A stretch of 64,000 bases of DNA from Planctomycetota bacterium (GTDB lineage: Bacteria > Planctomycetota > Phycisphaerae > Phycisphaerales > SM1A02), in NCBI GenBank assembly GCA_022574595.1, contig JACZRS010000011.1:62001-126000 (forward strand). The letters run 5' to 3'. A program made the translations under genes and the position numbers. The notes below the pieces were generated by a model. The model worked only from the letters and a program-made list of their open reading frames with translations. It was not told the DNA's origin and did no database searches. How positions within the stretch are numbered: position 1 is the first letter of the stretch; the number at the start of each line of letters is the position of its first letter. This document shows, in pieces, positions 1 through 64,000 of the stretch.

Positions 1-424
1 AAGCAATACGGTCGTTTTGGATTTTTCCGTCTTTTTTATTCTCTTGGAACAGGAAGCTCACTACCTTTTCCAATGACTCTTCGCTTACGCTGATAAACTT
101 GACATCGTAATCAGCATACTTTTCTTGCAACTCAGAAAGATGAGGCATTGCTCTAACACATGGTCCACACCAAGTTGCCCAGAATTCGACGACATAGACT
201 TTGCCGGCTTCAAATTCCTCAACCTTTTCGCCAGCAACCTTAACCCAATGGGTAATGTCAATGGCCGGTGCCTTATCACCGATAGTCAGTGATTTTGCTT
301 TAGTTTCTTGTTTAACCTGGTTGTCTTGGTAATTGGGTTTGATCTTGATCAATTTATCTTGTGCGACAACTGTTGATGCTGTACATAGAGTAAGTGCCAC
401 AACTGCGAGTGTGATTGGTTTCAT
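1..424 (-). CDS. Secreted TlpA-like thioredoxin, partial
   Basis: This is the N-terminal part of a periplasmic thiol:disulfide oxidoreductase of the TlpA/thioredoxin family; the C-terminus lies beyond the left edge. Translating the - strand from the ATG at 424-422 gives a signal peptide (MKPITLAVVALTLCTASTVVAQ), a short linker and a thioredoxin fold with the redox motif WATWCGPC followed by VRAMPHL. A GGAG Shine-Dalgarno sequence sits a few bases before the ATG. Such proteins reduce or deliver electrons to exported cysteine proteins, for example in cytochrome c maturation, but nothing nearby gives the partner. Confidence 0.85.
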   Translation of the reverse strand, partial: MKPITLAVVALTLCTASTVVAQDKLIKIKPNYQDNQVKQETKAKSLTIGDKAPAIDITHWVKVAGEKVEEFEAGKVYVVEFWATWCGPCVRAMPHLSELQEKYADYDVKFISVSEESLEKVVSFLFQENKKDGKIQNDRIA

Positions 425-657
425 GCTGGCTTCTCCTTTGGAATGCCCGTTGATTTAGGTTTAAGCAATTATACTTGATCCTGAGCGTGCTAAATATTGC
501 CTCAAAACCGCCTTGCCCACCATAATGAGAGAGCATACCAGCACAGCCGTCTATTCTCCAACCCTTCAATAGGCTTGTTTTATTCTCTAGATGCCCTTGC
601 AAGCTGGAAATTGCACTTAAATTGAGTTATTTCCTCCTCAATTTATCGCAATAGGGA

Positions 658-1446
658 TCATAAGGTGCTACTTGGCAACATTGACACCATGATGATGTCA
701 TAAACCGCATGAACGCCAACTACTATTCCAAATCCCCTGACAATGTATACGGATCCAAAATATAGCCCAGCCAGGAAGTAAAATACCACACTACCAATCC
801 CATCAAAAGGATGATAAATCGTAAATGCCATGGCTGAAATGATTACCGCAATGATTGCTCCGCTGCTGGCACTTATTTTTACAACATCAACAAGAAGAGT
901 GTGAATAACCGCAATCAGCAACATGCGAAAAAGCAGCTCCTCGTAAAGACCTGCTCCAACACTAATCGCTAGCCTAGACCAAATACTAAGCTCTCCAAGC
1001 TGCGGAGCAGCCGTTGCCAAACTTGTAGCAACTGCCTCGGAGCTAACACTACTTGGCTGGATCACTTGTGCTAAAACAATTAACGGTATGGTGAGTACAA
1101 TTGACTCCGCCAACATGATTCCCAAAGCCGTTCCGTCAAGCTTCCACTTGTTTTTGGTTAGAACATGCCAAATTAGAAGTACTACAACTAAAGCTACACC
1201 TCCAAGATATAGCCCGCCGCCAGCGGAGATCCCAAATGTGTCAAAGAATCCTAATAAGGTTTTGTGAGCTTTGTTGGTAAGAACGCCTTCGCCAGTAGAT
1301 AGCAAAAACGCTAAGCCAATCTCATAGGCAATCACCAAAGGCAGCAAGAATACCAGTATTTGTAGCGGTTTCTTGGATGCGTCAAAGTAAGCATTTGCCG
1401 CTGCCCTTCGGTCCAAGGCAGATACCTTTGCACGCTTACTAGTCAT
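658..1446 (-). CDS. CPBP family intramembrane glutamic endopeptidase
   Basis: A 262-residue multi-pass membrane protein of the CAAX-protease/CPBP (ABI) family. The three family motifs are visible in the C-terminal half: EExxxR (YEELLFR), FxxxH (FTIYHPF) and a final H-x3-D (HAVYD). The N-terminus is short and basic (MTSKRAKVS), followed by about seven hydrophobic segments. These enzymes cut peptide bonds inside the membrane using the glutamates and histidines of these motifs; the bacterial substrates are usually unknown. It lies downstream of rpsT on the same strand with a 60-bp gap, so the two may share a transcript. No clear Shine-Dalgarno sequence precedes the ATG. Confidence 0.85.
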   Translation of the reverse strand: MTSKRAKVSALDRRAAANAYFDASKKPLQILVFLLPLVIAYEIGLAFLLSTGEGVLTNKAHKTLLGFFDTFGISAGGGLYLGGVALVVVLLIWHVLTKNKWKLDGTALGIMLAESIVLTIPLIVLAQVIQPSSVSSEAVATSLATAAPQLGELSIWSRLAISVGAGLYEELLFRMLLIAVIHTLLVDVVKISASSGAIIAVIISAMAFTIYHPFDGIGSVVFYFLAGLYFGSVYIVRGFGIVVGVHAVYDIIMVSMLPSSTL

Positions 1447-1506
1447 ATTGTTTTGCTTTGTCCCGGGTGATAATGATATCCCCGGTTAAGTTCAAAAAGA
1501 GTTAGA

Positions 1507-1779
1507 TCAGCCAGCCGTTTTAAGAGCAGTAAGCCGCTTGGCCAGTCGGCTCTTACGCCGCGCAGCTGTATTTCTATGCATGGTGCTTGTGCATGCGACT
1601 TTGTCCAGGATGCCGCAAGTCTTGCGAAACTCTGTTTCTGCGACTTTTACATCATTATTATGGATAGCGTCAAGGAAGCTCTTAATCTGATTCTTGATGC
1701 GACGCTTACGCCACAGATTCAGTGAATGGCGTTTGGCGCCTTGTCTTACACTCTTCTTAGCTGATGATCGGTTTGGCAC
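1507..1779 (-). CDS. rpsT: 30S ribosomal protein S20
   Basis: A 90-residue, very basic protein beginning MPNRSSAKKSVRQGAKR, with the helical pattern and conserved MHRNTAARRKSRLAKR segment of bacterial S20, which binds 16S rRNA in the small subunit. Length is normal for the family. The start codon is GTG (1779-1777), preceded by AGGAA about ten bases upstream. It is transcribed away from the neighbouring tRNA gene. Confidence 0.95.
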   Translation of the reverse strand: MPNRSSAKKSVRQGAKRHSLNLWRKRRIKNQIKSFLDAIHNNDVKVAETEFRKTCGILDKVACTSTMHRNTAARRKSRLAKRLTALKTAG

Positions 1780-1982
1780 TTATTGGGTTCCTAGTCATAG
1801 ATTCAAAGCGACATTATTCATCTTTATAGCGACTAAATCAAATACCTGCATCGAATAGCAGTTTATAGGCCGCCTTAGCCGATCCTTATCTTCACAACCT
1901 AGTCGTACAAGGCCAATTGCCTTGATGTGGTTGAGCCATAGCTGATGGATTGCTAGGCTACCACAATAAGTGAATTGATTTT

Positions 1983-2056
1983 GCGGGTGTAGCTCAATTG
2001 GATAGAGCATCGGTCTACGAAACCGAAGGTTGGAGGTTCGAGCCCTCCCATCCGCG
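1983..2056 (+). tRNA. tRNA-Arg (anticodon ACG)
   Basis: A full cloverleaf can be folded. The acceptor stem pairs 1983-1989 (GCGGGTG) with 2049-2055, with G2056 as discriminator. The anticodon stem TCGGT/ACCGA encloses the loop CTACGAA, giving anticodon ACG (arginine, CGN codons after A34 deamination). The T-arm carries GGTTCGAGCC. The CCA end is not encoded. The gene sits at the boundary to a repeat-rich spacer. Confidence 0.95.
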
Positions 2057-2070
2057 TTAAGGGGGAAGAT

Positions 2071-2094
2071 GGCGTCATGGCGTCAAGGCATCAA
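2071..2094 (+). repeat. Three tandem 8-nt repeats (GGCRTCAA)
   Basis: Three consecutive units GGCGTCAT, GGCGTCAA, GGCATCAA. The same unit recurs five times at 2168-2207, in direct orientation. Confidence 0.85.
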
Positions 2095-2100
2095 GGACCC

Positions 2101-2127
2101 GTTTAGCCGGCGGGCTTGACCCGCTGC
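2101..2127 (+). repeat. REP-like hairpin, GTTTAGCCG head
   Basis: The head GTTTAGCCG is followed by a 5-bp stem GCGGG/CCCGC around the loop CTTGA. A second copy with the same head and loop but different stem bases lies at 51640-51665. The design (constant head, variable stem) is that of bacterial REP elements. Confidence 0.6.
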
Positions 2128-2167
2128 GATATGGAAGAAGGCACTTGGTATTAGGCAATAGTGTGTA

Positions 2168-2207
2168 GGCATTAAGGCATCAAGGCATCAAGGCATTAAG
2201 GCACCAA
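2168..2207 (+). repeat. Five tandem 8-nt repeats (GGCATYAA)
   Basis: Units GGCATTAA, GGCATCAA, GGCATCAA, GGCATTAA, GGCACCAA run without interruption. They match the units at 2071-2094, so both runs belong to one repeat family separated by about 75 bases that hold the REP-like hairpin. Confidence 0.85.
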
Positions 2208-2298
2208 GTCCCCTTCGCCTTCCGAGATGAGTGGCAAGGGGTTATGTTTAACAACCGTTTTTTTGTGCATTTGGGTTTTCGGTGGTGGGGGGTTACAC

Positions 2299-2304
2299 TA
2301 TAAT
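2299..2304 (+). promoter_or_regulatory. Possible -10 box of the DUF6159 gene
   Basis: An exact TATAAT lies 57 bases before the start codon at 2361. The sequence 17 bases upstream (TTTTCG) is a poor -35 match, so only the -10 element is suggested. Confidence 0.35.
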
Positions 2305-2360
2305 GTAGAAAGCTCGGCGGTGGAGTCGGGTTAAGCTGAACTTAAGACAAGGGGCTCGAT

Positions 2361-3239
2361 ATGTTCGCAACTCTAAGTAGAAGCTGGGAATTCGCCAAGA
2401 TCAGTTACGGAATTCTTTGGGATTACAAGAAGCTGATCATCTTCCCTCTTGTATCCACCGTCGCCGCAGCAATCGTCACCGCGAGCTTTCTTGTTCCTCT
2501 CTGGACTAGCGGTACGCTGGAAATGTGGATGGAGTTTATGGACAGTGAGTCTGAGGCTGTTGCTACAACAACAGACCAAATCTGGATGTACAGCCTCCTG
2601 TTTCTATTTTACTTCTGTAGCTATTTCGTGATTGTGTTCTTTAATGCTGGGCTGACCGCGTGCGCTCTAAAAGTTGTAAGCGGTGAGGAACCCTCTATTG
2701 GCTATGGTTTTTCCATGGCCGCTAAAAGACTTCCCCAAATCGTTGCATGGGCGCTGCTCTCTGCGGTCATCGGGGTTGTGCTGAAGATCATCGAGAATGC
2801 CAACGAAAAAGTCGGGTACTGGGTTGCAGCATTGCTCGGCTCTGCGTGGACAGCGCTGACATACTTCGTGGTGCCGGTGCTGGTTATGGACGGCGTAGGG
2901 CCTATTCTAGCGATTAAGCTTTCACTGAAAACATTGAAAGGTACTTGGGGAGAAGCTCTGATCGGAAAATTCTCCCTGGGCATGCTGTCGTTCCTGATCA
3001 TGCTGCCCTTCTTGATAGTTGTCGGCGTGTTGTTTGCGATGGCCTTTGCCAGCGGCAACATGGTCAACATTGTCCTCGCCGGCATATTGGGCGTTGCGGT
3101 AATTATCATTGTCTGTGCGTTCAACAGCGCAGCAGATGTCATCTTCAAAGCTCTACTTTATAACTACGCTACCGGACGATCCGTGCCGAGCAAAATTGAT
3201 ACCTCGAATTTCAGTGCAGCCTTCGCGCACAAGGATTAA
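2361..3239 (+). CDS. DUF6159 family integral membrane protein
   Basis: A 292-residue polytopic membrane protein. The N-terminus (MFATLSRSWEFAKISYGILW, followed by DYKKLIIFP) is the signature I associate with the DUF6159 family, whose function is unknown. About six hydrophobic segments are visible, around residues 25-48, 75-100, 128-150, 155-178, 208-235 and 237-262, with a short polar C-tail. AAGGGG ten bases upstream of the ATG is a good ribosome site. It converges with the zinc-ribbon gene at 3262-3981, separated by 22 bases. Confidence 0.75.
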   Translation: MFATLSRSWEFAKISYGILWDYKKLIIFPLVSTVAAAIVTASFLVPLWTSGTLEMWMEFMDSESEAVATTTDQIWMYSLLFLFYFCSYFVIVFFNAGLTACALKVVSGEEPSIGYGFSMAAKRLPQIVAWALLSAVIGVVLKIIENANEKVGYWVAALLGSAWTALTYFVVPVLVMDGVGPILAIKLSLKTLKGTWGEALIGKFSLGMLSFLIMLPFLIVVGVLFAMAFASGNMVNIVLAGILGVAVIIIVCAFNSAADVIFKALLYNYATGRSVPSKIDTSNFSAAFAHKD

Positions 3240-3261
3240 GACCGCCGGCAAAGTAGGGGGA

Positions 3262-3981
3262 CTAGCGAGCCGGCAAGTCCCGTCCCCAGCCACATTCGGG
3301 GCAACCTTGCTCAAACTTGCCGAGCAGGTTGTATCCGCAGGTGGGACATTTGCCGATGTATCGTCTCGCCTTTTTCACGTTGGATCGCATCCAGCCGCCG
3401 ACCACACCTATCACTAAATAGCACAGTAAGGCATAGGTCAGTGTATTCACCAAAAATCCTAGTGGTTGAACTCTGTAAGGAATCCCGCGCCCGCAGCTCC
3501 TGCAGTTCGGTATCTTGAACTCAAAGGCAAGCACTGCCTGCTCATGGTAATGAATTACGCTTTGCCTCGTACCTGGAAGTGTGAGCTTCCATATTGAGTT
3601 GTCGACCTGGACTGGCCGCTGATCCGCTCTTGTCCAGTACGAATACTCGAAAGTCGGCAGCGGTAAGCCGATTCTTCGCTGAAAAGATTGAATGATAATG
3701 CCATTGCTATTGGCTGAACTACCAGTTTCATCTATCTCGATGTTTTGTAATTGTACCTCGGCCATACCGATTTTCTGCGATGTGCTGCGCGCTGTCGGCT
3801 CACCAACTGCTTCCGATGGCCTGTGCGCCAACCACCAATCTCGATCATTCTCGGTAACCGGATCGCGCGGCGAGAAGCTTGTTGGAGGATCCCACCACCA
3901 TGCAATTGACCAAGCCACGGAGATATTAACAATCGCGCCGAGGAGAAGAAACAATCCAAGTTTGAACATGCGGCGTTTCAC
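3262..3981 (-). CDS. Membrane protein with C-terminal zinc ribbon, paralogue 1
   Basis: A 239-residue protein with an N-terminal membrane segment (FKLGLFLLLGAIVNISVAW), a polar extracytoplasmic middle part, a second membrane segment near residues 180-200 (ALLCYLVIGVVGG) and a C-terminal zinc ribbon with four cysteines (CPTCGYNL...GCPECGW). This layout is common in planctomycetes; the function is unknown. The start is GTG at 3981-3979; the paralogue at 29432-30109 has the same GTGAAACG start and nearly identical bases just upstream, which supports this choice. A 158-bp two-hairpin element lies 58 bases upstream, as it does for that paralogue. Confidence 0.75.
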   Translation of the reverse strand: MKRRMFKLGLFLLLGAIVNISVAWSIAWWWDPPTSFSPRDPVTENDRDWWLAHRPSEAVGEPTARSTSQKIGMAEVQLQNIEIDETGSSANSNGIIIQSFQRRIGLPLPTFEYSYWTRADQRPVQVDNSIWKLTLPGTRQSVIHYHEQAVLAFEFKIPNCRSCGRGIPYRVQPLGFLVNTLTYALLCYLVIGVVGGWMRSNVKKARRYIGKCPTCGYNLLGKFEQGCPECGWGRDLPAR

Positions 3982-4039
3982 GGTAATAAAGTATACGCTA
4001 ACAATATAGATTGATGGATAGATAAAGGGCTACATCGCC

Positions 4040-4197
4040 ATTTAGCCCGCCGTGAATACACGGCGGGCGGAGAGTGTGCGAATTTCAAATAACGTGCGAA
4101 CTAGCAGCAAACATTGGCATTCCACGGTTAATTGTGGAATCGAACATGACAGAGTTTACGGGCGCTCCGCCCCAGGTGTATTCACCTGGGGCTAAAT
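4040..4197. repeat. 158-bp two-hairpin element, copy 1
   Basis: The element begins ATTTAGCCC and ends GGGCTAAAT, a perfect terminal inverted repeat. Each end is a perfect 10-bp hairpin: GCCCGCCGTG/CACGGCGGGC around AATA (4045-4068) and GCCCCAGGTG/CACCTGGGGC around TATT (4169-4192). Read inward, both ends share the frame ATTTAGCCCxxxGTGAATACAC. The interior holds a further 7-bp hairpin, ATTCCAC/GTGGAAT. A homologous copy lies at 30164-30322. It lies immediately upstream of a zinc-ribbon gene and could be a REP pair (BIME), a MITE or a structured leader RNA. Confidence 0.8.
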
Positions 4198-4316
4198 AGT
4201 TGTTGGCTGAAGAATTGTTCTCACATTCTGGACAAACATCCTACCGATATCAGCCTAAGACCGTAGAATGTAATCCCGTAGAAGATTTAGGCCATTCAAA
4301 ACTTGGAGAAAACACC

Positions 4317-5363
4317 ATGAAGCAAAAGCAAACTATTCAGAGAAATGTGTTTCGTTTGAGGTGGTGGGCTGCGCTGGTCCTGATTGTAGCGTTCATTCCT
4401 GCTACAAAGTCACTGGCTCAGCATGAAGGCGAGCAGAGCGAACTTGAAACGGCCCGGGAACGCATCCATGCAATGATGCGAGAAGCAGAGGAGTTGCAGG
4501 ACGCTGGTCGTGTGGATGCAGCCGATCACATGCGTAAAGAAGCTCATAAGATGGCCAATAGGATTGAGGAGCATCTCTCCCAGCGTCGACGACATGAGCA
4601 AGCTGAACAAGATCAGGAAAGGGAGCATTTACATAATGTCCTTGAAGGACTCGAGCGCGGCATGGCGGCGCTGCGAGAACTCGGCCGGCACGAAGAACTG
4701 GAGGCTCTTGAGCGTGTGGTGCACGAAGTCAGACAGGAAATTGAGGGGCGACGAGATCGGCCGCAACGCAAGCGCCGGAGAGAGCGTCGTGGTGAGGGCA
4801 ATGAACGTGAGATGGCGATGCATCAACTGGAGATTATGCGCTTGGCAATGCCGGCTTTGCGCGAAGGTGAGCGTAGAGATGCTGCTGATTTACTCGAGCG
4901 CGCAATACATGCACGCGAGCTTGCGCTTGAAGGACGCAGGGATGAAGAAGCGCAGCAGATACGCAAGCATGCACCGAACCGAGCACAATTAGCTGAGATT
5001 CTCGGATTATCTTCAAGACTTTGGCGTGAGTTCGATAATAAAGAGCGAGCTCAAGCGGTAGGTCAGTTAGCTGAGCAGATGAGTGAAAGAGCTCATCGCC
5101 AACGAGACGAGCGCGCTCAGCGAGAGCAAGACAGGCCGCGACGACAAGCCCGTGATAGGCGAGAAGATCATGACCGGCACGAAGCGCGAGAATGGCGAGC
5201 GGATCGTGACCGTCATGATGCACGAGAAAGGCACGAGCAGTCTGATCGATATCAAGCTGCAATGGAACGTATCGAGCGGTTGGAAGCCCAAATAAAACGC
5301 CTTGGTGCTGCCATGGAGCGATTGCAGGGGCAGCTACATCAGCGAGATCGAGATCGGCGATAA
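4317..5363 (+). CDS. Secreted, highly charged coiled-coil protein
   Basis: A 348-residue protein, counting from the ATG at 4317, which has GGAG eight bases upstream and is followed by a signal peptide (RWWAALVLIVAFIPATKSLAQ). A start further upstream would put 39 polar residues before the signal. The mature part is almost entirely helical and charged, rich in Glu, Arg, His, Asp and Gln, and ends with a heptad-like segment (MERIERLEAQIKRLGAAMER). An Arg/Asp/His-rich stretch of roughly 45 residues precedes it. I do not recognise a family. It could be a periplasmic scaffold or metal-binding protein, but that is a guess. A terminator-like hairpin follows. Confidence 0.7.
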   Translation: MKQKQTIQRNVFRLRWWAALVLIVAFIPATKSLAQHEGEQSELETARERIHAMMREAEELQDAGRVDAADHMRKEAHKMANRIEEHLSQRRRHEQAEQDQEREHLHNVLEGLERGMAALRELGRHEELEALERVVHEVRQEIEGRRDRPQRKRRRERRGEGNEREMAMHQLEIMRLAMPALREGERRDAADLLERAIHARELALEGRRDEEAQQIRKHAPNRAQLAEILGLSSRLWREFDNKERAQAVGQLAEQMSERAHRQRDERAQREQDRPRRQARDRREDHDRHEAREWRADRDRHDARERHEQSDRYQAAMERIERLEAQIKRLGAAMERLQGQLHQRDRDRR

Positions 5364-5407
5364 ACTAAGGAAATGATCAAAAGTATTCATTATTAGGAGT
5401 TATTGGC

Positions 5408-5437
5408 AATTGTTTCCGGGGATAACAATTTTTGTTT
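5408..5437 (+). terminator. Rho-independent terminator-like hairpin
   Basis: A 7-bp stem AATTGTT/AACAATT (5408-5414 and 5424-5430) is followed by a T-rich run (TTTGTTT). It sits 45 bases after the coiled-coil gene and before the next gene on the same strand. The stem is AT-rich, so termination may be weak. Confidence 0.5.
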
Positions 5438-5501
5438 ATGGATCGAGGCATAGGGATGCTAGACTTAGAGTTTAGCTTACTTGGAGGTCAGTAGTTGGAT
5501 C

Positions 5502-7019
5502 ATGAAGAATATGATAAAAAATCGAATACAAAAATTTTGCAGCAATTGCTCTTTTCTCATTTTCGTAGCTGCTGCTATGGTTTTATCACCCGCCGCACTT
5601 GCTGCAGGGCAACAATCACAACGCCACGTAAGTCATGTGGATAAATCGGGGCAATGGGTAGAAATTGAAACAGCGATCAATCAGCTTAGTAGATCTAAAA
5701 CTCCAAAGGCAACCAGTCTTTTACCACCGGGCGTTATTTGGCAAGCTGTCGATGCAATTTCAATTACCAATAGTGTTTGTGTTTCAGATACAACAAATGA
5801 GACATGGGTTGGTCACAACTTGAATTCCGAAAGGCTGGCATACCACGAGACTACCGGCGATGGTACAGCAATCTTTGATTACCTTTTGACTAACCCAAGT
5901 ATGGTAGCAGTTGCATCAGCGGAAAATGTATCGCTTGGAGTTGTACTCGAGCGACATGGCGCAGGAGGCTCTACTGTTTACGCTTTTAATGAGGCGAACG
6001 GTAATGTTCCTATATGGACTTATGATTTCGCGGTCAATTACAACTTTAACAACATACGCAACATAGATGTAGCAGCTGATGGCCAGGTGGTAATTGCTGC
6101 TGCTAGAGATACGATGGCTGGAACTTCATTAGTTGTAATTCTCGATGGCGCAACTGGCGCGGAACTTGACTCACTAACCGTTAATGCAGGCGTAGGTGGC
6201 GTTGAACTTAATGACAGCGGGACACGAGCGGTATTAACAGCAGGTGCTACAGTCCTTGTCATCGATACTACTACAATGAATACACTTTTTTCCTTTGCCG
6301 TATCAGGTGCAGGTGGTTTCCAGCGCATATCTAGAGATGGAACAACGGTAGCTGGGGGTGGATTCAACTGCTTCGTATATCAGGAAATTGCAGGCGTTTG
6401 GACTCAAATATATTCACTCACACATGCTAGTAACTGGTTAGGAAATGGCTTAGCGCTTTCAGCGAACGGCGATACATTATTTCTAGTTAGTTATAACTAT
6501 GCCACCGGTTATCTGACTCTAACTTACCGAGTGATCGACCTTGTTAATAATATTGAAATTGCTCAGTTTATTACCCAAGGTGCGGGCGGTCTTCAAGATA
6601 CAGTAATTCAATCCCAAGCGTCCGCTGATGGCGAAACCTTAGCTGTTATTTCTTGGGGTACACAAGATAACGTACATCCAGAAGTGCAGATCTTTGATCG
6701 TGATCTAAATCTCATTGGATCGATAGATACGCCTGGTTCACCATTTGGTCTTGATATGTCAAGCGATGGACAATTTGTGGTTGTTGGCAGCAAATCTGTG
6801 CATGCCAATATAAGCGGTAATGGAAGCAATACTTATGCATACCGTGTGTTCTCAGCTTGCCCGTGGGATCTTAATGGGGATGGCAGCATAAGCACATTGG
6901 ACCTATTAGCGTTGTTTGCCCAATGGGGTACAGCAGGATCAGCAGATTTTGACGGGAGCGGCGTTGTCGGCACCAGCGATTTACTTATCCTATTCGCCAA
7001 TTGGGGACCGTGTCCATAA
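5502..7019 (+). CDS. Secreted beta-propeller-like protein with dockerin-like tail
   Basis: A 505-residue exported protein. The ATG at 5502 precedes a basic region and hydrophobic signal (FLIFVAAAMVLSPAALA); GGAGG lies 15 bases upstream, a rather long spacing. The body has repeating WD40/YVTN-like strands (for example NIDVAADGQVVIAAARD, LALSANGDTLFLVSYN, DMSSDGQFVVVGSK), suggesting a beta-propeller. The last 55 residues are the paired dockerin-like tail with two EF-hand-type loops (DLNGDGSISTLDLL and DFDGSGVVGTSDLL), flanked by cysteines (CPWD...GPCP). The tail is shared with four other genes in this window, and probably mediates surface display or assembly. Confidence 0.8.
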   Translation: MKNMIKNRIQKFCSNCSFLIFVAAAMVLSPAALAAGQQSQRHVSHVDKSGQWVEIETAINQLSRSKTPKATSLLPPGVIWQAVDAISITNSVCVSDTTNETWVGHNLNSERLAYHETTGDGTAIFDYLLTNPSMVAVASAENVSLGVVLERHGAGGSTVYAFNEANGNVPIWTYDFAVNYNFNNIRNIDVAADGQVVIAAARDTMAGTSLVVILDGATGAELDSLTVNAGVGGVELNDSGTRAVLTAGATVLVIDTTTMNTLFSFAVSGAGGFQRISRDGTTVAGGGFNCFVYQEIAGVWTQIYSLTHASNWLGNGLALSANGDTLFLVSYNYATGYLTLTYRVIDLVNNIEIAQFITQGAGGLQDTVIQSQASADGETLAVISWGTQDNVHPEVQIFDRDLNLIGSIDTPGSPFGLDMSSDGQFVVVGSKSVHANISGNGSNTYAYRVFSACPWDLNGDGSISTLDLLALFAQWGTAGSADFDGSGVVGTSDLLILFANWGPCP

Positions 7020-7028
7020 AGAGAGGTC

Positions 7029-7056
7029 GGCGCCGCCCGCTTAAGCGGGCTGCGCC
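7029..7056. terminator. Palindrome between convergent genes
   Basis: A near-perfect palindrome, GGCGC-CG-CCCGCTTAAGCGGG-CT-GCGCC, lies between the + strand propeller gene and the - strand sialidase-like gene. It has no T-run after it on the + strand, but could act as a bidirectional terminator or be a REP-type element. Confidence 0.4.
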
Positions 7057-7095
7057 AAAACGTCCAATCAACCTGCATGGATCCTTGTTGATAGA

Positions 7096-8376
7096 TCAAT
7101 CACTCGCAGCTACTTCTGGAATCTCTGCAAGATCAATAACAGCTGCTTCTAGCTGGGTCGGCGAAGTATCTAGCGTCCAGACTACAACAAGGCTGGATCC
7201 ACTGCGTCCAATCTTTGGAAACCCGACTCTTCGAGAGTCACTTAATTGTGTAATTTCAAATGGATCGCCTTTTAAGCCATCTGCTGAAATACGCTGCAAT
7301 TTAACCGCAGCGCTTGTTAGATTCCGATCCAGCCAACTGACTATCACTTCGCCATTTTCTAAAAGTTCAATATCTACGCGGCCTACTGGCTGAGTGTCAT
7401 CTACGACTATTGGCTTATCAAATGTATCACCAGCATCATTAGAAAAAGCTACTTTTACGGTTTGCTGATTGTTTGCCATGCTAAACCAAGCCACTGCTAC
7501 TTGATTTCCATTTGCTGCGACAGCTGGGCCGTTCACGGGACAAGCTGCGATCTGCCAACCATCATCATGAATAACTTTGGGCTTTGTCCAATAATCTCCT
7601 TTTTGCCTAACAATATATATATCGCGTACCTCGTCATCGCTTCGGCCTCGGTAAACGATTAAAGGCCCTTTATCCGTCATAGCCGCTGATGTGCCACAGC
7701 ATTCACAAACACGTGAATCCAAAATCACACTTGCTGCGATGTCGCCATTATCAATTCGAGTTGTTCTTAGCGTCATATTGCCACTTCCACCATGGCCGGT
7801 ATCTTCGCCCCCATCTTGAGATGCCATCTCTCTTCCATCAAGCCAAAATGCTCGGATGCCCGATGCGTCCGCCAGCATCGAATAAAAACCATGCTCTGTA
7901 TTAGTTTTGTCTTGGTGAATAATCCCAAGAGTTTGCCACGTATTACCACCGTCATTCGAGCGTGCAATAGCGACATCGTATGAATAAATGCCAGCCGAAG
8001 ATTTCTGAAGCCAATGTGCGTAAAGAGCGCCATCAGTAGCTCTAGCTAGTGAAGGCAAATCCGCCCAGTTTGCGAAGAAATCGTTACGCTCAACAATTGT
8101 CCGTGGCTCGCTCCAACCTTCGCCAGTAAATCTTGAAAAGCGGAGCTGGTAGGTATGCTTTTGCTCATTACTATTGGTATTTTGCTCAGATGCGCTGCGC
8201 TCGATCCAAGTTAGATAAAGCCCGTGTTCATCAGCTGTTATATTTGGCGCCATTGATCCAGGCTTAGAAGGAGGATTTACCAAGTCTGATGACCGCAGAT
8301 TGCCCGCAGCTACTTCGCTGCAATAGCAAGCCATAATCAGCAATGAACTTGCATACATTATTCGTGTGATATTCAT
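7096..8376 (-). CDS. Exported sialidase/BNR-repeat-like protein
   Basis: A 426-residue exported protein read from the ATG at 8376 (MNITRIMYASSLLIMACYCS), which gives a clean signal sequence; an ATG at 8409 would add 11 polar residues. The body contains BNR-type strands with Asp-box-like segments (RSNDGGNTWQTLG, FSNDAGDTFDKP) and the CECCGTSAA cysteine motif seen in exported sialidase-fold proteins of environmental bacteria. These are six-bladed propellers; catalytic sialidase residues cannot be confirmed by eye, so substrate and activity are open. It is divergent from the MFS gene and convergent with the propeller gene. Confidence 0.75.
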   Translation of the reverse strand: MNITRIMYASSLLIMACYCSEVAAGNLRSSDLVNPPSKPGSMAPNITADEHGLYLTWIERSASEQNTNSNEQKHTYQLRFSRFTGEGWSEPRTIVERNDFFANWADLPSLARATDGALYAHWLQKSSAGIYSYDVAIARSNDGGNTWQTLGIIHQDKTNTEHGFYSMLADASGIRAFWLDGREMASQDGGEDTGHGGSGNMTLRTTRIDNGDIAASVILDSRVCECCGTSAAMTDKGPLIVYRGRSDDEVRDIYIVRQKGDYWTKPKVIHDDGWQIAACPVNGPAVAANGNQVAVAWFSMANNQQTVKVAFSNDAGDTFDKPIVVDDTQPVGRVDIELLENGEVIVSWLDRNLTSAAVKLQRISADGLKGDPFEITQLSDSRRVGFPKIGRSGSSLVVVWTLDTSPTQLEAAVIDLAEIPEVAASD

Positions 8377-8476
8377 GCTCCAATCATACCACGCAGAATG
8401 CTGGAGCAAAGCTTGTTAGATAATGGGGCAGGCCCGGTCAAGAATAGCTGCAATAAAAGCCGATTCCATTACTGCC

Positions 8477-9736
8477 ATGGCAACTGCTGGTTCTACTAAT
8501 CAACTTGGCTTCGAGCGTAATGTAAAGCTCTACCCTTGGTATCAAGCTTTCTATAACGCATTCGCCTGGATGCCTGTGTTTTTCTTGTATTTCAGCCAAC
8601 ATCTCACACTCGATGGTGTTCTCCGTCTTGAAGCAATTTACTACATAGTAGTTGTGATATTGGAAGTTCCCTCAGGGTATTTTTCAGATGTTGTAGGCAG
8701 AAAAAAAACACTTCTGATCTCAACAACAGCTCTTATATTTTCTTACATTTTGTTTGCGCTTGGCGGTGGATTTGCAATTTTTGCCATTGCCCAAGCGCTT
8801 TTAGCAATGGGTATCTCATTTGCCTCTGGTACTGATACCTCATTTCATTATGACTCGCTAGCCTCAATAGACCGAGAAGATCAATTTGCCCAAAGAGAAG
8901 CTGTAGTAGCGCGGAACACTTTTCTTTCCGGAGCTATTGCTGCCCTTATTGGCGGATGTCTTGGCGCGATTGATCTTCGATTTGCCTATGTAGCTTCAGC
9001 AGTAGCCGCAGTTGGCACGCTAACAATTGTTCTACTTTTTACTGAACCAAGATCACATCAACAAGCAACTGTATTGGGACGTGGCTTCATTTCGCAACTA
9101 AAAAAATGTGTTTCAATGCTAAGCCAAAGATCACTGGCCTGGCTATTTGGCTTTGCGGTACTTATGGTCGTTTTAAATCATATTCCCTACGAATTCTACC
9201 AAACGTACATAAAGCTAACCAGCGAGGATATAGACGCTCCACTGTCAATGGCTCCCGCAATTGCAGGGCTTCATATGGCAGTTGCCATGCTGATTGGATC
9301 GTATATTGCCGCACACAGTATCCGCCTTCGTGATCGACTTGGGATTGGTCCGACCTTGTTATTATGTGTTGTAATCCAGACGGTAATAATTGCGGTAATG
9401 GGATCCGTTTTATCCATTTGGATTGTTCCTTTGATCCTATTTCGCGTTGCGCCCAGAGCGCTGATGACTGCTCCTTTTAACGCAGCGGTTACACCACGCA
9501 TACCTCAAGCGCAGCGCGCAACGTACTTATCAATCCAGAGTTTGGTCGGTCGCCTGGCATTTTCTGCTGTTCTATTGGGGCTTTCTTTTCTAGCTCAAAA
9601 GGAGTCGGCCAGTGATTGGATATCACTTAAAAAAATATTACTTGCGTCAACATTCCTGGCCTTGGTTGGACTTGTAATCCTTTCCATTACTCATAGATGG
9701 TGCTTCAAGCACGATTCGCAGCCAGTTTCAGAATAA
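8477..9736 (+). CDS. MFS transporter
   Basis: About 419 residues from the ATG at 8477; an in-frame ATG at 8423 would add 18 polar residues and overlap the upstream region of the divergent gene. About twelve membrane segments are visible. The loop between segments 2 and 3 carries the MFS signature (GYFSDVVGRKKTLLIS). Substrate cannot be told from sequence; the family pattern resembles drug or small-metabolite exporters. It is divergent from the sialidase-like gene. Confidence 0.8.
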   Translation: MATAGSTNQLGFERNVKLYPWYQAFYNAFAWMPVFFLYFSQHLTLDGVLRLEAIYYIVVVILEVPSGYFSDVVGRKKTLLISTTALIFSYILFALGGGFAIFAIAQALLAMGISFASGTDTSFHYDSLASIDREDQFAQREAVVARNTFLSGAIAALIGGCLGAIDLRFAYVASAVAAVGTLTIVLLFTEPRSHQQATVLGRGFISQLKKCVSMLSQRSLAWLFGFAVLMVVLNHIPYEFYQTYIKLTSEDIDAPLSMAPAIAGLHMAVAMLIGSYIAAHSIRLRDRLGIGPTLLLCVVIQTVIIAVMGSVLSIWIVPLILFRVAPRALMTAPFNAAVTPRIPQAQRATYLSIQSLVGRLAFSAVLLGLSFLAQKESASDWISLKKILLASTFLALVGLVILSITHRWCFKHDSQPVSE

Positions 9737-9952
9737 ACAGTCCTCAAACCTGCCTAAAACTGCTCTTGTGCCAGTATTAATTTCTTGCTGAAATTTTACC
9801 ATTCTAAAGAAACGCAACTTGTATTGCACTAGATTCGTATATATTGTTTGAGTTGACACGCGCGGGTTGTCACTTGTGGTTGAATCAGGATCCATAATGG
9901 GACCGATCACAGCAAAGTCTAATACATAATTAAACGCATTCGGAGGTTTACA

Positions 9953-11200
9953 GTGTTTCGCAATACGAATCTACATCTCATAACTGTCGGAGTTATACTA
10001 GCAATAACTAATACAACTCTAGGCGGGGACGATATTAATAGTGAATTGATCGGGACATGGGATGGCTTCGGCGGTACATATGGCGATGTGTGGGGCGATG
10101 GATCTTTTGCTTATCTTGGACACTTTGGATCTTCAAGTGTAAGTATCGTTGATATCAGTAACCCCGCAATGCCAGTTGGAGCTGTATATCAACTTCCACC
10201 ACCCAATCAAGGTGCATCGGCTCAGGATTTGAAGGTAGCAGATGGTATTTTATTTATAGGCCTTGGAGGTAGTAGTAGTAACAGTGTTCATATTGTTGAC
10301 GTACGTGATCCGCTAAATCCCCAAGCAGTTGTAGATATTGATATTTCTGGTTTTACCGCGGTTCATAATGTCTTTTATGATAATGGTTATCTTTATATGG
10401 TTGATAGCGGTTCGACGCGCGTAGGCATCATTGATTTAACCCAACTTGATCTTGATAATCCTCCCGAAAATCCGATCACGAATGCAAAATGGATAATGCA
10501 AGATATTGGGTCTTCGTTCGTGCATGATATTACTGTTGTTGATGGGCGTATGTACGCATGCGCTTGGGATAGTGGGCTATGGATATACGATGTTACAAAT
10601 GTCGCTAATGTGATGCCTAACTTTATTGGTTCCACACCGGATGGCGGGAATAATACTCATGCAACATGGCCAACCGCTAATGGTGATTATGTTGTAACAG
10701 GTGAAGAGCGACCAGGCGGCGGAATAAAAGTTTATCGAATAACTGATAACGGCGGTTCGCTTGATTTGGAACTGACAGATTCACTGCAATTGCCGGAAAA
10801 CGAAGCCTTCAGTGTGCATAATCAAGTCATAGATGGCTATCGACTATATAATTCTTGGTACGCAGCGGGTTTACTTGTTCATGACATTGATCCTAAGACA
10901 GGCTTGATAACCTTGTTTGCGACATACCAGACACCCGGCTCGAATTGGGGGGTATATCCCTTACTTGGTCAGGATAATGTATTGCTATCTGATATGGGAA
11001 ACGGCCTTGCGATTGTAAGAATAGCAGCCGATGTTGCAGGCGATCTTGATGGTGATGGTTCGGTTAATACAGTTGATCTACTTATCTTGTTCGCCAATTG
11101 GGGGCATTGCTCAAATTGCAAGGATTGTCCTGCGGATCTTAATGGAGATTGTATTGTGAGTACCGAGGATCTTCTCTTGTTGTTTAGCAATTGGGGGTGA
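9953..11200 (+). CDS. LVIVD-repeat propeller protein with dockerin-like tail
   Basis: A 415-residue secreted protein starting with GTG (9953), with CGGAGG seven bases upstream, then a signal peptide (LITVGVILAITNTTLGG). The body has LVIVD-type blades (SVSIVDISNPAMPV, SVHIVDVRDPLNPQ, RVGIIDLTQLD) typical of choice-of-anchor-B-like surface proteins. The C-terminus carries two dockerin-like loops ([21 protein letters not shown] and DLNGDCIVSTEDLLLLFSNWG) separated by a Cys-rich linker (CSNCKDCPAD). The second loop has Cys in place of Gly, a small departure from the other tails in the window. Confidence 0.8.
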   Translation: MFRNTNLHLITVGVILAITNTTLGGDDINSELIGTWDGFGGTYGDVWGDGSFAYLGHFGSSSVSIVDISNPAMPVGAVYQLPPPNQGASAQDLKVADGILFIGLGGSSSNSVHIVDVRDPLNPQAVVDIDISGFTAVHNVFYDNGYLYMVDSGSTRVGIIDLTQLDLDNPPENPITNAKWIMQDIGSSFVHDITVVDGRMYACAWDSGLWIYDVTNVANVMPNFIGSTPDGGNNTHATWPTANGDYVVTGEERPGGGIKVYRITDNGGSLDLELTDSLQLPENEAFSVHNQVIDGYRLYNSWYAAGLLVHDIDPKTGLITLFATYQTPGSNWGVYPLLGQDNVLLSDMGNGLAIVRIAADVAGDLDGDGSVNTVDLLILFANWGHCSNCKDCPADLNGDCIVSTEDLLLLFSNWG

Positions 11201-11440
11201 GTAACACCTATCCAAAAGGCAATTCATTGATCACGAGCTTGATTTCCCGCAACCGCGATTGTCAAATAGTATTAAGAGTGCAGCAAGTGGTAGGCTGAGC
11301 ATTACTCGATGCTGGCATATTGCTTGTTGAGTAGCGATTAAATGGGGGATGGCCCACAATCTTCACTGACATTTGACCGTGTCGACCTTCTATAGTCGAT
11401 TAGATGCTAAGTTAATAATCAGCTGTAGAGGTTTCAATCA

Positions 11441-13510
11441 ATGAAAAGTGCGGTATCATTCCGCAGAAGTCTTTTGAGCAATCTGATGGTGATGCTTGTT
11501 TTGTTTAGTGTTGCCGTTCAGGGCACTATGTTCCTGGCAGCCCGCAGAACAGTTCGCACTCTCTCAGCAGCAGTCATCGAAAAGGCGCTCGACCAAACTG
11601 AATCACAACTAAATAGATTCTTCGATCCCGTAGTATCGGGAATTAATTTCGTGCGCTCATGGGGAGAGTCCGGCTTACTATTTGATGAAAAACCCCTTGA
11701 TCTTGATGATGTGAACCTGCAAGCTACTGAAGTAATTGGTTCTATCAATAGCCAGCTCATTCCACTCATGCAGCAATCGCGCCATATTTCATCAATCTTG
11801 TTAGCAGATGAAAGAGGCAGAGAGCACATGATATTACGAATTGGAGAATCCTGGAGTATCAGAAAGACTAGGCGCGATCTTTGGGAAGATGAGGTGTTAT
11901 TTATAAAGTGGAGTGATGCTGAACCTGAATATAAAGTATCGCGCAGCAATCTAATTTACGATCCGAGGAGTCGGCCTTGGTATGTTGGTGCTGAGAATTC
12001 TGATTCAAATATAGTATGGACTGAGCCGTACACGTTTTTTACAGCAGACGAACCAGGAATCACCGCATCAACTAAGATTGATATGGGCGATGGATTAACT
12101 CATCTTGTCGGATTCGATGTGTTGTTAAACGATATTTCCAAATACACTATTGGTCTTGAACCAACCGACAATGGTGTTGCATTTGTTATGGCAGAAGATG
12201 GGGCGATGATAGGGTTGCCCAGGCACGAACGATTTCTAGATTCCGAGGTCAGAAGAAAAGCCATACTGAAACAGCCAATTGATCTGGGTATTCCGTATGC
12301 AGCGGATAGTGTCAAGGCGTATAGAGAGCTCCCCGAAGATGCTGGTGATATATATAGATTCCACAGTGAGGGAAAGGCTTGGTGGGCAGGAATACGGCCA
12401 TTTACATTAAGCGAAGATCGCTCTTTATTGATAGCAGTTGCAATACCGGAATCTGATCTGCTTGGCGGCCTATCTGAAATGAGAATGTGGATACTAATCA
12501 TATCTATAGGCGTGCTGCTAGGCGCAATTGCTCGCGTGTTTGTGCTATCTAATCTCTATTGCAAGCCTATCGAAGCGCTAGTAGATGCCAGTGATCGAAT
12601 AAGTAAAGGCGATTTAGAAAGAGGCGTACGCATAGAATCCAGGATTTACGAAGTGCGAAGGTTGGCACGTGCACAAGATCGTATGCGCCTTAGCTTGCAA
12701 TCATTAATGAAGCTTGAGCGTGACATTCAGCTGGCGCGCCAAATTCAACAAAGCACATTCCCTAAGGAATTACCGATCGTTAAAGGCTTTGATATAGCTG
12801 CCTGGAGTGAACCTGCGGATGAAACAGGTGGTGATACTTATGATGTTATCGGATACACATATGATGTAATTGGCTTAGCTGGCGATATTGATCAAAGATC
12901 TCACGCAGGCCAGACAAGAGAAGTTGATCGAGCAGTACTTCTCATGGCAGATGCCACCGGACACGGTATAGGACCTGCTCTTTCGGTAACTCAGATTCGA
13001 GCGATGCTGCGAATAGCTGTTCGGGCCGGTGAGCCTATTACAAAGATCGTGCAATATCTTAACGAGCAGTTATGCGCTGATTTACTCGAAGGAAGATTCA
13101 TCACAGCTTGGCTGGGGGAACTTAACTCAGCTGATCATTCCTTACTTAGTATTAGTGCAGGCCAAGCACCATTGCTGCACTACAAAGCAAAGATTAAAGA
13201 AGTAGAGATTCTAAATGCGGACACTTTACCTTTAGGGATTTCGAGCGAGCTTCAAATCAATGTCTCAGATGCAATGCACCTAAAGCGTGGCGATATCTTT
13301 GCGGTTATATCTGATGGAGTATTTGAAGCCGTCAACCGAGCTGGCGAGCAATTTGGCACTCAGCGCGTTATCGATGTGATATGCCAACATCATCGGCTCA
13401 CGCCCAATGAGATTCTCGAGCATCTTCGCCTTCAGCTTGCAGGTTTCACCGAAGGTCTTGCAGCAGCAGATGATCGTACTGCGATTTTCGTCAAGCGTAC
13501 CGGACGTTAA
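11441..13510 (+). CDS. dCache-HAMP-SpoIIE serine phosphatase (RsbU type)
   Basis: A 689-residue sensor phosphatase. It has an N-terminal membrane helix (residues 10-30), a large extracytoplasmic dCache-like sensor (about 35-340, including DPRSRPWYVGA and WTEPY), a second helix (about 345-370), a HAMP linker and a PP2C/SpoIIE phosphatase domain (about 440-689). Metal-binding aspartates are in GGDTYD, MADATGHG and ISDGVFEA. Such enzymes dephosphorylate anti-anti-sigma factors. Here it heads a chemosensory locus, so its partner may be elsewhere. The phosphatase domain has a small internal duplication (TYDVIGYTYDVIG) where relatives have a single copy. Confidence 0.85.
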   Translation: MKSAVSFRRSLLSNLMVMLVLFSVAVQGTMFLAARRTVRTLSAAVIEKALDQTESQLNRFFDPVVSGINFVRSWGESGLLFDEKPLDLDDVNLQATEVIGSINSQLIPLMQQSRHISSILLADERGREHMILRIGESWSIRKTRRDLWEDEVLFIKWSDAEPEYKVSRSNLIYDPRSRPWYVGAENSDSNIVWTEPYTFFTADEPGITASTKIDMGDGLTHLVGFDVLLNDISKYTIGLEPTDNGVAFVMAEDGAMIGLPRHERFLDSEVRRKAILKQPIDLGIPYAADSVKAYRELPEDAGDIYRFHSEGKAWWAGIRPFTLSEDRSLLIAVAIPESDLLGGLSEMRMWILIISIGVLLGAIARVFVLSNLYCKPIEALVDASDRISKGDLERGVRIESRIYEVRRLARAQDRMRLSLQSLMKLERDIQLARQIQQSTFPKELPIVKGFDIAAWSEPADETGGDTYDVIGYTYDVIGLAGDIDQRSHAGQTREVDRAVLLMADATGHGIGPALSVTQIRAMLRIAVRAGEPITKIVQYLNEQLCADLLEGRFITAWLGELNSADHSLLSISAGQAPLLHYKAKIKEVEILNADTLPLGISSELQINVSDAMHLKRGDIFAVISDGVFEAVNRAGEQFGTQRVIDVICQHHRLTPNEILEHLRLQLAGFTEGLAAADDRTAIFVKRTGR

Positions 13511-13818
13511 AAGCGCAGTACTTTAGCCGTTTCAAAGAGCAAGAGATGAAACCTTAGTTACATTCCTACGCATTTTGACTTGCTTATATTCCAGATACCG
13601 GACCATCTATATACCTTTCGCATGGATACTTGGGATAGTATGAATCACTTAGAGATTGCTATGACGTTGCAAGTCCATCAAGTCAGACTGATTGATCGCC
13701 GACAGAATAGACGGTACGGCTAAGGCCGTATCTTACTTTTTCAAGGATTGCGCGACGAAAGTAGCTCGTGCGGCCCATATGTTTCTGTTTACTATCGCTG
13801 ATAGCTCGGAGTCTGCAG
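13511..13818. other. Spacer between phosphatase gene and cheX
   Basis: About 300 bases without a supported gene. It holds a terminator-like hairpin at 13713-13742 (listed separately), which suggests that the phosphatase is transcribed apart from cheX. Confidence 0.5.
13713..13742 (+). terminator. Terminator-like hairpin before cheX
   Basis: The stem GGTACGGC/GCCGTATC (one G-T pair) with loop TAAG is followed by TTACTTTTT. It lies 200 bases after the phosphatase stop codon and 77 bases before cheX. Confidence 0.5.
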
Positions 13819-14322
13819 ATGAGCAACACGTTTGATCCTATTTATATAACCGCTTTCGTGGAAGCCACTAAAAATGTCTTTCAAACCATGGTCCGTCAGG
13901 AACTGAAGTTTGGAAAGCCAACGCCTGGCAAGTTGCCACGTTTAAGCAGCGAAGTTTCCGGGATTATCGGAATGACCGGTGATGTTGAAGGTACAATTGT
14001 CCTTAGCTTGCCCGGAAGTAGTGCGGAAAATATTGTTGAAGCATTCGTAGGCACCCGCTTGGATTCCTCTAGTGAGGACTTTGCAGATGCTATTGGGGAA
14101 TTAGTGAACATGATTTCCGGAGGCGCCAAAGCCAAATTTGAAGGAAAACACGTTCGTATTGGTTGTCCTTCTGTTGTTATTGGCGAAGGCCATACCGTAC
14201 AACAACTCAGCGGAAGCATTAGTATTTCGATTCCTTGCGAATCGCCTTGCGGATCGTTTTCAGTAGATGTTTCTATGAAAAAGGTAAAGGAAGCTCAGGC
14301 GAGTCAACCGGCCGCCGCCTAG
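13819..14322 (+). CDS. cheX: CheX-family chemotaxis phosphatase
   Basis: A 167-residue protein read from the ATG at 13819 (MSNTFDPIYITAFVEATKNV), which has GGAG upstream; an in-frame upstream ATG is less likely. The CheC/CheX signature with its E-x2-N pair is visible in AIGELVNMISGGAKAKF. In characterised systems, CheX removes phosphate from CheY-P to end the signal. It is the first gene of a run of closely spaced chemotaxis genes, followed 24 bases later by cheY. A second CheX-like gene lies at 27185. Confidence 0.85.
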   Translation: MSNTFDPIYITAFVEATKNVFQTMVRQELKFGKPTPGKLPRLSSEVSGIIGMTGDVEGTIVLSLPGSSAENIVEAFVGTRLDSSSEDFADAIGELVNMISGGAKAKFEGKHVRIGCPSVVIGEGHTVQQLSGSISISIPCESPCGSFSVDVSMKKVKEAQASQPAAA

Positions 14323-14346
14323 GTTTTATTGTAGGGAGTTCTTGGC

Positions 14347-14721
14347 ATGCTGCGAGTAATGGTAATTGACGATTCGAAGACGATGCGAAACATCGAAAAG
14401 AGCATCCTCAATCAACTCGGCTATACCGAGATAGAGGAAGCGTGTAACGGACAGGATGCACTGACGAAAGTTGCTGCATTTAATCCTGATCTGCTGCTCT
14501 TAGATTGGAATATGCCGAACATGGATGGTCTTACATTTGTCAAGACCTATCGGGAGCAAGGCAACAAGACTCCTATAATCATGGTTACGACCGAGAATGA
14601 AAAAACTCGAATTGTAGAAGCGATCAAAGCGGGCGTACAGAATTACGTTGTCAAGCCGTTTACACCGGATGTATTAGGCGAGCGCATTGCAGACACGATG
14701 GCCAAAGCGGAGGCAGCCTAA
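14347..14721 (+). CDS. cheY: CheY-like response regulator 1
   Basis: A 124-residue single-domain receiver. The acidic pair (VIDDSKTMR), the phospho-acceptor Asp in LLLLDWNMPNMDG, the Thr in MVTTE and the Lys in VVKPF are all present. There is no output domain, as in CheY. A ribosome site (AGGGAG) precedes the ATG. It lies between cheX and the DUF342 gene. Confidence 0.9.
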   Translation: MLRVMVIDDSKTMRNIEKSILNQLGYTEIEEACNGQDALTKVAAFNPDLLLLDWNMPNMDGLTFVKTYREQGNKTPIIMVTTENEKTRIVEAIKAGVQNYVVKPFTPDVLGERIADTMAKAEAA

Positions 14722-14795
14722 TCAGGCCTAAGCTTCTGGGGAATGTCCCTAAGCGAGTAAGTCAAGTACGCTAGCGGACAAAAAGGGGTATTAGA

Positions 14796-16268
14796 ATGGC
14801 GAAGACTCCGAAACAGGATGATCTCGGAGTTCACGTGCGCATTGAGGGTGAAGCTTTAGCTGCGCATATACAAATCGCCGATGCTATTAATCCCGAACAG
14901 CTCACTGTAGATTTCCTTGATACACTTTTGCGTCAAGATGGTGTGCAAGTAACGAAAAATGTCGTAGCGCGTCTTGAGCAGTTGATCAAAGCTTACAAAG
15001 AAAATCCCAAATCATGCGATGTGGTTGTCGCAAAAGCTGTACTTCCAAAGCATGGTGTTGATGGCGAACTGATATGGGAACCCGAATTTGATCCAGAAAA
15101 TGAGACAAACACCACAGCTGCAAAGGATGCTTCTGGTGATGATGATGCCGTTGATTTCTATAGCCAAGGGCATTACAAGACGGTCGCCGAAGGTGACCAT
15201 ATCGCTACTCTCAAGCCACCAACCGCAGGCACTGAAGGGCGGAACATTTCTGGCGGAGTTATAAAGGCTAAACCTGGCAAATCCGCCAAAGTGAAGTTTG
15301 ACGCTTCCTTAAAGGTAAATGAGAAGGGTCATATAATAGCTCAAAACGAGGGATTATTAAGATATCATCTTGGGCAAATGAGCGTAAGTCCAGTCTTTGA
15401 AGTTAAAGAATGTGTTGATTTTACAACGGGAAATATTGATTTTGATGGGGCGGTAACGATCAGAGAAGGTGTTAGGGATCGATTCGAGGTCAAAGCATCT
15501 GGGGATATCGTAATACAGGGATTGATCGAGGCTGCAACAATAATATGTGGTGGAAATTTAGAGTGTCGACGAGGCATGGCCGCAAAAGATAAAGGACGAA
15601 TGATCATTGACGGTGATGCTGAAATAGGATTCTTAAACAACGTACATGGTGAGTTTAGAGGCGATTTAAACGTCAGAAAAGAAATCCTTAACAGCGAATT
15701 GATCATTGGCAAGAATCTCCGCTGTGAACGTGGTCCGGTTATAGGCGGCACCACAAAAGTAACAGGCAGCATACATGTAATGACTTTGGGTAATGAAGTT
15801 GAAACTCCAACCTTGATCGTACTGGGCTCTATGCCACTAATCACCGCTAGAATTGCTGAGATCAACAAAGCATGCCCAGAATGGAAAGAGCAGCTTGAGC
15901 GTTTGGAATATGAGCAAGGGCAAATGAGTGCTGGACGAGGTGCAGTTAGCCCGCAGCAGCAAGAGCGTCTTACCGAACTAAACTTTGAAGTTGCGGACCT
16001 TCAGAACAAGCTCAAAGAAGCGGAAGTGGAACTCACAGCACTTGAAGTTGAACTTGCCCAAAAGAGCAAAGTCGAAGTTCGTATCGAAAAATTTATCTAT
16101 CCCAAGGTACGACTTCATTCTGGCGAATGCGATTTCTTTTTTACGCAGATACTTAAAGGTCCCGTCAAAATCGGCTGGAACGAGCGAAAACACCTTGTCT
16201 ACCGCCAGGGCGATGGACGAATCCAAAGACTCAATGAAGTGGCAAGAGAGCGCCCAATCGCAGCGTGA
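14796..16268 (+). CDS. DUF342 (FapA-like) protein
   Basis: A 490-residue soluble protein of the DUF342/FapA family. An N-terminal domain (to about residue 120) is followed by a long right-handed beta-helix-like region with recurring hydrophobic and Gly patterns (IVIQGLIEAATIICGGNLE, MIIDGDAEIGFLNNVHGEF, LNVRKEILNSELIIGKNL), then a coiled coil (about 370-425) and a short beta tail. FapA relatives are often linked to polar cell structures and signalling, but their biochemical role is poorly known. Its place between cheY and cheA ties it to this chemosensory system. Confidence 0.8.
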   Translation: MAKTPKQDDLGVHVRIEGEALAAHIQIADAINPEQLTVDFLDTLLRQDGVQVTKNVVARLEQLIKAYKENPKSCDVVVAKAVLPKHGVDGELIWEPEFDPENETNTTAAKDASGDDDAVDFYSQGHYKTVAEGDHIATLKPPTAGTEGRNISGGVIKAKPGKSAKVKFDASLKVNEKGHIIAQNEGLLRYHLGQMSVSPVFEVKECVDFTTGNIDFDGAVTIREGVRDRFEVKASGDIVIQGLIEAATIICGGNLECRRGMAAKDKGRMIIDGDAEIGFLNNVHGEFRGDLNVRKEILNSELIIGKNLRCERGPVIGGTTKVTGSIHVMTLGNEVETPTLIVLGSMPLITARIAEINKACPEWKEQLERLEYEQGQMSAGRGAVSPQQQERLTELNFEVADLQNKLKEAEVELTALEVELAQKSKVEVRIEKFIYPKVRLHSGECDFFFTQILKGPVKIGWNERKHLVYRQGDGRIQRLNEVARERPIAA

Positions 16269-16518
16269 AGCCGGCTAGTTGAGTTAAGCTATCAATCAAT
16301 ATTGGCAAGTAGAGTGTGGAATGTTATCGCGCAATTACCGCCCACTACTACTTTTGCAAACTGTAATACGTTGCTGTTAATGCAGTTATAGGCTATCACG
16401 GTTTCAAATCATTCCTATTCAAGTAATTAATAGCAGCAAATAAATTAATTCCGAATTTGTAAATAAACGCAATAGCGGACTTAGGAACGCTTCTGGATCG
16501 ACCGATAGCAGCGGTTGG

Positions 16519-19500
16519 ATGTGTCCATCAATGGTTGATGGGCCTGCATGTTTGCTCCTAATTATCTGGACCAAGAAGTCTTGGAGCACTGATTTGTCTC
16601 TAAAAGCACTAATAGAAGATATCGCAAAGACGGCAGTAATGACTGATGCAAGTGATCTGCAAGGTCTTACTCTTCTCTTAGAGAATTTAGAGAAATTGCG
16701 CGATGATGCCAACTCAGAAGATTTGCAGCCACTTGCAGAAGTCGCAAATAGCGCAGCTGAACTCGTTGAGCAACTCATATTGCGGCAGGCAGAAGATGCA
16801 GACGCCACAATTAATGCTGTTCGCAAAAGCATAGAGCAAATTCAAGATGCTATTGATTCAGGTTTACAAGCAAACGCGGGTGAACCACAGCCTGATAACA
16901 ACGATGGCTCAGAATTAGAAGATGTTGATGAAGAACTACTTAGCGCATGGGTTTCTAACTGTGAAAGCGCTTTAAGTGATCTGGAATCTCAAGTTGTCGA
17001 ACTCGAATCCGCTGAAGATACGGATGAGTTAGTCGCAGAGGTTAGGCGCGGCATCCACACTCTTAAAGGTGAGGCTGGAGTTCTTTCACTACACAACGCA
17101 CAAAAATTATGCCACGAAGCGGAATCAGGTATTGATCGATGCTTGGAATCCAAGCAACGATTCCCTGTTGATGAAATTCTAGGGCTAATAGACTGGCTTA
17201 AAGGTTATGTTGCCATTCTGGCGAATGATCCAAGAGCCCCAGCTCCTGAGTTTGAAAGTCTATTTGCCAGCCTGGAAGAAATTGGCATTAATGCTTCTGG
17301 TGAAACAGCAAGTGCTCAAACAATTGATAATTCCCGTCAGGATGACAGCGATTCCTCTATCGATATCACGGAAGTTGAAACATCACAAGAAGAGCCGCAG
17401 CAAGAAGAAATTCCACAGGCCGGTAGCAATGAGCCAGTAGAATTCCCACCAGAAGTTTCTGAAGAGAGCAATCTTCAAGACTTTCTCTGTGAAGGTCGTG
17501 AGCACATTGCAAGTGCTGAAGAAGCTTTGTTGGCCTTAGAGCAGGATTTTGAAGATGCTGAACTAATTAATACAGTTTTCCGTGCGTTTCACACCATCAA
17601 GGGTGTTGCAGGTTTTATGAACCTTCAGCCTATCGTGGAACTTGCGCATAATGCTGAATATTTATTAGATGAAGCACGTAACGGTTCCGTTACGCTTAGC
17701 TCAGCCTATGTAGATGTAATCCTCTCATCATGTGACATGCTTTGCCAACTCTTTGGCGCTCTTGAAGGTGGACAGCCACCAACTAAGGGTCAATTGACTG
17801 CTCTTGTTGAAAGACTGATTCGAGCTGTTGCCGGTGATTTAGGTTCACCCGCAACAGACCAGCAAAGCGCTCCTGCGGGTTCATTTGCACCACTTGGCGA
17901 ATTGCTCGTAGCAATGGAGATTGTCTCTGTTGATCAGGTTGAACAAGCGTTACGAAGACAAGCTGAAGGTGCGTCAAAATTGCGCGATTTGCTCGTAGAG
18001 GCAAGTCTAACAGATATTGGTGCACTTGAAGATGCAATTGTTAATCCTGAAAATAGTTGCGGAATCTTAGTTTGCGAGATGCTTGTTGATCTTGGTTTTG
18101 CTACAAAAGAAGCGCTAGCAGCAGCTATTAGTGCTAAGAAAAATTCTGATAAGCGCTTAGGTCAACTACTGGGTATCAGTCCTGCGGATTTAGCTCCGGC
18201 ATTAAGAGAGCAGCGCAGGCAGCAATGTGACAACGCTCCGCAGCAATCAACGCCAGTCGAAATATCTGCACCTAAGCCGACATCCACGCCAGAGCCGGCA
18301 CAATCAACATCGCCTGCAGCAACTCCAACGCCAGTTGCATCGGCGTCAGCGACTGCTGCTCCTGCACCTTCAATGAAGAATACAGCACAGCAAGCGAAGC
18401 AACGGGCAGATCAAACTGTCAAAGTCAACATGACGCGAATGGATGGCCTTGTCGATATGGTGGGCGAGTTGGTTATTGCTCAGTTGATGGTGATTCAGGA
18501 TCCTGCTGTTGAAAATATCATCGAAGAGAAACTGCAACGCAATCTAACGCACGTAAGCAAAATCATTCGTGATCTACAAGAAGTTTCCATGTCGTTGCGC
18601 ATGGTCACGCTCAAAGCTACCTTCCAGAAGATGGCCCGTCTAGTACGCGATGTAGCTAAAAAAGCTGGCAAGAGCGTTAAGCTCCACATCGAAGGTGAAG
18701 ATACCGAGCTGGATCGAAACGTAGTTGATGAAATTGCTGATCCGCTCGTACACATGATTCGTAATGCCTGCGATCACGGTATTGAAACACCGGAAAAGCG
18801 CCGTGCGGCTGGGAAGCAAGAGACAGGTAATCTCACACTCCGTGCTTTTCACCAAGGCGGATCGATTGTGATTGAGATTGAAGACGACGGTCAAGGCCTT
18901 AACCGAGATAAGATTCTCAAGAAGGCTATTGAGAAGGGTATCTATTCCCCGGATCGAGAAGTTTCGGATATACCCGATTCTGAGATCTATAACCTCGTCT
19001 TCCTCCCGGGCTTCACCACCTCGGAGAAGGTGACGGATATCTCCGGCCGAGGAGTCGGCATGGATGTCGTTCGCCGGAATATCGAAGCGCTGCGAGGCAA
19101 GACCGAGATTCGGTCGACGCCGGGTCAGGGCTCGACCTTCTCCATGCGTTTACCACTAACAATGGCCATTATCGACGGCATGATCGTGCGTGTAGGCAGC
19201 CAGCGCTATGTCATCCCAACGCTATCAATCGAGCAGAGCTTCCAGCCGACGCAGGATCAACTCAATACTGTGGTCGGGCGTGGCGAGTTGGTATCGATAC
19301 GTGGTTCGCTTCTGCCCGTTTATCGTTTGAATCGAGTTTTTAAACTCAACGAGGGGATCGACGATCCCACTGAGTCGCTGCTCATTGTACTGGAATCCAA
19401 CCACTCAAGGTGCTGCCTGCTCGTGGACGAGATTATCGGTCAACAACAAGTCGTAATCAAATCACTCGGACAAGGCATGACCAAGGTCAGGGGCGTGTCC

Positions 19501-19677
19501 GGGGGCGCAATCCTAGGTGATGGACGCGTAGCACTAATTCTAGATGTCCACGGCCTCGTCGATGAAGCCACCAAAATGGCCGAGTCAGATTGGGCTTCGG
19601 CGGCAATAACAATAATGGAGACTAAAAATGACTACACCACAGACAGCAATCGCCAGCTCGTTAACCGATGCGCTTGA
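16519..19677 (+). CDS. cheA: Chemotaxis histidine kinase CheA with two Hpt domains
   Basis: A kinase of up to 1052 residues; the exact start is uncertain (ATG at 16519 or a later codon such as TTG near 16590). A helical N-terminal region is followed by two Hpt domains, with phosphorylatable histidines at H180 (GIHTLKGEAG) and H358 (AFHTIKGVAG). A linker rich in Pro, Ser, Thr and Ala leads to the dimerisation, ATPase and CheW-like domains from about residue 635: N box IRNACDHGIE, G1 IEDDGQGLN and G2 ISGRGVGMDVV. The base composition rises in G+C near 18900, inside the ATPase domain. The 3' end overlaps cheW by 50 bases. Confidence 0.9.
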   Translation: MCPSMVDGPACLLLIIWTKKSWSTDLSLKALIEDIAKTAVMTDASDLQGLTLLLENLEKLRDDANSEDLQPLAEVANSAAELVEQLILRQAEDADATINAVRKSIEQIQDAIDSGLQANAGEPQPDNNDGSELEDVDEELLSAWVSNCESALSDLESQVVELESAEDTDELVAEVRRGIHTLKGEAGVLSLHNAQKLCHEAESGIDRCLESKQRFPVDEILGLIDWLKGYVAILANDPRAPAPEFESLFASLEEIGINASGETASAQTIDNSRQDDSDSSIDITEVETSQEEPQQEEIPQAGSNEPVEFPPEVSEESNLQDFLCEGREHIASAEEALLALEQDFEDAELINTVFRAFHTIKGVAGFMNLQPIVELAHNAEYLLDEARNGSVTLSSAYVDVILSSCDMLCQLFGALEGGQPPTKGQLTALVERLIRAVAGDLGSPATDQQSAPAGSFAPLGELLVAMEIVSVDQVEQALRRQAEGASKLRDLLVEASLTDIGALEDAIVNPENSCGILVCEMLVDLGFATKEALAAAISAKKNSDKRLGQLLGISPADLAPALREQRRQQCDNAPQQSTPVEISAPKPTSTPEPAQSTSPAATPTPVASASATAAPAPSMKNTAQQAKQRADQTVKVNMTRMDGLVDMVGELVIAQLMVIQDPAVENIIEEKLQRNLTHVSKIIRDLQEVSMSLRMVTLKATFQKMARLVRDVAKKAGKSVKLHIEGEDTELDRNVVDEIADPLVHMIRNACDHGIETPEKRRAAGKQETGNLTLRAFHQGGSIVIEIEDDGQGLNRDKILKKAIEKGIYSPDREVSDIPDSEIYNLVFLPGFTTSEKVTDISGRGVGMDVVRRNIEALRGKTEIRSTPGQGSTFSMRLPLTMAIIDGMIVRVGSQRYVIPTLSIEQSFQPTQDQLNTVVGRGELVSIRGSLLPVYRLNRVFKLNEGIDDPTESLLIVLESNHSRCCLLVDEIIGQQQVVIKSLGQGMTKVRGVSGGAILGDGRVALILDVHGLVDEATKMAESDWASAAITIMETKNDYTTDSNRQLVNRCA

Positions 19678-20221
19678 GGACAGTAAAGATAATGACAACA
19701 AATTCCTTACCTTCTGCCTGGGGCAGGAAGAGTACGGTGTCGAGATTCTCAGGGTCCGCGAGATCATTGGGATTATCGGCATCACTCCGGTACCCCAGTT
19801 GCCGGAATACGTCAAGGGCGTGATCAATCTTCGCGGGAAGATCATTCCTGTGATCGAATTGAGAACGAAGTTCGCCATGCCTTCAGTTGAATACACCGAA
19901 GCGACTTGCGTTATCGTCGTCGAGGTTGCCGATGATAAAGGGGCAGAGCAGTTTCATATGGGCGTCATCGTCGATTCCGTGAGCGAAGTGCTCGACATTG
20001 CCAAAGACGACATCGAGCCTGCGCCAAAGTTCGGCGACGGCCTCAGCACCGAATACATCCTGGGGATGGGCAAGGTCAGCGATGGTGATCGAGAGAAGGT
20101 CATCCTCCTCCTCGACATCGATCGGGTATTGACACAATCGGAGATCGAATCAATTCGCAGCGCATCTAGCAGTTGCGACACAGACAAATTCAAGGCGGAG
20201 AGCACGCAGGCTGCTGCGTAA
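19628..20221 (+). CDS. cheW: CheW coupling protein
   Basis: A 197-residue adaptor that links chemoreceptors to CheA. The CheW fold starts at FLTFCLGQEEYGVEILRVRE and includes the conserved PEYVKGVINLRGKIIPVIEL segment and VDSVSEVLDI. Its ATG at 19628 lies inside the 3' end of cheA, 50 bases before the cheA stop, with GGAG upstream (ATGGAGACTAAAA). This overlap suggests translational coupling. A porin gene follows. Confidence 0.92.
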   Translation: MTTPQTAIASSLTDALEDSKDNDNKFLTFCLGQEEYGVEILRVREIIGIIGITPVPQLPEYVKGVINLRGKIIPVIELRTKFAMPSVEYTEATCVIVVEVADDKGAEQFHMGVIVDSVSEVLDIAKDDIEPAPKFGDGLSTEYILGMGKVSDGDREKVILLLDIDRVLTQSEIESIRSASSSCDTDKFKAESTQAAA

Positions 20222-20298
20222 CGCCAAGAGACAACCGCAGGGGGTCGGGCCATCGAATCGATGACGTCACCCTGCAACAACTTCCAGGGGTCCAAAAC

Positions 20299-21726
20299 AT
20301 GACCAGTTCTAAATGTACCTTAGCGGGAATTATCTTATTGTGCGCCGCGGCATTCTGCATGACAGACAATGCGCGTGCAACTGGCGACAACACGGTATCC
20401 TCAGTTGTTTCGGAGAAAAGTTCGAATCCCGATCCGCGATTTGACGCACTTCTAAATGAGGTGAGATCACTTCGGGACGAGGTTCAACATCTTCGGGGAA
20501 AAACTGATGACTCGTGGCTGACCGAACAAAGGGCAGAAGAGATCAGAGCGCTGACGCTCGATGTGCTGGCTGACGTTGACACGCGTGCCAGTCTCAAAGA
20601 CGGTGGTGCGCTCACACTGATGGCCGGACATGATGGCGACCATTTCTTTCTCAAGTCGCCCGATGGCAATTTCTTGATGGGAATCAATGGATTGCTTCAA
20701 TACCGTTGGATCGGCAATTTCCGTGGCAACGAATCAGGCCGCGCCAGCACTTCACCAGACGACGATAACGAGACTGGGTTCGAGTTTCGCCGCGTCGAAT
20801 TGGGTTTCGGCGGCCACGTCTTTAGTCCTGAATTCGGTTACACCCTTGTGCTCGCTACTGAGGATGGGGCAGCCGGCGTCGAACAACTAATCGCTCAGGA
20901 CGTTGTTCTCTCTTATGCCGCTTCGGACAACCTGACTTGGCTTGCCGGCCGATATTTCGCACCATTCTTGCGTGAGGAACTCATGGGTGGCGGCGGATCA
21001 CTTGCGGTGGCATTGTCCTTCATGAATAACAATCTGAGCATCGGACGTGGCGAAGGCATCTCAGCCGTCTACCAGACGGATTCGTTCCGGGTCCATGGGT
21101 TCTTAAGCGACGGTGCCGGCAGCGGTGGTGGCGGTGGTGTTAATAACCCAACTGCCGACGGCGTTGAATTGGCGGGGACGGTTCGCGCTGACTTCAAGCT
21201 AGACGGTGAATGGGGCCAATGGGGCGGCTTCTCCGCTTGGGAGGATCAGCCATCTTCCTTCTTCCTCGGCGGTGCCATCCATTATCAATCAGGTGAGTCC
21301 GGAGATTCGTTGGCTGCGAACGATGTCGACCTGTTTGGCTGGACCATCGACGGATCGATTCAGAACGGCGGCTTTAACCTCTTTGTTGCGGCTGCCGGCA
21401 ACCACACAGAGTCCGACACGGCCGTGGATATCGATAATTATGGTTTCGTCGTCCAGGCCGGCTATATGGTCGTTCCCGACAAATTTGAGCCATTCCTTCG
21501 TTATGAAGTCATGATGTTCGATGAGTTGCTCGGCTTAGTCGAGGACGATGTGAACCTCATTACGTTCGGCGCCAATTACTATCTGAACGACAATGTTGAG
21601 TTAACCTTCGACATCGTCTGGGCGCTCGACCCCATTCCTGGCGACTCTCTAAACGCAGGGCTTTTAGCGGACGGTGTTGAGGAGGACCAGATCGTCGCTC
21701 GCGCGCAAGTCCAGTTGAAATTCTGA
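20299..21726 (+). CDS. Outer-membrane porin (OprO/OprP-like)
   Basis: A 475-residue outer-membrane protein read from the ATG at 20299, with AGGGG upstream and a signal peptide (CTLAGIILLCAAAFCMTDNARA). A short coiled coil (RFDALLNEVRSLRDEVQHLR) precedes a beta-barrel domain of the Porin_O_P type (FEFRRVELGFGGHVFSPEFG, LAGRYFAPFLREE). It ends QVQLKF, with the terminal Phe typical of barrels inserted by the BAM machine. The substrate is unknown. Its place between cheW and the MCP gene, within the same G+C-rich block, is unusual and suggests that uptake and sensing are linked. Confidence 0.8.
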   Translation: MTSSKCTLAGIILLCAAAFCMTDNARATGDNTVSSVVSEKSSNPDPRFDALLNEVRSLRDEVQHLRGKTDDSWLTEQRAEEIRALTLDVLADVDTRASLKDGGALTLMAGHDGDHFFLKSPDGNFLMGINGLLQYRWIGNFRGNESGRASTSPDDDNETGFEFRRVELGFGGHVFSPEFGYTLVLATEDGAAGVEQLIAQDVVLSYAASDNLTWLAGRYFAPFLREELMGGGGSLAVALSFMNNNLSIGRGEGISAVYQTDSFRVHGFLSDGAGSGGGGGVNNPTADGVELAGTVRADFKLDGEWGQWGGFSAWEDQPSSFFLGGAIHYQSGESGDSLAANDVDLFGWTIDGSIQNGGFNLFVAAAGNHTESDTAVDIDNYGFVVQAGYMVVPDKFEPFLRYEVMMFDELLGLVEDDVNLITFGANYYLNDNVELTFDIVWALDPIPGDSLNAGLLADGVEEDQIVARAQVQLKF

Positions 21727-21805
21727 AGTCCATCAATGTCGTGAGAATGAACACTCTAAGTTTTTAGCACAATATTAGCACTCTACCCACAAGGGGGATA
21801 ATGTC

Positions 21806-24373
21806 ATGAAATTCAATAATCTATCACTTAAAGCAAAGATTGCCATGGGAAGCGGCATTCCGCTACTCCTGTTGGTAATCCTTGCCACAATCAGCATACT
21901 CAGTTCCAATTCAGTCCAAGACACTGGGGTCATAGTTGAACATACCCACGGTGTGATTAAAGAGGCCATGAAGATTGAGGCCGCAGCCGTCGACATGGAA
22001 ACCGGAATGCGCGGCTATCTCCTGGCCGGTAAGGAAGACTTTTTGAATCCGTACAACGACGGCAAGAAGCGCTTCGACGAAACGCTTAACGCTCTCAAAA
22101 AGACCGTCGATGACAACCCCGCACAGGTAGCGCGGCTTGAGGAGGTCCATAGCACCATCAATGAATGGCAGAGAGATATCACCGAGCCCACCATTGCCCT
22201 TCGCCGAGAAATTGGCGATGCTCAGACAATGGACGATATTGCCAGTCTCGTGGGAGAAGCCAGAGGCAAGGTCTATTTTGATAAGTTCCGTAACCAGGTC
22301 GCAACTTTCATCTCTAGAGAATCGTCGCTCATGGCTGAACGCCAGACAGCTGCCAAGGTCAGCGCCAATAAAGGTGACGAGGTCCTCACACAACTGGAAG
22401 AAAACTCCAACTGGGTAGAGCACACGCATGAAGTCATTGAAACAGCCATGCAAATTCTGGCGGCAGCTGTGAACATGGAAACAGGCATGCGCGGCTTCCT
22501 CCTTGCCGGATCCGATGAGTTTCTTGACCCATACAACCAAGGTCAGGCGAACTTTAATAATCTTCTCGCAAGCCTGAAAGTTGAAGTCAACGACAACCCG
22601 CAACAAGTAGCGTTGCTTGGGGAAATCCAGGAAACGATCGATGCCTGGCGAAAGGGCGTGACTGAACCAGCCATTGCTCTACGCCGAGAGGTTGTTGCGG
22701 GTAGTGAAGGGGACCAAGCCGGTGCAGCAGGCAGTAGTGGAAGACGAACGATGAATGATATTGCATCGCTCGTTGCAGAAGCTAAGGGCAAGGTTTTCTT
22801 TGACAGATTCCGTGGCCAAATTGCCACGTTTGTCGGCAGAGAATCCTCGATCATGGACGTACGCAAAACGGCTTCCGACGCCATGCTTGTCGATACTAAG
22901 ACTAACCTCAGCGATTTAGATAAAGCCGGACAATGGGTTGGTCATACACACGAAGTGATTCAACAGGCAATGAAGATTGAGGCCTCAGCCGTTGACATGG
23001 AAACCGGTATGCGCGGCTACCTGCTCGCCGGGATCGAAGGATTCCTTGCCCCCTACGAGGGCGGGAAAGACCGCTTTGCTACTCTGCTCACAGAACTGAA
23101 GGTGACCGTCAATGATAACCCCCAACAAGTATCGCTGCTTGGGGAAATCCAGAACACCATCAATGAGTGGCGGACCAATGTGGTCGAGCCGGCCATAACG
23201 CTTCGAAGGGACATTGGGGATGCCAAGACCATGAACGATATGGCTGCGTTGATTGGAGAAGCCCGAGGCAAAAAGTACTTTGACAAGTTCCGTGAGTTGA
23301 TCGCAACGTTCATCACTACCGAAGAGACTCTCATGTCCACGCGGCAGGAGGCGGCTGCCTCGACAACGAGCCGTGCCACAATGATGATGATCATTGGTGC
23401 GATCGTGGCCATCTTGCTTGGTGCCTTCATATCCATATTCGTGATCCGCAGCATCGTCGGACCGATGCAGCGCGTCTCGGCTGGACTCAAAGAGGTCGAT
23501 GCTGGGGCGACACAAGTTGCTACGGCAAGCCAAGAAGTGTCAAACGGCGCTTCGATCCAGGCCTCCAGCATTCAACAGATCAGCTCGTCTTTGGAGGAGA
23601 TGTCCTCCACGACGCAGCAGAACGCAGAGAACGCCAAGCAGGCGGCCGGGCTCTCCGAGGAATCGCAGAAATCCGCCGACAAGGGTCAGACGGAAATGAC
23701 GCAGATGACCGAGGCCATGGACGAGATCAAGAAGTCCAGTGCCGAGATCTCCAAGATCATCAAGGTCATCGACGAGATCGCCTTCCAGACCAACCTGCTG
23801 GCATTGAACGCAGCTGTTGAAGCAGCTCGTGCCGGCGAAGCGGGCAAGGGATTTGCCGTCGTCGCAGAAGAAGTTCGCAACCTCGCTCAGCGATCCGCCG
23901 AAGCGGCCAAGAACACCGCTTCGATGATCGAGGACTCGACCAACCGTGCCGACAATGGCGTATCCATCGCTCAGCGCGTCGGCGAAGCGCTCGAGGAGAT
24001 CGTCAGCTCAACCAACAAGGTCAACAGCTTGCTGGGTGAGATCGCATCGGCATCGCAGGAGCAGGTTGACGGCATAAGTCAGATCAACAAGGGCGTGGGC
24101 GAGCTGGACAAGGTGACTCAAGGCAATGCCGGCAGCTCCGAAGAGTTGGCATCAGCTTCCGAGGAGACTTCGTCGCAGGTGGTGGAGATGAGACGGCTTA
24201 TCGCCAGATTCAAGATCGAGAAAGGTGACGAAGAGGAGGCATTCGCCACGGCGACGGCGACCAAAAGAGTGGCGAAGGTCATCAGCACCTCAGCTTCCTC
24301 CACGCTTGGCCACCACGAAGATCCCAAGAGTGTGATCCCCATGGATAAAGAAGAGGGATTCAGCTCTTTCTGA
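21806..24373 (+). CDS. Methyl-accepting chemotaxis protein with three CHASE3-like modules
   Basis: An 855-residue chemoreceptor. One membrane helix lies near the start (residues 11-31) and one around 530-550. Between them are three related modules of about 160-175 residues, each with (E/G)HTH(E/G)VI...METGMRG(Y/F)LLAG and a later FDKFR-type segment, consistent with CHASE3 helical bundles. After the second helix only a short HAMP-like start ([15 protein letters not shown]) is seen before the signalling domain with its hairpin tip ([20 protein letters not shown]). The tail ends EEGFSSF, loosely similar to a CheR-docking pentapeptide. The gene is G+C-rich and followed by a strong terminator. Confidence 0.88.
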
Positions 24374-24389
24374 TTAGTTCATCCACTTT

Positions 24390-24424
24390 GCTCCGCCGGT
24401 CTTCTCCGGCCGGCGGAGCTTTTT
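24390..24424 (+). terminator. Rho-independent terminator of the MCP gene
   Basis: A perfect 10-bp stem, GCTCCGCCGG/CCGGCGGAGC, is followed directly by TTTTT. It closes the cheA-cheW-porin-MCP block and separates it from cheR. Confidence 0.85.
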
Positions 24425-24579
24425 AATCCGTCTTCTTGAGTGGAATATTCATCCATGAACTTGCTGATTTCGTTCAACGGCGACCTCACCGCGTGAGTTC
24501 GGACCAGAGAATCACCAGCTCCCCACGAGCTTGGTCAGTCTTTTTAAGCAATCCGGACTATACGGCTTTGAGATAAATA

Positions 24580-25404
24580 ATGACCACGCTTGCAATAGGA
24601 CAATTTGAGCAGATTGCCGAGATGGCAATGCAACGGTGGGGTCTGAATCTGACGGAGCGCAAGCGCCAGCTAGTATTTAATCGTCTCGCGAAGTTCCTGC
24701 GAGAATCTCGATTTGAGAGCATTGCAGAATATCTCGAGCACCTCGAAAGCGATGCCGACGACGATGATATGTTGGTGTTCTTTGATCTGCTTTCAACCAA
24801 TGTCACTAGTTTTTTCCGAGAGATTCAGCACTTTGAATATCTTGAGAGAGAATTCTACACTGCATTGGCGCGTGGCAACCTGAAATTACAAAATCGGCGT
24901 ATACGCATTTGGTCCGCAGCATGCTCAACTGGTCCTGAACCATATTCATTAGCCATTCATGCCACAAAGTGCCTTCCTGATATCGATTCATGGGATTTTA
25001 AGATCCTGGCTACGGATTTATCTAATAGTGCTATCGCGGAGGCTGAACAAGCTACCTATCCTGAAAAAATGATTAAAGATTTGGATGGAGAACTTGTGAA
25101 AAAGCACTTCTTTAAAGGCAAGGGGTCTAATGCCGAGCAGTATCAGGTTGCAAAGCACATACGTGATCTCGTAACCATTCGTAGGTTGAACCTCATTGAC
25201 AATTGGCCCATAAAAGGGCCTTTTGACATCATCTTCTGCCGCAACGTCATGATTTATTTTGATAAACCTACGCGAGAAAAATTGGTTTTGCGTATGTACA
25301 ACATTCTGCGCCCGGGAGGAATTCTTGCGGTAGGAAGTGCCGAGACACTTTCGGGTCTTGAAACCAAATTCCAAACTGTTCAACCATCTGTTTATGTAAA
25401 GTGA
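24580..25404 (+). CDS. cheR: Chemoreceptor methyltransferase CheR
   Basis: A 274-residue SAM-dependent methyltransferase that methylates glutamates of chemoreceptors. The small N-terminal helical domain is followed by the SAM-binding part with TSFFRE, IRIWSAACSTGPEPYSLA (motif I), ATDLSNSAIAEA and IIFCRNVMIYFDKPTREK. Length and motifs are normal. It starts a second group of che genes with A+T-richer codons than the MCP upstream, and cheD follows after 16 bases. Confidence 0.92.
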   Translation: MTTLAIGQFEQIAEMAMQRWGLNLTERKRQLVFNRLAKFLRESRFESIAEYLEHLESDADDDDMLVFFDLLSTNVTSFFREIQHFEYLEREFYTALARGNLKLQNRRIRIWSAACSTGPEPYSLAIHATKCLPDIDSWDFKILATDLSNSAIAEAEQATYPEKMIKDLDGELVKKHFFKGKGSNAEQYQVAKHIRDLVTIRRLNLIDNWPIKGPFDIIFCRNVMIYFDKPTREKLVLRMYNILRPGGILAVGSAETLSGLETKFQTVQPSVYVK

Positions 25405-25420
25405 GCCGGAGAAGTATCCT

Positions 25421-25948
25421 TTGTCTTCATCACCTATAACCTACCGAGGTCCAGAAGTTGCCAACAGAATCACTGTTGGCGTGGCTGATATGCAGCTATC
25501 CAATGATGTTGACTCAGCTCTGGTTACCTATGCTTTAGGATCATGTATCGGTGTAACCATTTATGACCCTATTGCCAAGGTGGGGGGTATGCTGCATTTC
25601 ATGCTACCTGAATCAAAGGTTAATGCTGAAAAAGCCCAGTCCAATCCAGCTATGTTTGCTGATACCGGGGTTCCAGCTCTATTTAAACAAGCATATGAAC
25701 TAGGCGCAAAAAAAAGCAGACTGATCGTTTGCGCAGCTGGTGGTGCAGAAGTTCTCGCTGATGATGGACACTTTAAGGTGGGTAAACGAAATCGAACCAT
25801 GCTCAGAAAGCTATTTTGGAAAAATAACATCTTGCTATCTGCGGACGATACTGGTGGATCCATCAGTCGAACATTGATGATGACACTCTCTGATGGTGAA
25901 ATCTCTATTCGAACTAAGGGCAAGGAGACCAAGTTATGGCCCAACTAA
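25421..25948 (+). CDS. cheD: Chemoreceptor glutamine deamidase CheD
   Basis: A 175-residue CheD protein. Family motifs include TYALGSCIGVTIYD with the catalytic Cys, and GGMLHFMLP with the catalytic His. It deamidates receptor glutamines and, in other species, binds CheC. The start appears to be TTG at 25421, with GGAG about ten bases upstream. Its end overlaps the HDOD gene by 13 bases, which implies an operon. Confidence 0.88.
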   Translation: MSSSPITYRGPEVANRITVGVADMQLSNDVDSALVTYALGSCIGVTIYDPIAKVGGMLHFMLPESKVNAEKAQSNPAMFADTGVPALFKQAYELGAKKSRLIVCAAGGAEVLADDGHFKVGKRNRTMLRKLFWKNNILLSADDTGGSISRTLMMTLSDGEISIRTKGKETKLWPN

Positions 25949-26805
25949 ACGAAATGCTTGACCAAATTGAGCATCTCCCTGCACTGCCTAGTTCGGTGAT
26001 CAGGGTCACAGAAATGCTCATAAGCGGCGAACCCGATCTTAATGAGATCGAGCAAATTATTCGCATGGATGAAGCCCTGAGCATGACAATACTGAGGTAC
26101 GCTAACTCTGCACTCTACGGCAGGCCGGGTAGGATTTTCGATCTTCGAGAAAGCCTTGTGCGTCTTGGTGGCAAAGCTCTAATGAAAATTGTGCTTGAGC
26201 AGCAAGCTAGCAGTTTATTCCTTAAAGCAGGTAGCGCATATGGATTGCGAAGAGGTGCCATGTGGCGCGGCGCATTAGGTGGTGCGCTTGCTGCGGATCA
26301 AATAGCCCGAACAAACAACTTTGCAGATATCGATCTGTGCTTCCTCTGCGGATTACTTCGAGATATCGGGAAAATCATTATGGATTTGCATTTTGCAAAT
26401 GATTATCTCGAAGTAGTTGAAAAGCATATGCAGCCTGATCGATCCTTTGTGGAGTGTGAGAGAGCTGCGTTCGGTATGGATCATGCTCAAATCGGTGGCG
26501 AACTGGCCCTGCGCTGGGGGCTTCCAGAAAGAATTTGTAATGCTATACGCTTTCACCACGAACCACCGGAACACGAACCTGATCACGATCAACTTATCGA
26601 TATCGTTCATGCTGCGGACATCATTTGTCTATGGGCAGGCCTAGCAATTGGACATGATGGTCTGCAATACAAATTAGCGACACATGTTAGAGATGGACTC
26701 AAGTTAGATCGTCGCACGGCAGAAATGGATATCGCAATGACTTGGTGTCGATTGCGAGAAATTGAAGAGTCGATGGAAGACGCTCTTGTACAGGAGCAAG
26801 GATAA
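25936..26805 (+). CDS. HDOD domain protein
   Basis: A 289-residue protein made of an HDOD domain (LPALPSSVIRVTEMLISGEP, then MDEALSMTILRYANSALYG). HDOD proteins resemble HD hydrolases but usually lack the full metal site; here the corresponding motif reads RDIGK, and a later HHEPPE is present. They act in signalling, often together with chemotaxis or cyclic-di-GMP proteins. It overlaps cheD at its start and cheY at its end (TAATG), so it is translated with them. Confidence 0.85.
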   Translation: MAQLNEMLDQIEHLPALPSSVIRVTEMLISGEPDLNEIEQIIRMDEALSMTILRYANSALYGRPGRIFDLRESLVRLGGKALMKIVLEQQASSLFLKAGSAYGLRRGAMWRGALGGALAADQIARTNNFADIDLCFLCGLLRDIGKIIMDLHFANDYLEVVEKHMQPDRSFVECERAAFGMDHAQIGGELALRWGLPERICNAIRFHHEPPEHEPDHDQLIDIVHAADIICLWAGLAIGHDGLQYKLATHVRDGLKLDRRTAEMDIAMTWCRLREIEESMEDALVQEQG

Positions 26806-27188
26806 TGAGTTGTAACGTATTAGTTGTTGATGATTCGCCAATTTTAAGGACAGCCATTAAAAAGGTCGTTAAATTGGCGGGAGTCGGTGAAGATAACACC
26901 TTCGAGGCTGGCAACGGCCAAGAAGCACTTGATATTCTCGAAACCGTTTGGGTGGATCTTGTGTTATTAGATCTGAACATGCCTGTGATGGATGGCGAAC
27001 AATTTGCACAAGAACTTCGCAAACGTCCCGATCTCAAGGATGTAGCAGTCGTCGTCGTAAGTACTGAAAGCAATAAAGCTCGTTTAGAGCGAATGCGCGA
27101 ATTAGGCGTCATTGATACGCTGCATAAACCCTTCGAGCCGGAAGATCTTCGCAAGCTCATTTCATCAGTGTTAGGAGTAAAGTTATGA
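26805..27188 (+). CDS. CheY-like response regulator 2
   Basis: A 127-residue single-domain receiver with the acidic pair in VVDDSPILR, the phospho-acceptor Asp in LVLLDLNMPVMDG, the Ser/Thr in VVSTES and the Lys in HKPFEP. It overlaps its neighbours by 1 and 4 bases. As cheY 1 lies 12 kb upstream in the same locus, the two probably divide output and phosphate-sink roles, but which does which cannot be told from the sequence. Confidence 0.88.
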   Translation: MSCNVLVVDDSPILRTAIKKVVKLAGVGEDNTFEAGNGQEALDILETVWVDLVLLDLNMPVMDGEQFAQELRKRPDLKDVAVVVVSTESNKARLERMRELGVIDTLHKPFEPEDLRKLISSVLGVKL

Positions 27189-27661
27189 CTATGCTCACAT
27201 CGCAAAAAATCGCGGATTTTGTAATCGAAGCACTAGAACGAACAGCTTTCGTATTAGCAGAGACTATAGACGCCGGCCAAGCAACTTCGCTACCGGCACC
27301 GTCTAAGTTCTCGCGGATTGCTTACATCGGGCCAACCTCCGGAAATGTTTATCTTGCAGCTAGCGAAGGCTTCATACGCGAATTAGCTGCGAGTATTCTA
27401 GGCGTAGAGCCCGAAGAGGTTGATCCATCAAATGAAGGCGAAGATGCAATCACGGAGTTGGCTAATATCGTTGGTGGATCTGCTATCCTTGAATTGGGTG
27501 GCGAAAAATGTGAATACTCACTTCGTCTTCCTGAATTAATCGAGGCTTCAGAACTACCTAAGACTGATAATAATACACAAGTGTGCTATGTCGAATCCGA
27601 GGGTGAATTACTCAAGGTGATTTGGCAGCCCAATGATTCCGCAGCATCTGCCGCTGCATGA
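27185..27661 (+). CDS. CheX-like protein 2
   Basis: A 158-residue protein with a CheX-type fold and an E-x2-N motif (DAITELANIVGGSAILEL). It is clearly diverged from the first CheX at 13819. The ATG overlaps the stop codon of cheY 2 (ATGA), so the pair is translationally coupled, which suits a phosphatase acting on that CheY. This functional pairing is inferred. Confidence 0.75.
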   Translation: MTMLTSQKIADFVIEALERTAFVLAETIDAGQATSLPAPSKFSRIAYIGPTSGNVYLAASEGFIRELAASILGVEPEEVDPSNEGEDAITELANIVGGSAILELGGEKCEYSLRLPELIEASELPKTDNNTQVCYVESEGELLKVIWQPNDSAASAAA

Positions 27662-27672
27662 ACTGAAGGTGA

Positions 27673-28752
<1,080 letters not shown>

Positions 28753-28778
28753 CTGTTATTACAATTGTGATGCTGTAA

Positions 28779-29423
28779 TTACGCTTTTACCTCATCGCGT
28801 TTCCACCCACATTCCGAGCAGCCACTATCTCGATTGCCTCGCAGGTCGTAATCGCATTGTGGGCAGAACTTATATTCTTTGCGTAATCGCCTTGGAGTTC
28901 GACGAATTATGGTTGAAACAATGGCAATCCCGAGGCTGTGGATCGCTATATTTAGAATAAAGCGAAACCATAACACGTTATAGGGAATTAGTTGGTAATC
29001 TATAGAATCAAGTATAACTGCTCCATAAAGTTGGATCTGATCCTTACCTTGAAGCATATCGGGATATATGCCTGCGCCTCGGACGAACCTAATTGGCCAG
29101 CCTACTTCAAGCTCACGAACTTGAAATGGGCCAGTAAACGTTCCGACATTTTTGTTATCGCTAAGCAAGCTCTTTCCAGCAAATCCTATTAAGCTATTTG
29201 CAGATACTGGAGATCTATAGCGATTCCATAGATCAATACTTTGAGAATCAGATAACACAGTAGACTCTTTGCGTCCGAATGAGTGGGTAATTTTTAAACA
29301 ACCTGCAAACGCCAGACAAATGTTAATCAAAGTTGCAGCACTCAATAGTAAGATCATACGTAAAAGCCATGAGCGTCTGTACATCGTTATTTGTTCGATG
29401 AAGTAATGATCTATTTGTTTCAC
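28779..29423 (-). CDS. Membrane protein with C-terminal zinc ribbon, paralogue 2
   Basis: A 214-residue protein with the same plan as the genes at 3262 and 29432: an N-terminal membrane helix (MILLLSAATLINICLAFAG), an extracytoplasmic middle, a second helix around residues 155-175, and a C-terminal four-cysteine zinc ribbon (CPQCDYDL...GCSECGW). The start may be the ATG at 29423 or one at 29384 (MYRRSW), which aligns better with the paralogues. It lies 8 bases downstream of the next paralogue and probably shares its transcript. Confidence 0.75.
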   Translation of the reverse strand: MKQIDHYFIEQITMYRRSWLLRMILLLSAATLINICLAFAGCLKITHSFGRKESTVLSDSQSIDLWNRYRSPVSANSLIGFAGKSLLSDNKNVGTFTGPFQVRELEVGWPIRFVRGAGIYPDMLQGKDQIQLYGAVILDSIDYQLIPYNVLWFRFILNIAIHSLGIAIVSTIIRRTPRRLRKEYKFCPQCDYDLRGNRDSGCSECGWKRDEVKA

Positions 29424-29431
29424 GAATTGCT

Positions 29432-30109
29432 TTATAAGTGCATACTATTGTCTCCATCATCCCGTTGCCAACCACATTCTGGGCAGCCGCCCTCGGAATT
29501 ACCCTGCAGATCGTAACCACATTTGATGCACAATCCGCGCTTACGGCGGATCACTCTGCGTGCTGTGAATGGGCCGAATGTCAGAAGCCAAAGAAATACA
29601 GCGTAGAAGATCGTGTTGATTGCGAATCCCGGCCAGATGGGGCGTAACGGGATAGTTAATGGCACTTGACGCCAACCCGCTTCAACCTGGCTCTGCCCCA
29701 CTCTCAAGCCGCCATGCACTTGGCACTCGGGTGAATTAACGTAGTTGTAATCCTCTAATGCAGACCACAACGATTGCATAGGCCAGCCTCTAGCATCAAA
29801 AGTGTTTATCCTAAATTTCCTAAAATCCGTTTGATCGATCCATCGCGGCAGTAAGTCAAAGAGATATGGCGATTCCGGAATACCGAAGAAATGCTCGCCC
29901 GCCGATCCATGTACAGTATTTACTTTGGCTCCAAATGATTTGTATTCCGTCACATAGTAAAAAGGAAAGCCGCTATCATCGCTAGCTAACACGACAGCGC
30001 TTTCCTTTGCGTATGGTTTGGACCATAGCGCGCACCCCCATGCCACAACAACATTAACTATGGCGCCGAGGAGAAGGAATATTGCGAGTTTGAAAACAAA
30101 CCGTTTCAC
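29432..30109 (-). CDS. Membrane protein with C-terminal zinc ribbon, paralogue 3
   Basis: About 225 residues from the GTG at 30109 (VKRFVFKLAIFLLLGAIVNV), a start chosen because paralogue 1 has the same GTGAAACG start and matching upstream bases; a longer frame reaches 30163. The layout is membrane helix, outer domain, membrane helix, and zinc ribbon (CIKCGYDL...GCPECGW). A copy of the 158-bp two-hairpin element starts 55 bases upstream, just as for paralogue 1, so gene and element look duplicated together. Function unknown. Confidence 0.75.
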   Translation of the reverse strand: MKRFVFKLAIFLLLGAIVNVVVAWGCALWSKPYAKESAVVLASDDSGFPFYYVTEYKSFGAKVNTVHGSAGEHFFGIPESPYLFDLLPRWIDQTDFRKFRINTFDARGWPMQSLWSALEDYNYVNSPECQVHGGLRVGQSQVEAGWRQVPLTIPLRPIWPGFAINTIFYAVFLWLLTFGPFTARRVIRRKRGLCIKCGYDLQGNSEGGCPECGWQRDDGDNSMHL

Positions 30110-30163
30110 GGTAATTAAGTATATGCCACGATAAGTCTTTTGGCATTGAAAACGATTGCGCAC

Positions 30164-30322
30164 ATTTAGCCCGCCGTGAATACACGGCGGGCGAGGAACG
30201 TACGAATTTCATATAAGGTACGGAATCGCAGAAAACTTTGGCATGCTGCGGTTCTTATTGAACCGATGGTGACAATGCTTGCGGACGTGCTTCACCCCAG
30301 GTGTGTTCACCTGGGGCTAAAT
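30164..30322. repeat. 158-bp two-hairpin element, copy 2
   Basis: This copy has the same outer frame as the one at 4040-4197: ATTTAGCCC at one end and GGGCTAAAT at the other, the identical left hairpin (30169-30192) and a right hairpin CCCCAGGTG/CACCTGGGG with loop TGTT (30295-30316). The interior aligns along its length (for example ACGAATTTCA and TTGGCAT) but has diverged. An internal hairpin, CGGTTC/GAACCG, occurs near the place where copy 1 has ATTCCAC/GTGGAAT. Confidence 0.8.
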
Positions 30323-30349
30323 GGGTGTGATGCGCTCAACCGTAGTAGA

Positions 30350-30673
30350 TCAGTGCTTACCCACAGGGCATTTGGCTTCAGGCTCTTTCTCGGAGCCATA
30401 GATCTCATGTTTGGGTCGGCCAGCCAGGATTTCAGCCTTACCCCAATCAGTAACACCTTTGAAGCGATCAGAAGCAATGAATGAGTCGAATGCTGCTTCA
30501 TCAGTCCATTCAGAAACTATCAGGTATTCGTGTTCACTGTATACATCTCGATAAAGGTGAGTTTCGCCGTGGCCGGGCATTTCGCCGATGATTTGGAGTA
30601 CCTTTTTGAAGACCGCTACGAACTGCTCATCCTTACCGGGGTTTACATTGTAGTTCATGCCGACCGTAATCAT
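30350..30673 (-). CDS. ABM-domain (antibiotic biosynthesis monooxygenase-like) protein
   Basis: A 107-residue protein with the dimeric alpha/beta-barrel ABM pattern: MITVGMNYNVNPGKDEQFV at the start and YLIVSEWTDEAAFDSFIASD in the middle. Members include heme-degrading and quinone monooxygenases and many small proteins of unknown role. The tail (EAKCPVGKH) is polar. No neighbouring enzyme points to a pathway. Confidence 0.8.
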   Translation of the reverse strand: MITVGMNYNVNPGKDEQFVAVFKKVLQIIGEMPGHGETHLYRDVYSEHEYLIVSEWTDEAAFDSFIASDRFKGVTDWGKAEILAGRPKHEIYGSEKEPEAKCPVGKH

Positions 30674-30884
30674 GACAGATGCTCCATATTCAATAAAATC
30701 AAAGTTGATGTAAACTCTGGTACATCATATAGGCGCGGTAGTTGTTAAGACTTCTCTATTACCAAAGAATCTACAAATCATGTGAAGCATCCGCTTGGAG
30801 GACATAGAATAGCAGGTATCTGTGCTAATTGAGCGTCAGGGATGTATTTTAAGGCAAATTTCCATCAAACATTTTTTCAAGGTT

Positions 30885-32753
30885 CTAGTTCGTGCCCGCA
30901 AGTTTGCGCACCGTCATCATAAATGTGCGCTTAATCATTGAATGGATTGCATAGACAATTGCGCAGTAAACAACAGTTGCAATTAGTGCACCTACGGCCA
31001 GACTAATTCGCGCACTGGTAAAGCTTGCCATTCCTTTCTGCAAAGAATCGGATATGGCGTCAGCGGGATAAATCAACGCATATATCAGGTTAACCGGGCT
31101 AATTCCAGTTATTACAGCCCCAATTACCGGAAAACCGCTGCCCGCAACCGTTGCGCACAAGCCCAGCAGTCCAGACATTACTACTACAACACCCACTGCT
31201 CCAATCACCGATCCAATTGTGCCTTTACTTTTAATAGACCATTGCAATCCAATCATTACACATGCAGCAACAAAAGGGACCAATACTAGTGGAAGAAGCA
31301 AGACACCTTCAGGTAATATTAGTGGTGAATTAATAGTCTGAGTACTACTACCAACACGCACATTCATCATTGTCACGCCAGCTGCGTTGCCAAAGCCGTT
31401 AAAAAGAACGTAAATCGACAAAATCGCAACGGTGCCTATCGGGACCAGCATCATGGGAACGAGATATTGTACAAGTCCTCTCATCTTGCCAGTTATGTAT
31501 GGGCCTGGTTGGATGGGCGTAGTAAGAATCAAATCAAGCGTGCCGTCCTCACGCTCTTGAGTTACCGCTGTTGCGCTCATATTCAGTGCAATCAAAGCTA
31601 TAATGACAATTTCAGCGCAAAGTACTGCCATTATTGCAAGTTGTAATTCAGTGGCTGTAAATGTCCCTACGTGATACAGAATTACCAGAGTAAGCCCAAG
31701 TGCTATTCCTACTGCAACAAAGCCCCATCGTGTAAGTATAGCGACAGCAGTCTTGCCTCGTGCCACGGATTCACGCCAGGCAACCGGATTCTGTCCAACA
31801 TGACGTGCGGGTCTTTCAATACTTCCCTTTGCACCTATGCCTAGCAATTTACGATACCAAGGAATCACTCCAACTTTTGCTCCAACAATCCTAACCCTAA
31901 TGGTAGAAAACGCGATCAAGAAAGTGCTAAGTCCAACACAGCTCCAGCAGAACATTTTAATTGGCTGAGATAATGCAATTTTAAATAGCCAAAACGATGC
32001 ATAGTTAGGCAGAACAGGATCGAGACTATCCCAAGGTACATAGGCATTGGATTTGAGCAGAACATCCAACGCTAAAAACGGATTTATAGAAGTAACAAGG
32101 GTTGTATGACTTGTTCCTGGACCAACTGGCATACGAAATAGCTTGTCCATTGCATAAGTTATGAATATGTACATAACCACGGAGATATAAAACCAAAATA
32201 CTGCTCGACGCCCTGCGGTGCGATTAACCGATAGCGTGACAGCAACAGCACCAACCAGCAAGCAACTTGCGCCAGCGATTGCATAGCTTGCAAAGATTGA
32301 TTCTCCCGGCACGCCTCCAAAGTACTGAGTAACCGCGAATAGTGGCAATGTTGAAAACAGCAATGCTAATACGAAGAACAACCGACCAAAAAGATTGCCT
32401 AAAACTATTTGCAAAGAGTTAAGTGGAGTCGTGAGCAGAATGTCCCATGTCTTAGGATTGGCTTCTTGTGAGATTGCACCTGCCATGAAGATCGGTGTAA
32501 GCAAGCAAATAAGGCCTACTTGCAGATAGCTTATGACCATAAAGGTGTTTGCCGCTCCTGCTGCTAATTCTCGTACAGATGGTGTACTTTTAACATTAGC
32601 CACCATGGCAAAAAGCAGGATGATGATCATTACTGCCAAGTACCCACTACGCAGGTACAGATGCCGCATTCGCCTTGATCCACCCTGTACAAGCCGCATA
32701 CAGATCGGATTAGTTGGCAGCAGTCTCAGAATCCAATTCAAAAACGCAGGCAT
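30885..32753 (-). CDS. ABC-2 type permease, fused double-length
   Basis: A 622-residue membrane protein with about twelve helices. It looks like two ABC-2 permease halves in one chain, because similar segments occur twice: ISQEANPKTWDILLTTPLNS in the first half and VTQEREDGTLDLILTTPIQP in the second, each after a helix pair. Such permeases work with an ATPase subunit, but none is encoded next to it. Planctomycetes often have such proteins in gliding or export-type ABC systems; the substrate is unknown. Confidence 0.8.
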   Translation of the reverse strand: MPAFLNWILRLLPTNPICMRLVQGGSRRMRHLYLRSGYLAVMIIILLFAMVANVKSTPSVRELAAGAANTFMVISYLQVGLICLLTPIFMAGAISQEANPKTWDILLTTPLNSLQIVLGNLFGRLFFVLALLFSTLPLFAVTQYFGGVPGESIFASYAIAGASCLLVGAVAVTLSVNRTAGRRAVFWFYISVVMYIFITYAMDKLFRMPVGPGTSHTTLVTSINPFLALDVLLKSNAYVPWDSLDPVLPNYASFWLFKIALSQPIKMFCWSCVGLSTFLIAFSTIRVRIVGAKVGVIPWYRKLLGIGAKGSIERPARHVGQNPVAWRESVARGKTAVAILTRWGFVAVGIALGLTLVILYHVGTFTATELQLAIMAVLCAEIVIIALIALNMSATAVTQEREDGTLDLILTTPIQPGPYITGKMRGLVQYLVPMMLVPIGTVAILSIYVLFNGFGNAAGVTMMNVRVGSSTQTINSPLILPEGVLLLPLVLVPFVAACVMIGLQWSIKSKGTIGSVIGAVGVVVVMSGLLGLCATVAGSGFPVIGAVITGISPVNLIYALIYPADAISDSLQKGMASFTSARISLAVGALIATVVYCAIVYAIHSMIKRTFMMTVRKLAGTN

Positions 32754-33248
32754 TCCCAGTGAAACTCCTTAAAAACCAGTCATAGACCACCAAAATCAAA
32801 TCTTGATCATCAATCGCCTTGACATTGGCCCTTGGTACGCCAAATAATACTACCGTACATCAACAAAGGATCCTTTTGTTCATATGTAAAAATACTAGGA
32901 TCCTAAATAATATACGGCCCGCCCACATACGACACGGGCGATACCGTTTCTTGCCAAGCGTCTTGCGGGCGCTGGCCGCGATAGATTACTGCTATGTAAT
33001 TGATCTGTCGTGGATAGATTTAACTTTGGAACTCGGGCGTTTAATTCCCACGTGAAAAACCTGCAACATCAAACTCAGCAGGAGAAATCAAGGCCAAGTG
33101 ACTTAAAAAAATCACCAGGCGGTAGATTTGTCATAAGGCCAATAGTGGTTGCGTAGCCCTCATTCCCCTTGTCCGTGTCGTTTGATCCAATGTGCTTGGT
33201 GCATGTTGAGATGCGCTGTTAGTGGTGCGAGTCGGCTACACGCAGGGG
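32754..33248. other. Long spacer upstream of rny
   Basis: About 495 bases between the divergent permease and rny genes. Open frames here lack ribosome sites and family features. GCCCGCCC...GGGCG and GCGGGCGCTGGCCGC stretches (about 32920-32980) could pair in an RNA, but I could not recognise a known RNA family. It probably carries the promoters of both genes and perhaps a long rny leader. Confidence 0.4.
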
Positions 33249-34847
33249 ATGTTCGTGGATTCATTAATTCTAGCATTAGAAATTAATCCACTCCATGCAG
33301 GTATTGCTGCAAGTGTTGGTGCCATAGCAGGAGTTGTGCTGGGCTGGGTTATACATGGCATCATTATGGGCAACACCATAAAGCGTGCCCGTAGTGAAGC
33401 GGCTCAGTTAAAACGCGCAGCCGCTGCTGAAGGTGAGGCTGCCAAGCAGCGAATTGAACTCGAAGCTGAAAAAAAATCACGCCAACGCAGAGAGGCTATG
33501 GATAGTGAGATTGCAGGAGCGCGCGACGAAATTCGTCAAAACCAAGCTCGCCTGGCAAAACGCGAAGATAATCTTGATCAGAAAATAGATAACTTAGTTA
33601 AGCGTGAAAATAAGATAGAGCAACGGGACGCTCAGATCCAGCGCAAAGAATCAGAGCTTGTCAATAAAACGCAGGAGATTGAGAAAACTTTAACAGATGT
33701 TAGAACTCGCCTCAGTGAAGTCGCAAGCTTGACCGAAGAGCAGGCAAAGGAACAACTCCTTGAAGAAGTGCGTCATGATACTGAACATGAGGCAACCATA
33801 CTCACACAAAGAATAATTGAAGAAGCGGAATCTGAAGCCCGAGGCCGGAGCCGCGAAATTACGCTGCAAGCAATTCAGCGATACGCAGCCGAACACGTTG
33901 CAGATACAACCGTTCGATCAATCCGCATTACTTCTGATGAAATGAAAGGCCGAATCATTGGGCGTGAAGGACGAAACATCAGAGCCTTAGAGCGCGCAAC
34001 TGGCGTAGACATACTCGTTGACGATACACCGGGCGTAATAGCCGTTTCATGCTTTGATCCTATTAGAAGAGCTATCGCAGGAGAGGTTTTACAGAAACTC
34101 GTCGCCGATGGCCGAGTTCATCCCGCCCGTATTGAAGAGGTGGTTGAGCAGGTATCAAAAGAAATGTCTGAGCGAATACTAAAGGCTGGCCGAGATGCTG
34201 TGATTGAAGCGGGTATTCGTGGGCTTCATCCAAAGATCGTCGAAGCGATTGGGAAATTACATTTCAGAACAAGTTACGGCCAAAACGTCTTGCGCCACTC
34301 CATGGAAGTTGCGTATTTATCTCAGATCATTGCAGATCAACTAGGACTAAATGGATCCATAGCACGGCGGGCAGGATTCCTGCACGACATAGGTAAAGCT
34401 ATGGACCATGAAATGGAAGGAACCCATCCAGTTATTGGCGAAGAATTTGCACGCAAGTATGGTGAAAAATCTGAAGCGGTACTTAACGCAATTGTTGGCC
34501 ATCATGGAGATGTACCAGCTACTACACCTTATACGCCAATTGTAATGGCTGCCGATGCACTAAGTGGCGCTCGGCCCGGTGCTCGCCGAGAGTCTATGGA
34601 AATGTACATCAAGCGCTTAGAAAGTTTGGAAGCGATTGCTATGGAACAGCCTAACGTCAAACAGGCCCATGCAATTCAAGCCGGCCGTGAGGTGCGAGTA
34701 ATTGTCGATGCCGCCAAGGCTGATGATGCCCAGGCCTTTGAAATAGCGCGAGCTATTGCTAAGAAAGTCGAAGAGGAAATGACATTCCCAGGTGAGATCA
34801 AAGTGACTGTTTTGCGTGAAGTGCGAGCGGAAGCAATAGCGAGATGA
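33249..34847 (+). CDS. rny: Ribonuclease Y
   Basis: An endoribonuclease of about 532 residues that starts mRNA decay. It has an N-terminal membrane anchor (AGIAASVGAIAGVVLGWVIHG), a long coiled coil (to about residue 200), a KH domain (MKGRIIGREGRNIRALE) and an HD domain with FLHDIGKAMDHE and IVGHHGD. The ATG at 33249 puts the anchor at the N-terminus; GTG codons at 33222 and 33225 are alternatives. The stop codon TGA (34845-34847) is also the first three bases of the 14-nt repeat array that follows. Confidence 0.92.
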   Translation: MFVDSLILALEINPLHAGIAASVGAIAGVVLGWVIHGIIMGNTIKRARSEAAQLKRAAAAEGEAAKQRIELEAEKKSRQRREAMDSEIAGARDEIRQNQARLAKREDNLDQKIDNLVKRENKIEQRDAQIQRKESELVNKTQEIEKTLTDVRTRLSEVASLTEEQAKEQLLEEVRHDTEHEATILTQRIIEEAESEARGRSREITLQAIQRYAAEHVADTTVRSIRITSDEMKGRIIGREGRNIRALERATGVDILVDDTPGVIAVSCFDPIRRAIAGEVLQKLVADGRVHPARIEEVVEQVSKEMSERILKAGRDAVIEAGIRGLHPKIVEAIGKLHFRTSYGQNVLRHSMEVAYLSQIIADQLGLNGSIARRAGFLHDIGKAMDHEMEGTHPVIGEEFARKYGEKSEAVLNAIVGHHGDVPATTPYTPIVMAADALSGARPGARRESMEMYIKRLESLEAIAMEQPNVKQAHAIQAGREVRVIVDAAKADDAQAFEIARAIAKKVEEEMTFPGEIKVTVLREVRAEAIAR

Positions 34848-34886
34848 GTCTTGAGGGGTGAGTCCTGAGGGGTGAGTCTTGAGGGA
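34845..34886 (+). repeat. 14-nt repeat array, left arm
   Basis: Three consecutive units TGAGTCTTGAGGGG, TGAGTCCTGAGGGG and TGAGTCTTGAGGGA, followed by a degenerate one to 34900. The array is the inverse of the right arm at 35317-35382, so the two could pair and loop out the gene between them. The first unit overlaps the rny stop codon. Confidence 0.92.
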
Positions 34887-34920
34887 TGAGATAAGAGAAG
34901 AATTATGAGTAGGAGACTCC

Positions 34921-35286
34921 GTGGCTAGAGATCATCGCAAGCTTAGAGCATTTGAACTTGCGGATGAACTTGCTTTAAGCGTTTATCAACGAACGAGGGT
35001 TTTTCCAGATGATGAGCGTTATGGTTTGACTTCACAGATCCGTCGAGCTGCAGTTTCCGTTGCTGCAAATATAGTCGAAGGTGCTGGCAGGGACAGTGAA
35101 CCTGATTTTGTGCGTTTTCTTCACATAGCCCTTGCTTCGTTAAGGGAGGTAGGCTACTACATTGATCTAGCTCGACGCCTCAATTATCTTGGTTCTACAG
35201 AGGCGGACAGCCTCAAGAAACAGTACAATGAGACAGCAAGCGTTCTCCATGGTCTAATCAAATCTTTCAAGCGATCCCCAAAGTAG
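34921..35286 (+). CDS. Four-helix-bundle protein (23S rRNA IVP/S23 family)
   Basis: A 121-residue protein starting with GTG at 34921 and preceded by AGGAG. It matches the four-helix-bundle family of 23S rRNA intervening-sequence proteins: KLRAFELADELALSVYQ, YGLTSQIRRAAVSVAANIVE and FLHIALASLREVGYYIDLARR. Relatives also include the Avd proteins of diversity-generating retroelements. Here it is not in rRNA but between rny and efp, bracketed by inverted arrays of a 14-nt repeat. That arrangement looks like a small mobile or once-mobile cassette. The molecular function of the family is unknown. Confidence 0.88.
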   Translation: MARDHRKLRAFELADELALSVYQRTRVFPDDERYGLTSQIRRAAVSVAANIVEGAGRDSEPDFVRFLHIALASLREVGYYIDLARRLNYLGSTEADSLKKQYNETASVLHGLIKSFKRSPK

Positions 35287-35316
35287 CAGAAACTGTAATA
35301 ATTATCGAACTAATAG

Positions 35317-35382
35317 CTCACCCCTCAAGACTCACCCCTCAAGACTCATACCTCAGGACTCACCCCTCAAGACTCAGGACTC
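35317..35382 (+). repeat. 14-nt repeat array, right arm (inverted)
   Basis: Units CTCACCCCTCAAGA, CTCACCCCTCAAGA, CTCATACCTCAGGA, CTCACCCCTCAAGA and a partial CTCAGGACTC. They are the reverse complement of the left-arm unit. The last partial unit contains AGGA at 35376-35379, eight bases before the efp start codon, and appears to be the ribosome site of efp. Confidence 0.92.
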
Positions 35383-35387
35383 TTTTC

Positions 35388-35963
35388 ATGCCAATTAAAG
35401 CTACTGAAATTAAACGTGGACGTGCCCTTATATTTGAGGGGCAGCTTCAAATCGTTCTGGATACCGAGCATGTTAAGCCCGGCAAAGGGCCGGCATACAT
35501 TCAAGCGAAAATGAAGAACGTCGAAACCGGTACAATAAAAACCAACCGATTTAACTCGTCAGATCGCGTTGAAGATGTAAGCATCGATAAACGTAAATTG
35601 CAGTTCTCATATGACAGTGGTGGTCGAGGCGATGGCCCATTTGTCTTTATGGATTTGGAAACTTACGAACAAATCGAAATTGGCAGCGATGTAATTCCGC
35701 CAGATCAAAGTCAATGGCTCAAAGAGAATCTTGAGTACGTTATGATGATGTTCAAGGAAAAAGCCCTAGGTCTTGAACTGCCTGCATCTATCGAACTGGA
35801 AGTGACCGACACTACGCCGCAGGTAAAAGGATCGACCGCAACCAATCAACTTAAGGAAGCCACTGTTGAGACGGGTGCTAGAGTTCGCGTACCACCATTT
35901 ATCGAAATCGGCCAAATGATCAAAGTAAAGCCCGAAACCGGTGAGTATCTAGGTAAAGCGTGA
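35388..35963 (+). CDS. efp: Translation elongation factor P
   Basis: A 191-residue EF-P, which helps ribosomes through proline stretches. The N-terminal KOW-like domain has the tip loop VKPGKGPAY with a Lys at the position that is modified in many bacteria, followed by two OB domains and the conserved C-terminus (ETGARVRVPPFIEIGQMIKV). The start codon lies 5 bases after the right repeat array, whose AGGA is the only visible Shine-Dalgarno sequence. No EF-P modification gene is seen in the window. Confidence 0.95.
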   Translation: MPIKATEIKRGRALIFEGQLQIVLDTEHVKPGKGPAYIQAKMKNVETGTIKTNRFNSSDRVEDVSIDKRKLQFSYDSGGRGDGPFVFMDLETYEQIEIGSDVIPPDQSQWLKENLEYVMMMFKEKALGLELPASIELEVTDTTPQVKGSTATNQLKEATVETGARVRVPPFIEIGQMIKVKPETGEYLGKA

Positions 35964-35995
35964 TCACATAAACTAAAGCACATCGAACTATCGAT

Positions 35996-36802
35996 ATGCA
36001 AACCCTATCTGAAATCCGATCGATACTCGCTGAGCGTGGATTGCGCCCCAAACATCGCCTGGGGCAGAATTTTCTTCACGACAAAAATATCCTTAGCAAG
36101 CTGGTTGAAGCTGCGGACATATCTCATGGGGAGCTGGTTCTGGAAATAGGTCCGGGTACGGGAACGTTAACTGAAACTCTGCTTGAAAAACAAGCTCAGC
36201 TAATTGCCTGTGAATTAGATGCTTCGCTTGCGGACATAATCCAGGACAGGCTCGGCGAAAAACTCAAGCTAATTAAAGGCGACTGTTTAGATTCACATCG
36301 TAAATTAAGTGCTGAGATTGTTGCCGCACTTGGCGATCGACCATTTAAACTAATAGCCAATTTGCCCTACCAAATCGCAAGCCCGCTTATGTGTACGCTT
36401 TTGATAAATCACCCTTACTGTACTGGGCAATTTATTACTATCCAAAAGGAAGTGGCGCAAAGATTGTTAGCCTCACCAAGCACGAAAGAATATGGCCCTC
36501 TATCGATCATTGTTGGAGCGTTAGCGGATGTAAAACGAATATGCACGATTAAGCCAACATGCTTTTGGCCGCAACCTAAGGTTGAAAGTGCGATGGTCTC
36601 TATTATCCCTAAGCAGAATTTTCAGTTAGAACATCCAGAATCCTTTGCAAGATTTGTAACGGAGCTGTTTACTAAGCGTCGCAAACAACTTGGATCTATC
36701 CTTGGTAAAGATATAAATTGGCCAGATGGTGTAACGGCAGATCTTCGCCCCGAAGCTCTGACAGTTGATCAAATTATTGAATTGGCATTAACTATTAATT
36801 GA
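35996..36802 (+). CDS. rsmA: 16S rRNA dimethyladenosine transferase
   Basis: A 268-residue RsmA/KsgA enzyme that dimethylates two adenosines near the 3' end of 16S rRNA during small-subunit maturation. Motifs are HRLGQNFLHD, the SAM-binding LEIGPGTGTLTE and the catalytic NLPYQIASP. Length is normal. It lies 32 bases after efp and 16 before mtnP on the same strand, so the three may form an operon. Confidence 0.94.
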   Translation: MQTLSEIRSILAERGLRPKHRLGQNFLHDKNILSKLVEAADISHGELVLEIGPGTGTLTETLLEKQAQLIACELDASLADIIQDRLGEKLKLIKGDCLDSHRKLSAEIVAALGDRPFKLIANLPYQIASPLMCTLLINHPYCTGQFITIQKEVAQRLLASPSTKEYGPLSIIVGALADVKRICTIKPTCFWPQPKVESAMVSIIPKQNFQLEHPESFARFVTELFTKRRKQLGSILGKDINWPDGVTADLRPEALTVDQIIELALTIN

Positions 36803-36818
36803 CGAATTAGAGCACAAT

Positions 36819-37718
36819 ATGCATAACAAAATAACAATAGGGATCATCGGCGGAACAGGTTTGGGTGATGCCATCATAGATTCAATCGGTGATGGCAACA
36901 TAGAATCACATGATATTGATACACCATTTGGCAAACCAAGCTCGACTATTGTTACAACACAAGTTGGCGATGTGCCGATCGCTATTTTGCAGCGGCATGG
37001 GCCGGGCCATGTTATAAATCCTGCTGCAATTCCAGCTAGGGCAAATATCTTCGCACTAAAAACACTCGGCTGCACACATATTCTTGCATCAGGCGCAACC
37101 GGTTCACTAAGAGAAGAAATCGCGCCCGGCGATCTTGTGCTTTGCGATCAGTTAATTGATAAAACCGATGGCAGGCCTCGAACGTTTTATGAAAACGCAG
37201 CAGTACACGTCGAATTCGCTGAGCCATTTTGTCCAATAATGAGGTCGTGGCTAATACAAGCTGCAAAGCAACTAAGTGATCTTACCATCCACGAAAGTGG
37301 CACATATATTTGCATGGAAGGCCCAAGTTTTTCAACCAAAGCGGAATCAATTATGCACCGGCAATGGGGGGGTGATCTAATCGGCATGACCGCACTACCC
37401 GAAGCGCGCTTGGCACGTGAAGCTGAGATTGCATATGCACTAATCGCACTACCAACGGACTATGACTGTTGGCGGCAGCGCAAGGATAAAGCAGATCACG
37501 CTACGTTACTAGACGAGATTATCGCCAACCTAAACCGCGCAACTCAAGCATCAATTCAGCTAATAAGGCATGCGCTAAGTGATATTAGTTTGCTAAGAGA
37601 TCAACCAAGCCCAGCACACAATGCACTTGAACTAGCTATTTGGTCGGACAAGTCGAATATTGATCCTGCTGAGATAAAAAACCTTGAGGTGCTTTGGGGA
37701 AGATATTTCCAGCATTGA
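36819..37718 (+). CDS. mtnP: S-methyl-5'-thioadenosine phosphorylase
   Basis: A 299-residue PNP/MTAP-family phosphorylase. Motifs include IGIIGGTGLGD, LQRHGPGHVINP, ASGATGSLREEI, MEGPSFSTKAES, MTALPEARLA and TDYDCW, the last being typical of MTAP rather than purine nucleoside phosphorylases. It cleaves methylthioadenosine, a by-product of polyamine synthesis, to adenine and methylthioribose-1-phosphate. The specificity is inferred from these motifs. It converges with lptD. Confidence 0.88.
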   Translation: MHNKITIGIIGGTGLGDAIIDSIGDGNIESHDIDTPFGKPSSTIVTTQVGDVPIAILQRHGPGHVINPAAIPARANIFALKTLGCTHILASGATGSLREEIAPGDLVLCDQLIDKTDGRPRTFYENAAVHVEFAEPFCPIMRSWLIQAAKQLSDLTIHESGTYICMEGPSFSTKAESIMHRQWGGDLIGMTALPEARLAREAEIAYALIALPTDYDCWRQRKDKADHATLLDEIIANLNRATQASIQLIRHALSDISLLRDQPSPAHNALELAIWSDKSNIDPAEIKNLEVLWGRYFQH

Positions 37719-37734
37719 TCAGCGATATTTAATT

Positions 37735-40647
37735 TTAGAATTTAACAACATCCATGGAAGCGCCAAACGAAGTGTCATCGCGGATGGCATCGTGGCGGAT
37801 TTGGATGGTGAAATTAAAATCGGGGAAGCTGCGGGTTACAGAAAAGCTGATAGCACGAAATTCTTCTTCATTAAAATCCCATTGCGGACGTAGCCTCACC
37901 CGGTATTTCTTTGATATTTTATAGTCCCAGCCGATTCCCAATAACTCATTGTCACTAGCATCGATATAGCGGAACTCGACAAATGTCAGCAACATAGGGC
38001 TATGCTGCAATTCTACGCCGACTGATCCACGAGCTACTGAGCTTTCGTCCAGGTCAAATGTTGCCTGGCCAACAAAGGCAAGATGATCGCTTGGCTGCCA
38101 TATTGCAGATGTGAAAACATGATCCCCGAATTGAGAATATTCAGGGCGATAGTTAAAGAACTGTGGCGTAGGTGATTCACGATCAGCATCACTTGAGTTA
38201 ATGACTACAGATGTATCCAATCTTAATACATCAACCGAACGCCATCTACCTGGTCCGCCTCTTTGGGTTTGCCAAGTGTTGGCAAGGGCAAACTCGATCA
38301 CTGAACCTGTTGCTAATGATTCAACAGCCGGATCGTATATTGGCAGATCAGATTGATCTACATCGGTATGGCCATACCAGATGGCTACGCTTGGCTCAAT
38401 AATGTGGCGCAAACGGTTCAGATCAAACAAACGACTTTCAACCGAATTATCTACGCGCTGAAACAGAGTGTTTACTCGCAGGCCCGTTGCTCCGAAGACG
38501 CGTGTTGAATTCGCATCTGAGGAGAAATCCTGAAAGTCATCATCGTAAGCAGTTAGCCGAGCAACAACATACGGCGTTACCTTGAAGATCCCCATCGTTG
38601 AAGGCAGAGAGAATTCATGCCTTGAATCAAAACGATTGACAAACGCAGTGCCAAGTCCGCCGCTTCTCAGAGCATCAGATAGCCGAGTATCATCATCTAT
38701 GTCAAATGCTCGCCCGGGCACTCCTAATTGCGCAGGTGTATTAGTTACAAAGCTATATCGCATTCGGCTAACTCGTGTTTCGGTAGAGTAAGTAATAAGA
38801 TCGTCAAACCACGAATTGCCATAGCTCCTATATGCTACTTCGGGCAGTTTTTCTACTTGCAATTGTCTTGAAGCCAGCAAATAAGAGTTAGAGACGGAAT
38901 CATTTAGATCAAATTTACCTAACACGGTAAATGCAGCATTATCTTTAATATGTTTCAGGTAAATACTGGTTTCGTACTCGCGTCTTAGGATGAAATCGTC
39001 TTCACGCCATGCTGTAACAAAGGTTTCATCACTTATCCATGCGGCCTGGGCTTGCAATGACCAATTCCCATCGATTTGCATTATGTGTTCCCACAATGCC
39101 AGCCCCCGAAACTGCTGATCTTTTTCTACTTCAATTCCTGAAGATGTACGATCATCGCCTCCATCATCAAATAATCCATAGATATCAGCGTTTCCATGCC
39201 CGTGTTCGAGCTTGTAATAGAACTTTAGGCCTACTGCCGGACCGCGCTTGGAATATCCATCTAGCAGCAAAGTTGCGTCTACACCGGTTGGTCGCTCTAT
39301 ACCGAGTAACACAAAAGGATCCCATTTTGTTTTTGCAATAAATCCTTGATTGTCTCGCGTGCCGATTTCGGCACTTTTAAGTGGAACATCTTGTACTCGC
39401 CCACTGAACTTTGGCCAATAAAGGATCGGTGTATCACCCATTCTAAGCGTGTTATCCCTACTTTCCAAATATATGTCTACTTCATCAGGATCGGTAGGGG
39501 ATTGGCGTCGCGTAACTGTAACTTGCCTTGCGCCAACTGAAAGATGCGGTGTAAAGAACTCGCTTGTTGATGCGCGCATGTTCTGGCCGGTCCACTGATT
39601 GGCTGCAATTTGTCTTAACTCATCAGCGCGAAGATAAATCGGCAAACGACCACCAGAGGAATATGTACGCATGACAGCTTCAAGCATTACCGCTTGGTTG
39701 GTTTGAAAGTCGTAGTACATCTGCGGCGCGCGAATTTGATATTCACCACTATTAGCAATGACATTGACATCACCCTCTAAATACATCCCGCGAATTGATT
39801 GCGCTTCTAGCTGCCCCGACATCATTTGCTCAATTGAACCGGGATCTGTAAAAACAACGGCGCGCTGAGCTGAAAGTGATAGCTGCGATATGTCATCGGA
39901 TTTTGTGTTGGTGGTGTACTCGATTACTACTGAGCCTGTTAATGTAATTATGTTTTCTTCAACGCCAGTAGTGACCTCAAGCTCATCCCACGAAAACCAA
40001 ACGGTGGCATCCGGAGCAATCAGAGGAAGTTTACGATCCCCAACAGGAGGCAAGGTTATCTCGCTTGGCAAATTCCTTGCCGGCTCAGCAATTTGACCTG
40101 ATTGGACATGAGGGCGTTGCTTGAGAAGCGGCCTGGGCTCAACAAGTATTTGCCTTAGGTATTTTTCAAGACGCAGCTCACCACGGCGAACTATGCCACT
40201 GCGGGCTGGCTGCTCTTGCTTTAGCAGGCTGACTTTTAAGGTAATTTCCCCGCGCGTGCTACCGGTTACTAGTACGCGATCACCTTCAACGCCTAGTGAG
40301 GCGCGCTTGGCGGAATCATCAACGCTATCAAAGTAAACCGCAATTTGGTTGATAAGGCCATCAGCGCTAGGTAAACGATTTATCCAAACTATTGCGCTAT
40401 CTGATTGAAACGAATATGCGCCTATTCTGATATTGACATCGCCATCAAGAAGTAGTCGTTTGGTTTCGTCGATTGTCCATGCGCTGGCGCGTAAGGATTC
40501 AAGATGAATGTCACCTTTGATGGGCTCGATGGGCAAGACAAATCCACTTAGACGATCACCCGTAATGGGAAGCTGTGTTTGTGCGCTAGTGTTCTGATTT
40601 GTAAAAGCTACAGCTATCAATAGAACAGCAAAGCGCACTATCAGCAT
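37735..40647 (-). CDS. lptD: LPS-assembly protein LptD-like outer-membrane protein
   Basis: About 970 residues from the ATG at 40647, which precedes a signal peptide (MLIVRFAVLLIAVAFTNQ); the frame stays open to 40743, but the extra 32 residues give no better signal. The N-terminal part has OstA/LptA-like repeats (LLLDGDVNIRIGAYSFQSDS, LEGDVNVIANSGEYQIRAPQ). The C-terminal half resembles the LptD barrel (PILYWPKFSG, IIEPSVAIWYGH) and the chain ends DVVKF with a terminal Phe. LptD inserts lipopolysaccharide into the outer membrane, so this supports a diderm cell with LPS. It lies downstream of ftsY on the same strand. Confidence 0.82.
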   Translation of the reverse strand: MLIVRFAVLLIAVAFTNQNTSAQTQLPITGDRLSGFVLPIEPIKGDIHLESLRASAWTIDETKRLLLDGDVNIRIGAYSFQSDSAIVWINRLPSADGLINQIAVYFDSVDDSAKRASLGVEGDRVLVTGSTRGEITLKVSLLKQEQPARSGIVRRGELRLEKYLRQILVEPRPLLKQRPHVQSGQIAEPARNLPSEITLPPVGDRKLPLIAPDATVWFSWDELEVTTGVEENIITLTGSVVIEYTTNTKSDDISQLSLSAQRAVVFTDPGSIEQMMSGQLEAQSIRGMYLEGDVNVIANSGEYQIRAPQMYYDFQTNQAVMLEAVMRTYSSGGRLPIYLRADELRQIAANQWTGQNMRASTSEFFTPHLSVGARQVTVTRRQSPTDPDEVDIYLESRDNTLRMGDTPILYWPKFSGRVQDVPLKSAEIGTRDNQGFIAKTKWDPFVLLGIERPTGVDATLLLDGYSKRGPAVGLKFYYKLEHGHGNADIYGLFDDGGDDRTSSGIEVEKDQQFRGLALWEHIMQIDGNWSLQAQAAWISDETFVTAWREDDFILRREYETSIYLKHIKDNAAFTVLGKFDLNDSVSNSYLLASRQLQVEKLPEVAYRSYGNSWFDDLITYSTETRVSRMRYSFVTNTPAQLGVPGRAFDIDDDTRLSDALRSGGLGTAFVNRFDSRHEFSLPSTMGIFKVTPYVVARLTAYDDDFQDFSSDANSTRVFGATGLRVNTLFQRVDNSVESRLFDLNRLRHIIEPSVAIWYGHTDVDQSDLPIYDPAVESLATGSVIEFALANTWQTQRGGPGRWRSVDVLRLDTSVVINSSDADRESPTPQFFNYRPEYSQFGDHVFTSAIWQPSDHLAFVGQATFDLDESSVARGSVGVELQHSPMLLTFVEFRYIDASDNELLGIGWDYKISKKYRVRLRPQWDFNEEEFRAISFSVTRSFPDFNFTIQIRHDAIRDDTSFGASMDVVKF

Positions 40648-40825
40648 GGCCCGGTGCGCCTGACAACTGAAGCGAATTACCCTAAGGCCATTCACGATGC
40701 TGCAAATCATAAGGTTAGTTCGCAAAACCAGCAACGCCAACAACTATTGTCATGCCAGGATCGTGGTTTATTGTAAGCTGAGGGCTATTTCACTATTGAT
40801 TAACCAAATTAGATGTACGGATCGC

Positions 40826-41749
40826 TTAGGCTTCGAACATTGCTTGCATAAATGATGTGGGATCAAAAGCCTCGACATCATCAAGCGTTTCACCCACGCC
40901 GATGAGCTTAACTGGTATGCCCAGCACATCTTGAATAGCTACAACAATTCCACCCTTGGCTGTGCCATCTAATTTAGCCAGGAAAATCCCCGTTACATTA
41001 ATGGCCTTGGCAAATACCTTTGCCTGTGTGATTGCGTTTTGACCTGCAGTTGCATCCAGTACAAGAAGCACTTCATGCGGCGCACCCGGAATTTTCTTAG
41101 CAACAACATCGCGAATCTTCGTTAGCTGCCTCATTAAATTATCTTGTGTGTGTAATCGACCTGCTGTGTCAATAACTAACGCATCTACATGGCGCGCAAT
41201 CGCAGCATCACAAGCATCGAACACCACCGCAGCAGGATCAGAACCGGCCTCGCCTTTAACTATCTGTACATCAAGTCGATTAGACCATATCTCCAATTGT
41301 TCGGTAGCAGCAGCGCGATAAGTATCAGCCGCGGCTAATAAGACTGTGCGCCCTTGTTCTTTAAGTGATTTAGTTATTTTCGCAACACTTGTAGTCTTAC
41401 CAGAACCATTAATACCCGCAACAAGAATCACCGTGGGTTTGGTTTGAGCCACCGCTAGCGAACGATCGGTTTCTTCCCATCTGCCAATAAGTTGTTGCTT
41501 AAGAAACTCCAGCGTATCTTCACCCCTGACAATTTCCTTGTCTTTATACGCTTGCCGCAGATTCTTGATAATAGAAGTAGTAGCTGCTACCCCCACATCC
41601 GCAGCAATTAACCGTTGCTCAATCTCACTTATCAACTCATCATCAAGTGCGCGCCCCATTAGCAGGCTGCGAAACCCACTTCCTACAGCTTCGCGTGTTC
41701 TGGCTAAGCCTTTGCGAATGGCGCTGACTGTAGTGCTAAATAATCCCAC
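40826..41749 (-). CDS. ftsY: Signal recognition particle receptor FtsY
   Basis: A 307-residue SRP GTPase consisting of the N and G domains only, without the long acidic N-terminal region of the E. coli protein. GTPase motifs are GINGSGKTTSVAK (G1), VIDTAGRLHTQDN (G3) and LAKLDGTAKGG (G4-G5). It brings ribosome-nascent chain complexes to the membrane. It starts 7 bases after nusB, within a ribH-nusB-ftsY gene string. Confidence 0.94.
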   Translation of the reverse strand: MGLFSTTVSAIRKGLARTREAVGSGFRSLLMGRALDDELISEIEQRLIAADVGVAATTSIIKNLRQAYKDKEIVRGEDTLEFLKQQLIGRWEETDRSLAVAQTKPTVILVAGINGSGKTTSVAKITKSLKEQGRTVLLAAADTYRAAATEQLEIWSNRLDVQIVKGEAGSDPAAVVFDACDAAIARHVDALVIDTAGRLHTQDNLMRQLTKIRDVVAKKIPGAPHEVLLVLDATAGQNAITQAKVFAKAINVTGIFLAKLDGTAKGGIVVAIQDVLGIPVKLIGVGETLDDVEAFDPTSFMQAMFEA

Positions 41750-41756
41750 AGGCTAT

Positions 41757-42218
41757 CTATCCGCCGCTTTCACAGGCTGCATCTTGCTGGGCGGCTTCAT
41801 TATCATCCGCAATCTCATTATCCGCACGCTTTAATTTATAGATCTTATCCAGTACACCATTAATAAATAGTGGCGACTTTTCTGTGCTATATTCCTTGGC
41901 TAACTCAACTGCTTCATTTATCGCCACCTTAGGCGGAGTTTGCGTCGAGACAATTTCATAATAGGCAATGCGAAGAATACTGCGATCAATAATCGGCTGG
42001 CGATAGGTTGGCCAATCCGGCGCTAATTCAACGACAATAGAATCAGCCTCTTGGCGCAGCTCCCAGGCTTTTTTAGCTAATTCGAAACCGCTGTCGTGAG
42101 TTTGTTCATCGCCGGGTGATTGACTTAGTGATTCACGAATTGATTCAATATCCTGACCTTTGCAGGCATCAATTTGATAAATAGCTTGTAAAGCACATCG
42201 GCGGACGTTACGTGACAT
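41757..42218 (-). CDS. nusB: Transcription antitermination factor NusB
   Basis: A 153-residue NusB, read from the ATG at 42218 (MSRNVRRCALQAIYQIDACK); the open frame extends upstream into ribH but that part is not NusB-like. Family features are the N-terminal helical motif and IIDRSILRIAYYEI...PPKVAINEAVELAKEYS. An AGGAGG ribosome site lies within the end of ribH. NusB acts with NusE in rRNA antitermination. The tail after residue 130 is acidic and not conserved. Confidence 0.92.
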   Translation of the reverse strand: MSRNVRRCALQAIYQIDACKGQDIESIRESLSQSPGDEQTHDSGFELAKKAWELRQEADSIVVELAPDWPTYRQPIIDRSILRIAYYEIVSTQTPPKVAINEAVELAKEYSTEKSPLFINGVLDKIYKLKRADNEIADDNEAAQQDAACESGG

Positions 42219-42225
42219 TGTCAAT

Positions 42226-42714
42226 TCATCCGCCTCCTGTAAGTTGTGTGCTTGAAGATTCGATAGCCCTAACAGTTTTAATAGCAGCGGCCATGGCCTC
42301 TGCGCCTTTGTTACCTTTGTCACCGCCTGCACGTGCTTTGGCTTGCTCTAATGAATCGCAGGTAAGAACACCAAATGCAATCGGCACACCGGTTTGAACA
42401 GTGATCATCGTCAATCCCTGTGCAACCGCATTAGCGATGTATTGATCGTGTTTTGTCTGGCCAGAAATTATACATCCTAAAGCAACCACGGCATCGATAT
42501 CATCGCGCTTGGCCATCGCATTTGCAGCAGCGGTCAACTCAAACGCGCCTGGAACCATAACCACACAAAGATCATCCTCTAATCCACCGGCTACTGCAAA
42601 CTGCTCAATCGCAGCGTCGCGCATGGCCAGTGTTATCTGCTCATGATATAGGCTGACCGCTATAGCAATTCGCAGGCCATCAGCATTTGCCGAATTTTTC
42701 GCATTTTCATACAT
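42226..42714 (-). CDS. ribH: 6,7-dimethyl-8-ribityllumazine synthase
   Basis: A 162-residue riboflavin-pathway enzyme that condenses the ribityl-aminouracil intermediate with dihydroxybutanone phosphate. The ATG at 42714 (MYENAKNSANADGLRIAIAVS) fits the family; the frame is open further upstream but the added residues are unrelated. Motifs: VPGAFELTAAANAMA, ALGCIISGQTKHDQYI with the catalytic His, PIAFGVLT and RAGGDKGNKGAEA. No other rib genes are nearby. It leads the ribH-nusB-ftsY string. Confidence 0.93.
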   Translation of the reverse strand: MYENAKNSANADGLRIAIAVSLYHEQITLAMRDAAIEQFAVAGGLEDDLCVVMVPGAFELTAAANAMAKRDDIDAVVALGCIISGQTKHDQYIANAVAQGLTMITVQTGVPIAFGVLTCDSLEQAKARAGGDKGNKGAEAMAAAIKTVRAIESSSTQLTGGG

Positions 42715-42845
42715 ATAGTAGGTTTGGCGTGGATTGATAATATCAGACCGCGCATCGTATGGGCAGGCATTGCCAAGATCAATGCTCAAAAGATGAACTG
42801 CCCAATAGCACCCCATCTTGCACTCCAAGCGAGTACGATACCTGA

Positions 42846-43808
42846 GTGGCCAGGCTGATTGTCAAAATAATCACTGCAATACAACTAACGCGATTGACCA
42901 TGGCGTTTGGTGCGGTTGCTGATGTTTGGTTTGTGATCCTGCTCACTCGCGCAACGCAGCATGACACTGATATACGAGTCGCAACTATGGACCTATGGGC
43001 TGCACTAGCGGCTGGAGCAGTAATCGCGGTCGGTCTCTTTGCATACGGTGCATCACTCAACGATGTCTTGGATGTAAGACATGATGCTGCGTTTAGTCCG
43101 GATAGACCTATTCCAGCTGGGAGAATAAAGCTGGGCCAGGCAGTTGTTGTAACAATTGGAGCGTTAATTGTCGCAGTTTTAGCCAGCACAGCTTTAGATA
43201 CTTGGGCGCTATGGGTGACATTGCTTACCGCTGCAGGAATACTTTTCTATAACGCAACCGGAAAATTTGTACCAGCAGTTGGATTCATCACCATCGGCTT
43301 AGTTCACGCAGCGCACATGTTGATCCCCAACGCACATTTGGAATTCATGTGGCCGGTCTGGCTTGTTATGACTCATACAATAGTAATAGCCGCCATTGTA
43401 CATGTACTTGAAGACAAGAGGCCGCGCTTAACTGTACGCGCTCTTATCGCAGCGATCCTGGGATGGTTAGTATGGTCATCAGTCATAATCGCCTGGGGAA
43501 TTAAACAGGGTGGTATTTGGCCGGAGGGTGTGCCGGCATGGACGGTGATTTGGCCAATCCTTACTGTTTTAAGTTTTATATCAGTCGCGTGGTGGAAGGT
43601 CAGTTCTCAAACAGGAGCAGCGGCGGCTGAGAAACTAAAACGATACGGCGCGATGTGGCAAGCTCTGTATGGGGCAGGATGGCTGGCTGCATTGGGACTT
43701 AATTTAGAAGCTGCATGGATCGGTGGCTTTGCTATTGCGGGGTTTGCTGCAATGACCCTTATTAAAGAAGTGACGGGATTGACAGGCAAGCCCATTGCTT
43801 ATCGATGA
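42846..43808 (+). CDS. UbiA-family prenyltransferase-like membrane protein
   Basis: A 320-residue membrane protein with about nine helices. The first UbiA-type Asp-rich motif is clear (SLNDVLDVRHDAAFSPDRPI). The second motif, in the later loop, is only partly visible (HVLEDKRPRL). Members transfer prenyl groups to aromatic acceptors in quinone, heme, chlorophyll or lipid synthesis. The product cannot be assigned. The start seems to be GTG at 42846 with no clear ribosome site, so a later start is possible. Confidence 0.75.
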   Translation: MARLIVKIITAIQLTRLTMAFGAVADVWFVILLTRATQHDTDIRVATMDLWAALAAGAVIAVGLFAYGASLNDVLDVRHDAAFSPDRPIPAGRIKLGQAVVVTIGALIVAVLASTALDTWALWVTLLTAAGILFYNATGKFVPAVGFITIGLVHAAHMLIPNAHLEFMWPVWLVMTHTIVIAAIVHVLEDKRPRLTVRALIAAILGWLVWSSVIIAWGIKQGGIWPEGVPAWTVIWPILTVLSFISVAWWKVSSQTGAAAAEKLKRYGAMWQALYGAGWLAALGLNLEAAWIGGFAIAGFAAMTLIKEVTGLTGKPIAYR

Positions 43809-43834
43809 GCCGCCTCGATACGCGCATAAAAAAA

Positions 43835-43881
43835 CGGCTTGCCGGAACGGCCTCTCCTCCAAGGCCCTCGACGGCAAGCCG
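43835..43881. terminator. Long hairpin after the UbiA-like gene
   Basis: The stem CGGCTTGCCG/CGGCAAGCCG encloses an inner GGCC/GGCC pair. An A7 tract lies on its left, so on the - strand it would be followed by T7 as in an intrinsic terminator. On the + strand there is no T-run. It may stop antisense or leftward transcripts, or just end the UbiA-like mRNA. Confidence 0.5.
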
Positions 43882-43979
43882 AGTAATCAGATAATGTAAT
43901 CGAGATTTAACTTTTTGCCAAGCGCAAAGCTCAAACTTTTATGGTTTTGCTTGAAATTTTGTGTGAAAATAGGGGGCTT

Positions 43980-44147
43980 ATGAGGCCGAACATTTCTATA
44001 ACCGTAGCAGTTGCCGACTGGTCCGAGAACTGCGTTGTGAAAAAGCATCATATGCCTTTAGCTATGTCCCTGGGGCGTCGATCAACTCTTAAGGGCTATA
44101 TAACAGCTCCCTTATATATAGTTAACGAAGCTGCCCAGAGGCAGTAG
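43980..44147 (+). CDS. Possible small ORF, 55 codons
   Basis: The ATG at 43980 follows AGGGGG at 43972-43977. The predicted 55-residue product (MRPNISITVAVADWSENCVV...) has no recognised family and no membrane segment. It ends 43 bases before the NtrC-type gene and could be a leader peptide, or chance. Confidence 0.25.
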   Translation: MRPNISITVAVADWSENCVVKKHHMPLAMSLGRRSTLKGYITAPLYIVNEAAQRQ

Positions 44148-44190
44148 CTGGCATTTCTCTAAGGCAGCGAGTATCAGGAGCTTGCTATTG

Positions 44191-45648
44191 ATGGCAGAGA
44201 TCCGACCAAGAATTTTAGTTGTTGATGAAGATCCAATCGTGGCCCAGGCCATGGCAGATTTTCTTTGTGATATTGGTTACATCACAGCAGTAGCTCACAG
44301 CGGTGTTAATGCACTTGAAGAAATTGAGAAATCGCATCTGAGTATTGATTCAAGACCGCCACAATCTTTCTCTGTATTAATCGCAGATATGTCAATGCAC
44401 GGAATGAGCGGTTTGGAGTTAATCAAAATAGTTCGAAAAGATCATTCCGATATTGTTCCATTAGCAATCACAGGTTATGGAACTATACAAGCAGCTGTCC
44501 AGGCCATCCGCGCTGGAGCAATAGATTACTTAACCAAACCGTTAGTAGATGAAGAATTACAAATCGCGGTTGAAAAAGCGGTTCAGCAGCATGTATTGTT
44601 AGCTGAAAATACAAACCTTCGCCAACAACTCGAGCAGCGTTACGGACTCGATAGCATCATTGGCTCTGATGTCAGGATGCGGCGCATATATGAAGTAATA
44701 GATGCAGTAGCAGCTAGTAAAACCACAGTCTTGATGTGCGGCGAATCGGGAACAGGCAAGTCCCTTATCGCGGGAGCAATTCATCGAGCTTCACCAAGGG
44801 CAGATAAACCATACGTAGAAATTTCATGCGGATCCATCCCTGAGACATTGCTTGAATCTGAACTCTTTGGACATGTTAAAGGTGCGTTTACAGGCGCGCA
44901 TGCTGACAAGGTCGGCCGATTTCTCTCCGCGCATACTGGAACCATATTCCTTGATGAGATTAACTCCGCTTCACCGGGCATGCAGCTGAAACTCTTGCGT
45001 GTATTACAAGAACGGCAGTTTGAGCCTGTAGGCTCAAATGACACAATCGAAGTTGATGTCAGGGTCATCCTTGCCAGCAATCAACCATTGGAAGATCTCG
45101 TAGCATCAGGCGAGTTTCGTCAGGATCTTTATTACCGCATCAACGTTGTTTCAATCGAGCTGCCGCCACTTCGTGATCGGATTGGTGATATTCCGCTCTT
45201 GGCTGAGCATTTTCTTCAGGAAACCGCACGCGAAGCCAAGAAACAGATCACCGGCTTTACTAACGAAGCTCTGGATGCTCTGCGTAGATACTCTTATCCA
45301 GGAAATGTTCGTGAATTGCAGAACATTATAGAGCGTGCAGTTGTTCTTACGCGCGCAACTCGCATTGATATGGATGACCTGGCCCAGCAGGTGATAGATA
45401 ACTCAACCGGAAAGCTCCTGCCTGCGCATCTGCAAGGTTCAATCGGTAGCGAAGTGAATTGGTCATCGGATAACCCTCTCCCTTTGCGAAAAGCCTTAGA
45501 AGATCCTGAAAAGCGCATCATCCTCGCAGCATTGCAAGCTAATGATTGGAACAGACAAAAGACAGCTGACCAACTAGAAGTAAATCGCACAACCCTATAC
45601 AAGAAAATCAAACAGTACGATCTAGAAGAATACGGCCGAACGGCTTAG
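44191..45648 (+). CDS. Sigma-54-dependent response regulator (NtrC type)
   Basis: About 485 residues from the ATG at 44191, which has GGAG ten bases upstream. It has a receiver domain (VVDEDPIVAQ, phospho-acceptor Asp in LIADMSMHGMSG), an AAA+ domain (Walker A GESGTGKS, the sigma-54-contact GAFTGA, Walker B TIFLDEIN) and a C-terminal Fis-type HTH (NRQKTADQLEVNRTTLYKKI). It activates sigma-54 promoters when phosphorylated. No histidine kinase is adjacent, so its input and targets are unknown. Confidence 0.92.
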   Translation: MAEIRPRILVVDEDPIVAQAMADFLCDIGYITAVAHSGVNALEEIEKSHLSIDSRPPQSFSVLIADMSMHGMSGLELIKIVRKDHSDIVPLAITGYGTIQAAVQAIRAGAIDYLTKPLVDEELQIAVEKAVQQHVLLAENTNLRQQLEQRYGLDSIIGSDVRMRRIYEVIDAVAASKTTVLMCGESGTGKSLIAGAIHRASPRADKPYVEISCGSIPETLLESELFGHVKGAFTGAHADKVGRFLSAHTGTIFLDEINSASPGMQLKLLRVLQERQFEPVGSNDTIEVDVRVILASNQPLEDLVASGEFRQDLYYRINVVSIELPPLRDRIGDIPLLAEHFLQETAREAKKQITGFTNEALDALRRYSYPGNVRELQNIIERAVVLTRATRIDMDDLAQQVIDNSTGKLLPAHLQGSIGSEVNWSSDNPLPLRKALEDPEKRIILAALQANDWNRQKTADQLEVNRTTLYKKIKQYDLEEYGRTA

Positions 45649-45655
45649 CGCACAT

Positions 45656-45937
45656 TCACACATCGCCGTTCTTTACGATTGCTTTATCTTCGTAAACTGC
45701 AACCCACCTGCGATATATCTCGAGCCTGGAGCATTCGAGTGTTCCAATTATATCCGCATAGTTTGAATAGGATTCGTTTTCGGGGTAGTCCACACCCCAA
45801 GCCTTGCGCGCAATTTGTGTTATTACGTAATTCGCATGACCTTTGCGTTTATCAGGTTGCTGCAATAAAAGCAGCTTGGCTAATTCTTCGATTAAAGCAT
45901 CGTAACGCGGCCGATCATCTTGCGGGATATAGGGCAC
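45656..45937 (-). CDS. DUF6899-like small protein
   Basis: A 93-residue soluble protein beginning MPYIPQDDRPRYDALIEELA, with the segment ANYVITQIARKAW and a Tyr/Glu-rich middle (SRLEIYRRWVAVYEDK). I associate this pattern with DUF6899, a family without known function. It is convergent with the NtrC-type gene (gap of 7 bases) and followed upstream by the nucleotidyltransferase gene on the same strand. Confidence 0.7.
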   Translation of the reverse strand: MPYIPQDDRPRYDALIEELAKLLLLQQPDKRKGHANYVITQIARKAWGVDYPENESYSNYADIIGTLECSRLEIYRRWVAVYEDKAIVKNGDV

Positions 45938-45985
45938 TGTCGAAACACTCCAAAGTAAATATGCGCTGGCAATCAGAAGAAACGA

Positions 45986-46441
45986 TCATTGACCTTCCTT
46001 CGTTTCGTTTTCTTCCAGCATCTTGACATCCTCAAGATCGACTGTGCGTCCCGCAGCACGCTTTGCTGCAATGAGGTCTGTTAGAGAAACGACATAAATT
46101 GGTTGTCCTTGGTATTTCATTGTTTCACGATGCTCCCATGCTTCTTGAAAAACCAATCCCGGAGTTGTTGTTTGTACATCTATTCTAACTATATCGTTAA
46201 AGATTGTTATCTCCCGCTCAAGCAGTTTTTGGGGAGTAGTTAAAGCGGCTGTAGCTAAGCCAGCCTCTAGTAATGCTGCAAGAAGCCGCTGGGCATTTTC
46301 TGGCGACGCTTCTATGAGAATATCTAGATCGAACGTGGCACGTGGCACTCCATGCAGGACAACTGCAATACCACCGATCACGACGTATTTCACATCATGG
46401 GAGTGTAAGGATTTGAATACGCTTTGAAGTCGATTGATCAT
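45986..46441 (-). CDS. Nucleotidyltransferase-fold protein
   Basis: A 151-residue protein of the minimal nucleotidyltransferase superfamily. The motif hG[GS]...DxD is seen as YVVIGGIAVVLHG followed by TFDLDILIEA, with a further Asp in VRIDVQT that could complete the metal site. Such proteins occur in MNT/HEPN and AbiE toxin-antitoxin systems and as orphans. The upstream gene for a 66-residue protein overlaps it by 47 bases, so they form a pair. Confidence 0.78.
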   Translation of the reverse strand: MINRLQSVFKSLHSHDVKYVVIGGIAVVLHGVPRATFDLDILIEASPENAQRLLAALLEAGLATAALTTPQKLLEREITIFNDIVRIDVQTTTPGLVFQEAWEHRETMKYQGQPIYVVSLTDLIAAKRAAGRTVDLEDVKMLEENETKEGQ

Positions 46442-46595
46442 GCTTCAATTCTGCGATCTTTGGATTATTCTCAAGAGCGAGATCAGTTATTTCACAAAGA
46501 TAGTCCATTCGCTGGGCAATTGTAAGCGATTGGAACCATCGAGCCTTAGCTTGAGGTGATTCATCGTTTCTATCATGTGAGATGTGCTTGTTCAT
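46395..46595 (-). CDS. Small partner of the nucleotidyltransferase
   Basis: A 66-residue polar protein with a central segment (KARWFQSLTIAQRMDYLCEI) that I have seen next to nucleotidyltransferase genes; I know no function for it. The 47-base overlap with the nucleotidyltransferase gene indicates joint expression. It could be an antitoxin-like or regulatory partner, but that is only an inference from gene pairing. Confidence 0.6.
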   Translation of the reverse strand: MNKHISHDRNDESPQAKARWFQSLTIAQRMDYLCEITDLALENNPKIAELKHDQSTSKRIQILTLP

Positions 46596-46618
46596 AACTC
46601 GGGTTCATTATATACCTG

Positions 46619-48415
46619 TTAATTGTCTAAGTATCGGCTGCTACCATCAGAGGCGAGTATCTGATTGACATCTGATTCCGCATCAGGTTCAACGCCCAAA
46701 TATGTCAGCGTCTCATCAATAATATCGCGCACAACGGGCCCGGCGATTGCGCCCCCATAATGACCAAGAGATTTGTCCGGATCATCAACCACACATAGCA
46801 CAACGATCTGCGGATCATCAAAAGGTGCACCGCCAATGAAGCTCGCAACATAACGGTCTTCGAAGTATCCACTGCCATCTGGTTTGGGTAGTTGTGCTGT
46901 TCCAGATTTTGCGAAGATTTTGTAGCGATCTGATTGAGCGCGCTTGCCTGTGCCTTCGAGCATCACATCACGCAACACCTGCCTCACTAATTTAGCAGTA
47001 GCTGGTTTGATGATTTGATGTTTAACCGGATAGGCTTCATCTTCGGGAGTATTTGCTGTAATACGAATTTTCGGCAGTGTGCCATCACCTGCAATCACGC
47101 TAAAGGCGCGGACCATTTGCAGGGGGGTTACAGCAATTTCGTGACCCATGGGAATGGACGTTTGTGTGTAATGACCCCATTTTTCCGGACTTGTAACAAT
47201 GCCACTGGATTCGCCGGGCAAACCACAACCAGTTTTACTACCAAATCCAAAGCTGGAAACTGCTTGCTGCATTTGTTTTTCGGTCATACGCTCAGCAACA
47301 ATAGCCATGCCGCTATTGATGGAATGAATAAGTACGCGTTCCCAACTCACAGGCCCGTAGTAATGACTGTCGCGAATTCTTCTGCCTTGTGTGGTTCGAT
47401 AAGCTGGGTTTTCTGGAGTAGGAATAATTTCATCCGGCGTAGCTTTACCCAGCTCGGTTGCCACCGCCCAGATGAATGGCTTAAATGTTGACCCCGGTTC
47501 ATAAGGATCACTAACACAGCGATTGCGCCCAAGCGCAGGATGAATTTTTCTATTAGGATCATCCGTAACTTCATCCCAGCCATCCCGCTCATTAAGCACA
47601 TCGTACATCGCCAGGATTTCACCAGTTTGGCAGTTTAGAACGATTGCTCGCGCGCCCCCTGCGTTGTATTCTTTAACCACCTGATTTAGCCGCTGCTGTG
47701 CGATTTGTTGAATAACCACATCGATGCTGAGCTTAATATCCTGCCCATCAATTGCTGGCGTATGCGCATCGGGTTCTATCCAAAGCGCCCGTCGCCGCGC
47801 ATCTCGAAGATAAGTCAGCTTGCCATCGGTTGGCTCTAATTCATCTTCAAACAGATGTTCCATACCCCCAAGCCCTGTATGCTCAAACCCAACCATACCG
47901 ATGACATTGGCTGCATTTTCACCTTGTGGGTAGTGGCGAACCAGATGCGCTTCAAGCCCCACGCCGCGTAGAGCTGCATGGGAAATTGCCTGAACCTGCC
48001 AATCATCCAGTTCATGATCGAGTACGATGTATTGACGTCCAGGCCGATCCAGAATTTTCTTATCAATCTCAGCAGGATTGGCGCCAATTGCATCCGCAAT
48101 ATCTACTGCGATCGTATCAACATCTATAACCTGAGTTGGATCGACAAACAAACGATAGGCAACGCCACTTGTTGCCAATATACGATTGCGAGAATCAATC
48201 AGATCGCCGCGCTTGGCCATTTCGTCACGCTCTGATAGCGGTGGAATTATGGCGCTAGTTAACCGTGCATCTGGATATAACTTCAGCTGCGCTACTCGAC
48301 CAAGTAATAGCAGCATAGTTACCAGCATAAGTAAGACGCCTAACTTTGCCCACGCCAAAGTTCGTATCGCTTGACGATTATCGATTTGTGCTTTAGTTGT
48401 CATTTGTTTAACCAT
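46619..48415 (-). CDS. ftsI: Peptidoglycan transpeptidase FtsI (class B PBP)
   Basis: A 598-residue penicillin-binding protein. An N-terminal membrane helix (about residues 27-45) is followed by a PBP dimerisation domain and a transpeptidase with the active-site Ser in EPGSTFKPF, the SxN motif in HSINSGM and KSGTAQ. It crosslinks septal peptidoglycan. Gene order rsmH - LysM - ftsL-like - ftsI resembles a dcw cluster and supports the FtsI assignment over PBP2. The start is ATG at 48415, overlapping the ftsL-like gene by 8 bases, or an ATG four codons later. Confidence 0.9.
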   Translation of the reverse strand: MVKQMTTKAQIDNRQAIRTLAWAKLGVLLMLVTMLLLLGRVAQLKLYPDARLTSAIIPPLSERDEMAKRGDLIDSRNRILATSGVAYRLFVDPTQVIDVDTIAVDIADAIGANPAEIDKKILDRPGRQYIVLDHELDDWQVQAISHAALRGVGLEAHLVRHYPQGENAANVIGMVGFEHTGLGGMEHLFEDELEPTDGKLTYLRDARRRALWIEPDAHTPAIDGQDIKLSIDVVIQQIAQQRLNQVVKEYNAGGARAIVLNCQTGEILAMYDVLNERDGWDEVTDDPNRKIHPALGRNRCVSDPYEPGSTFKPFIWAVATELGKATPDEIIPTPENPAYRTTQGRRIRDSHYYGPVSWERVLIHSINSGMAIVAERMTEKQMQQAVSSFGFGSKTGCGLPGESSGIVTSPEKWGHYTQTSIPMGHEIAVTPLQMVRAFSVIAGDGTLPKIRITANTPEDEAYPVKHQIIKPATAKLVRQVLRDVMLEGTGKRAQSDRYKIFAKSGTAQLPKPDGSGYFEDRYVASFIGGAPFDDPQIVVLCVVDDPDKSLGHYGGAIAGPVVRDIIDETLTYLGVEPDAESDVNQILASDGSSRYLDN

Positions 48416-48728
48416 CCAGGTTAGAGTGTAAAGTTACTGAATTGTTATGTGTTGTTTGCATCTTGCGAGGTGCTGATGGAAGCGGCTTCCATTTTGAATC
48501 AATATTCTCCAGCGAAACGCGAACTTGTGCAGGTTGGCATTTTTCCGCAATCACACTGTGAACTGACCAAAGCAATTGCTCTTGTTCTAGTAAACGACGG
48601 TGAACACTTGCGATTTCATTAGCGGTTTCAATGCGCTGTTGTCGGATTACAAGTAAAGTGCAGGCAATCATTCCAATAGCGCAAACGATTAACAATAATT
48701 TAGAAAACACTGATACATAACCTTTCAA
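48408..48728 (-). CDS. FtsL-like division protein
   Basis: A 106-residue bitopic protein: a short cytoplasmic start, one membrane helix (LLLIVCAIGMIACTLLVI) and a heptad-like segment (ETANEIASVHRRLLEQEQLL). This is the plan of FtsL, which is too divergent to name by sequence alone. Its place directly before ftsI, with overlapping reading frames, is the usual ftsL position and is the main reason for the call. Confidence 0.6.
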   Translation of the reverse strand: MKGYVSVFSKLLLIVCAIGMIACTLLVIRQQRIETANEIASVHRRLLEQEQLLWSVHSVIAEKCQPAQVRVSLENIDSKWKPLPSAPRKMQTTHNNSVTLHSNLDG

Positions 48729-48778
48729 AGTGAAACCATTTACGAACTAAAATAGCCCCAGGCTAGTCGCGGCTATTT

Positions 48779-49543
48779 TTAAGTTCTCGGTATCTTCAGT
48801 GTAACCCCAGAACGCACGTTATTAGGATCATCAATAACATCTCTATTTAGCTCAAATAGTTCCTGCCAACGCCTTGCAGTCTTAAGCAGTTTTTGTGAAA
48901 TCTCAGATAGTGTTTCACCACTTTTTACCGTGTAACGTGCGAATTTACTATGGGAATTTGATCTCTGGGGTTTATCGAGATTTCCAAAGAATGATCGATC
49001 AGGCAGACTAAGCTTGCTTCCCGCACGAACCATATTCGGATCAGAAATTCCGTTATAATCCGCTAGCGCAGTTGCCAGTGAAGCATCTCTATACTCTCGT
49101 TGACAAATCTTGCTAAGCGATTCGTTACTCTTTACGATGACAGTACGGATTTTAGAATATGTCTTTTTAGGAAGTGTCTGTTTTGGGCGCGTTGGGATTG
49201 TGCTCGAATCATCCTGCAAATCAGGCAAACGAATTACATTAGGTTTGGTTTTATTCACAGGCCTTCGTGCCGGCTGCGCATTACCTAAAACATCTTGTTT
49301 ATATTCAGCAGTACTAACTGCCGGGCGTATGACCGCAGCTGAGGTTTTCGCAGCAACATTTTGCTGATCAAGATCTATTAACTCTCCATCGGTATAGGTT
49401 CGCCTTGTGAATTTCCCATCTCTTTGAGAAAGGTTGGCTGCCTCATCCAGTCTCGCGGCTGAAAAATGATCCGAAACCAGTACGCCTACAAATACAATCA
49501 AAGCGAACCCAACAACCAACGCCAATTTGTTTTCACGTGTCAT
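48779..49543 (-). CDS. Membrane-anchored protein with two LysM domains
   Basis: A 254-residue protein with an N-terminal membrane segment (LALVVGFALIVFVGVLVS), a polar linker and two C-terminal LysM domains (about residues 130-185 and 200-254: VIVKSNESLSKICQREYRD and YTVKSGETLSEISQKLLKT). LysM binds the glycan chains of peptidoglycan. Lying between rsmH and the ftsL-like gene, it probably works at the septum or cell wall. It takes a position where dcw clusters usually have other genes. Confidence 0.85.
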   Translation of the reverse strand: MTRENKLALVVGFALIVFVGVLVSDHFSAARLDEAANLSQRDGKFTRRTYTDGELIDLDQQNVAAKTSAAVIRPAVSTAEYKQDVLGNAQPARRPVNKTKPNVIRLPDLQDDSSTIPTRPKQTLPKKTYSKIRTVIVKSNESLSKICQREYRDASLATALADYNGISDPNMVRAGSKLSLPDRSFFGNLDKPQRSNSHSKFARYTVKSGETLSEISQKLLKTARRWQELFELNRDVIDDPNNVRSGVTLKIPRT

Positions 49544-49609
49544 ATGCCAAAGCTTCCCTGCTATAGCCGCATTGGAACTATTAGTAATTCCAAAAATGCG
49601 GAGGCCTTA

Positions 49610-50554
49610 TCAAGCGCGGGCGCCCACCATGATTGCCCGCAGTTTGGCGGAGCGCGATCTGGAATTGGCCATTACTTCAGCTTCCGTGGCTACAACAGGC
49701 CTTTTCGTGAGCAGCGCTCCCAGCCCACGATCAGCAAGCTCGTTAAACGATCGTTTGACGATGCGGTCCTCCAAGCTGTGAAAACTTATTACCGCAATTC
49801 TTGCGCCGCTTTTAAGCCACCCATCTTCGTTGACCTTCGAGGCGCTTTGGATTATTTGATCCATCAACGCTTGCAATGCAGCTAGTTCATCATTAACCGC
49901 AATTCGAAGGGCCATGAAGGTTCGAGTGGCCGGGTGCATGCGCGATGTTTGCGCCCGTTTTCCATAAGCTTCAAGTACCGTTTGCACGAGCTGTGCTGTT
50001 GTGTGAATCGGCTGCACCTTGCGAGTTTGTACAAGTTTTCGAGCGATCTTCCGAGCGAACGGTTCTTCACCAAATTCAAAGATCAAATCGGCAATTTCTT
50101 CCTCTGAAAAAGTGTTGACAATTTGTGCTGCGGTTGTCGGTCCATCGGGGTTATAGCGCATATCAAGTGGCCCATCTACACGAAAACTAAACCCACGATT
50201 GGCGTCTTCCATTTGTGTGGAACTGAAACCAAGATCTGCCAGCACCATGTCCGCTCGAACATTCGCATTCACAAGATGTAGTGGCATTCTTACGAAACTA
50301 TCCTGTAAAGGCACAAAACAACCTCCAGCTTCGCCAATTACTTTGGCAGAATACGACAAGTTTTCACTGTCGAGATCTACACCAAACACCTTGCCATCGG
50401 GCGCAACTGCTGCTGCTAATGCTGCGCCATGGCCGCCTCGACCAACTGTGCAATCAACCGCAATTTCGCCAGGCTTAGGATTTAAAAGCGCAAGCGTTTC
50501 GCTCAGCAAAACCGCGATGTGCCCCGAGCTAGGACCGGTAACCTCAGTTGACAT
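49610..50554 (-). CDS. rsmH: 16S rRNA (cytosine(1402)-N(4))-methyltransferase
   Basis: A 314-residue RsmH (MraW) methyltransferase. The SAM-binding motif is VDCTVGRGGHGAALA, preceded by HIAVLLSETLALLNPKPG. Other family segments are ADLGFSSTQMEDANRGFSF, GPLDMRYNP and VISFHSLEDRIVKRSF. It modifies C1402 in the ribosomal decoding centre. It commonly begins dcw clusters, as here. It is divergent from sppA with 59 bases between the start codons. Confidence 0.94.
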   Translation of the reverse strand: MSTEVTGPSSGHIAVLLSETLALLNPKPGEIAVDCTVGRGGHGAALAAAVAPDGKVFGVDLDSENLSYSAKVIGEAGGCFVPLQDSFVRMPLHLVNANVRADMVLADLGFSSTQMEDANRGFSFRVDGPLDMRYNPDGPTTAAQIVNTFSEEEIADLIFEFGEEPFARKIARKLVQTRKVQPIHTTAQLVQTVLEAYGKRAQTSRMHPATRTFMALRIAVNDELAALQALMDQIIQSASKVNEDGWLKSGARIAVISFHSLEDRIVKRSFNELADRGLGALLTKRPVVATEAEVMANSRSRSAKLRAIMVGARA

Positions 50555-50613
50555 AGCGATAACTCGTTATGTGGTTGAACTTTTCAGTTAGAGGCCGATA
50601 ACGAAAAACTACC

Positions 50614-51603
50614 ATGATGAACATTAAAACCTTTGCGCTGATTGCCTTCTTGTTGTGCCTTACTGGATGCAGCGGGCTGCGTTTTGTCATTGATACTATC
50701 CCAGCAGTCAATCGTCTGACAGAAACGACTGTGCTGGAAGATAAAGGTGCTAGTTCATCGGCCAAGATTGCGCTAATCGATTTCACCGGCCTGATCTCTG
50801 ATGCTAAGAAACGAGGATTGATCTCACCAGGCGAAAATCCAGTCAGCAGATTCGTCGAATCCTTGCGTAAAGCTGCGGATGATAAGAATACCAAAGCCAT
50901 CGTGATTCGCATAAATTCCCCAGGCGGAACTGTTACCGCAAGCGATCTTCTTTATCGCGAGATTCTGTATTTTAAGGAAGAATCAAAGAAGCCCGTGGTA
51001 ATTCTCATGGCGGATATCGCAGCGTCAGGCGGTTTCTACATGTCCTGTGCGGGTGATGAAGTCATTGCCCATCCAACAACAATCACCGGTTCAATCGGTG
51101 TAATAATGCAAACCTTCAATTTCTCTGAAGGAATGCGCAAGATCGGCATCAAAGCCGACGCAATCACATCAGGGCCAAATAAGGCAGTCGGTTCACCCTT
51201 TGAGCCAATGCCAACCGAACATCGCGCGTTATTGCAAGAGCTAGTTGATGAGTTTTACGCAGAATTTGTTGCGATAGTTAAGAAAAGCAAACCCAATCTT
51301 TCACCAGCCGATCTAAAATGGGTTACTGATGGAAGAGTTGTAACCGGAAGGCGCGCAGTTGAGATCGGCCTGGTTGACAGTGTGGGTGATCTGCGAGATG
51401 CCTTTGCAGCTGCTAAACGCAGAGCTAATCTCAGTAAGGCGAAGTTAATAAAATATCACCGAAACACTGAACACGTGGGAAGTGCTTACGCAAGAAAACC
51501 ACAAGCTGACCCACAAGTAAACTTGCTGCAACTAAATATAAACGCAGGCTCAATGTTCGATCAAACCGGCTTTTACTACTTGTGGGATCCCACAGTGTGG
51601 TAA
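50614..51603 (+). CDS. sppA: Signal peptide peptidase SppA (S49), lipoprotein
   Basis: A 329-residue serine protease of family S49. It starts with a lipoprotein signal (ALIAFLLCLTGCSG), so it is probably lipid-anchored instead of having the usual membrane helix. The catalytic Ser is in DIAASGGFYMSC and the likely catalytic Lys in SGPNKAVGSPFEPM. It degrades cleaved signal peptides within the membrane. The next segment downstream holds a hairpin and a REP-like element. Confidence 0.88.
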   Translation: MMNIKTFALIAFLLCLTGCSGLRFVIDTIPAVNRLTETTVLEDKGASSSAKIALIDFTGLISDAKKRGLISPGENPVSRFVESLRKAADDKNTKAIVIRINSPGGTVTASDLLYREILYFKEESKKPVVILMADIAASGGFYMSCAGDEVIAHPTTITGSIGVIMQTFNFSEGMRKIGIKADAITSGPNKAVGSPFEPMPTEHRALLQELVDEFYAEFVAIVKKSKPNLSPADLKWVTDGRVVTGRRAVEIGLVDSVGDLRDAFAAAKRRANLSKAKLIKYHRNTEHVGSAYARKPQADPQVNLLQLNINAGSMFDQTGFYYLWDPTVW

Positions 51604-51639
51604 ATCCCCCGACGCCCATGGATAGCAATCCATGTTGGG

Positions 51640-51665
51640 GTTTAGCCGTAGGGCTTGACCCTGCG
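51640..51665 (+). repeat. REP-like hairpin, GTTTAGCCG head, copy 2
   Basis: The same GTTTAGCCG head and CTTGA loop as at 2101-2127, with the stem AGGG/CCCT instead of GCGGG/CCCGC. Another hairpin, CATGGAT/ATCCATG (51617-51634), flanked by CCCC and GGGG, lies just upstream. Confidence 0.6.
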
Positions 51666-51731
51666 TAGAGTGCCCACATGGCATAAAATTCTACTAATAT
51701 CCATCGCTTACTTGCGTGTATACAATTCCCC

Positions 51732-52310
51732 ATGAGTTCGACCGCTTACAGAGAATATGTCATGGCTGTAGATCGTGTTGAAAAACGCCTGCGAAAGGTC
51801 GCATCTGCGCTAGATGAAGCTGGCATCAAATATGCGGTCATAGGCGGCAATGCAGTTGCGGCTTGGGTTGCGCGCGTGGATCCAAGTGCAACGCGATCAA
51901 CTAAAGATGTAGATTTGCTTGTAGAGGCCAATGATATAGATCGTATTACACAAGTGTTTGAAGGGATAAACTTCACTCGTGAAGAAGTAATGGGATTGAC
52001 ACTGTTTATCGATCCTGATGAACCCAGCGTTAGATCAGCTGTGCATCTTATTTGGGCGAATCAACCAGTACGTCCAGATTATAAATACCCCGCACCATCT
52101 GTAGATGATGTGCAGCGAGATCCACAAGGATTTTGTGTTCTGGATCTTCCAGCCCTTGTGCGTATGAAGCTCACTTCACATCGAGACATTGACCGAGTTC
52201 ACATTCGAGACCTACTTAGCGTTGGGCTCATAGATCAGTTTACAAGAGAGTCTTTGCCAAAAGAGCTACAAGATAGATTGACATCTATAGAAGAAGCTAT
52301 AGAAGATTGA
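51732..52310 (+). CDS. Orphan nucleotidyltransferase-fold protein
   Basis: A 192-residue protein with the nucleotidyltransferase motif (KYAVIGGNAVAAWVA followed by TKDVDLLVEA) and a later conserved segment LDLPALVRMKL, similar to AbiEii-like or DUF6036-type proteins. No partner gene overlaps it, unlike the pair at 45986-46595. It lies beside a REP-like element, and between sppA and a convergent membrane-protein gene. Its role is unknown; toxin or tRNA-modifying activity would be speculation. Confidence 0.75.
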   Translation: MSSTAYREYVMAVDRVEKRLRKVASALDEAGIKYAVIGGNAVAAWVARVDPSATRSTKDVDLLVEANDIDRITQVFEGINFTREEVMGLTLFIDPDEPSVRSAVHLIWANQPVRPDYKYPAPSVDDVQRDPQGFCVLDLPALVRMKLTSHRDIDRVHIRDLLSVGLIDQFTRESLPKELQDRLTSIEEAIED

Positions 52311-52321
52311 GTCGCTGATGC

Positions 52322-52801
52322 TTATGAAACCGCAGCCCGTGGTATCTTCCCGCGCAGCTCAAACTCTTTGACTATAAAGATTATCATTAATACCAGAGAA
52401 GCAATTCCTGCGATGGAACCAATGCAAGGAACTACAATCGCTCCTATAGTGCAGATTGAATACCAAAGACCCATGTTCTTGCCACAATCGCCATATCCTT
52501 CTTTTCCATTTGCTTCAAAGTAAGCTTGATACGATTCTGGAATTCTCTGATAAACAATAAAGTTCCAGAAAAAGTTGAAAAATGGAATCAATAAAAGCCA
52601 AACTTGCCAAGGCTCCATTTTGCGATATTCAGCTGGTACTCGTGCCAAGCAAGAATAATGCAATGCACATATTGCAATGTTAATAACAAGATAAATTGCC
52701 AATGCTATCAATGCGAAAGCAATAAAAAACCAAAAAATGGCCATTATTGCTTTCTCGTCAATGACGGGTTGTTGTTGTGCGATTGTGTAAAGCAGATTCA
52801 T
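52322..52801 (-). CDS. Small integral membrane protein, unknown family
   Basis: A 159-residue protein with four hydrophobic segments (about residues 20-45, 65-85, 108-125 and 125-145). A charged loop contains YFEANGKEGYGDCGKNMGLW. I do not recognise a named family, though the WQVWLLLIPFFNFFWNF motif is seen in small membrane proteins of several bacteria. It is convergent with the orphan nucleotidyltransferase gene. Confidence 0.65.
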   Translation of the reverse strand: MNLLYTIAQQQPVIDEKAIMAIFWFFIAFALIALAIYLVINIAICALHYSCLARVPAEYRKMEPWQVWLLLIPFFNFFWNFIVYQRIPESYQAYFEANGKEGYGDCGKNMGLWYSICTIGAIVVPCIGSIAGIASLVLMIIFIVKEFELRGKIPRAAVS

Positions 52802-52888
52802 GCGTTTACTCCTGCCGCAAAGAATACGAGCTTTTACTTATCATGACAATTAAATAGGATTCACGAATTGTTGTTTTTATATACAATC

Positions 52889-54100
52889 TCATAATCCCAG
52901 TAACAATCGCTGTGGGTGTTCGATTGCATCTTTGATATGCACAAGGAAGCTTACCGCTTGTTCGCCATCGACGATTCGATGATCGTAGCTCAGCGCAAGA
53001 TACATCATTGGCTTAAGCACAATTTGACCTGGGGTATCTGCATCTTCGATAGCCCTAGGCATGATCTTGTGCATGCCTAGGATTGCAGATTGTGGGGGGT
53101 TAAGGATGGGCGTTGACATAAGTGAACCATAAACTCCGCCGTTTGATATGGTGAAGGTTCCACCAGTCATTTCATCCATGGTTAACTTGTTATCCCGCGC
53201 GCGTCCTGCAAGCTCTTTAATAGTCCGTTCAACATCCGCAAACGACATCTTTTCAGTATTTCGCAGCACCGGTACCACGAGGCCTTTATCCGTTCCGACT
53301 GCAACAGAAATATCCACATAATCGTGAAATTCAATTTCGTTACCATCAATGTATCCATTTACAATGGGAAACTGTTTTAATGCAGATGCGCATGCTTGCA
53401 CAAAGAACGACATGAAACCGAGCTTTACGCCATGCTTATTAAGAAAATCTTCTTTATGTGCTTTCCGCAATTCCATCACTTGCGACATGTCCACTTCGTT
53501 AAAGGTCGTAAGCATTGCAGCATTGTGCTGCGCGAAAACCAGTCGTTCTGCGATGCGTTGTCGCAGCTTGCTCATCTTTTTTCGCTGTATACCCCGTGAA
53601 CCCGAGGGAATGATGTTGATAATATCTCCAGGATCGGTGGGTTTGGTTCCCACTACTGCAAGAACATCAGATTTAGTTATACGCCCCGATGTTCCGGTTC
53701 CCTGAAGTTCAGTCAGGTTTACCCCTTTATCAGCTGCGACCTTTTTCGCTACTGAAGTAGCTTTGCTATCGCTGTTGGTGCTTGCTATAATTGTTGCTTG
53801 TGCAACTGTTTCAGCCGGTGCATCAGTTGCTTGTGCTACCGCTTCCACATTAGCCGGTCGTTGAGCATTAGTATCAATTGAAGCAATAACTTCCCCGACC
53901 TGCTTTTCCGCGCCTTCTTGGGCTTTAACATTTAATATGCCAGATTCCGGTGCAGGCACTTCGAGGGTAACTTTGTCCGATTCGATCTCTACGACGATTT
54001 CGTCCTTTTCAACCCAATCGCCCGAAGATTTCAGCCACGGGCCTATTACCACTTCGGTGATTGATTCGCCTGGACTGGGAATACTAATCTCAACTGACAT
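52889..54100 (-). CDS. sucB: 2-oxoglutarate dehydrogenase E2 (succinyltransferase)
   Basis: A 403-residue E2 subunit. The lipoyl domain (residues 1-80) has the lipoyl Lys in EIESDKVTLEV. A flexible Ala-rich linker leads to the E1/E3-binding domain (KVAADKGVNLTELQGTGTSG) and the catalytic domain with the active-site LSYDHRIVDG. It transfers succinyl groups to CoA in the TCA cycle. It follows sucA with 29 bases between them, forming an operon; the E3 gene is not in the window. Confidence 0.94.
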   Translation of the reverse strand: MSVEISIPSPGESITEVVIGPWLKSSGDWVEKDEIVVEIESDKVTLEVPAPESGILNVKAQEGAEKQVGEVIASIDTNAQRPANVEAVAQATDAPAETVAQATIIASTNSDSKATSVAKKVAADKGVNLTELQGTGTSGRITKSDVLAVVGTKPTDPGDIINIIPSGSRGIQRKKMSKLRQRIAERLVFAQHNAAMLTTFNEVDMSQVMELRKAHKEDFLNKHGVKLGFMSFFVQACASALKQFPIVNGYIDGNEIEFHDYVDISVAVGTDKGLVVPVLRNTEKMSFADVERTIKELAGRARDNKLTMDEMTGGTFTISNGGVYGSLMSTPILNPPQSAILGMHKIMPRAIEDADTPGQIVLKPMMYLALSYDHRIVDGEQAVSFLVHIKDAIEHPQRLLLGL

Positions 54101-54129
54101 AAGGGATACTCTTTGCGTAAAGTTACTTG

Positions 54130-56991
54130 CTAGGAAGTGGATATCTTAGCTTGCGAATTATCATTGTTATTGGATTCAGCAATATTACTTGAAGTGGGCA
54201 GTCCCACAGCATTTATCATTATCTTTTCCTGCTCTTGAGCGTGCATCTTGGCAGAGGCGACCGCAGGTGAAGCACTTTCATCACGCCCAACGTAGGATAA
54301 ATCCAAATCAATTTCTTCCAATAGCGTTGTCTTAAAGAATCGGTACGCACCCATATTCTTTGGCTCTTCCTGAACCCAGACAGTATCGCGCACATCTGCG
54401 TAGCGTTTTAATATCTCACTTAACTCGCGCTTAGGCTGCGGGTATAGCTGCTCGATTCTAACAATCGCAACATCATCGCGCTTAACAGTTTCGCGATGTG
54501 CAATCAGATCGTAATATATCTTTCCACTACAAAGTAATAGGCGAGTGATCTTCTTAGCATCACTTACCTGAGGATCATCAAGAACCAGATCAAATTGGCC
54601 ATTTACAAAATCATCGACGTGGCTCACAACCTTCGGATGTCTAAGCAGACTCTTTGGCGTAAGCACAATTAACGGCTTGCGGAAACTTCGCTTAATTTGT
54701 CGTCGCAGCATGTGGAACATCTGAGCGGGAGTCGTCGGATTCACAACCTGCATATTGTTATTGGCACAGAGTTGCAAGAAACGCTCAGGCCTGGCAGAAG
54801 AATGCTCAGGCCCTTGCCCTTCATAACCATGAGGCAGGAAAAGCGTAAGCCCACTAAAGCGATTCCATTTGGCTTCCGCGCTCGCTAAAAACTGATCAAA
54901 GATAACCTGAGCACCATTAGCGAAATCGCCGAACTGCGCTTCCCAAATTATTAACATTTCCGGATCACCAAGCGAATAACCATACTCAAACGCAACACAA
55001 GCGGATTCGGTAAGCGGACTATTGTGTACACAAAAACGCGCCTGATTATCGCTAAGATGGTTAAGTGAATCATGAGCCTCGCCGGTAACTTGATCTATTA
55101 ACACACAATGTCGATGGCTGAAAGTTCCGCGCTCAACATCCTGGCCAGTCAATCGCACAGCATTGCCTTCCAGCAGCAGCGAACCATACGCAAGCAATTC
55201 ACCCATAGCCCAGTCGATCTTTTCATCTTTACTTATTACGTTGCCGCGATATTCAAGCTGCTTTTTAAGTTTGCGATGAGGCGTAAAACCATCAGGAACA
55301 CAGCCAAGCCCCTGGGAAATAACCGTAAGTTGTTCGCGCGATATGCCGGTGGTAATTTCCTTGGAAGAATACTTTTCAGCAAGCCCAGCCCATACTGAAC
55401 TAAATGCATCTACTGATGTTGGGACAGGAGTTTGGGTTGAGCGCGTTTGGGCAGCATCCAGATTGCTCTTTAATGTTTCGTACAGCTCAGCAAACGCTTG
55501 TTGAGTGATAACGCCTTCACTAATTAACTGCTTGGCGTAAGTTTGCAATACCGCAGGTTGCTTCTTGATCTTCGCGTACATCAATGGCTGCGTAAAGGTT
55601 GGCTCATCGCCTTCGTTATGTCCAAACTCGCGATAGCACCACATATCAATAACAACATCGTTCTTAAACGTTTGGCGATACTCCAAAGCTAATTTCGCAA
55701 CAAAGGCGCAAGCTTCCGGATCATCGCCATTTACATGGAAAATCGGAGCTTCCGTCATCTTGGCAATGTCGGTGCAGTAGGTTCCGCTATGTGCATCAAT
55801 TGGATTAGTAGTAAAACCAATCTGGTTATTGATGATTATGTGGATGGCGCCTCCGACTTTATAACCATCGAGGTTCACCATGTTCAAACATTCAGCAACA
55901 ATACCCTGGCCGGGAAATGATCCATCTCCATGAAGCAATACAGGTACACATTGATTGCGCTCTGCATCCTCGCGAATGCGCTGCTTTGCTCTGGCGCGAC
56001 CAAGTACCACAGGCCCGACAAATTCCAAATGTGAAGGATTAGGCGAAAGTGTTAAGCGAATATTCTCACCCGATTTGGTTTTACGATCCGAGCTATAACC
56101 GCGGTGATATTTAACATCACCTCCGCCATGAACAAAATCTTCAGTCCATGCCTCTGCAAACTCGGTAAATATCTGGTCGTATGTCTTTTGCAGAACATTT
56201 ACCAAGACATTTAACCGCCCTCTATGCGCCATGCCGAAGGTAAATTCCTTGACGCCGTTGCTTGCACCTTGCTCGATCATCTCTTGCATTAGCGGTATAA
56301 GCGATTCACTACCATCGAGGCCGAAGCGTTTTTTCGCAGTAAAACGAGTATGCAGAAAAGTCTCAAACGCATCAGCCTGGCTTAGCTCGCCAAGTATTCG
56401 CATTTTGTGATCGTGATCAAGTGGCGGACGATTGCGCACGCTTTCCATTTGTTGTTGAAGCCAATGCCGCTGCTTGGGATCCTGTATGTGCATGAATTCA
56501 ACGCCGATGTGTCGGCAATAAGTTTCATCAAGCAGCTTTACAATGTCTCTTAAAGGGCAAGGTGTTTCCAGCGGCAAATCACATGGATCAAACAGTAAGT
56601 CCAGATCGGCCTCTGACAAATTATGCGTGGCTAGTTGCGGAAGATGTGACTGGTTTCGATCATCACTAAGTGGATCAAGATCAGCTCCACGATGGCCTCG
56701 ATCTCGATATTCATAAATCAGATCATCAACTCGAGCTTGCTTGGTATGAACAAACTCAGCGGTAGTTGAAGCATCAGTCGCAGGGAGCCTTTGCTGATCT
56801 ACAGAATCCTTAGCACCATCTAATTGAGGTGCTCGTTCCATTCCTAGTTCAAACCCACTAAAAAACTGCTGCCACTGACCATCTACTGATTCTGGATCAC
56901 TAATCCATCGCTCATACATCCCTTCGATGTACTCACTATTCCATCCATTTACTGAGTGTTGTGCCGGTTGGATCGCCATGAGTTTGCTCAA
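54130..56991 (-). CDS. sucA: 2-oxoglutarate dehydrogenase E1
   Basis: A 953-residue thiamine-diphosphate enzyme of the 2-oxoglutarate dehydrogenase complex. The N-terminal part has NSEYIEGMYERWISDPESVD; the catalytic parts have FGMAHRGRLNVLVNVL, LHGDGSFPGQGIV, IIINNQIGFTT and GHNEGDEPTFTQP. Length is normal for SucA and it lacks the extra acyltransferase domain of the actinobacterial type. sucB lies directly downstream. Confidence 0.95.
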   Translation of the reverse strand: MSKLMAIQPAQHSVNGWNSEYIEGMYERWISDPESVDGQWQQFFSGFELGMERAPQLDGAKDSVDQQRLPATDASTTAEFVHTKQARVDDLIYEYRDRGHRGADLDPLSDDRNQSHLPQLATHNLSEADLDLLFDPCDLPLETPCPLRDIVKLLDETYCRHIGVEFMHIQDPKQRHWLQQQMESVRNRPPLDHDHKMRILGELSQADAFETFLHTRFTAKKRFGLDGSESLIPLMQEMIEQGASNGVKEFTFGMAHRGRLNVLVNVLQKTYDQIFTEFAEAWTEDFVHGGGDVKYHRGYSSDRKTKSGENIRLTLSPNPSHLEFVGPVVLGRARAKQRIREDAERNQCVPVLLHGDGSFPGQGIVAECLNMVNLDGYKVGGAIHIIINNQIGFTTNPIDAHSGTYCTDIAKMTEAPIFHVNGDDPEACAFVAKLALEYRQTFKNDVVIDMWCYREFGHNEGDEPTFTQPLMYAKIKKQPAVLQTYAKQLISEGVITQQAFAELYETLKSNLDAAQTRSTQTPVPTSVDAFSSVWAGLAEKYSSKEITTGISREQLTVISQGLGCVPDGFTPHRKLKKQLEYRGNVISKDEKIDWAMGELLAYGSLLLEGNAVRLTGQDVERGTFSHRHCVLIDQVTGEAHDSLNHLSDNQARFCVHNSPLTESACVAFEYGYSLGDPEMLIIWEAQFGDFANGAQVIFDQFLASAEAKWNRFSGLTLFLPHGYEGQGPEHSSARPERFLQLCANNNMQVVNPTTPAQMFHMLRRQIKRSFRKPLIVLTPKSLLRHPKVVSHVDDFVNGQFDLVLDDPQVSDAKKITRLLLCSGKIYYDLIAHRETVKRDDVAIVRIEQLYPQPKRELSEILKRYADVRDTVWVQEEPKNMGAYRFFKTTLLEEIDLDLSYVGRDESASPAVASAKMHAQEQEKIMINAVGLPTSSNIAESNNNDNSQAKISTS

Positions 56992-57195
56992 TAATGCTTA
57001 GAGAACCTAAAAAGTAGGAGAGTGTAGACGCCGAGCCACATAATAGCCCACAAAATAAGCTGATTATCGGCCTCTACCACAAACCAACAAAGTTGCAGCA
57101 ATCACTGCATCGGCAGTCCCAAAGGCCAGCTTTGCTATGAAGCTCTAACCATCGCCATGATCATGCAAACAATGCCCCATGCACTCCAAAAACAC

Positions 57196-59496
57196 CTACA
57201 AAAGAGCTATAGGATCGACATCAACCACCAAACCTGCTCCCGCATGGAGCAAGCCTTGGTTGCGCCCTGCTACCAATAGTTCCTGGAGCAAAATAGGTGA
57301 ATCAGCTAGCAATTCGATCTGCTGTCGGTGCTTTCCTGCAATCCGTGAAATCGGACAAGGAGCAGGCCCACGCAAACGAACAGCTTCACTGGCGATTTGC
57401 CTTAACCTTGAAGCAATTCGCTTTGCGGTCGAAACGCACTGAGGATAATTCACATCCCGCACAACAAGTCTCGCCATCCGCGTAATTGGTGGCAGCTTAC
57501 AACGCGTTCTCTCAGCAAGCTCCAGCTTGGCAAACGATTCATAATCATGCGCAGCCGCCAACTTAATCGAAGCTGCGTCCGGTTGAAATGTCTGAACAAT
57601 AACTAAACTTGGCCCATCACCACGACCACATCGACCAGCAACTTGACTTACCAATTGATGTGTTCGCTCCGCAGCCCGAAAGTCCGGCAAATTAAGCGCA
57701 GTATCCGCATTAATAACACCAACTAGTTGAACTTTAGGGAAATCCAAACCCTTAGCGATCATCTGCGTGCCAACTAGTAGTTTGATCTTCTCATCGCCAA
57801 ACCTGCCAAGCGCATCATGTAAATCCTTAACGCCGCTCATAGAATCCGAATCAACGCGCAGCATGGTTGATCCATCAACCAGTTGAGGAAACTTCCTTGC
57901 GAGTTCTTCTTCAACGCGCTGCGTTCCCAATCCGAATGTCGTTACTTGCTTATCACAATCGGGGCAACGCTCAGGTAAACGCAGTTCCCCCTCACAGTGA
58001 TGACATCTGACAAATCCGCCACCTCGCAGATTACGATTAATGTGAAACACCATTGTGCTATCACAATCATCGCAGGCCATGAGCCAACCGCAACGATGAT
58101 CTGGACACGCAATATAATTCGCATATCCTCTGCGGTTAAGTAGTATTATCACCTGCCCGTTGCGATCGAGGGTTTCTCCAATGGCATTTTCCAATACGGG
58201 GCCGATCAAATGTACTCGCCGATCATCTCTGCGCTTACGCTCGGCTGCAAAGTCTACGATTTTTACTAATGGCAATCTAAGCCCCGGCACACGTTTCTCT
58301 AAACGATGAATTGTGTAGCTGTTTTTAACGGTAGCGTTGTACCAACTTTCAAGTGAAGGCGTAGCGCTACCCAATAAGACTGGACACTTAGCCAACTGCG
58401 CTCGGCGAATCGCAACATCTCTGCCGTGATATCGCGGCAACTGATCCTGCTTGTATGAACCATCATGCTCTTCATCAACGATAATTATGCCAAGCCGATC
58501 ATCAGGAATTGGTGCGAAGATTGCGGATCTAGCGCCTAGAACTATTTCTGCTTCACCCTTTGCTGCCATCATCCACTGTTGATTTCGTTGCGCAGCGGTT
58601 AAACCCGAATGTAATATCGCAACACGATGATCAGGAAAACGCCCGATCAACCTTCCACCAGTTTGTGGCGTAAGTGCAATTTCAGGAACAAGAACAATCG
58701 CCATCTTTCCCTTAGCGATTACAGCTTGGATTAGCCTAATATAAACTTCAGTCTTACCTGAACCTGTAACGCCAAATAGTAGATGCGCAGAAAAACCTTT
58801 ATTAAGCTTGAGGCTTATATCATCAATGATCTTTGATTGAGGGTTTGTGAGTTTATCTGGAATAGTTGTATCTAAAGTTTGCTGTATCCACGCGGCTTCG
58901 ATTGTGGTTTTAGGCTTGGCATTAAGTACTTTTTTCTCAATAAGTTGTTTAATTGCTGAAAGCGTACCTAATTCCGCAAGCTCTTTTAGGACGCGAATTT
59001 CAACTGGCCTGCGATTGCTTGGTAATGCTGAAAGAACATCGACAACGTGACGTTGCTTTGCTGGCAATTTGAGATCATTTGATAAGTCACTAGACAAATC
59101 GATCATGGTTTTGCCCACTAAACCAGTCTGCTTCTTCACCGCAGCTGGCATCATGGCTGAGAGCGTCATCCCGATGGGGCAGCAGTAATAACTACTAATC
59201 CACTTGGCCAGTTCAATAAGTTGCCTAGGCATTGCAGCTTTATGCGCTTCAGATTCGATCGCTTTGATTCTTGTTTCATCAAGCTCGGTTTCGCGCATAA
59301 GCTCGATCACATAGCCAGCAGTAGCAGTGTTACCCCTACCTAACGGCACAACCACGCGCGCACCAATAGCAAGCTCACCAAGCTGTTCCGGAACAGCATA
59401 AACCAAGCCATCGGGATATTGATCCACACTTCTCTCAACCGCCACGCGCGCAAAGCCAACAATTTTCGCCTGCTGCTGTGTAAATAACGTCGTCAT
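57196..59496 (-). CDS. priA: Primosomal helicase PriA
   Basis: A 766-residue replication-restart helicase. Motifs include an N-terminal 3'-end-binding region, Walker A GVTGSGKTEVY, Walker B VDEEHDGSYKQ, and zinc-binding cysteines arranged as CPDHRCGWLMACDDC...CHHC...CPDC. It recognises stalled forks and loads DnaB with partner proteins. It is transcribed alone; sucA starts 205 bases downstream, with nothing recognised between. Confidence 0.93.
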   Translation of the reverse strand: MTTLFTQQQAKIVGFARVAVERSVDQYPDGLVYAVPEQLGELAIGARVVVPLGRGNTATAGYVIELMRETELDETRIKAIESEAHKAAMPRQLIELAKWISSYYCCPIGMTLSAMMPAAVKKQTGLVGKTMIDLSSDLSNDLKLPAKQRHVVDVLSALPSNRRPVEIRVLKELAELGTLSAIKQLIEKKVLNAKPKTTIEAAWIQQTLDTTIPDKLTNPQSKIIDDISLKLNKGFSAHLLFGVTGSGKTEVYIRLIQAVIAKGKMAIVLVPEIALTPQTGGRLIGRFPDHRVAILHSGLTAAQRNQQWMMAAKGEAEIVLGARSAIFAPIPDDRLGIIIVDEEHDGSYKQDQLPRYHGRDVAIRRAQLAKCPVLLGSATPSLESWYNATVKNSYTIHRLEKRVPGLRLPLVKIVDFAAERKRRDDRRVHLIGPVLENAIGETLDRNGQVIILLNRRGYANYIACPDHRCGWLMACDDCDSTMVFHINRNLRGGGFVRCHHCEGELRLPERCPDCDKQVTTFGLGTQRVEEELARKFPQLVDGSTMLRVDSDSMSGVKDLHDALGRFGDEKIKLLVGTQMIAKGLDFPKVQLVGVINADTALNLPDFRAAERTHQLVSQVAGRCGRGDGPSLVIVQTFQPDAASIKLAAAHDYESFAKLELAERTRCKLPPITRMARLVVRDVNYPQCVSTAKRIASRLRQIASEAVRLRGPAPCPISRIAGKHRQQIELLADSPILLQELLVAGRNQGLLHAGAGLVVDVDPIALL

Positions 59497-59888
59497 TATG
59501 TTAACAGTGTAGTCTCTAGGCGTTTAGCCGCCGCGCCCACGCTACGGTTCCTTCTTATCCGCTTGTCCGCTAGGAGAGGGCCAGTAGCGAAGGTCTATTC
59601 CTTACGAGCCGCGAACGATTCCACTGCGATCTTCACCAATGGCTTAATTCCAGTCACAATCAACAACCAAAGCCCATGGGAAGAACTCTCTCTTGGCGTT
59701 TTTGGCCATCTACACATACCTTGCTCCCGCCCCGCTCTTATTTTTGATTTTTCTCTGCAATTAGCGAACTGTTTGTGATAGACTGGCTGCGTCTGGCTGC
59801 ATGGGGCACCTGTCTCCGGGGGCGGCCATCCCGATTCAATCGGGAAGACGGACATCACTGTGCGGCCACTTTGGCACAAGGAGGCCCA
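59497..59888. other. Spacer between priA and the FG-GAP gene
   Basis: About 390 bases, with no convincing gene. A - strand open frame here lacks family features. The stretch starts with a GTTTAGCCG head (59522-59530) without a clear stem, and holds a palindrome at 59829-59845. It presumably carries the promoter of the FG-GAP gene. Confidence 0.5.
59829..59845. repeat. 17-bp palindrome TCCCGAT-type
   Basis: TCCCGATT-C-AATCGGGA, a perfect 8-bp inverted repeat. A related TCCCGAT/ATCGGGA palindrome with a different centre lies at 63617-63633. Confidence 0.6.
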
Positions 59889-61434
59889 ATGATGTACGCA
59901 TACTCAGTATCAACAAAAAGTTCAGTCGTCGTCGCCGTAATCTCGCTTGCCGTGGTCATGAGCGGACAGTATGCCCAGGCCCAGCCCGGCACTGTGCTGT
60001 CACACCAGAAGATTAGCTCCACCGATGGTAACGGACCCCCGCTGGGTAACGACGATCTCTTCAGCCGCGTGGCCTCACTGGGCGACCTCGACGACGACGG
60101 TGTGGGCGACTTGGCCGTAGGGGCATTCCTCGATGATGACGGGGGCTTAAACCGCGGCGCGGTGTGGATCCTCTTCCTCAACACCGACGGCACCGTCAAA
60201 TCCCATCAGAAGATCAGCGACACCCAAGGCGGCTTCACCGGCATACTGGATGATGGCGATGTCTTTGGCGTCGCGGTGGCCTCGCTGGGCGACCTCGACG
60301 GCGACGGCGTGGGCGACTTGGCCGTGGGGGCACTCGATGACGATGGGGGCTTCAATCGCGGCGCGGTGTGGATTCTGTTCCTCAATGTAGACACAAACGG
60401 CCGTGACCCCGTCGTCACCGTCAAGTCCCACCACAAGATTAGCTCCACGTCAGGCGACTTCCCGCCCGGCGCGCTGGACGATGGCGACAACCTCGGCTTT
60501 GTGGGCTCGCTGGGGGATCTCGACGGCGACGGTGTGGGTGACCTGGCCGTAGGGGTATGGCGAGACGACGACGGGTGTGCTAAACAGAACCCAGACTGCG
60601 ACCGCGGCGCGGTGTGGATCCTGTTCCTCAACACCAACGGGACGGTCAAGTCCCACCATAAGATTAGCGACACATCTGGCGACCTGCCCCCCGGCGCGCT
60701 GGCTGATGGCGATGGCTTCGGCGCTTCGCCGACCTCCCTGGGTGATCTCGACGGCGACGGGCCTAGCGTGCTCGCCCTGGCCGTGGGGGCAGCTGGCGTT
60801 GATGGGGGCCCCTCCGTCTTCGGCGCAGAGTGGATCCTGTTCCTCAACGCGAACGGGACGGTCAATTCCCACCATAAGATCAGCGACACATCTGGCGACC
60901 TGCCCCCCCACGCGCTGAATCTTGACGATGACTTCGGCGTCTCGGCGGCCTCGCTGGGTGATCTCGACGGCGACGGCGTGGGCGACCTGGCCGTGGCGGC
61001 ATTCGCCGATGACGACGGGGGGGGGCTTCAACCGCGGCGCGGTGTGGGTGCTGTTCCTCAATACCAACGGAACCGTAAAGTCCCACCAGAAGATCAGCGA
61101 CACCGAGGGCGGCTTCAAAGGCATCCTGGATGATGGCGATCACTTCGGCTGGGTGACTTCGCTGGGTGATCTGGACGGCGACGGTGTGGGCGACCTGGCC
61201 GTGGGGGCCCAGAACGATGACGACGGGGGCACCAACCGTGGTGCAGTCTATATTCTGTTCCTCGACGGCATTTGTCTGTGGGATCTCGACGCCAACGGCT
61301 CCATTGGCACAAGCGATCTACTTGAACTCTTTGCTCAATGGGGCACAGCAGGTCCAGCCGATTTCGATGGCAGCGGAGCTGTCGGCACAAGTGATCTACT
61401 AATCCTCTTCGCCAATTGGGGGCCGTGTCCGTAG
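59889..61434 (+). CDS. Secreted FG-GAP repeat protein with dockerin-like tail, frameshifted at G9
   Basis: A secreted protein read from the ATG at 59889, with AAGGAGG upstream and a signal peptide ([18 protein letters not shown]). About seven integrin-type FG-GAP repeats follow, each with [15 protein letters not shown] and [11 protein letters not shown]. The frame is broken at a run of nine G (61017-61025): with eight G (or five, as in sister repeats) translation continues as [14 protein letters not shown] into a last repeat and the dockerin-like tail, ending GPCP at 61434. As given, the frame stops near 61133. This is a phase-variable tract, a real mutation or a sequencing error. The gene is G+C-rich. 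Confidence 0.8.
61017..61025 (+). repeat. G9 homopolymer at the frameshift
   Basis: Nine consecutive G in the sixth or seventh FG-GAP repeat. Corresponding positions of the other repeats have five G. A change to eight restores the reading frame to the dockerin-like tail. Confidence 0.9.
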
Positions 61435-61727
61435 GCGCACCACTACGCAGACGTGTCATGTTGGTCTTTGCCCATGTTTCGTCTATGAAAATCAGTCGGC
61501 GCGGATCAACCGTGTCTTGGGTGCGCTTCCACAAATTGCGTTTCTCTGCGACATCAGGGCGATCCTGCTCGGCGGCATGGATCGTCTTTTTTTTTGAGCG
61601 TGTAATTCAACTGCTTGAGAACTTTGCCGACCGCCCATTGGCTGCAGGTAATGCCGAGTCGGTCGCGCAATTCTGCCAGCGTTGCACTCGGATCAGCATG
61701 AACCAGTTCAAGCAATCGAGTGCGATC
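61435..61727 (-). pseudogene. IS630-type transposase fragment
   Basis: On the - strand, two frames encode an internal piece of an IS630-family transposase: first TLAELRDRLGITCSQWAVGKV, then, after a +1 shift at an A9 run (T9 on +, 61587-61595), [16 protein letters not shown] and the catalytic region [17 protein letters not shown]. The first catalytic Asp is present. Both the N-terminal DNA-binding domain and the rest of the DDE domain are missing, and no terminal inverted repeats were seen. The remnant abuts the stop codon of the FG-GAP gene. Confidence 0.75.
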
Positions 61728-61864
61728 TCACGACTAGCTATCACGAAAATTGGGTGTCAGGGATCGACTCTGGCCGATGAAGTAAGTAGCGGCAGGCAAT
61801 GCGCTGCGATCATTATTTTGGAGGGGAACACTCGCAATTGTGCACCTTTGCAAGGAGTTACCCC
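61435..61864. other. Spacer with IS remnant
   Basis: About 430 bases between the FG-GAP and beta-helix genes. The first two thirds are the transposase fragment; the rest (61728-61864) shows nothing recognisable except the ribosome site AAGGAG of the next gene. Confidence 0.5.
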
Positions 61865-63472
61865 ATGTGCGGCATTACCAGGTTATTGGCGTTCCGAGCT
61901 AGCTTCATGGCGATGCTGTTAATTACTAGCCATGCCGTATACGCAGGTTCGGTTTTGTATGTCGATGACGATGCTACTCCGGGAGGAGATGGCCAATCGT
62001 GGGAGACCGCCTATCGTTTCCTCCAAGATGCGCTGGCCAACGCAAACAGCTTTATGAAAATTCATGTTGCGCAGGGGACGTATCGTCCCGATCGCAACGA
62101 AGCTAACCCGCAAGGCTCTGGCGATCGTGAAGCACGCTTTCACCTGGTCAACGATGTAGCCCTACAAGGCGGATACGCTGGGATTGGTGCGGACGATCCA
62201 GACGCGCGTGATATTCGCTTGTATGAGACGCTACTCTCCGGTGATCTGCTGGGCGATGATGGAGACGATTTCGCAGACAACGACGAGAATAGCTATCACG
62301 TCGTCATCGGCGGCAACAATGCAGCAGTCCTGTCTGGTTTCACCATCACAGCGGGCAACGCCAATGGTGGGCAACTACCTTATATAGGCGGTGGTATGTG
62401 GGCAGGAAATCATACCACTATCGATTGTATTTTTATTGGAAATACAGCTGGGGCCGGAGGAGGCTATGGAACTCTAACACAGTCCAATCACTCAACGTTT
62501 TTGCGTTGCAATTTCGTAGAAAACCATGCGACAGGCAGAGGAGGAGGTGTCTACTTGGACTTCTCGGGGAATACCGCAACGCTCATCGATTGCAAGTTCA
62601 TCCGGAATTCAGCCGGAGAAATTGGTGGAGGCGCGTGTTGCTACCTCGACGCCTCACTTACGCTCATTAACTGTGACTTCATAGGCAATTCTGCTGGGCT
62701 TGCAGGAGGCGGTTGTTGCAACGTGTTCTCAGGCGCTTCGATGACCCTGATTAACTGCCGCTTTGTCGGCAATACGGCCGGTCAAAACGGTGGTGGCATC
62801 GGACTTGACATCGGACCCCTCCAAGTAATTGGTTGCACTTTTCATGCAAATACCGCAGCCGATGGAAATGCGATTGCATTTTTCAAATGGGTTGCAAATC
62901 CGATCTATCCAAAGAGCGAAACTGTTCTTAAGAACGCATATTTTACTATTGCAAACTGCATCCTTCGAGACGGTGGCGATGAATTTAGCTTTCCATGCGA
63001 AGACAATTATAGTATTACGTATTGCAATGTGCAAAACGGATGGGAAGGCGAGGGGAACATAGATGCCGACCCTCTATTCGTTGACCCTCTTGGGCCAGAT
63101 GGGATACCGGGAACGATAGATGATGACCTTCGCCTTCAGCCCGGCTCCCCCTGTATAGACGCTGGTGATAACACAGCCTTGCTCAAAGGTATCCTTACTG
63201 ATCTCGATGGCAACCCGCGCTTTGTGGATGACCCAGCTACTAAAGATACAGGCTTCGGAATTCCGCCAATCATAGATATGGGTGCGTATGAGTATCAGGT
63301 TAAATCGTTATGCCCTTGGGATCTTGACGGCTCTGGATCCGTCGCTACCGGCGATCTGCTGATACTCTTTGCTCAATGGGGTACAGCAGGACATGCAGAC
63401 TTCGATGGGGATGGCACAGTTAGCACAAGCGATCTATTAATACTCTTCGCCAACTGGGGGCCGTGTCTTTAG
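61865..63472 (+). CDS. Secreted parallel beta-helix protein with dockerin-like tail
   Basis: About 535 residues from the ATG at 61865, which has AAGGAG upstream and a signal peptide (FRASFMAMLLITSHAVYAG). It opens with VLYVDDDATPGGDGQSWETA, a common start of planctomycete beta-helix proteins. Right-handed beta-helix coils follow, with CNFVENHATGRGGGVYLD, CKFIRNSAGEIGGGAC, CDFIGNSAGLAGGGC and CRFVGNTAGQNGGGI. The end is a choice-of-anchor-like strand region and the dockerin-like tail (DLDGSGSVATGDLLILFAQWG and [21 protein letters not shown]). These folds often bind or cut polysaccharides; no catalytic residues can be picked. Confidence 0.85.
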   Translation: MCGITRLLAFRASFMAMLLITSHAVYAGSVLYVDDDATPGGDGQSWETAYRFLQDALANANSFMKIHVAQGTYRPDRNEANPQGSGDREARFHLVNDVALQGGYAGIGADDPDARDIRLYETLLSGDLLGDDGDDFADNDENSYHVVIGGNNAAVLSGFTITAGNANGGQLPYIGGGMWAGNHTTIDCIFIGNTAGAGGGYGTLTQSNHSTFLRCNFVENHATGRGGGVYLDFSGNTATLIDCKFIRNSAGEIGGGACCYLDASLTLINCDFIGNSAGLAGGGCCNVFSGASMTLINCRFVGNTAGQNGGGIGLDIGPLQVIGCTFHANTAADGNAIAFFKWVANPIYPKSETVLKNAYFTIANCILRDGGDEFSFPCEDNYSITYCNVQNGWEGEGNIDADPLFVDPLGPDGIPGTIDDDLRLQPGSPCIDAGDNTALLKGILTDLDGNPRFVDDPATKDTGFGIPPIIDMGAYEYQVKSLCPWDLDGSGSVATGDLLILFAQWGTAGHADFDGDGTVSTSDLLILFANWGPCL

Positions 63473-63616
63473 AAGATTGGCATGGTGGCATCAAGTGGTG
63501 AGCCGGGGCGTCTCGGCTTTGTGAGTCGCCTATGGAGACCCCGCACCGAGTGATGTCGGGTGTTAAAATAAGCGCACGAACCTACAACGAAGTTTCAACG
63601 TCGCTCGGGCTGGGGA

Positions 63617-63633
63617 TCCCGATGGAATCGGGA
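63617..63633. repeat. 17-bp palindrome TCCCGAT-type
   Basis: TCCCGAT-GGA-ATCGGGA, related to the palindrome at 59829-59845. Confidence 0.6.
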
Positions 63634-63676
63634 GCTCGCTAAAACACTTTTATATTCGCTATTAATCTCCGTAGCT

Positions 63677-63695
63677 CCGGCGATGCCATCGCCGG
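63677..63695. repeat. 19-bp palindrome with GTAG head
   Basis: CCGGCGATG-C-CATCGCCGG, preceded by GTAGCT. The GTAG head followed by a GC-rich palindrome is the layout of classic REP sequences, and this one ends 19 bases before the 3' end of the last gene. Confidence 0.55.
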
Positions 63696-63714
63696 CTTTA
63701 CAGTGAAGTCTTCC

Positions 63715-64000
63715 TTACAGGCACGGCCCCCAATTTGCGAACAAGATCAAGAGGTCTGCGGTATCTACGGCGCCGCTGTCATCAAAATCAGCAGGTCCAT
63801 CAGTTCCCCACTGGGCAAATAGCTCCAGAAGATCAGATGTACTTACCGTGCCATCGCCGTCGAGATCCTCAGCGCAACCTGCCTCAATGAGATTTATTGT
63901 GATGTCATCGAAATACGCACCAATGCCCGGCACCTGGGAATTACCTTCGTTGGCAACTTGAAAGTGAAGCGAGACAATATCACCAAGTGGTTTATTAAAC
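63715..64000 (-). CDS. Dockerin-tailed secreted protein, C-terminal part
   Basis: The open frame runs off the right edge, so only the last 94 residues are visible. They contain the end of a beta-sandwich-like domain (VSLHFQVANEGNSQVPGIGA, then YFDDITINL), which suggests a PEP-CTERM or choice-of-anchor-type domain, and the paired dockerin-like tail ([21 protein letters not shown] and [23 protein letters not shown]). It is convergent with the beta-helix gene. Confidence 0.8.
   Translation of the reverse strand, partial: FNKPLGDIVSLHFQVANEGNSQVPGIGAYFDDITINLIEAGCAEDLDGDGTVSTSDLLELFAQWGTDGPADFDDSGAVDTADLLILFANWGPCL

Follow-up and report, generated by a model that had tools for sequence, protein, structure and literature searches.

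Two copies of a short palindromic element lie in the analysed stretch of planctomycete DNA (64,000 nucleotides, here called the window), and the question they raise is what kind of element this is and what has multiplied it. The first-pass annotation had described two perfect hairpins with inverted ends at 4040-4197 and a second copy at 30164-30322 that keeps the outer frame. Both descriptions hold in the sequence, with one loop changed in the second copy. Each end of copy 1 (158 bases) bears ATTTAGCCC, the two being inverted relative to each other, and its hairpins (4045-4068 and 4169-4192) have perfect 10-bp stems and 4-nt loops; in copy 2, the hairpins are found at 30169-30192 and about 30294-30317. 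Both copies are inverted hairpin doublets with a stem of 10 bp, the loop AAYA and the foot TTTAG, ATTTA being outermost at each end, and the consensus of the REP hairpin is CATTTA-GCCCNNNGTG-AAYA-CACNNNGGGC. The features of the two copies and of the genes beside them are:

4040..4068, plus strand: REP hairpin 1 of copy 1 (foot ATTTA, stem GCCCGCCGTG, loop AATA, stem CACGGCGGGC; covariance-model match C2:66039-66072, 52.4 bits)
4069..4168, no strand: spacer of copy 1, between the hairpins
4169..4197, minus strand: REP hairpin 2 of copy 1, inverted (stem GCCCCAGGTG, foot ATTTA outermost)
30164..30192, plus strand: REP hairpin 1 of copy 2 (from sequence and covariance model)
30193..30293, no strand: spacer of copy 2, between the hairpins
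30294..30322, minus strand: REP hairpin 2 of copy 2 (loop AACA)
3262..3981, minus strand: gene of a membrane protein with C-terminal zinc ribbon, beside copy 1, starting about 60 bp from hairpin 1
29432..30109, minus strand: paralogous zinc-ribbon gene beside copy 2 (reading frame open up to 30163; the conserved VKRFVFK probably marks the start)

Folded as single strands, the two copies reached z-scores of -6.1 (4039-4198) and -6.4 (30163-30323), and no shuffled sequence folded as well in either case. In a search of the whole window against Rfam at gathering thresholds, tRNA was the sole match. Among 30 aligned hairpin variants, the foot TTAG, GTG/CAC at the top of the stem and AA in the loop are all fixed, an invariance that is partly by construction for foot and loop, since both were part of the search patterns (the 30 variants were seeded on TTAG). 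Stem positions 5-7, in contrast, were unconstrained in the search, and their covariation is therefore not an artefact of selection. They vary freely with compensation (GC, CG, AU and UA types) and are paired in 97.3% of cases as compared to 82.9% after shuffling; the covariation score is 0.371 versus 0.098 +/- 0.018 in shuffles and collapses on sliding the register. A loop-seeded set likewise gave 249 Watson-Crick pairs out of 292, versus 156 when shuffled. That these positions vary and still pair argues that the form under selection is, as judged from the alignments, the single strand.

The element is by no means confined to the window. With the covariance model (E below 4e-9), we detected at least 43 hairpins in the 4.09 Mb genome, a lower bound since scoring covered 150 of the 1002 first-look candidates; REPINs and BIMEs usually comprise over 100 REPs. 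Twelve doublets of 159-162 bp account for 24 of these hairpins and a divergent pair on C17 for two more; the remaining 17 are singlets. The core GTGAATACAC occurs 35 times versus four times for the reversed control, and a fuller hairpin pattern 41 times versus none. Alignment of the doublets extends over their full length, with 72-88% identity for most and two divergent members, and the whole copy-1 doublet is 75-88% identical to most of the others. Two inverted REPs with a spacer are thus repeated 12 times in intergenic space, which is the arrangement of a REPIN or BIME. The first-pass annotation, which had seen two copies, held that a mobile-repeat origin would become unlikely if no others existed genome-wide; the 12 doublets dispose of that proviso. 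Its REP- or BIME-like reading gains support from the number of hairpins, the doublets and a cognate Y1-like transposase.

The best explanation, to which we assign a probability of roughly 0.88, is that the element is a REPIN, i.e. two inverted REP hairpins separated by roughly 100 bp of spacer, and that a small HUH/Y1 RAYT-like transposase, encoded between two REPINs on C31, recognizes the REP. We arrive at this reading because of the number of copies, the covarying stem, the position of the gene between doublets, orthologues that are flanked by hairpins, the co-occurrence of gene and hairpin, and a doublet-sized presence/absence site.

When 84,980 species genomes were scanned with the hairpin pattern, more than 115 stretches matched, nearly all from Planctomycetota, among them Pirellulales, Phycisphaerales and Planctomycetaceae. 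Matches were also noticed on short contigs that carry labels of other phyla (L245; L311, a Candidatus Nealsonbacteria MAG; L268, a Dehalococcoidia MAG), which possibly reflect binning contamination. Viral contigs gave only three matches. In several genera of other planctomycetes, profiles of Y1-like proteins match open reading frames directly between hairpins, and a profile from six such proteins matches the genome under study at C31:23774-24247 (E 1.7e-80). The gene (C31:23774-24265, the end being derived by arithmetic) encodes a 163-aa HUH/Y1 protein and sits between doublets at C31:23597-23757 and C31:24249-24410; its reading frame ends in SPPFSPP, and the stop codon TGA belongs to the next hairpin. 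A gene flanked by its own REPs, with further REPs elsewhere in the genome, has the organization of a REPtron. The first-pass annotation was right that no RAYT-type transposase is present at the window locus, but the search for a Y1 gene elsewhere in the genome, which it had recommended, leads to this cognate gene. The genes that Pfam Y1_Tnp recognizes in the genome were considered as cognate transposases and discarded, none being flanked by this hairpin; the C31 gene was missed by that search because it scores below the Pfam cut-off.

Among 151 related genomes, strong transposase matches occur in nine, the hairpin pattern in ten and both in eight (hypergeometric 7e-11; by genus five shared, 4e-6). 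The profile search gave no strong transposase match in the hairpin-positive genomes G023 and G091. In the ninth gene-positive genome (G039), and at a second gene in G070, hairpin variants with the TTTAG foot and different loops are found, as expected if hairpin and enzyme co-evolve. More distant Y1 relatives, including one on C27 of the same genome, have yet other hairpins on both sides. This C27 gene (L361, C27:44374-44889) is accompanied by a second hairpin type, TGTAAAGCCGGCGATGGCATCGCCGG, on both sides. We also noticed valyl-tRNA synthetase genes in which a Y1 transposase domain is inserted in frame, the reading frame continuing across it (L201:1401-5201 on C21 of the same genome and L350:61-3444 in G009). 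The C21 insertion has GTGGCACGGGC REP hairpins on both sides, and a different Y1 protein occupies what looks like the same place in G009.

The transposase lineage looks undescribed, in view of scores below the family cut-offs, the motifs WHVH and YxE[RK]HN, and the foot TTAG instead of GTAG, GTGG or CGTC. Pfam Y1_Tnp (PF01797) matches at E 0.02-0.05 (15.1 bits, cut-off 23), NCBIfam REP_Tyr_transpos (NF047646) at E 0.015 (15.2 bits, cut-off 80) and the NCBIfam IS200 model at E 0.002, likewise below its cut-off. A sequence search of the PDB returned weak IS200/ISDra2 matches only (E about 0.1), and a search of plasmids with the transposase gave no match. The alignment of the transposases (A1) has an invariant HVH (H86-V-H88) and an invariant Y141, and their motifs are WHVH, W[TS] and YxE[RK]HN. 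The best Foldseek matches of a weak AlphaFold model (pLDDT 64) are TnpA of IS200, IS608 and ISDra2 and the E. coli RAYT-REP complex (PDB entries 2f4f, 4er8 and 2xm3 being among the matches); however, VIA-align gave Thg1 a Z-score similar to those of transposases, so that the fold alone does not prove Y1 identity. With an HUH motif and one tyrosine in a predicted Y1 fold, the protein has the features of a RAYT/TnpAREP of putative catalytic activity. We propose that it may represent a new Y1 subclass, a suggestion drawn from motifs and foot rather than from a tree.

Comparison of related genomes shows one site with and without a doublet and one with and without the transposase gene. The congeners G036 and G087 have doublet DNA after the transposase gene and G065 has none, the flanks being 94-96% identical, and TCATTT borders the insert on both sides. 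At another locus, within one genus, a short doublet of G091 corresponds to doublet, transposase and doublet in G104 and G070. Each of these two differences fits insertion or loss, and the doublet-free site of G065 could have arisen by deletion between the TCATTT edge repeats. Inspection of the flanks, as the first-pass annotation had advised, gave no consistent target duplication in the flanks listed. This may speak against a MITE of a classical DDE insertion sequence, to which the terminal inverted repeats and the near-constant length of about 160 bp might otherwise point. Since both ends are perfect hairpins in their own right, with stems that covary, and the linked enzyme is HUH/Y1-like, we regard such an origin as extremely improbable.

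A further question is whether the copies are tied to the neighbouring genes. The zinc-ribbon membrane proteins form a family with about 60 matches genome-wide, often in tandem arrays (in the window at 3262-3981, 28779-29423 and 29432-30109), which is expanded in related genomes, too; searches of these genes against Pfam and NCBIfam gave no family above the cut-off. On the side of hairpin 1, a flank of about 100 bp, which is the start of a zinc-ribbon gene, is common to eight of the 12 doublets, the two in the window among them; these were therefore probably copied with the gene family and not inserted separately. That these eight multiplied along with the gene would be the simplest reading of the flanks. 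Several hairpins also lie exactly at the ends of zinc-ribbon genes, with the TAG of ATTTAG as stop codon. The first-pass annotation had offered a gene-linked role as its alternative, and the shared flank lends it some substance, although its premise of only two copies fails. As a full explanation, however, a regulatory structure at the promoter side or 3' end of this family, multiplied only by gene duplication, is improbable. In four doublets and the majority of singlets, the flank is missing or the neighbours differ, the hairpin spans several planctomycete groups and tracks the transposase instead of the zinc-ribbon family, and this family is also present in G009 and G018, in each of which the covariance model found no hairpin. 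Moreover, the hairpin-2 flanks of the eight doublets are unrelated, and homology between copies ends at the outer end of hairpin 2. Zinc-ribbon paralogues were not comparable as empty sites, since most of them are internal genes of arrays.

The isolated singlets are mainly situated behind genes, and in several the stop codon is supplied by the hairpin, as TAG in ATTTAG or TGA in GTGAA. In nine of the 17, a gene in sense orientation ends no more than 26 nt from the foot. Together with the bias of G-U pairs towards the TTAG strand (33 to 14) and one flank class that ends in TTCTTC, these nine would suit a transcription terminator or a stabilizer of mRNA 3' ends that is conserved as RNA. Most hairpins have no U-tract after them, however, and the conserved foot and loop as well as the inverted doublets around a transposase gene would be left unexplained, which makes this reading very improbable. 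As has been reported for other REPs, termination or stabilization might come about as a secondary effect.

We come back to the REPIN with its RAYT-like transposase. A small transposase acting on single-stranded DNA probably spreads the hairpin pairs; transposition itself we infer. The enzyme would bind the TTAG foot and the hairpin as single-stranded DNA, the conserved Y141 would nick beside the foot, and copies of the doublet would be pasted elsewhere, as proposed for RAYTs and REPINs. Later, most doublets of this genome, both window copies included, were probably copied together with a zinc-ribbon gene, and such copies would be no record of separate transpositions. A bolder view, which we consider unlikely, is that the transposase founds a separate HUH/Y1 class in Planctomycetota that reads TTAG-footed hairpins, moves doublets and carries neighbouring host genes, so that zinc-ribbon genes between hairpins are composite units with copies ending exactly at the REP end. 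If true, this would help to explain the large size of the zinc-ribbon family.

The REPIN reading adds an apparently undescribed pair of REP and RAYT-like gene for Planctomycetota, which current family models miss and which has a foot other than GTAG. In the literature on REPINs or RAYTs jointly with Planctomycetes, we found only surveys of other REP types, most subscription journals being outside the scope of this search. The related Y1 genes with matching hairpin variants make the reading of foot and loop by the enzyme testable within one phylum, and REPIN copies that ride on a gene family bear on any attempt to gauge transposition from copy number.

Among known systems, the BIMEs of E. coli likewise consist of REPs in alternating orientation in intergenic space, but here there is one fixed doublet length and a foot without GTAG. 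With IS200/IS605 elements, the system shares the Y1 HUH transposase fold and subterminal hairpins; in contrast to them, the flanking units are inverted hairpin doublets with many solo copies, as in a REPtron. The GTAG and CGTC super-families of REPs carry a GTAG (or GTGG) or CGTC tag by the stem (PMC3733652), whereas the hairpins of the window and the genome carry TTAG and are not members. TnpAY1 subclass 2.6 and the Planctomycetes-rich class 3 of Quentin et al. 2018 (PMC6006769) are alike in having an HUH-Y protein of about 160-180 aa and a REPtron with atypical hairpins, and class 3 also in the presence of W[TA] and the absence of the NP motif. However, the table rows considered give [ND]Hxh as HuH motifs and GT[AG]G, or CnGA for class 3, as feet; none of them matches the motifs WHVH, W[TS] and YxE[RK]HN, and the TTAG foot differs from the feet given. 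From the REPINs with RAYT (Bertels and Rainey 2011, PMC3116915), the present system differs in the TTAG foot, fewer copies, a transposase far from the curated RAYT models and a longer spacer, with a unit of about 160 bp versus 71 bp between 16-mers in the GI type of SBW25. It resembles them in its inverted REP doublets of constant length with singlets as remnants, in doublets beside a cognate tyrosine transposase, and in single-strand hairpins with compensatory changes.

Follow-up and report, generated by a model that had tools for sequence, protein, structure and literature searches.

The analyzed window comprises 64,000 nucleotides from an uncultured planctomycete (G000:C2:62001-126000), whose genome, in the following the own genome, has a size of 4.09 Mb in 31 contigs. 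Two copies of an element of about 155 nt are located in this window, each upstream of a gene of a zinc-ribbon (ZR) family (Table 1). Each copy consists of two 10-bp hairpins, whose stems pair perfectly or nearly so around a loop of 4 nt; the two are inverted relative to each other and carry their TTAG feet outward. In the predicted fold of both copies, the two hairpins stay separate, each with 10 bp (z -6.4 and -5.4). The single hairpin is made up of the TTAG foot, a covarying stem and a GTGAAYACAC core. With this inverted pair of REP-type hairpins, the element is REPIN-like and, as such, a miniature mobile DNA. A previous sequence-only reading had placed the element 55–58 bases upstream of two paralogous ZR genes with the same start and a TATACTT-type sequence. 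Both genes were indeed found downstream, with 60 nt (copy 1) and 56 nt (copy 2) between the proximal TTAG foot and the start codon; both start with GTGAAACG, and TATACTT begins 14 nt before the start. The 56-nt leader of copy 2 is common to seven other element-bearing genes.

Table 1 Features of the two element copies in the window and of the RAYT-like gene elsewhere in the own genome.
Feature	Position	Strand	Remark
REPIN copy 2, inverted doublet of REP hairpins	30163..30323	-	ends CATTTAG to CTAAATG
Proximal REP of copy 2	30166..30192	+	TTAGCCCGCCGTGAATACACGGCGGGC
Distal REP of copy 2	30294..30320	-	TTAGCCCCAGGTGAACACACCTGGGGT
Leader of copy 2, 56 nt	30110..30165	-	TATACT at 30118-30123
ZR paralog of copy 2, GTG start	29432..30109	-	membrane segment, variable middle, CxxCGYDL...CPECG
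Second, diverged ZR paralog	28779..29423	-	directly 3' of the 29432..30109 gene; no own element; start uncertain
REPIN copy 1	4039..4198	-	second window copy of the element
Proximal REP of copy 1	4042..4068	+	
Distal REP of copy 1	4169..4195	-	
Leader of copy 1, 60 nt	3982..4041	-	TATACT at 3990-3995
ZR paralog of copy 1, GTG start	3262..3981	-	
RAYT-like gene	G000:C31:23777-24259		between full-length elements L004 and L007

Two other kinds of repeats were observed in the window. Inverted TGAGTCTTGAGGGGTGAG-type repeats (34845-34890 and 35331-35376) flank an ORF of 121 aa (34921-35286), which presumably resembles four-helix-bundle proteins. In addition, a coding segment of the form DxDGxGxxxxxDLLxLFxxWG, which we take to be dockerin-like, is repeated at 6857-7018, 11037-11198, 61272-61433 and 63310-63471.

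A dispersed hairpin family

A blastn search of the own genome with the 155-nt copy resulted in 37 matches, 11 of which were full length, all at E 5e-15 or better. In 8/11 full-length copies, the start of a ZR-family gene follows 56–61 nt downstream in the same orientation. The three others are located on the far side of a transposase-like gene (L007), 12 nt after a ZR stop codon (L009) and upstream of a gene that we take to be thymidylate-synthase-like (L011). Searching for single hairpins, with the TTAG foot as a requirement, revealed a dispersed multi-copy palindrome with 43 sites in the own genome, compared to zero for a reversed-pattern control. The inverted doublet is a common unit of this family, as 24/43 sites form 12 doublets.

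Among genomes of the same family, in which none of the relatives drawn has the genus code of the own genome, the hairpin pattern is present in 9/101 (5/45 genera), and the reversed control again gave zero. Among 392 genomes of the phylum it was found only in the own genome, and one weaker single-hairpin match occurred in a genome from another family of the order (G051). The resulting list of 133 hairpin sites required stem complementarity; we repeated the stem test without this demand, and all four free positions were still paired at 101/106 sites. Moreover, 27 distinct stem arms are 96% paired, compared to 60% when re-dealt. The aligned flanks before the stem read CATTTAG or AATTAG, not GTAG, so that the canonical GT[AG]G foot is absent from these flanks.

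A second hairpin subclass ends with ...GGGGCTTCTT instead of ...GGGGCG. Its sites (G000:C13:113980, C17:214465, C28:26875, C30:20147, C30:56050 and others) are mostly single and not located near ZR genes.

Furthermore, some REP feet coincide with stop codons. At 23/133 REP sites, the TAG of the foot is the in-frame stop of a mechanically called ORF of at least 100 codons (G000:C20:60800, C20:58968, C31:22849, C21:106197 and 19 further), compared to 19/665 of the remaining TTAGs within these loci (P 6e-9). Two ZR genes end at a REP foot in this way (C20:60800 and C31:22849), as does a 484-codon ORF before the C20 element. This excess may reflect either a TTAG target or the tolerance of insertions at stops.

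A RAYT-like gene between hairpin doublets

The own genome encodes one RAYT-like (REP-associated tyrosine transposase-like) protein, and its gene is located between two doublets. In the relative G036, the gene for a 'TMTTYGTWLRGD...WHVH...RYVERHN' protein likewise stands between two hairpin doublets, and the own-genome protein is its 68%-identical ortholog; the same doublet-gene-doublet layout is present on contig QEVJ01000024.1. TTAG-type hairpins flank the transposase-like loci L111, L112, L114, L115 and L117, and also L152. Hairpins lie on the 5' side of L113 and L123, and diverged hairpins accompany L116 and L118. The closest transposase group (at least 57% identity, with the next match at 39%) occurs in 7/9 hairpin genomes, but only in 1/92 others (Fisher P 1.6e-8). 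As exceptions, G023 and G115 contain hairpins without a close transposase, and G063 has a close transposase with hairpins of another make.

The HUH motif (WHVH) and the tyrosine are conserved in these proteins, with H86, H88 and Y141 invariant in an alignment of the closest group that left out L115 (one stop) and L152. The tyrosine motif reads Y(V/I)E(R/K)HN, with YVEAHN in one row, and thus differs from the class 2 signature Y---NP. A profile comparison matched Y1/RAYT-like proteins of the own genome with a probability of 97% (E 3e-11), with HUH and Tyr aligned; three of those proteins (L031, L034, L036) themselves score 44–54 bits with NF047646, for which the cut-off is 80. The transposase stays below the curated cut-offs, reaching 14–15 of 23 bits with PF01797 and 15–16 of 80 with NF047646. 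A profile search against the PDB returned no solved Y1 transposase; its hits were all to unrelated ribosomal proteins, none better than E 0.25. An AlphaFold model from two sequences was of no use (pLDDT 35). No TTAG-type hairpins were found beside Pfam-detected Y1 transposases, since the transposase in question has diverged too far to be recognised by Pfam; it surfaced only among the neighbours of the relatives' hairpins. In the terms in which PMC3116915 and PMC6006769 describe such systems, the element is a REPIN with a RAYT-like transposase. By analogy with these systems, the transposase would move the TTAG REPs, probably as single-stranded DNA.

Element and leader as one unit, uncoupled from the gene body

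The ZR family comprises about 30 full-length paralogs, which are conserved at both ends but hypervariable in between and in many cases stand in tandem arrays; its profile gave 104 matches in the own genome. Using a mechanical six-frame motif, we found a ZR motif within 1 kb of 26/43 hairpin sites in the own genome, compared to 3/90 sites outside it (eight hairpin-bearing relatives and one outlier genome). Whether the element lies mainly beside unrelated genes, which the sequence-only reading had raised as an objection to its own proposal, is therefore answered differently for the two samples: it does elsewhere, but not in the own genome. Since the eight ZR-linked copies share their descent, this enrichment does not represent eight independent events.

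Next, we compared the eight element-bearing genes with each other. Their proximal and distal REPs are 99% and 95% identical, the centre of the element 69% (28% when shuffled), the leader 61% (33% when shuffled), the first 75 coding nt 75%, the gene middle 34% (27% when shuffled) and the last 165 nt 55%. In contrast, no similarity is seen over the 60 nt that precede the element (30.5% versus 28.9% when shuffled), and the blast alignments begin no more than about 10 nt away from the REP foot. With a conserved leader and no similarity upstream, element and leader therefore form one unit with a sharp 5' edge. Across the eight genes, the similarity of the centre correlates with that of the leader (r 0.76).

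This homology bears on the alternative that REPINs inserted independently at targets upstream of ZR genes. The proximity to ZR motifs in the own genome is in line with such targeting, and, as REP feet prefer stop codons, some target choice exists. However, the leader is homologous in 8/8 cases, always 56–61 nt long and in one orientation, and the relatives lack a preference for ZR genes, which makes this explanation very unlikely.

The sequence-only reading had also considered that gene and element were duplicated together. In its strict form, REPIN, leader and whole ZR gene would have been copied each time, followed by fast divergence of the gene middle. Element, leader and the first 75 coding nt can indeed be aligned in 28/28 pairs, L009 keeps about 20–25 nt of leader after the element as if its gene had been lost, and an element-gene-element layout is found at C10:281-282 kb. 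However, genes with more similar elements are not themselves more similar (r -0.04 for the first 75 coding nt and -0.35 for the gene middle). The loci L044 and L045 (the same as L004 and L002) have elements identical over 155 nt and leaders of 83% identity, but unrelated gene bodies; the nearest relative of the L044 body is the element-less L048, to which it is about 80% identical from around codon 12 on. In a protein tree of 27 of the 30 best family loci (without L049 with its internal stop, the partial L064 and L067, which has no N-terminus), the element-bearing genes do not form a clade; their distribution requires 6 changes, and 115/500 shuffles were as low in this weakly resolved tree. 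Plain co-duplication is hence somewhat unlikely in our view. What holds of the former claim is the joint duplication of the element and its leader of about 56–61 nt, whereas its extension to the whole gene does not. The sequences of L044, L045 and L048 indicate that element and leader are exchanged between paralogs.

A promoter-like box between element and gene

Among the 30 best-scoring family loci, TATACT at -14 occurs only in the eight element-bearing ones. This promoter-like box lies between element and gene. Based on 125 genes from 300 kb of the own genome and the window, TAnnnT shows a peak at -15 to -10 before starts (19 seen versus 7.9 expected, P 5e-4), beside a clear Shine-Dalgarno peak in the same genes. 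Judged by this position, TATACT is probably the promoter of a leaderless mRNA; transcripts would then start close to the first codon of the ZR gene, and the element would precede the promoter. In the ZR arrays L046-L056 and L141-L150, from the own genome and relatives, we observed a TAGAAT box 12–15 nt before the next start. In these other ZR genes the box takes about the position of TATACT and often shares bases with the stop codon of the gene before.

Alternatively, the element could be a 5' leader RNA (riboswitch-like or a thermosensor) regulating the ZR family, the second option of the sequence-only reading. The fixed distance and orientation at eight genes and the stable, covarying hairpins would fit such a role. 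However, the promoter-like box is located downstream of the element, and the hairpins are dispersed and flank the transposase-like gene and many unrelated genes. Element and leader are missing from 22/30 best-scoring family loci, the leader was absent upstream of all nine ZR genes inspected in relatives, and the 11 element loci gave no Rfam match at E 1. With just 3/90 outside hairpins near a ZR motif, we found no conservation upstream of the same genes across species, and a family-specific leader RNA is thus unsupported. We consider this option highly improbable.

A further explanation is that selection keeps the element as an upstream transcription insulator or bidirectional terminator shielding the ZR promoter. 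In favor of this, 71/133 hairpins are located within 45 nt 3' of a stop (ORFs of at least 100 codons), and the hairpins of the leader-linked copies are far more conserved than the centre. However, the stem sequence is not followed by a T-tract, and functional REPs would also show such hairpin identity. We regard a selected insulating role of the hairpins as rather unlikely to explain the arrangement.

Proposed origin of the REPIN-leader block

We consider it likely that a REPIN was caught upstream of a probably leaderless promoter and that the two spread together as a 5' module, through duplication as well as recombination. The RAYT-like HUH transposase, whose gene lies at another place in the own genome, would presumably move the two inverted REP hairpins with outward TTAG feet in single-stranded form, and one such REPIN would have lodged just upstream of a ZR-gene promoter. 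The block of REPIN, promoter leader and first codons could then have spread over at least seven places: the ZR family would have undergone tandem and dispersed duplication, and paralogs would have recombined within the shared REPIN, leader and 5' coding stretch, with crossovers close to the start codon, while the gene bodies diverged or were exchanged. We infer that homologous recombination, rather than transposition, moved the REPIN-leader block.

Comparison with known REP systems and implications

The arrangement resembles the REPINs/BIMEs of Pseudomonas and Escherichia coli as described in PMC3116915: an inverted REP doublet with conserved ends and a less conserved middle is dispersed outside genes and linked to a transposase gene that has these repeats on its flanks. 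Compared to that description, it differs in the TTAG foot, the low number of 12 doublets and the fixation of 8 of them before one gene family. With the RAYT/TnpA_REP REPtrons, as presented in PMC6006769, it shares HUH and Tyr, a single gene flanked by REPs and a patchy distribution. Following the class descriptions given there, class 2 has Y---NP and a GT[AG]G foot instead of Y---HN and TTAG; class 3, which includes Planctomycetes, has Y----Q and a CnGA foot, and these features are not matched either. PMC3733652 reports GTAG- and CGTC-tagged REP families, of either type also from Planctomycetes among other phyla, which are likewise short palindromes and in some cases lie beside tyrosine transposases; 'TTAG', however, is absent from its main text. 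In open-licence papers on REPIN/RAYT with Planctomycetes or Phycisphaerales, we found no report of a TTAG REP. The TTAG foot and the Y---HN motif depart from the published GT[AG]G and Y---NP.

As a far-reaching extension, which we regard as quite doubtful, REPIN and promoter leader might represent a portable 5' module, by which a REP system has been drawn into shuffling the expression of a gene repertoire. The REPIN ends would mark the edge for transposase cuts or recombination, by which different members of a large and hypervariable family of membrane proteins would each receive a ready-made promoter and start codon, with REP insertion favoring TTAG at stop codons. Altogether, these data add a TTAG-footed REP/RAYT-like lineage, in these samples almost wholly within one planctomycete family, and give a case of a REPIN spreading as part of the 5' end of a gene family. 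Consequently, the system offers a test of whether REPINs are mere genome parasites or partners in remodelling promoters and multigene families.
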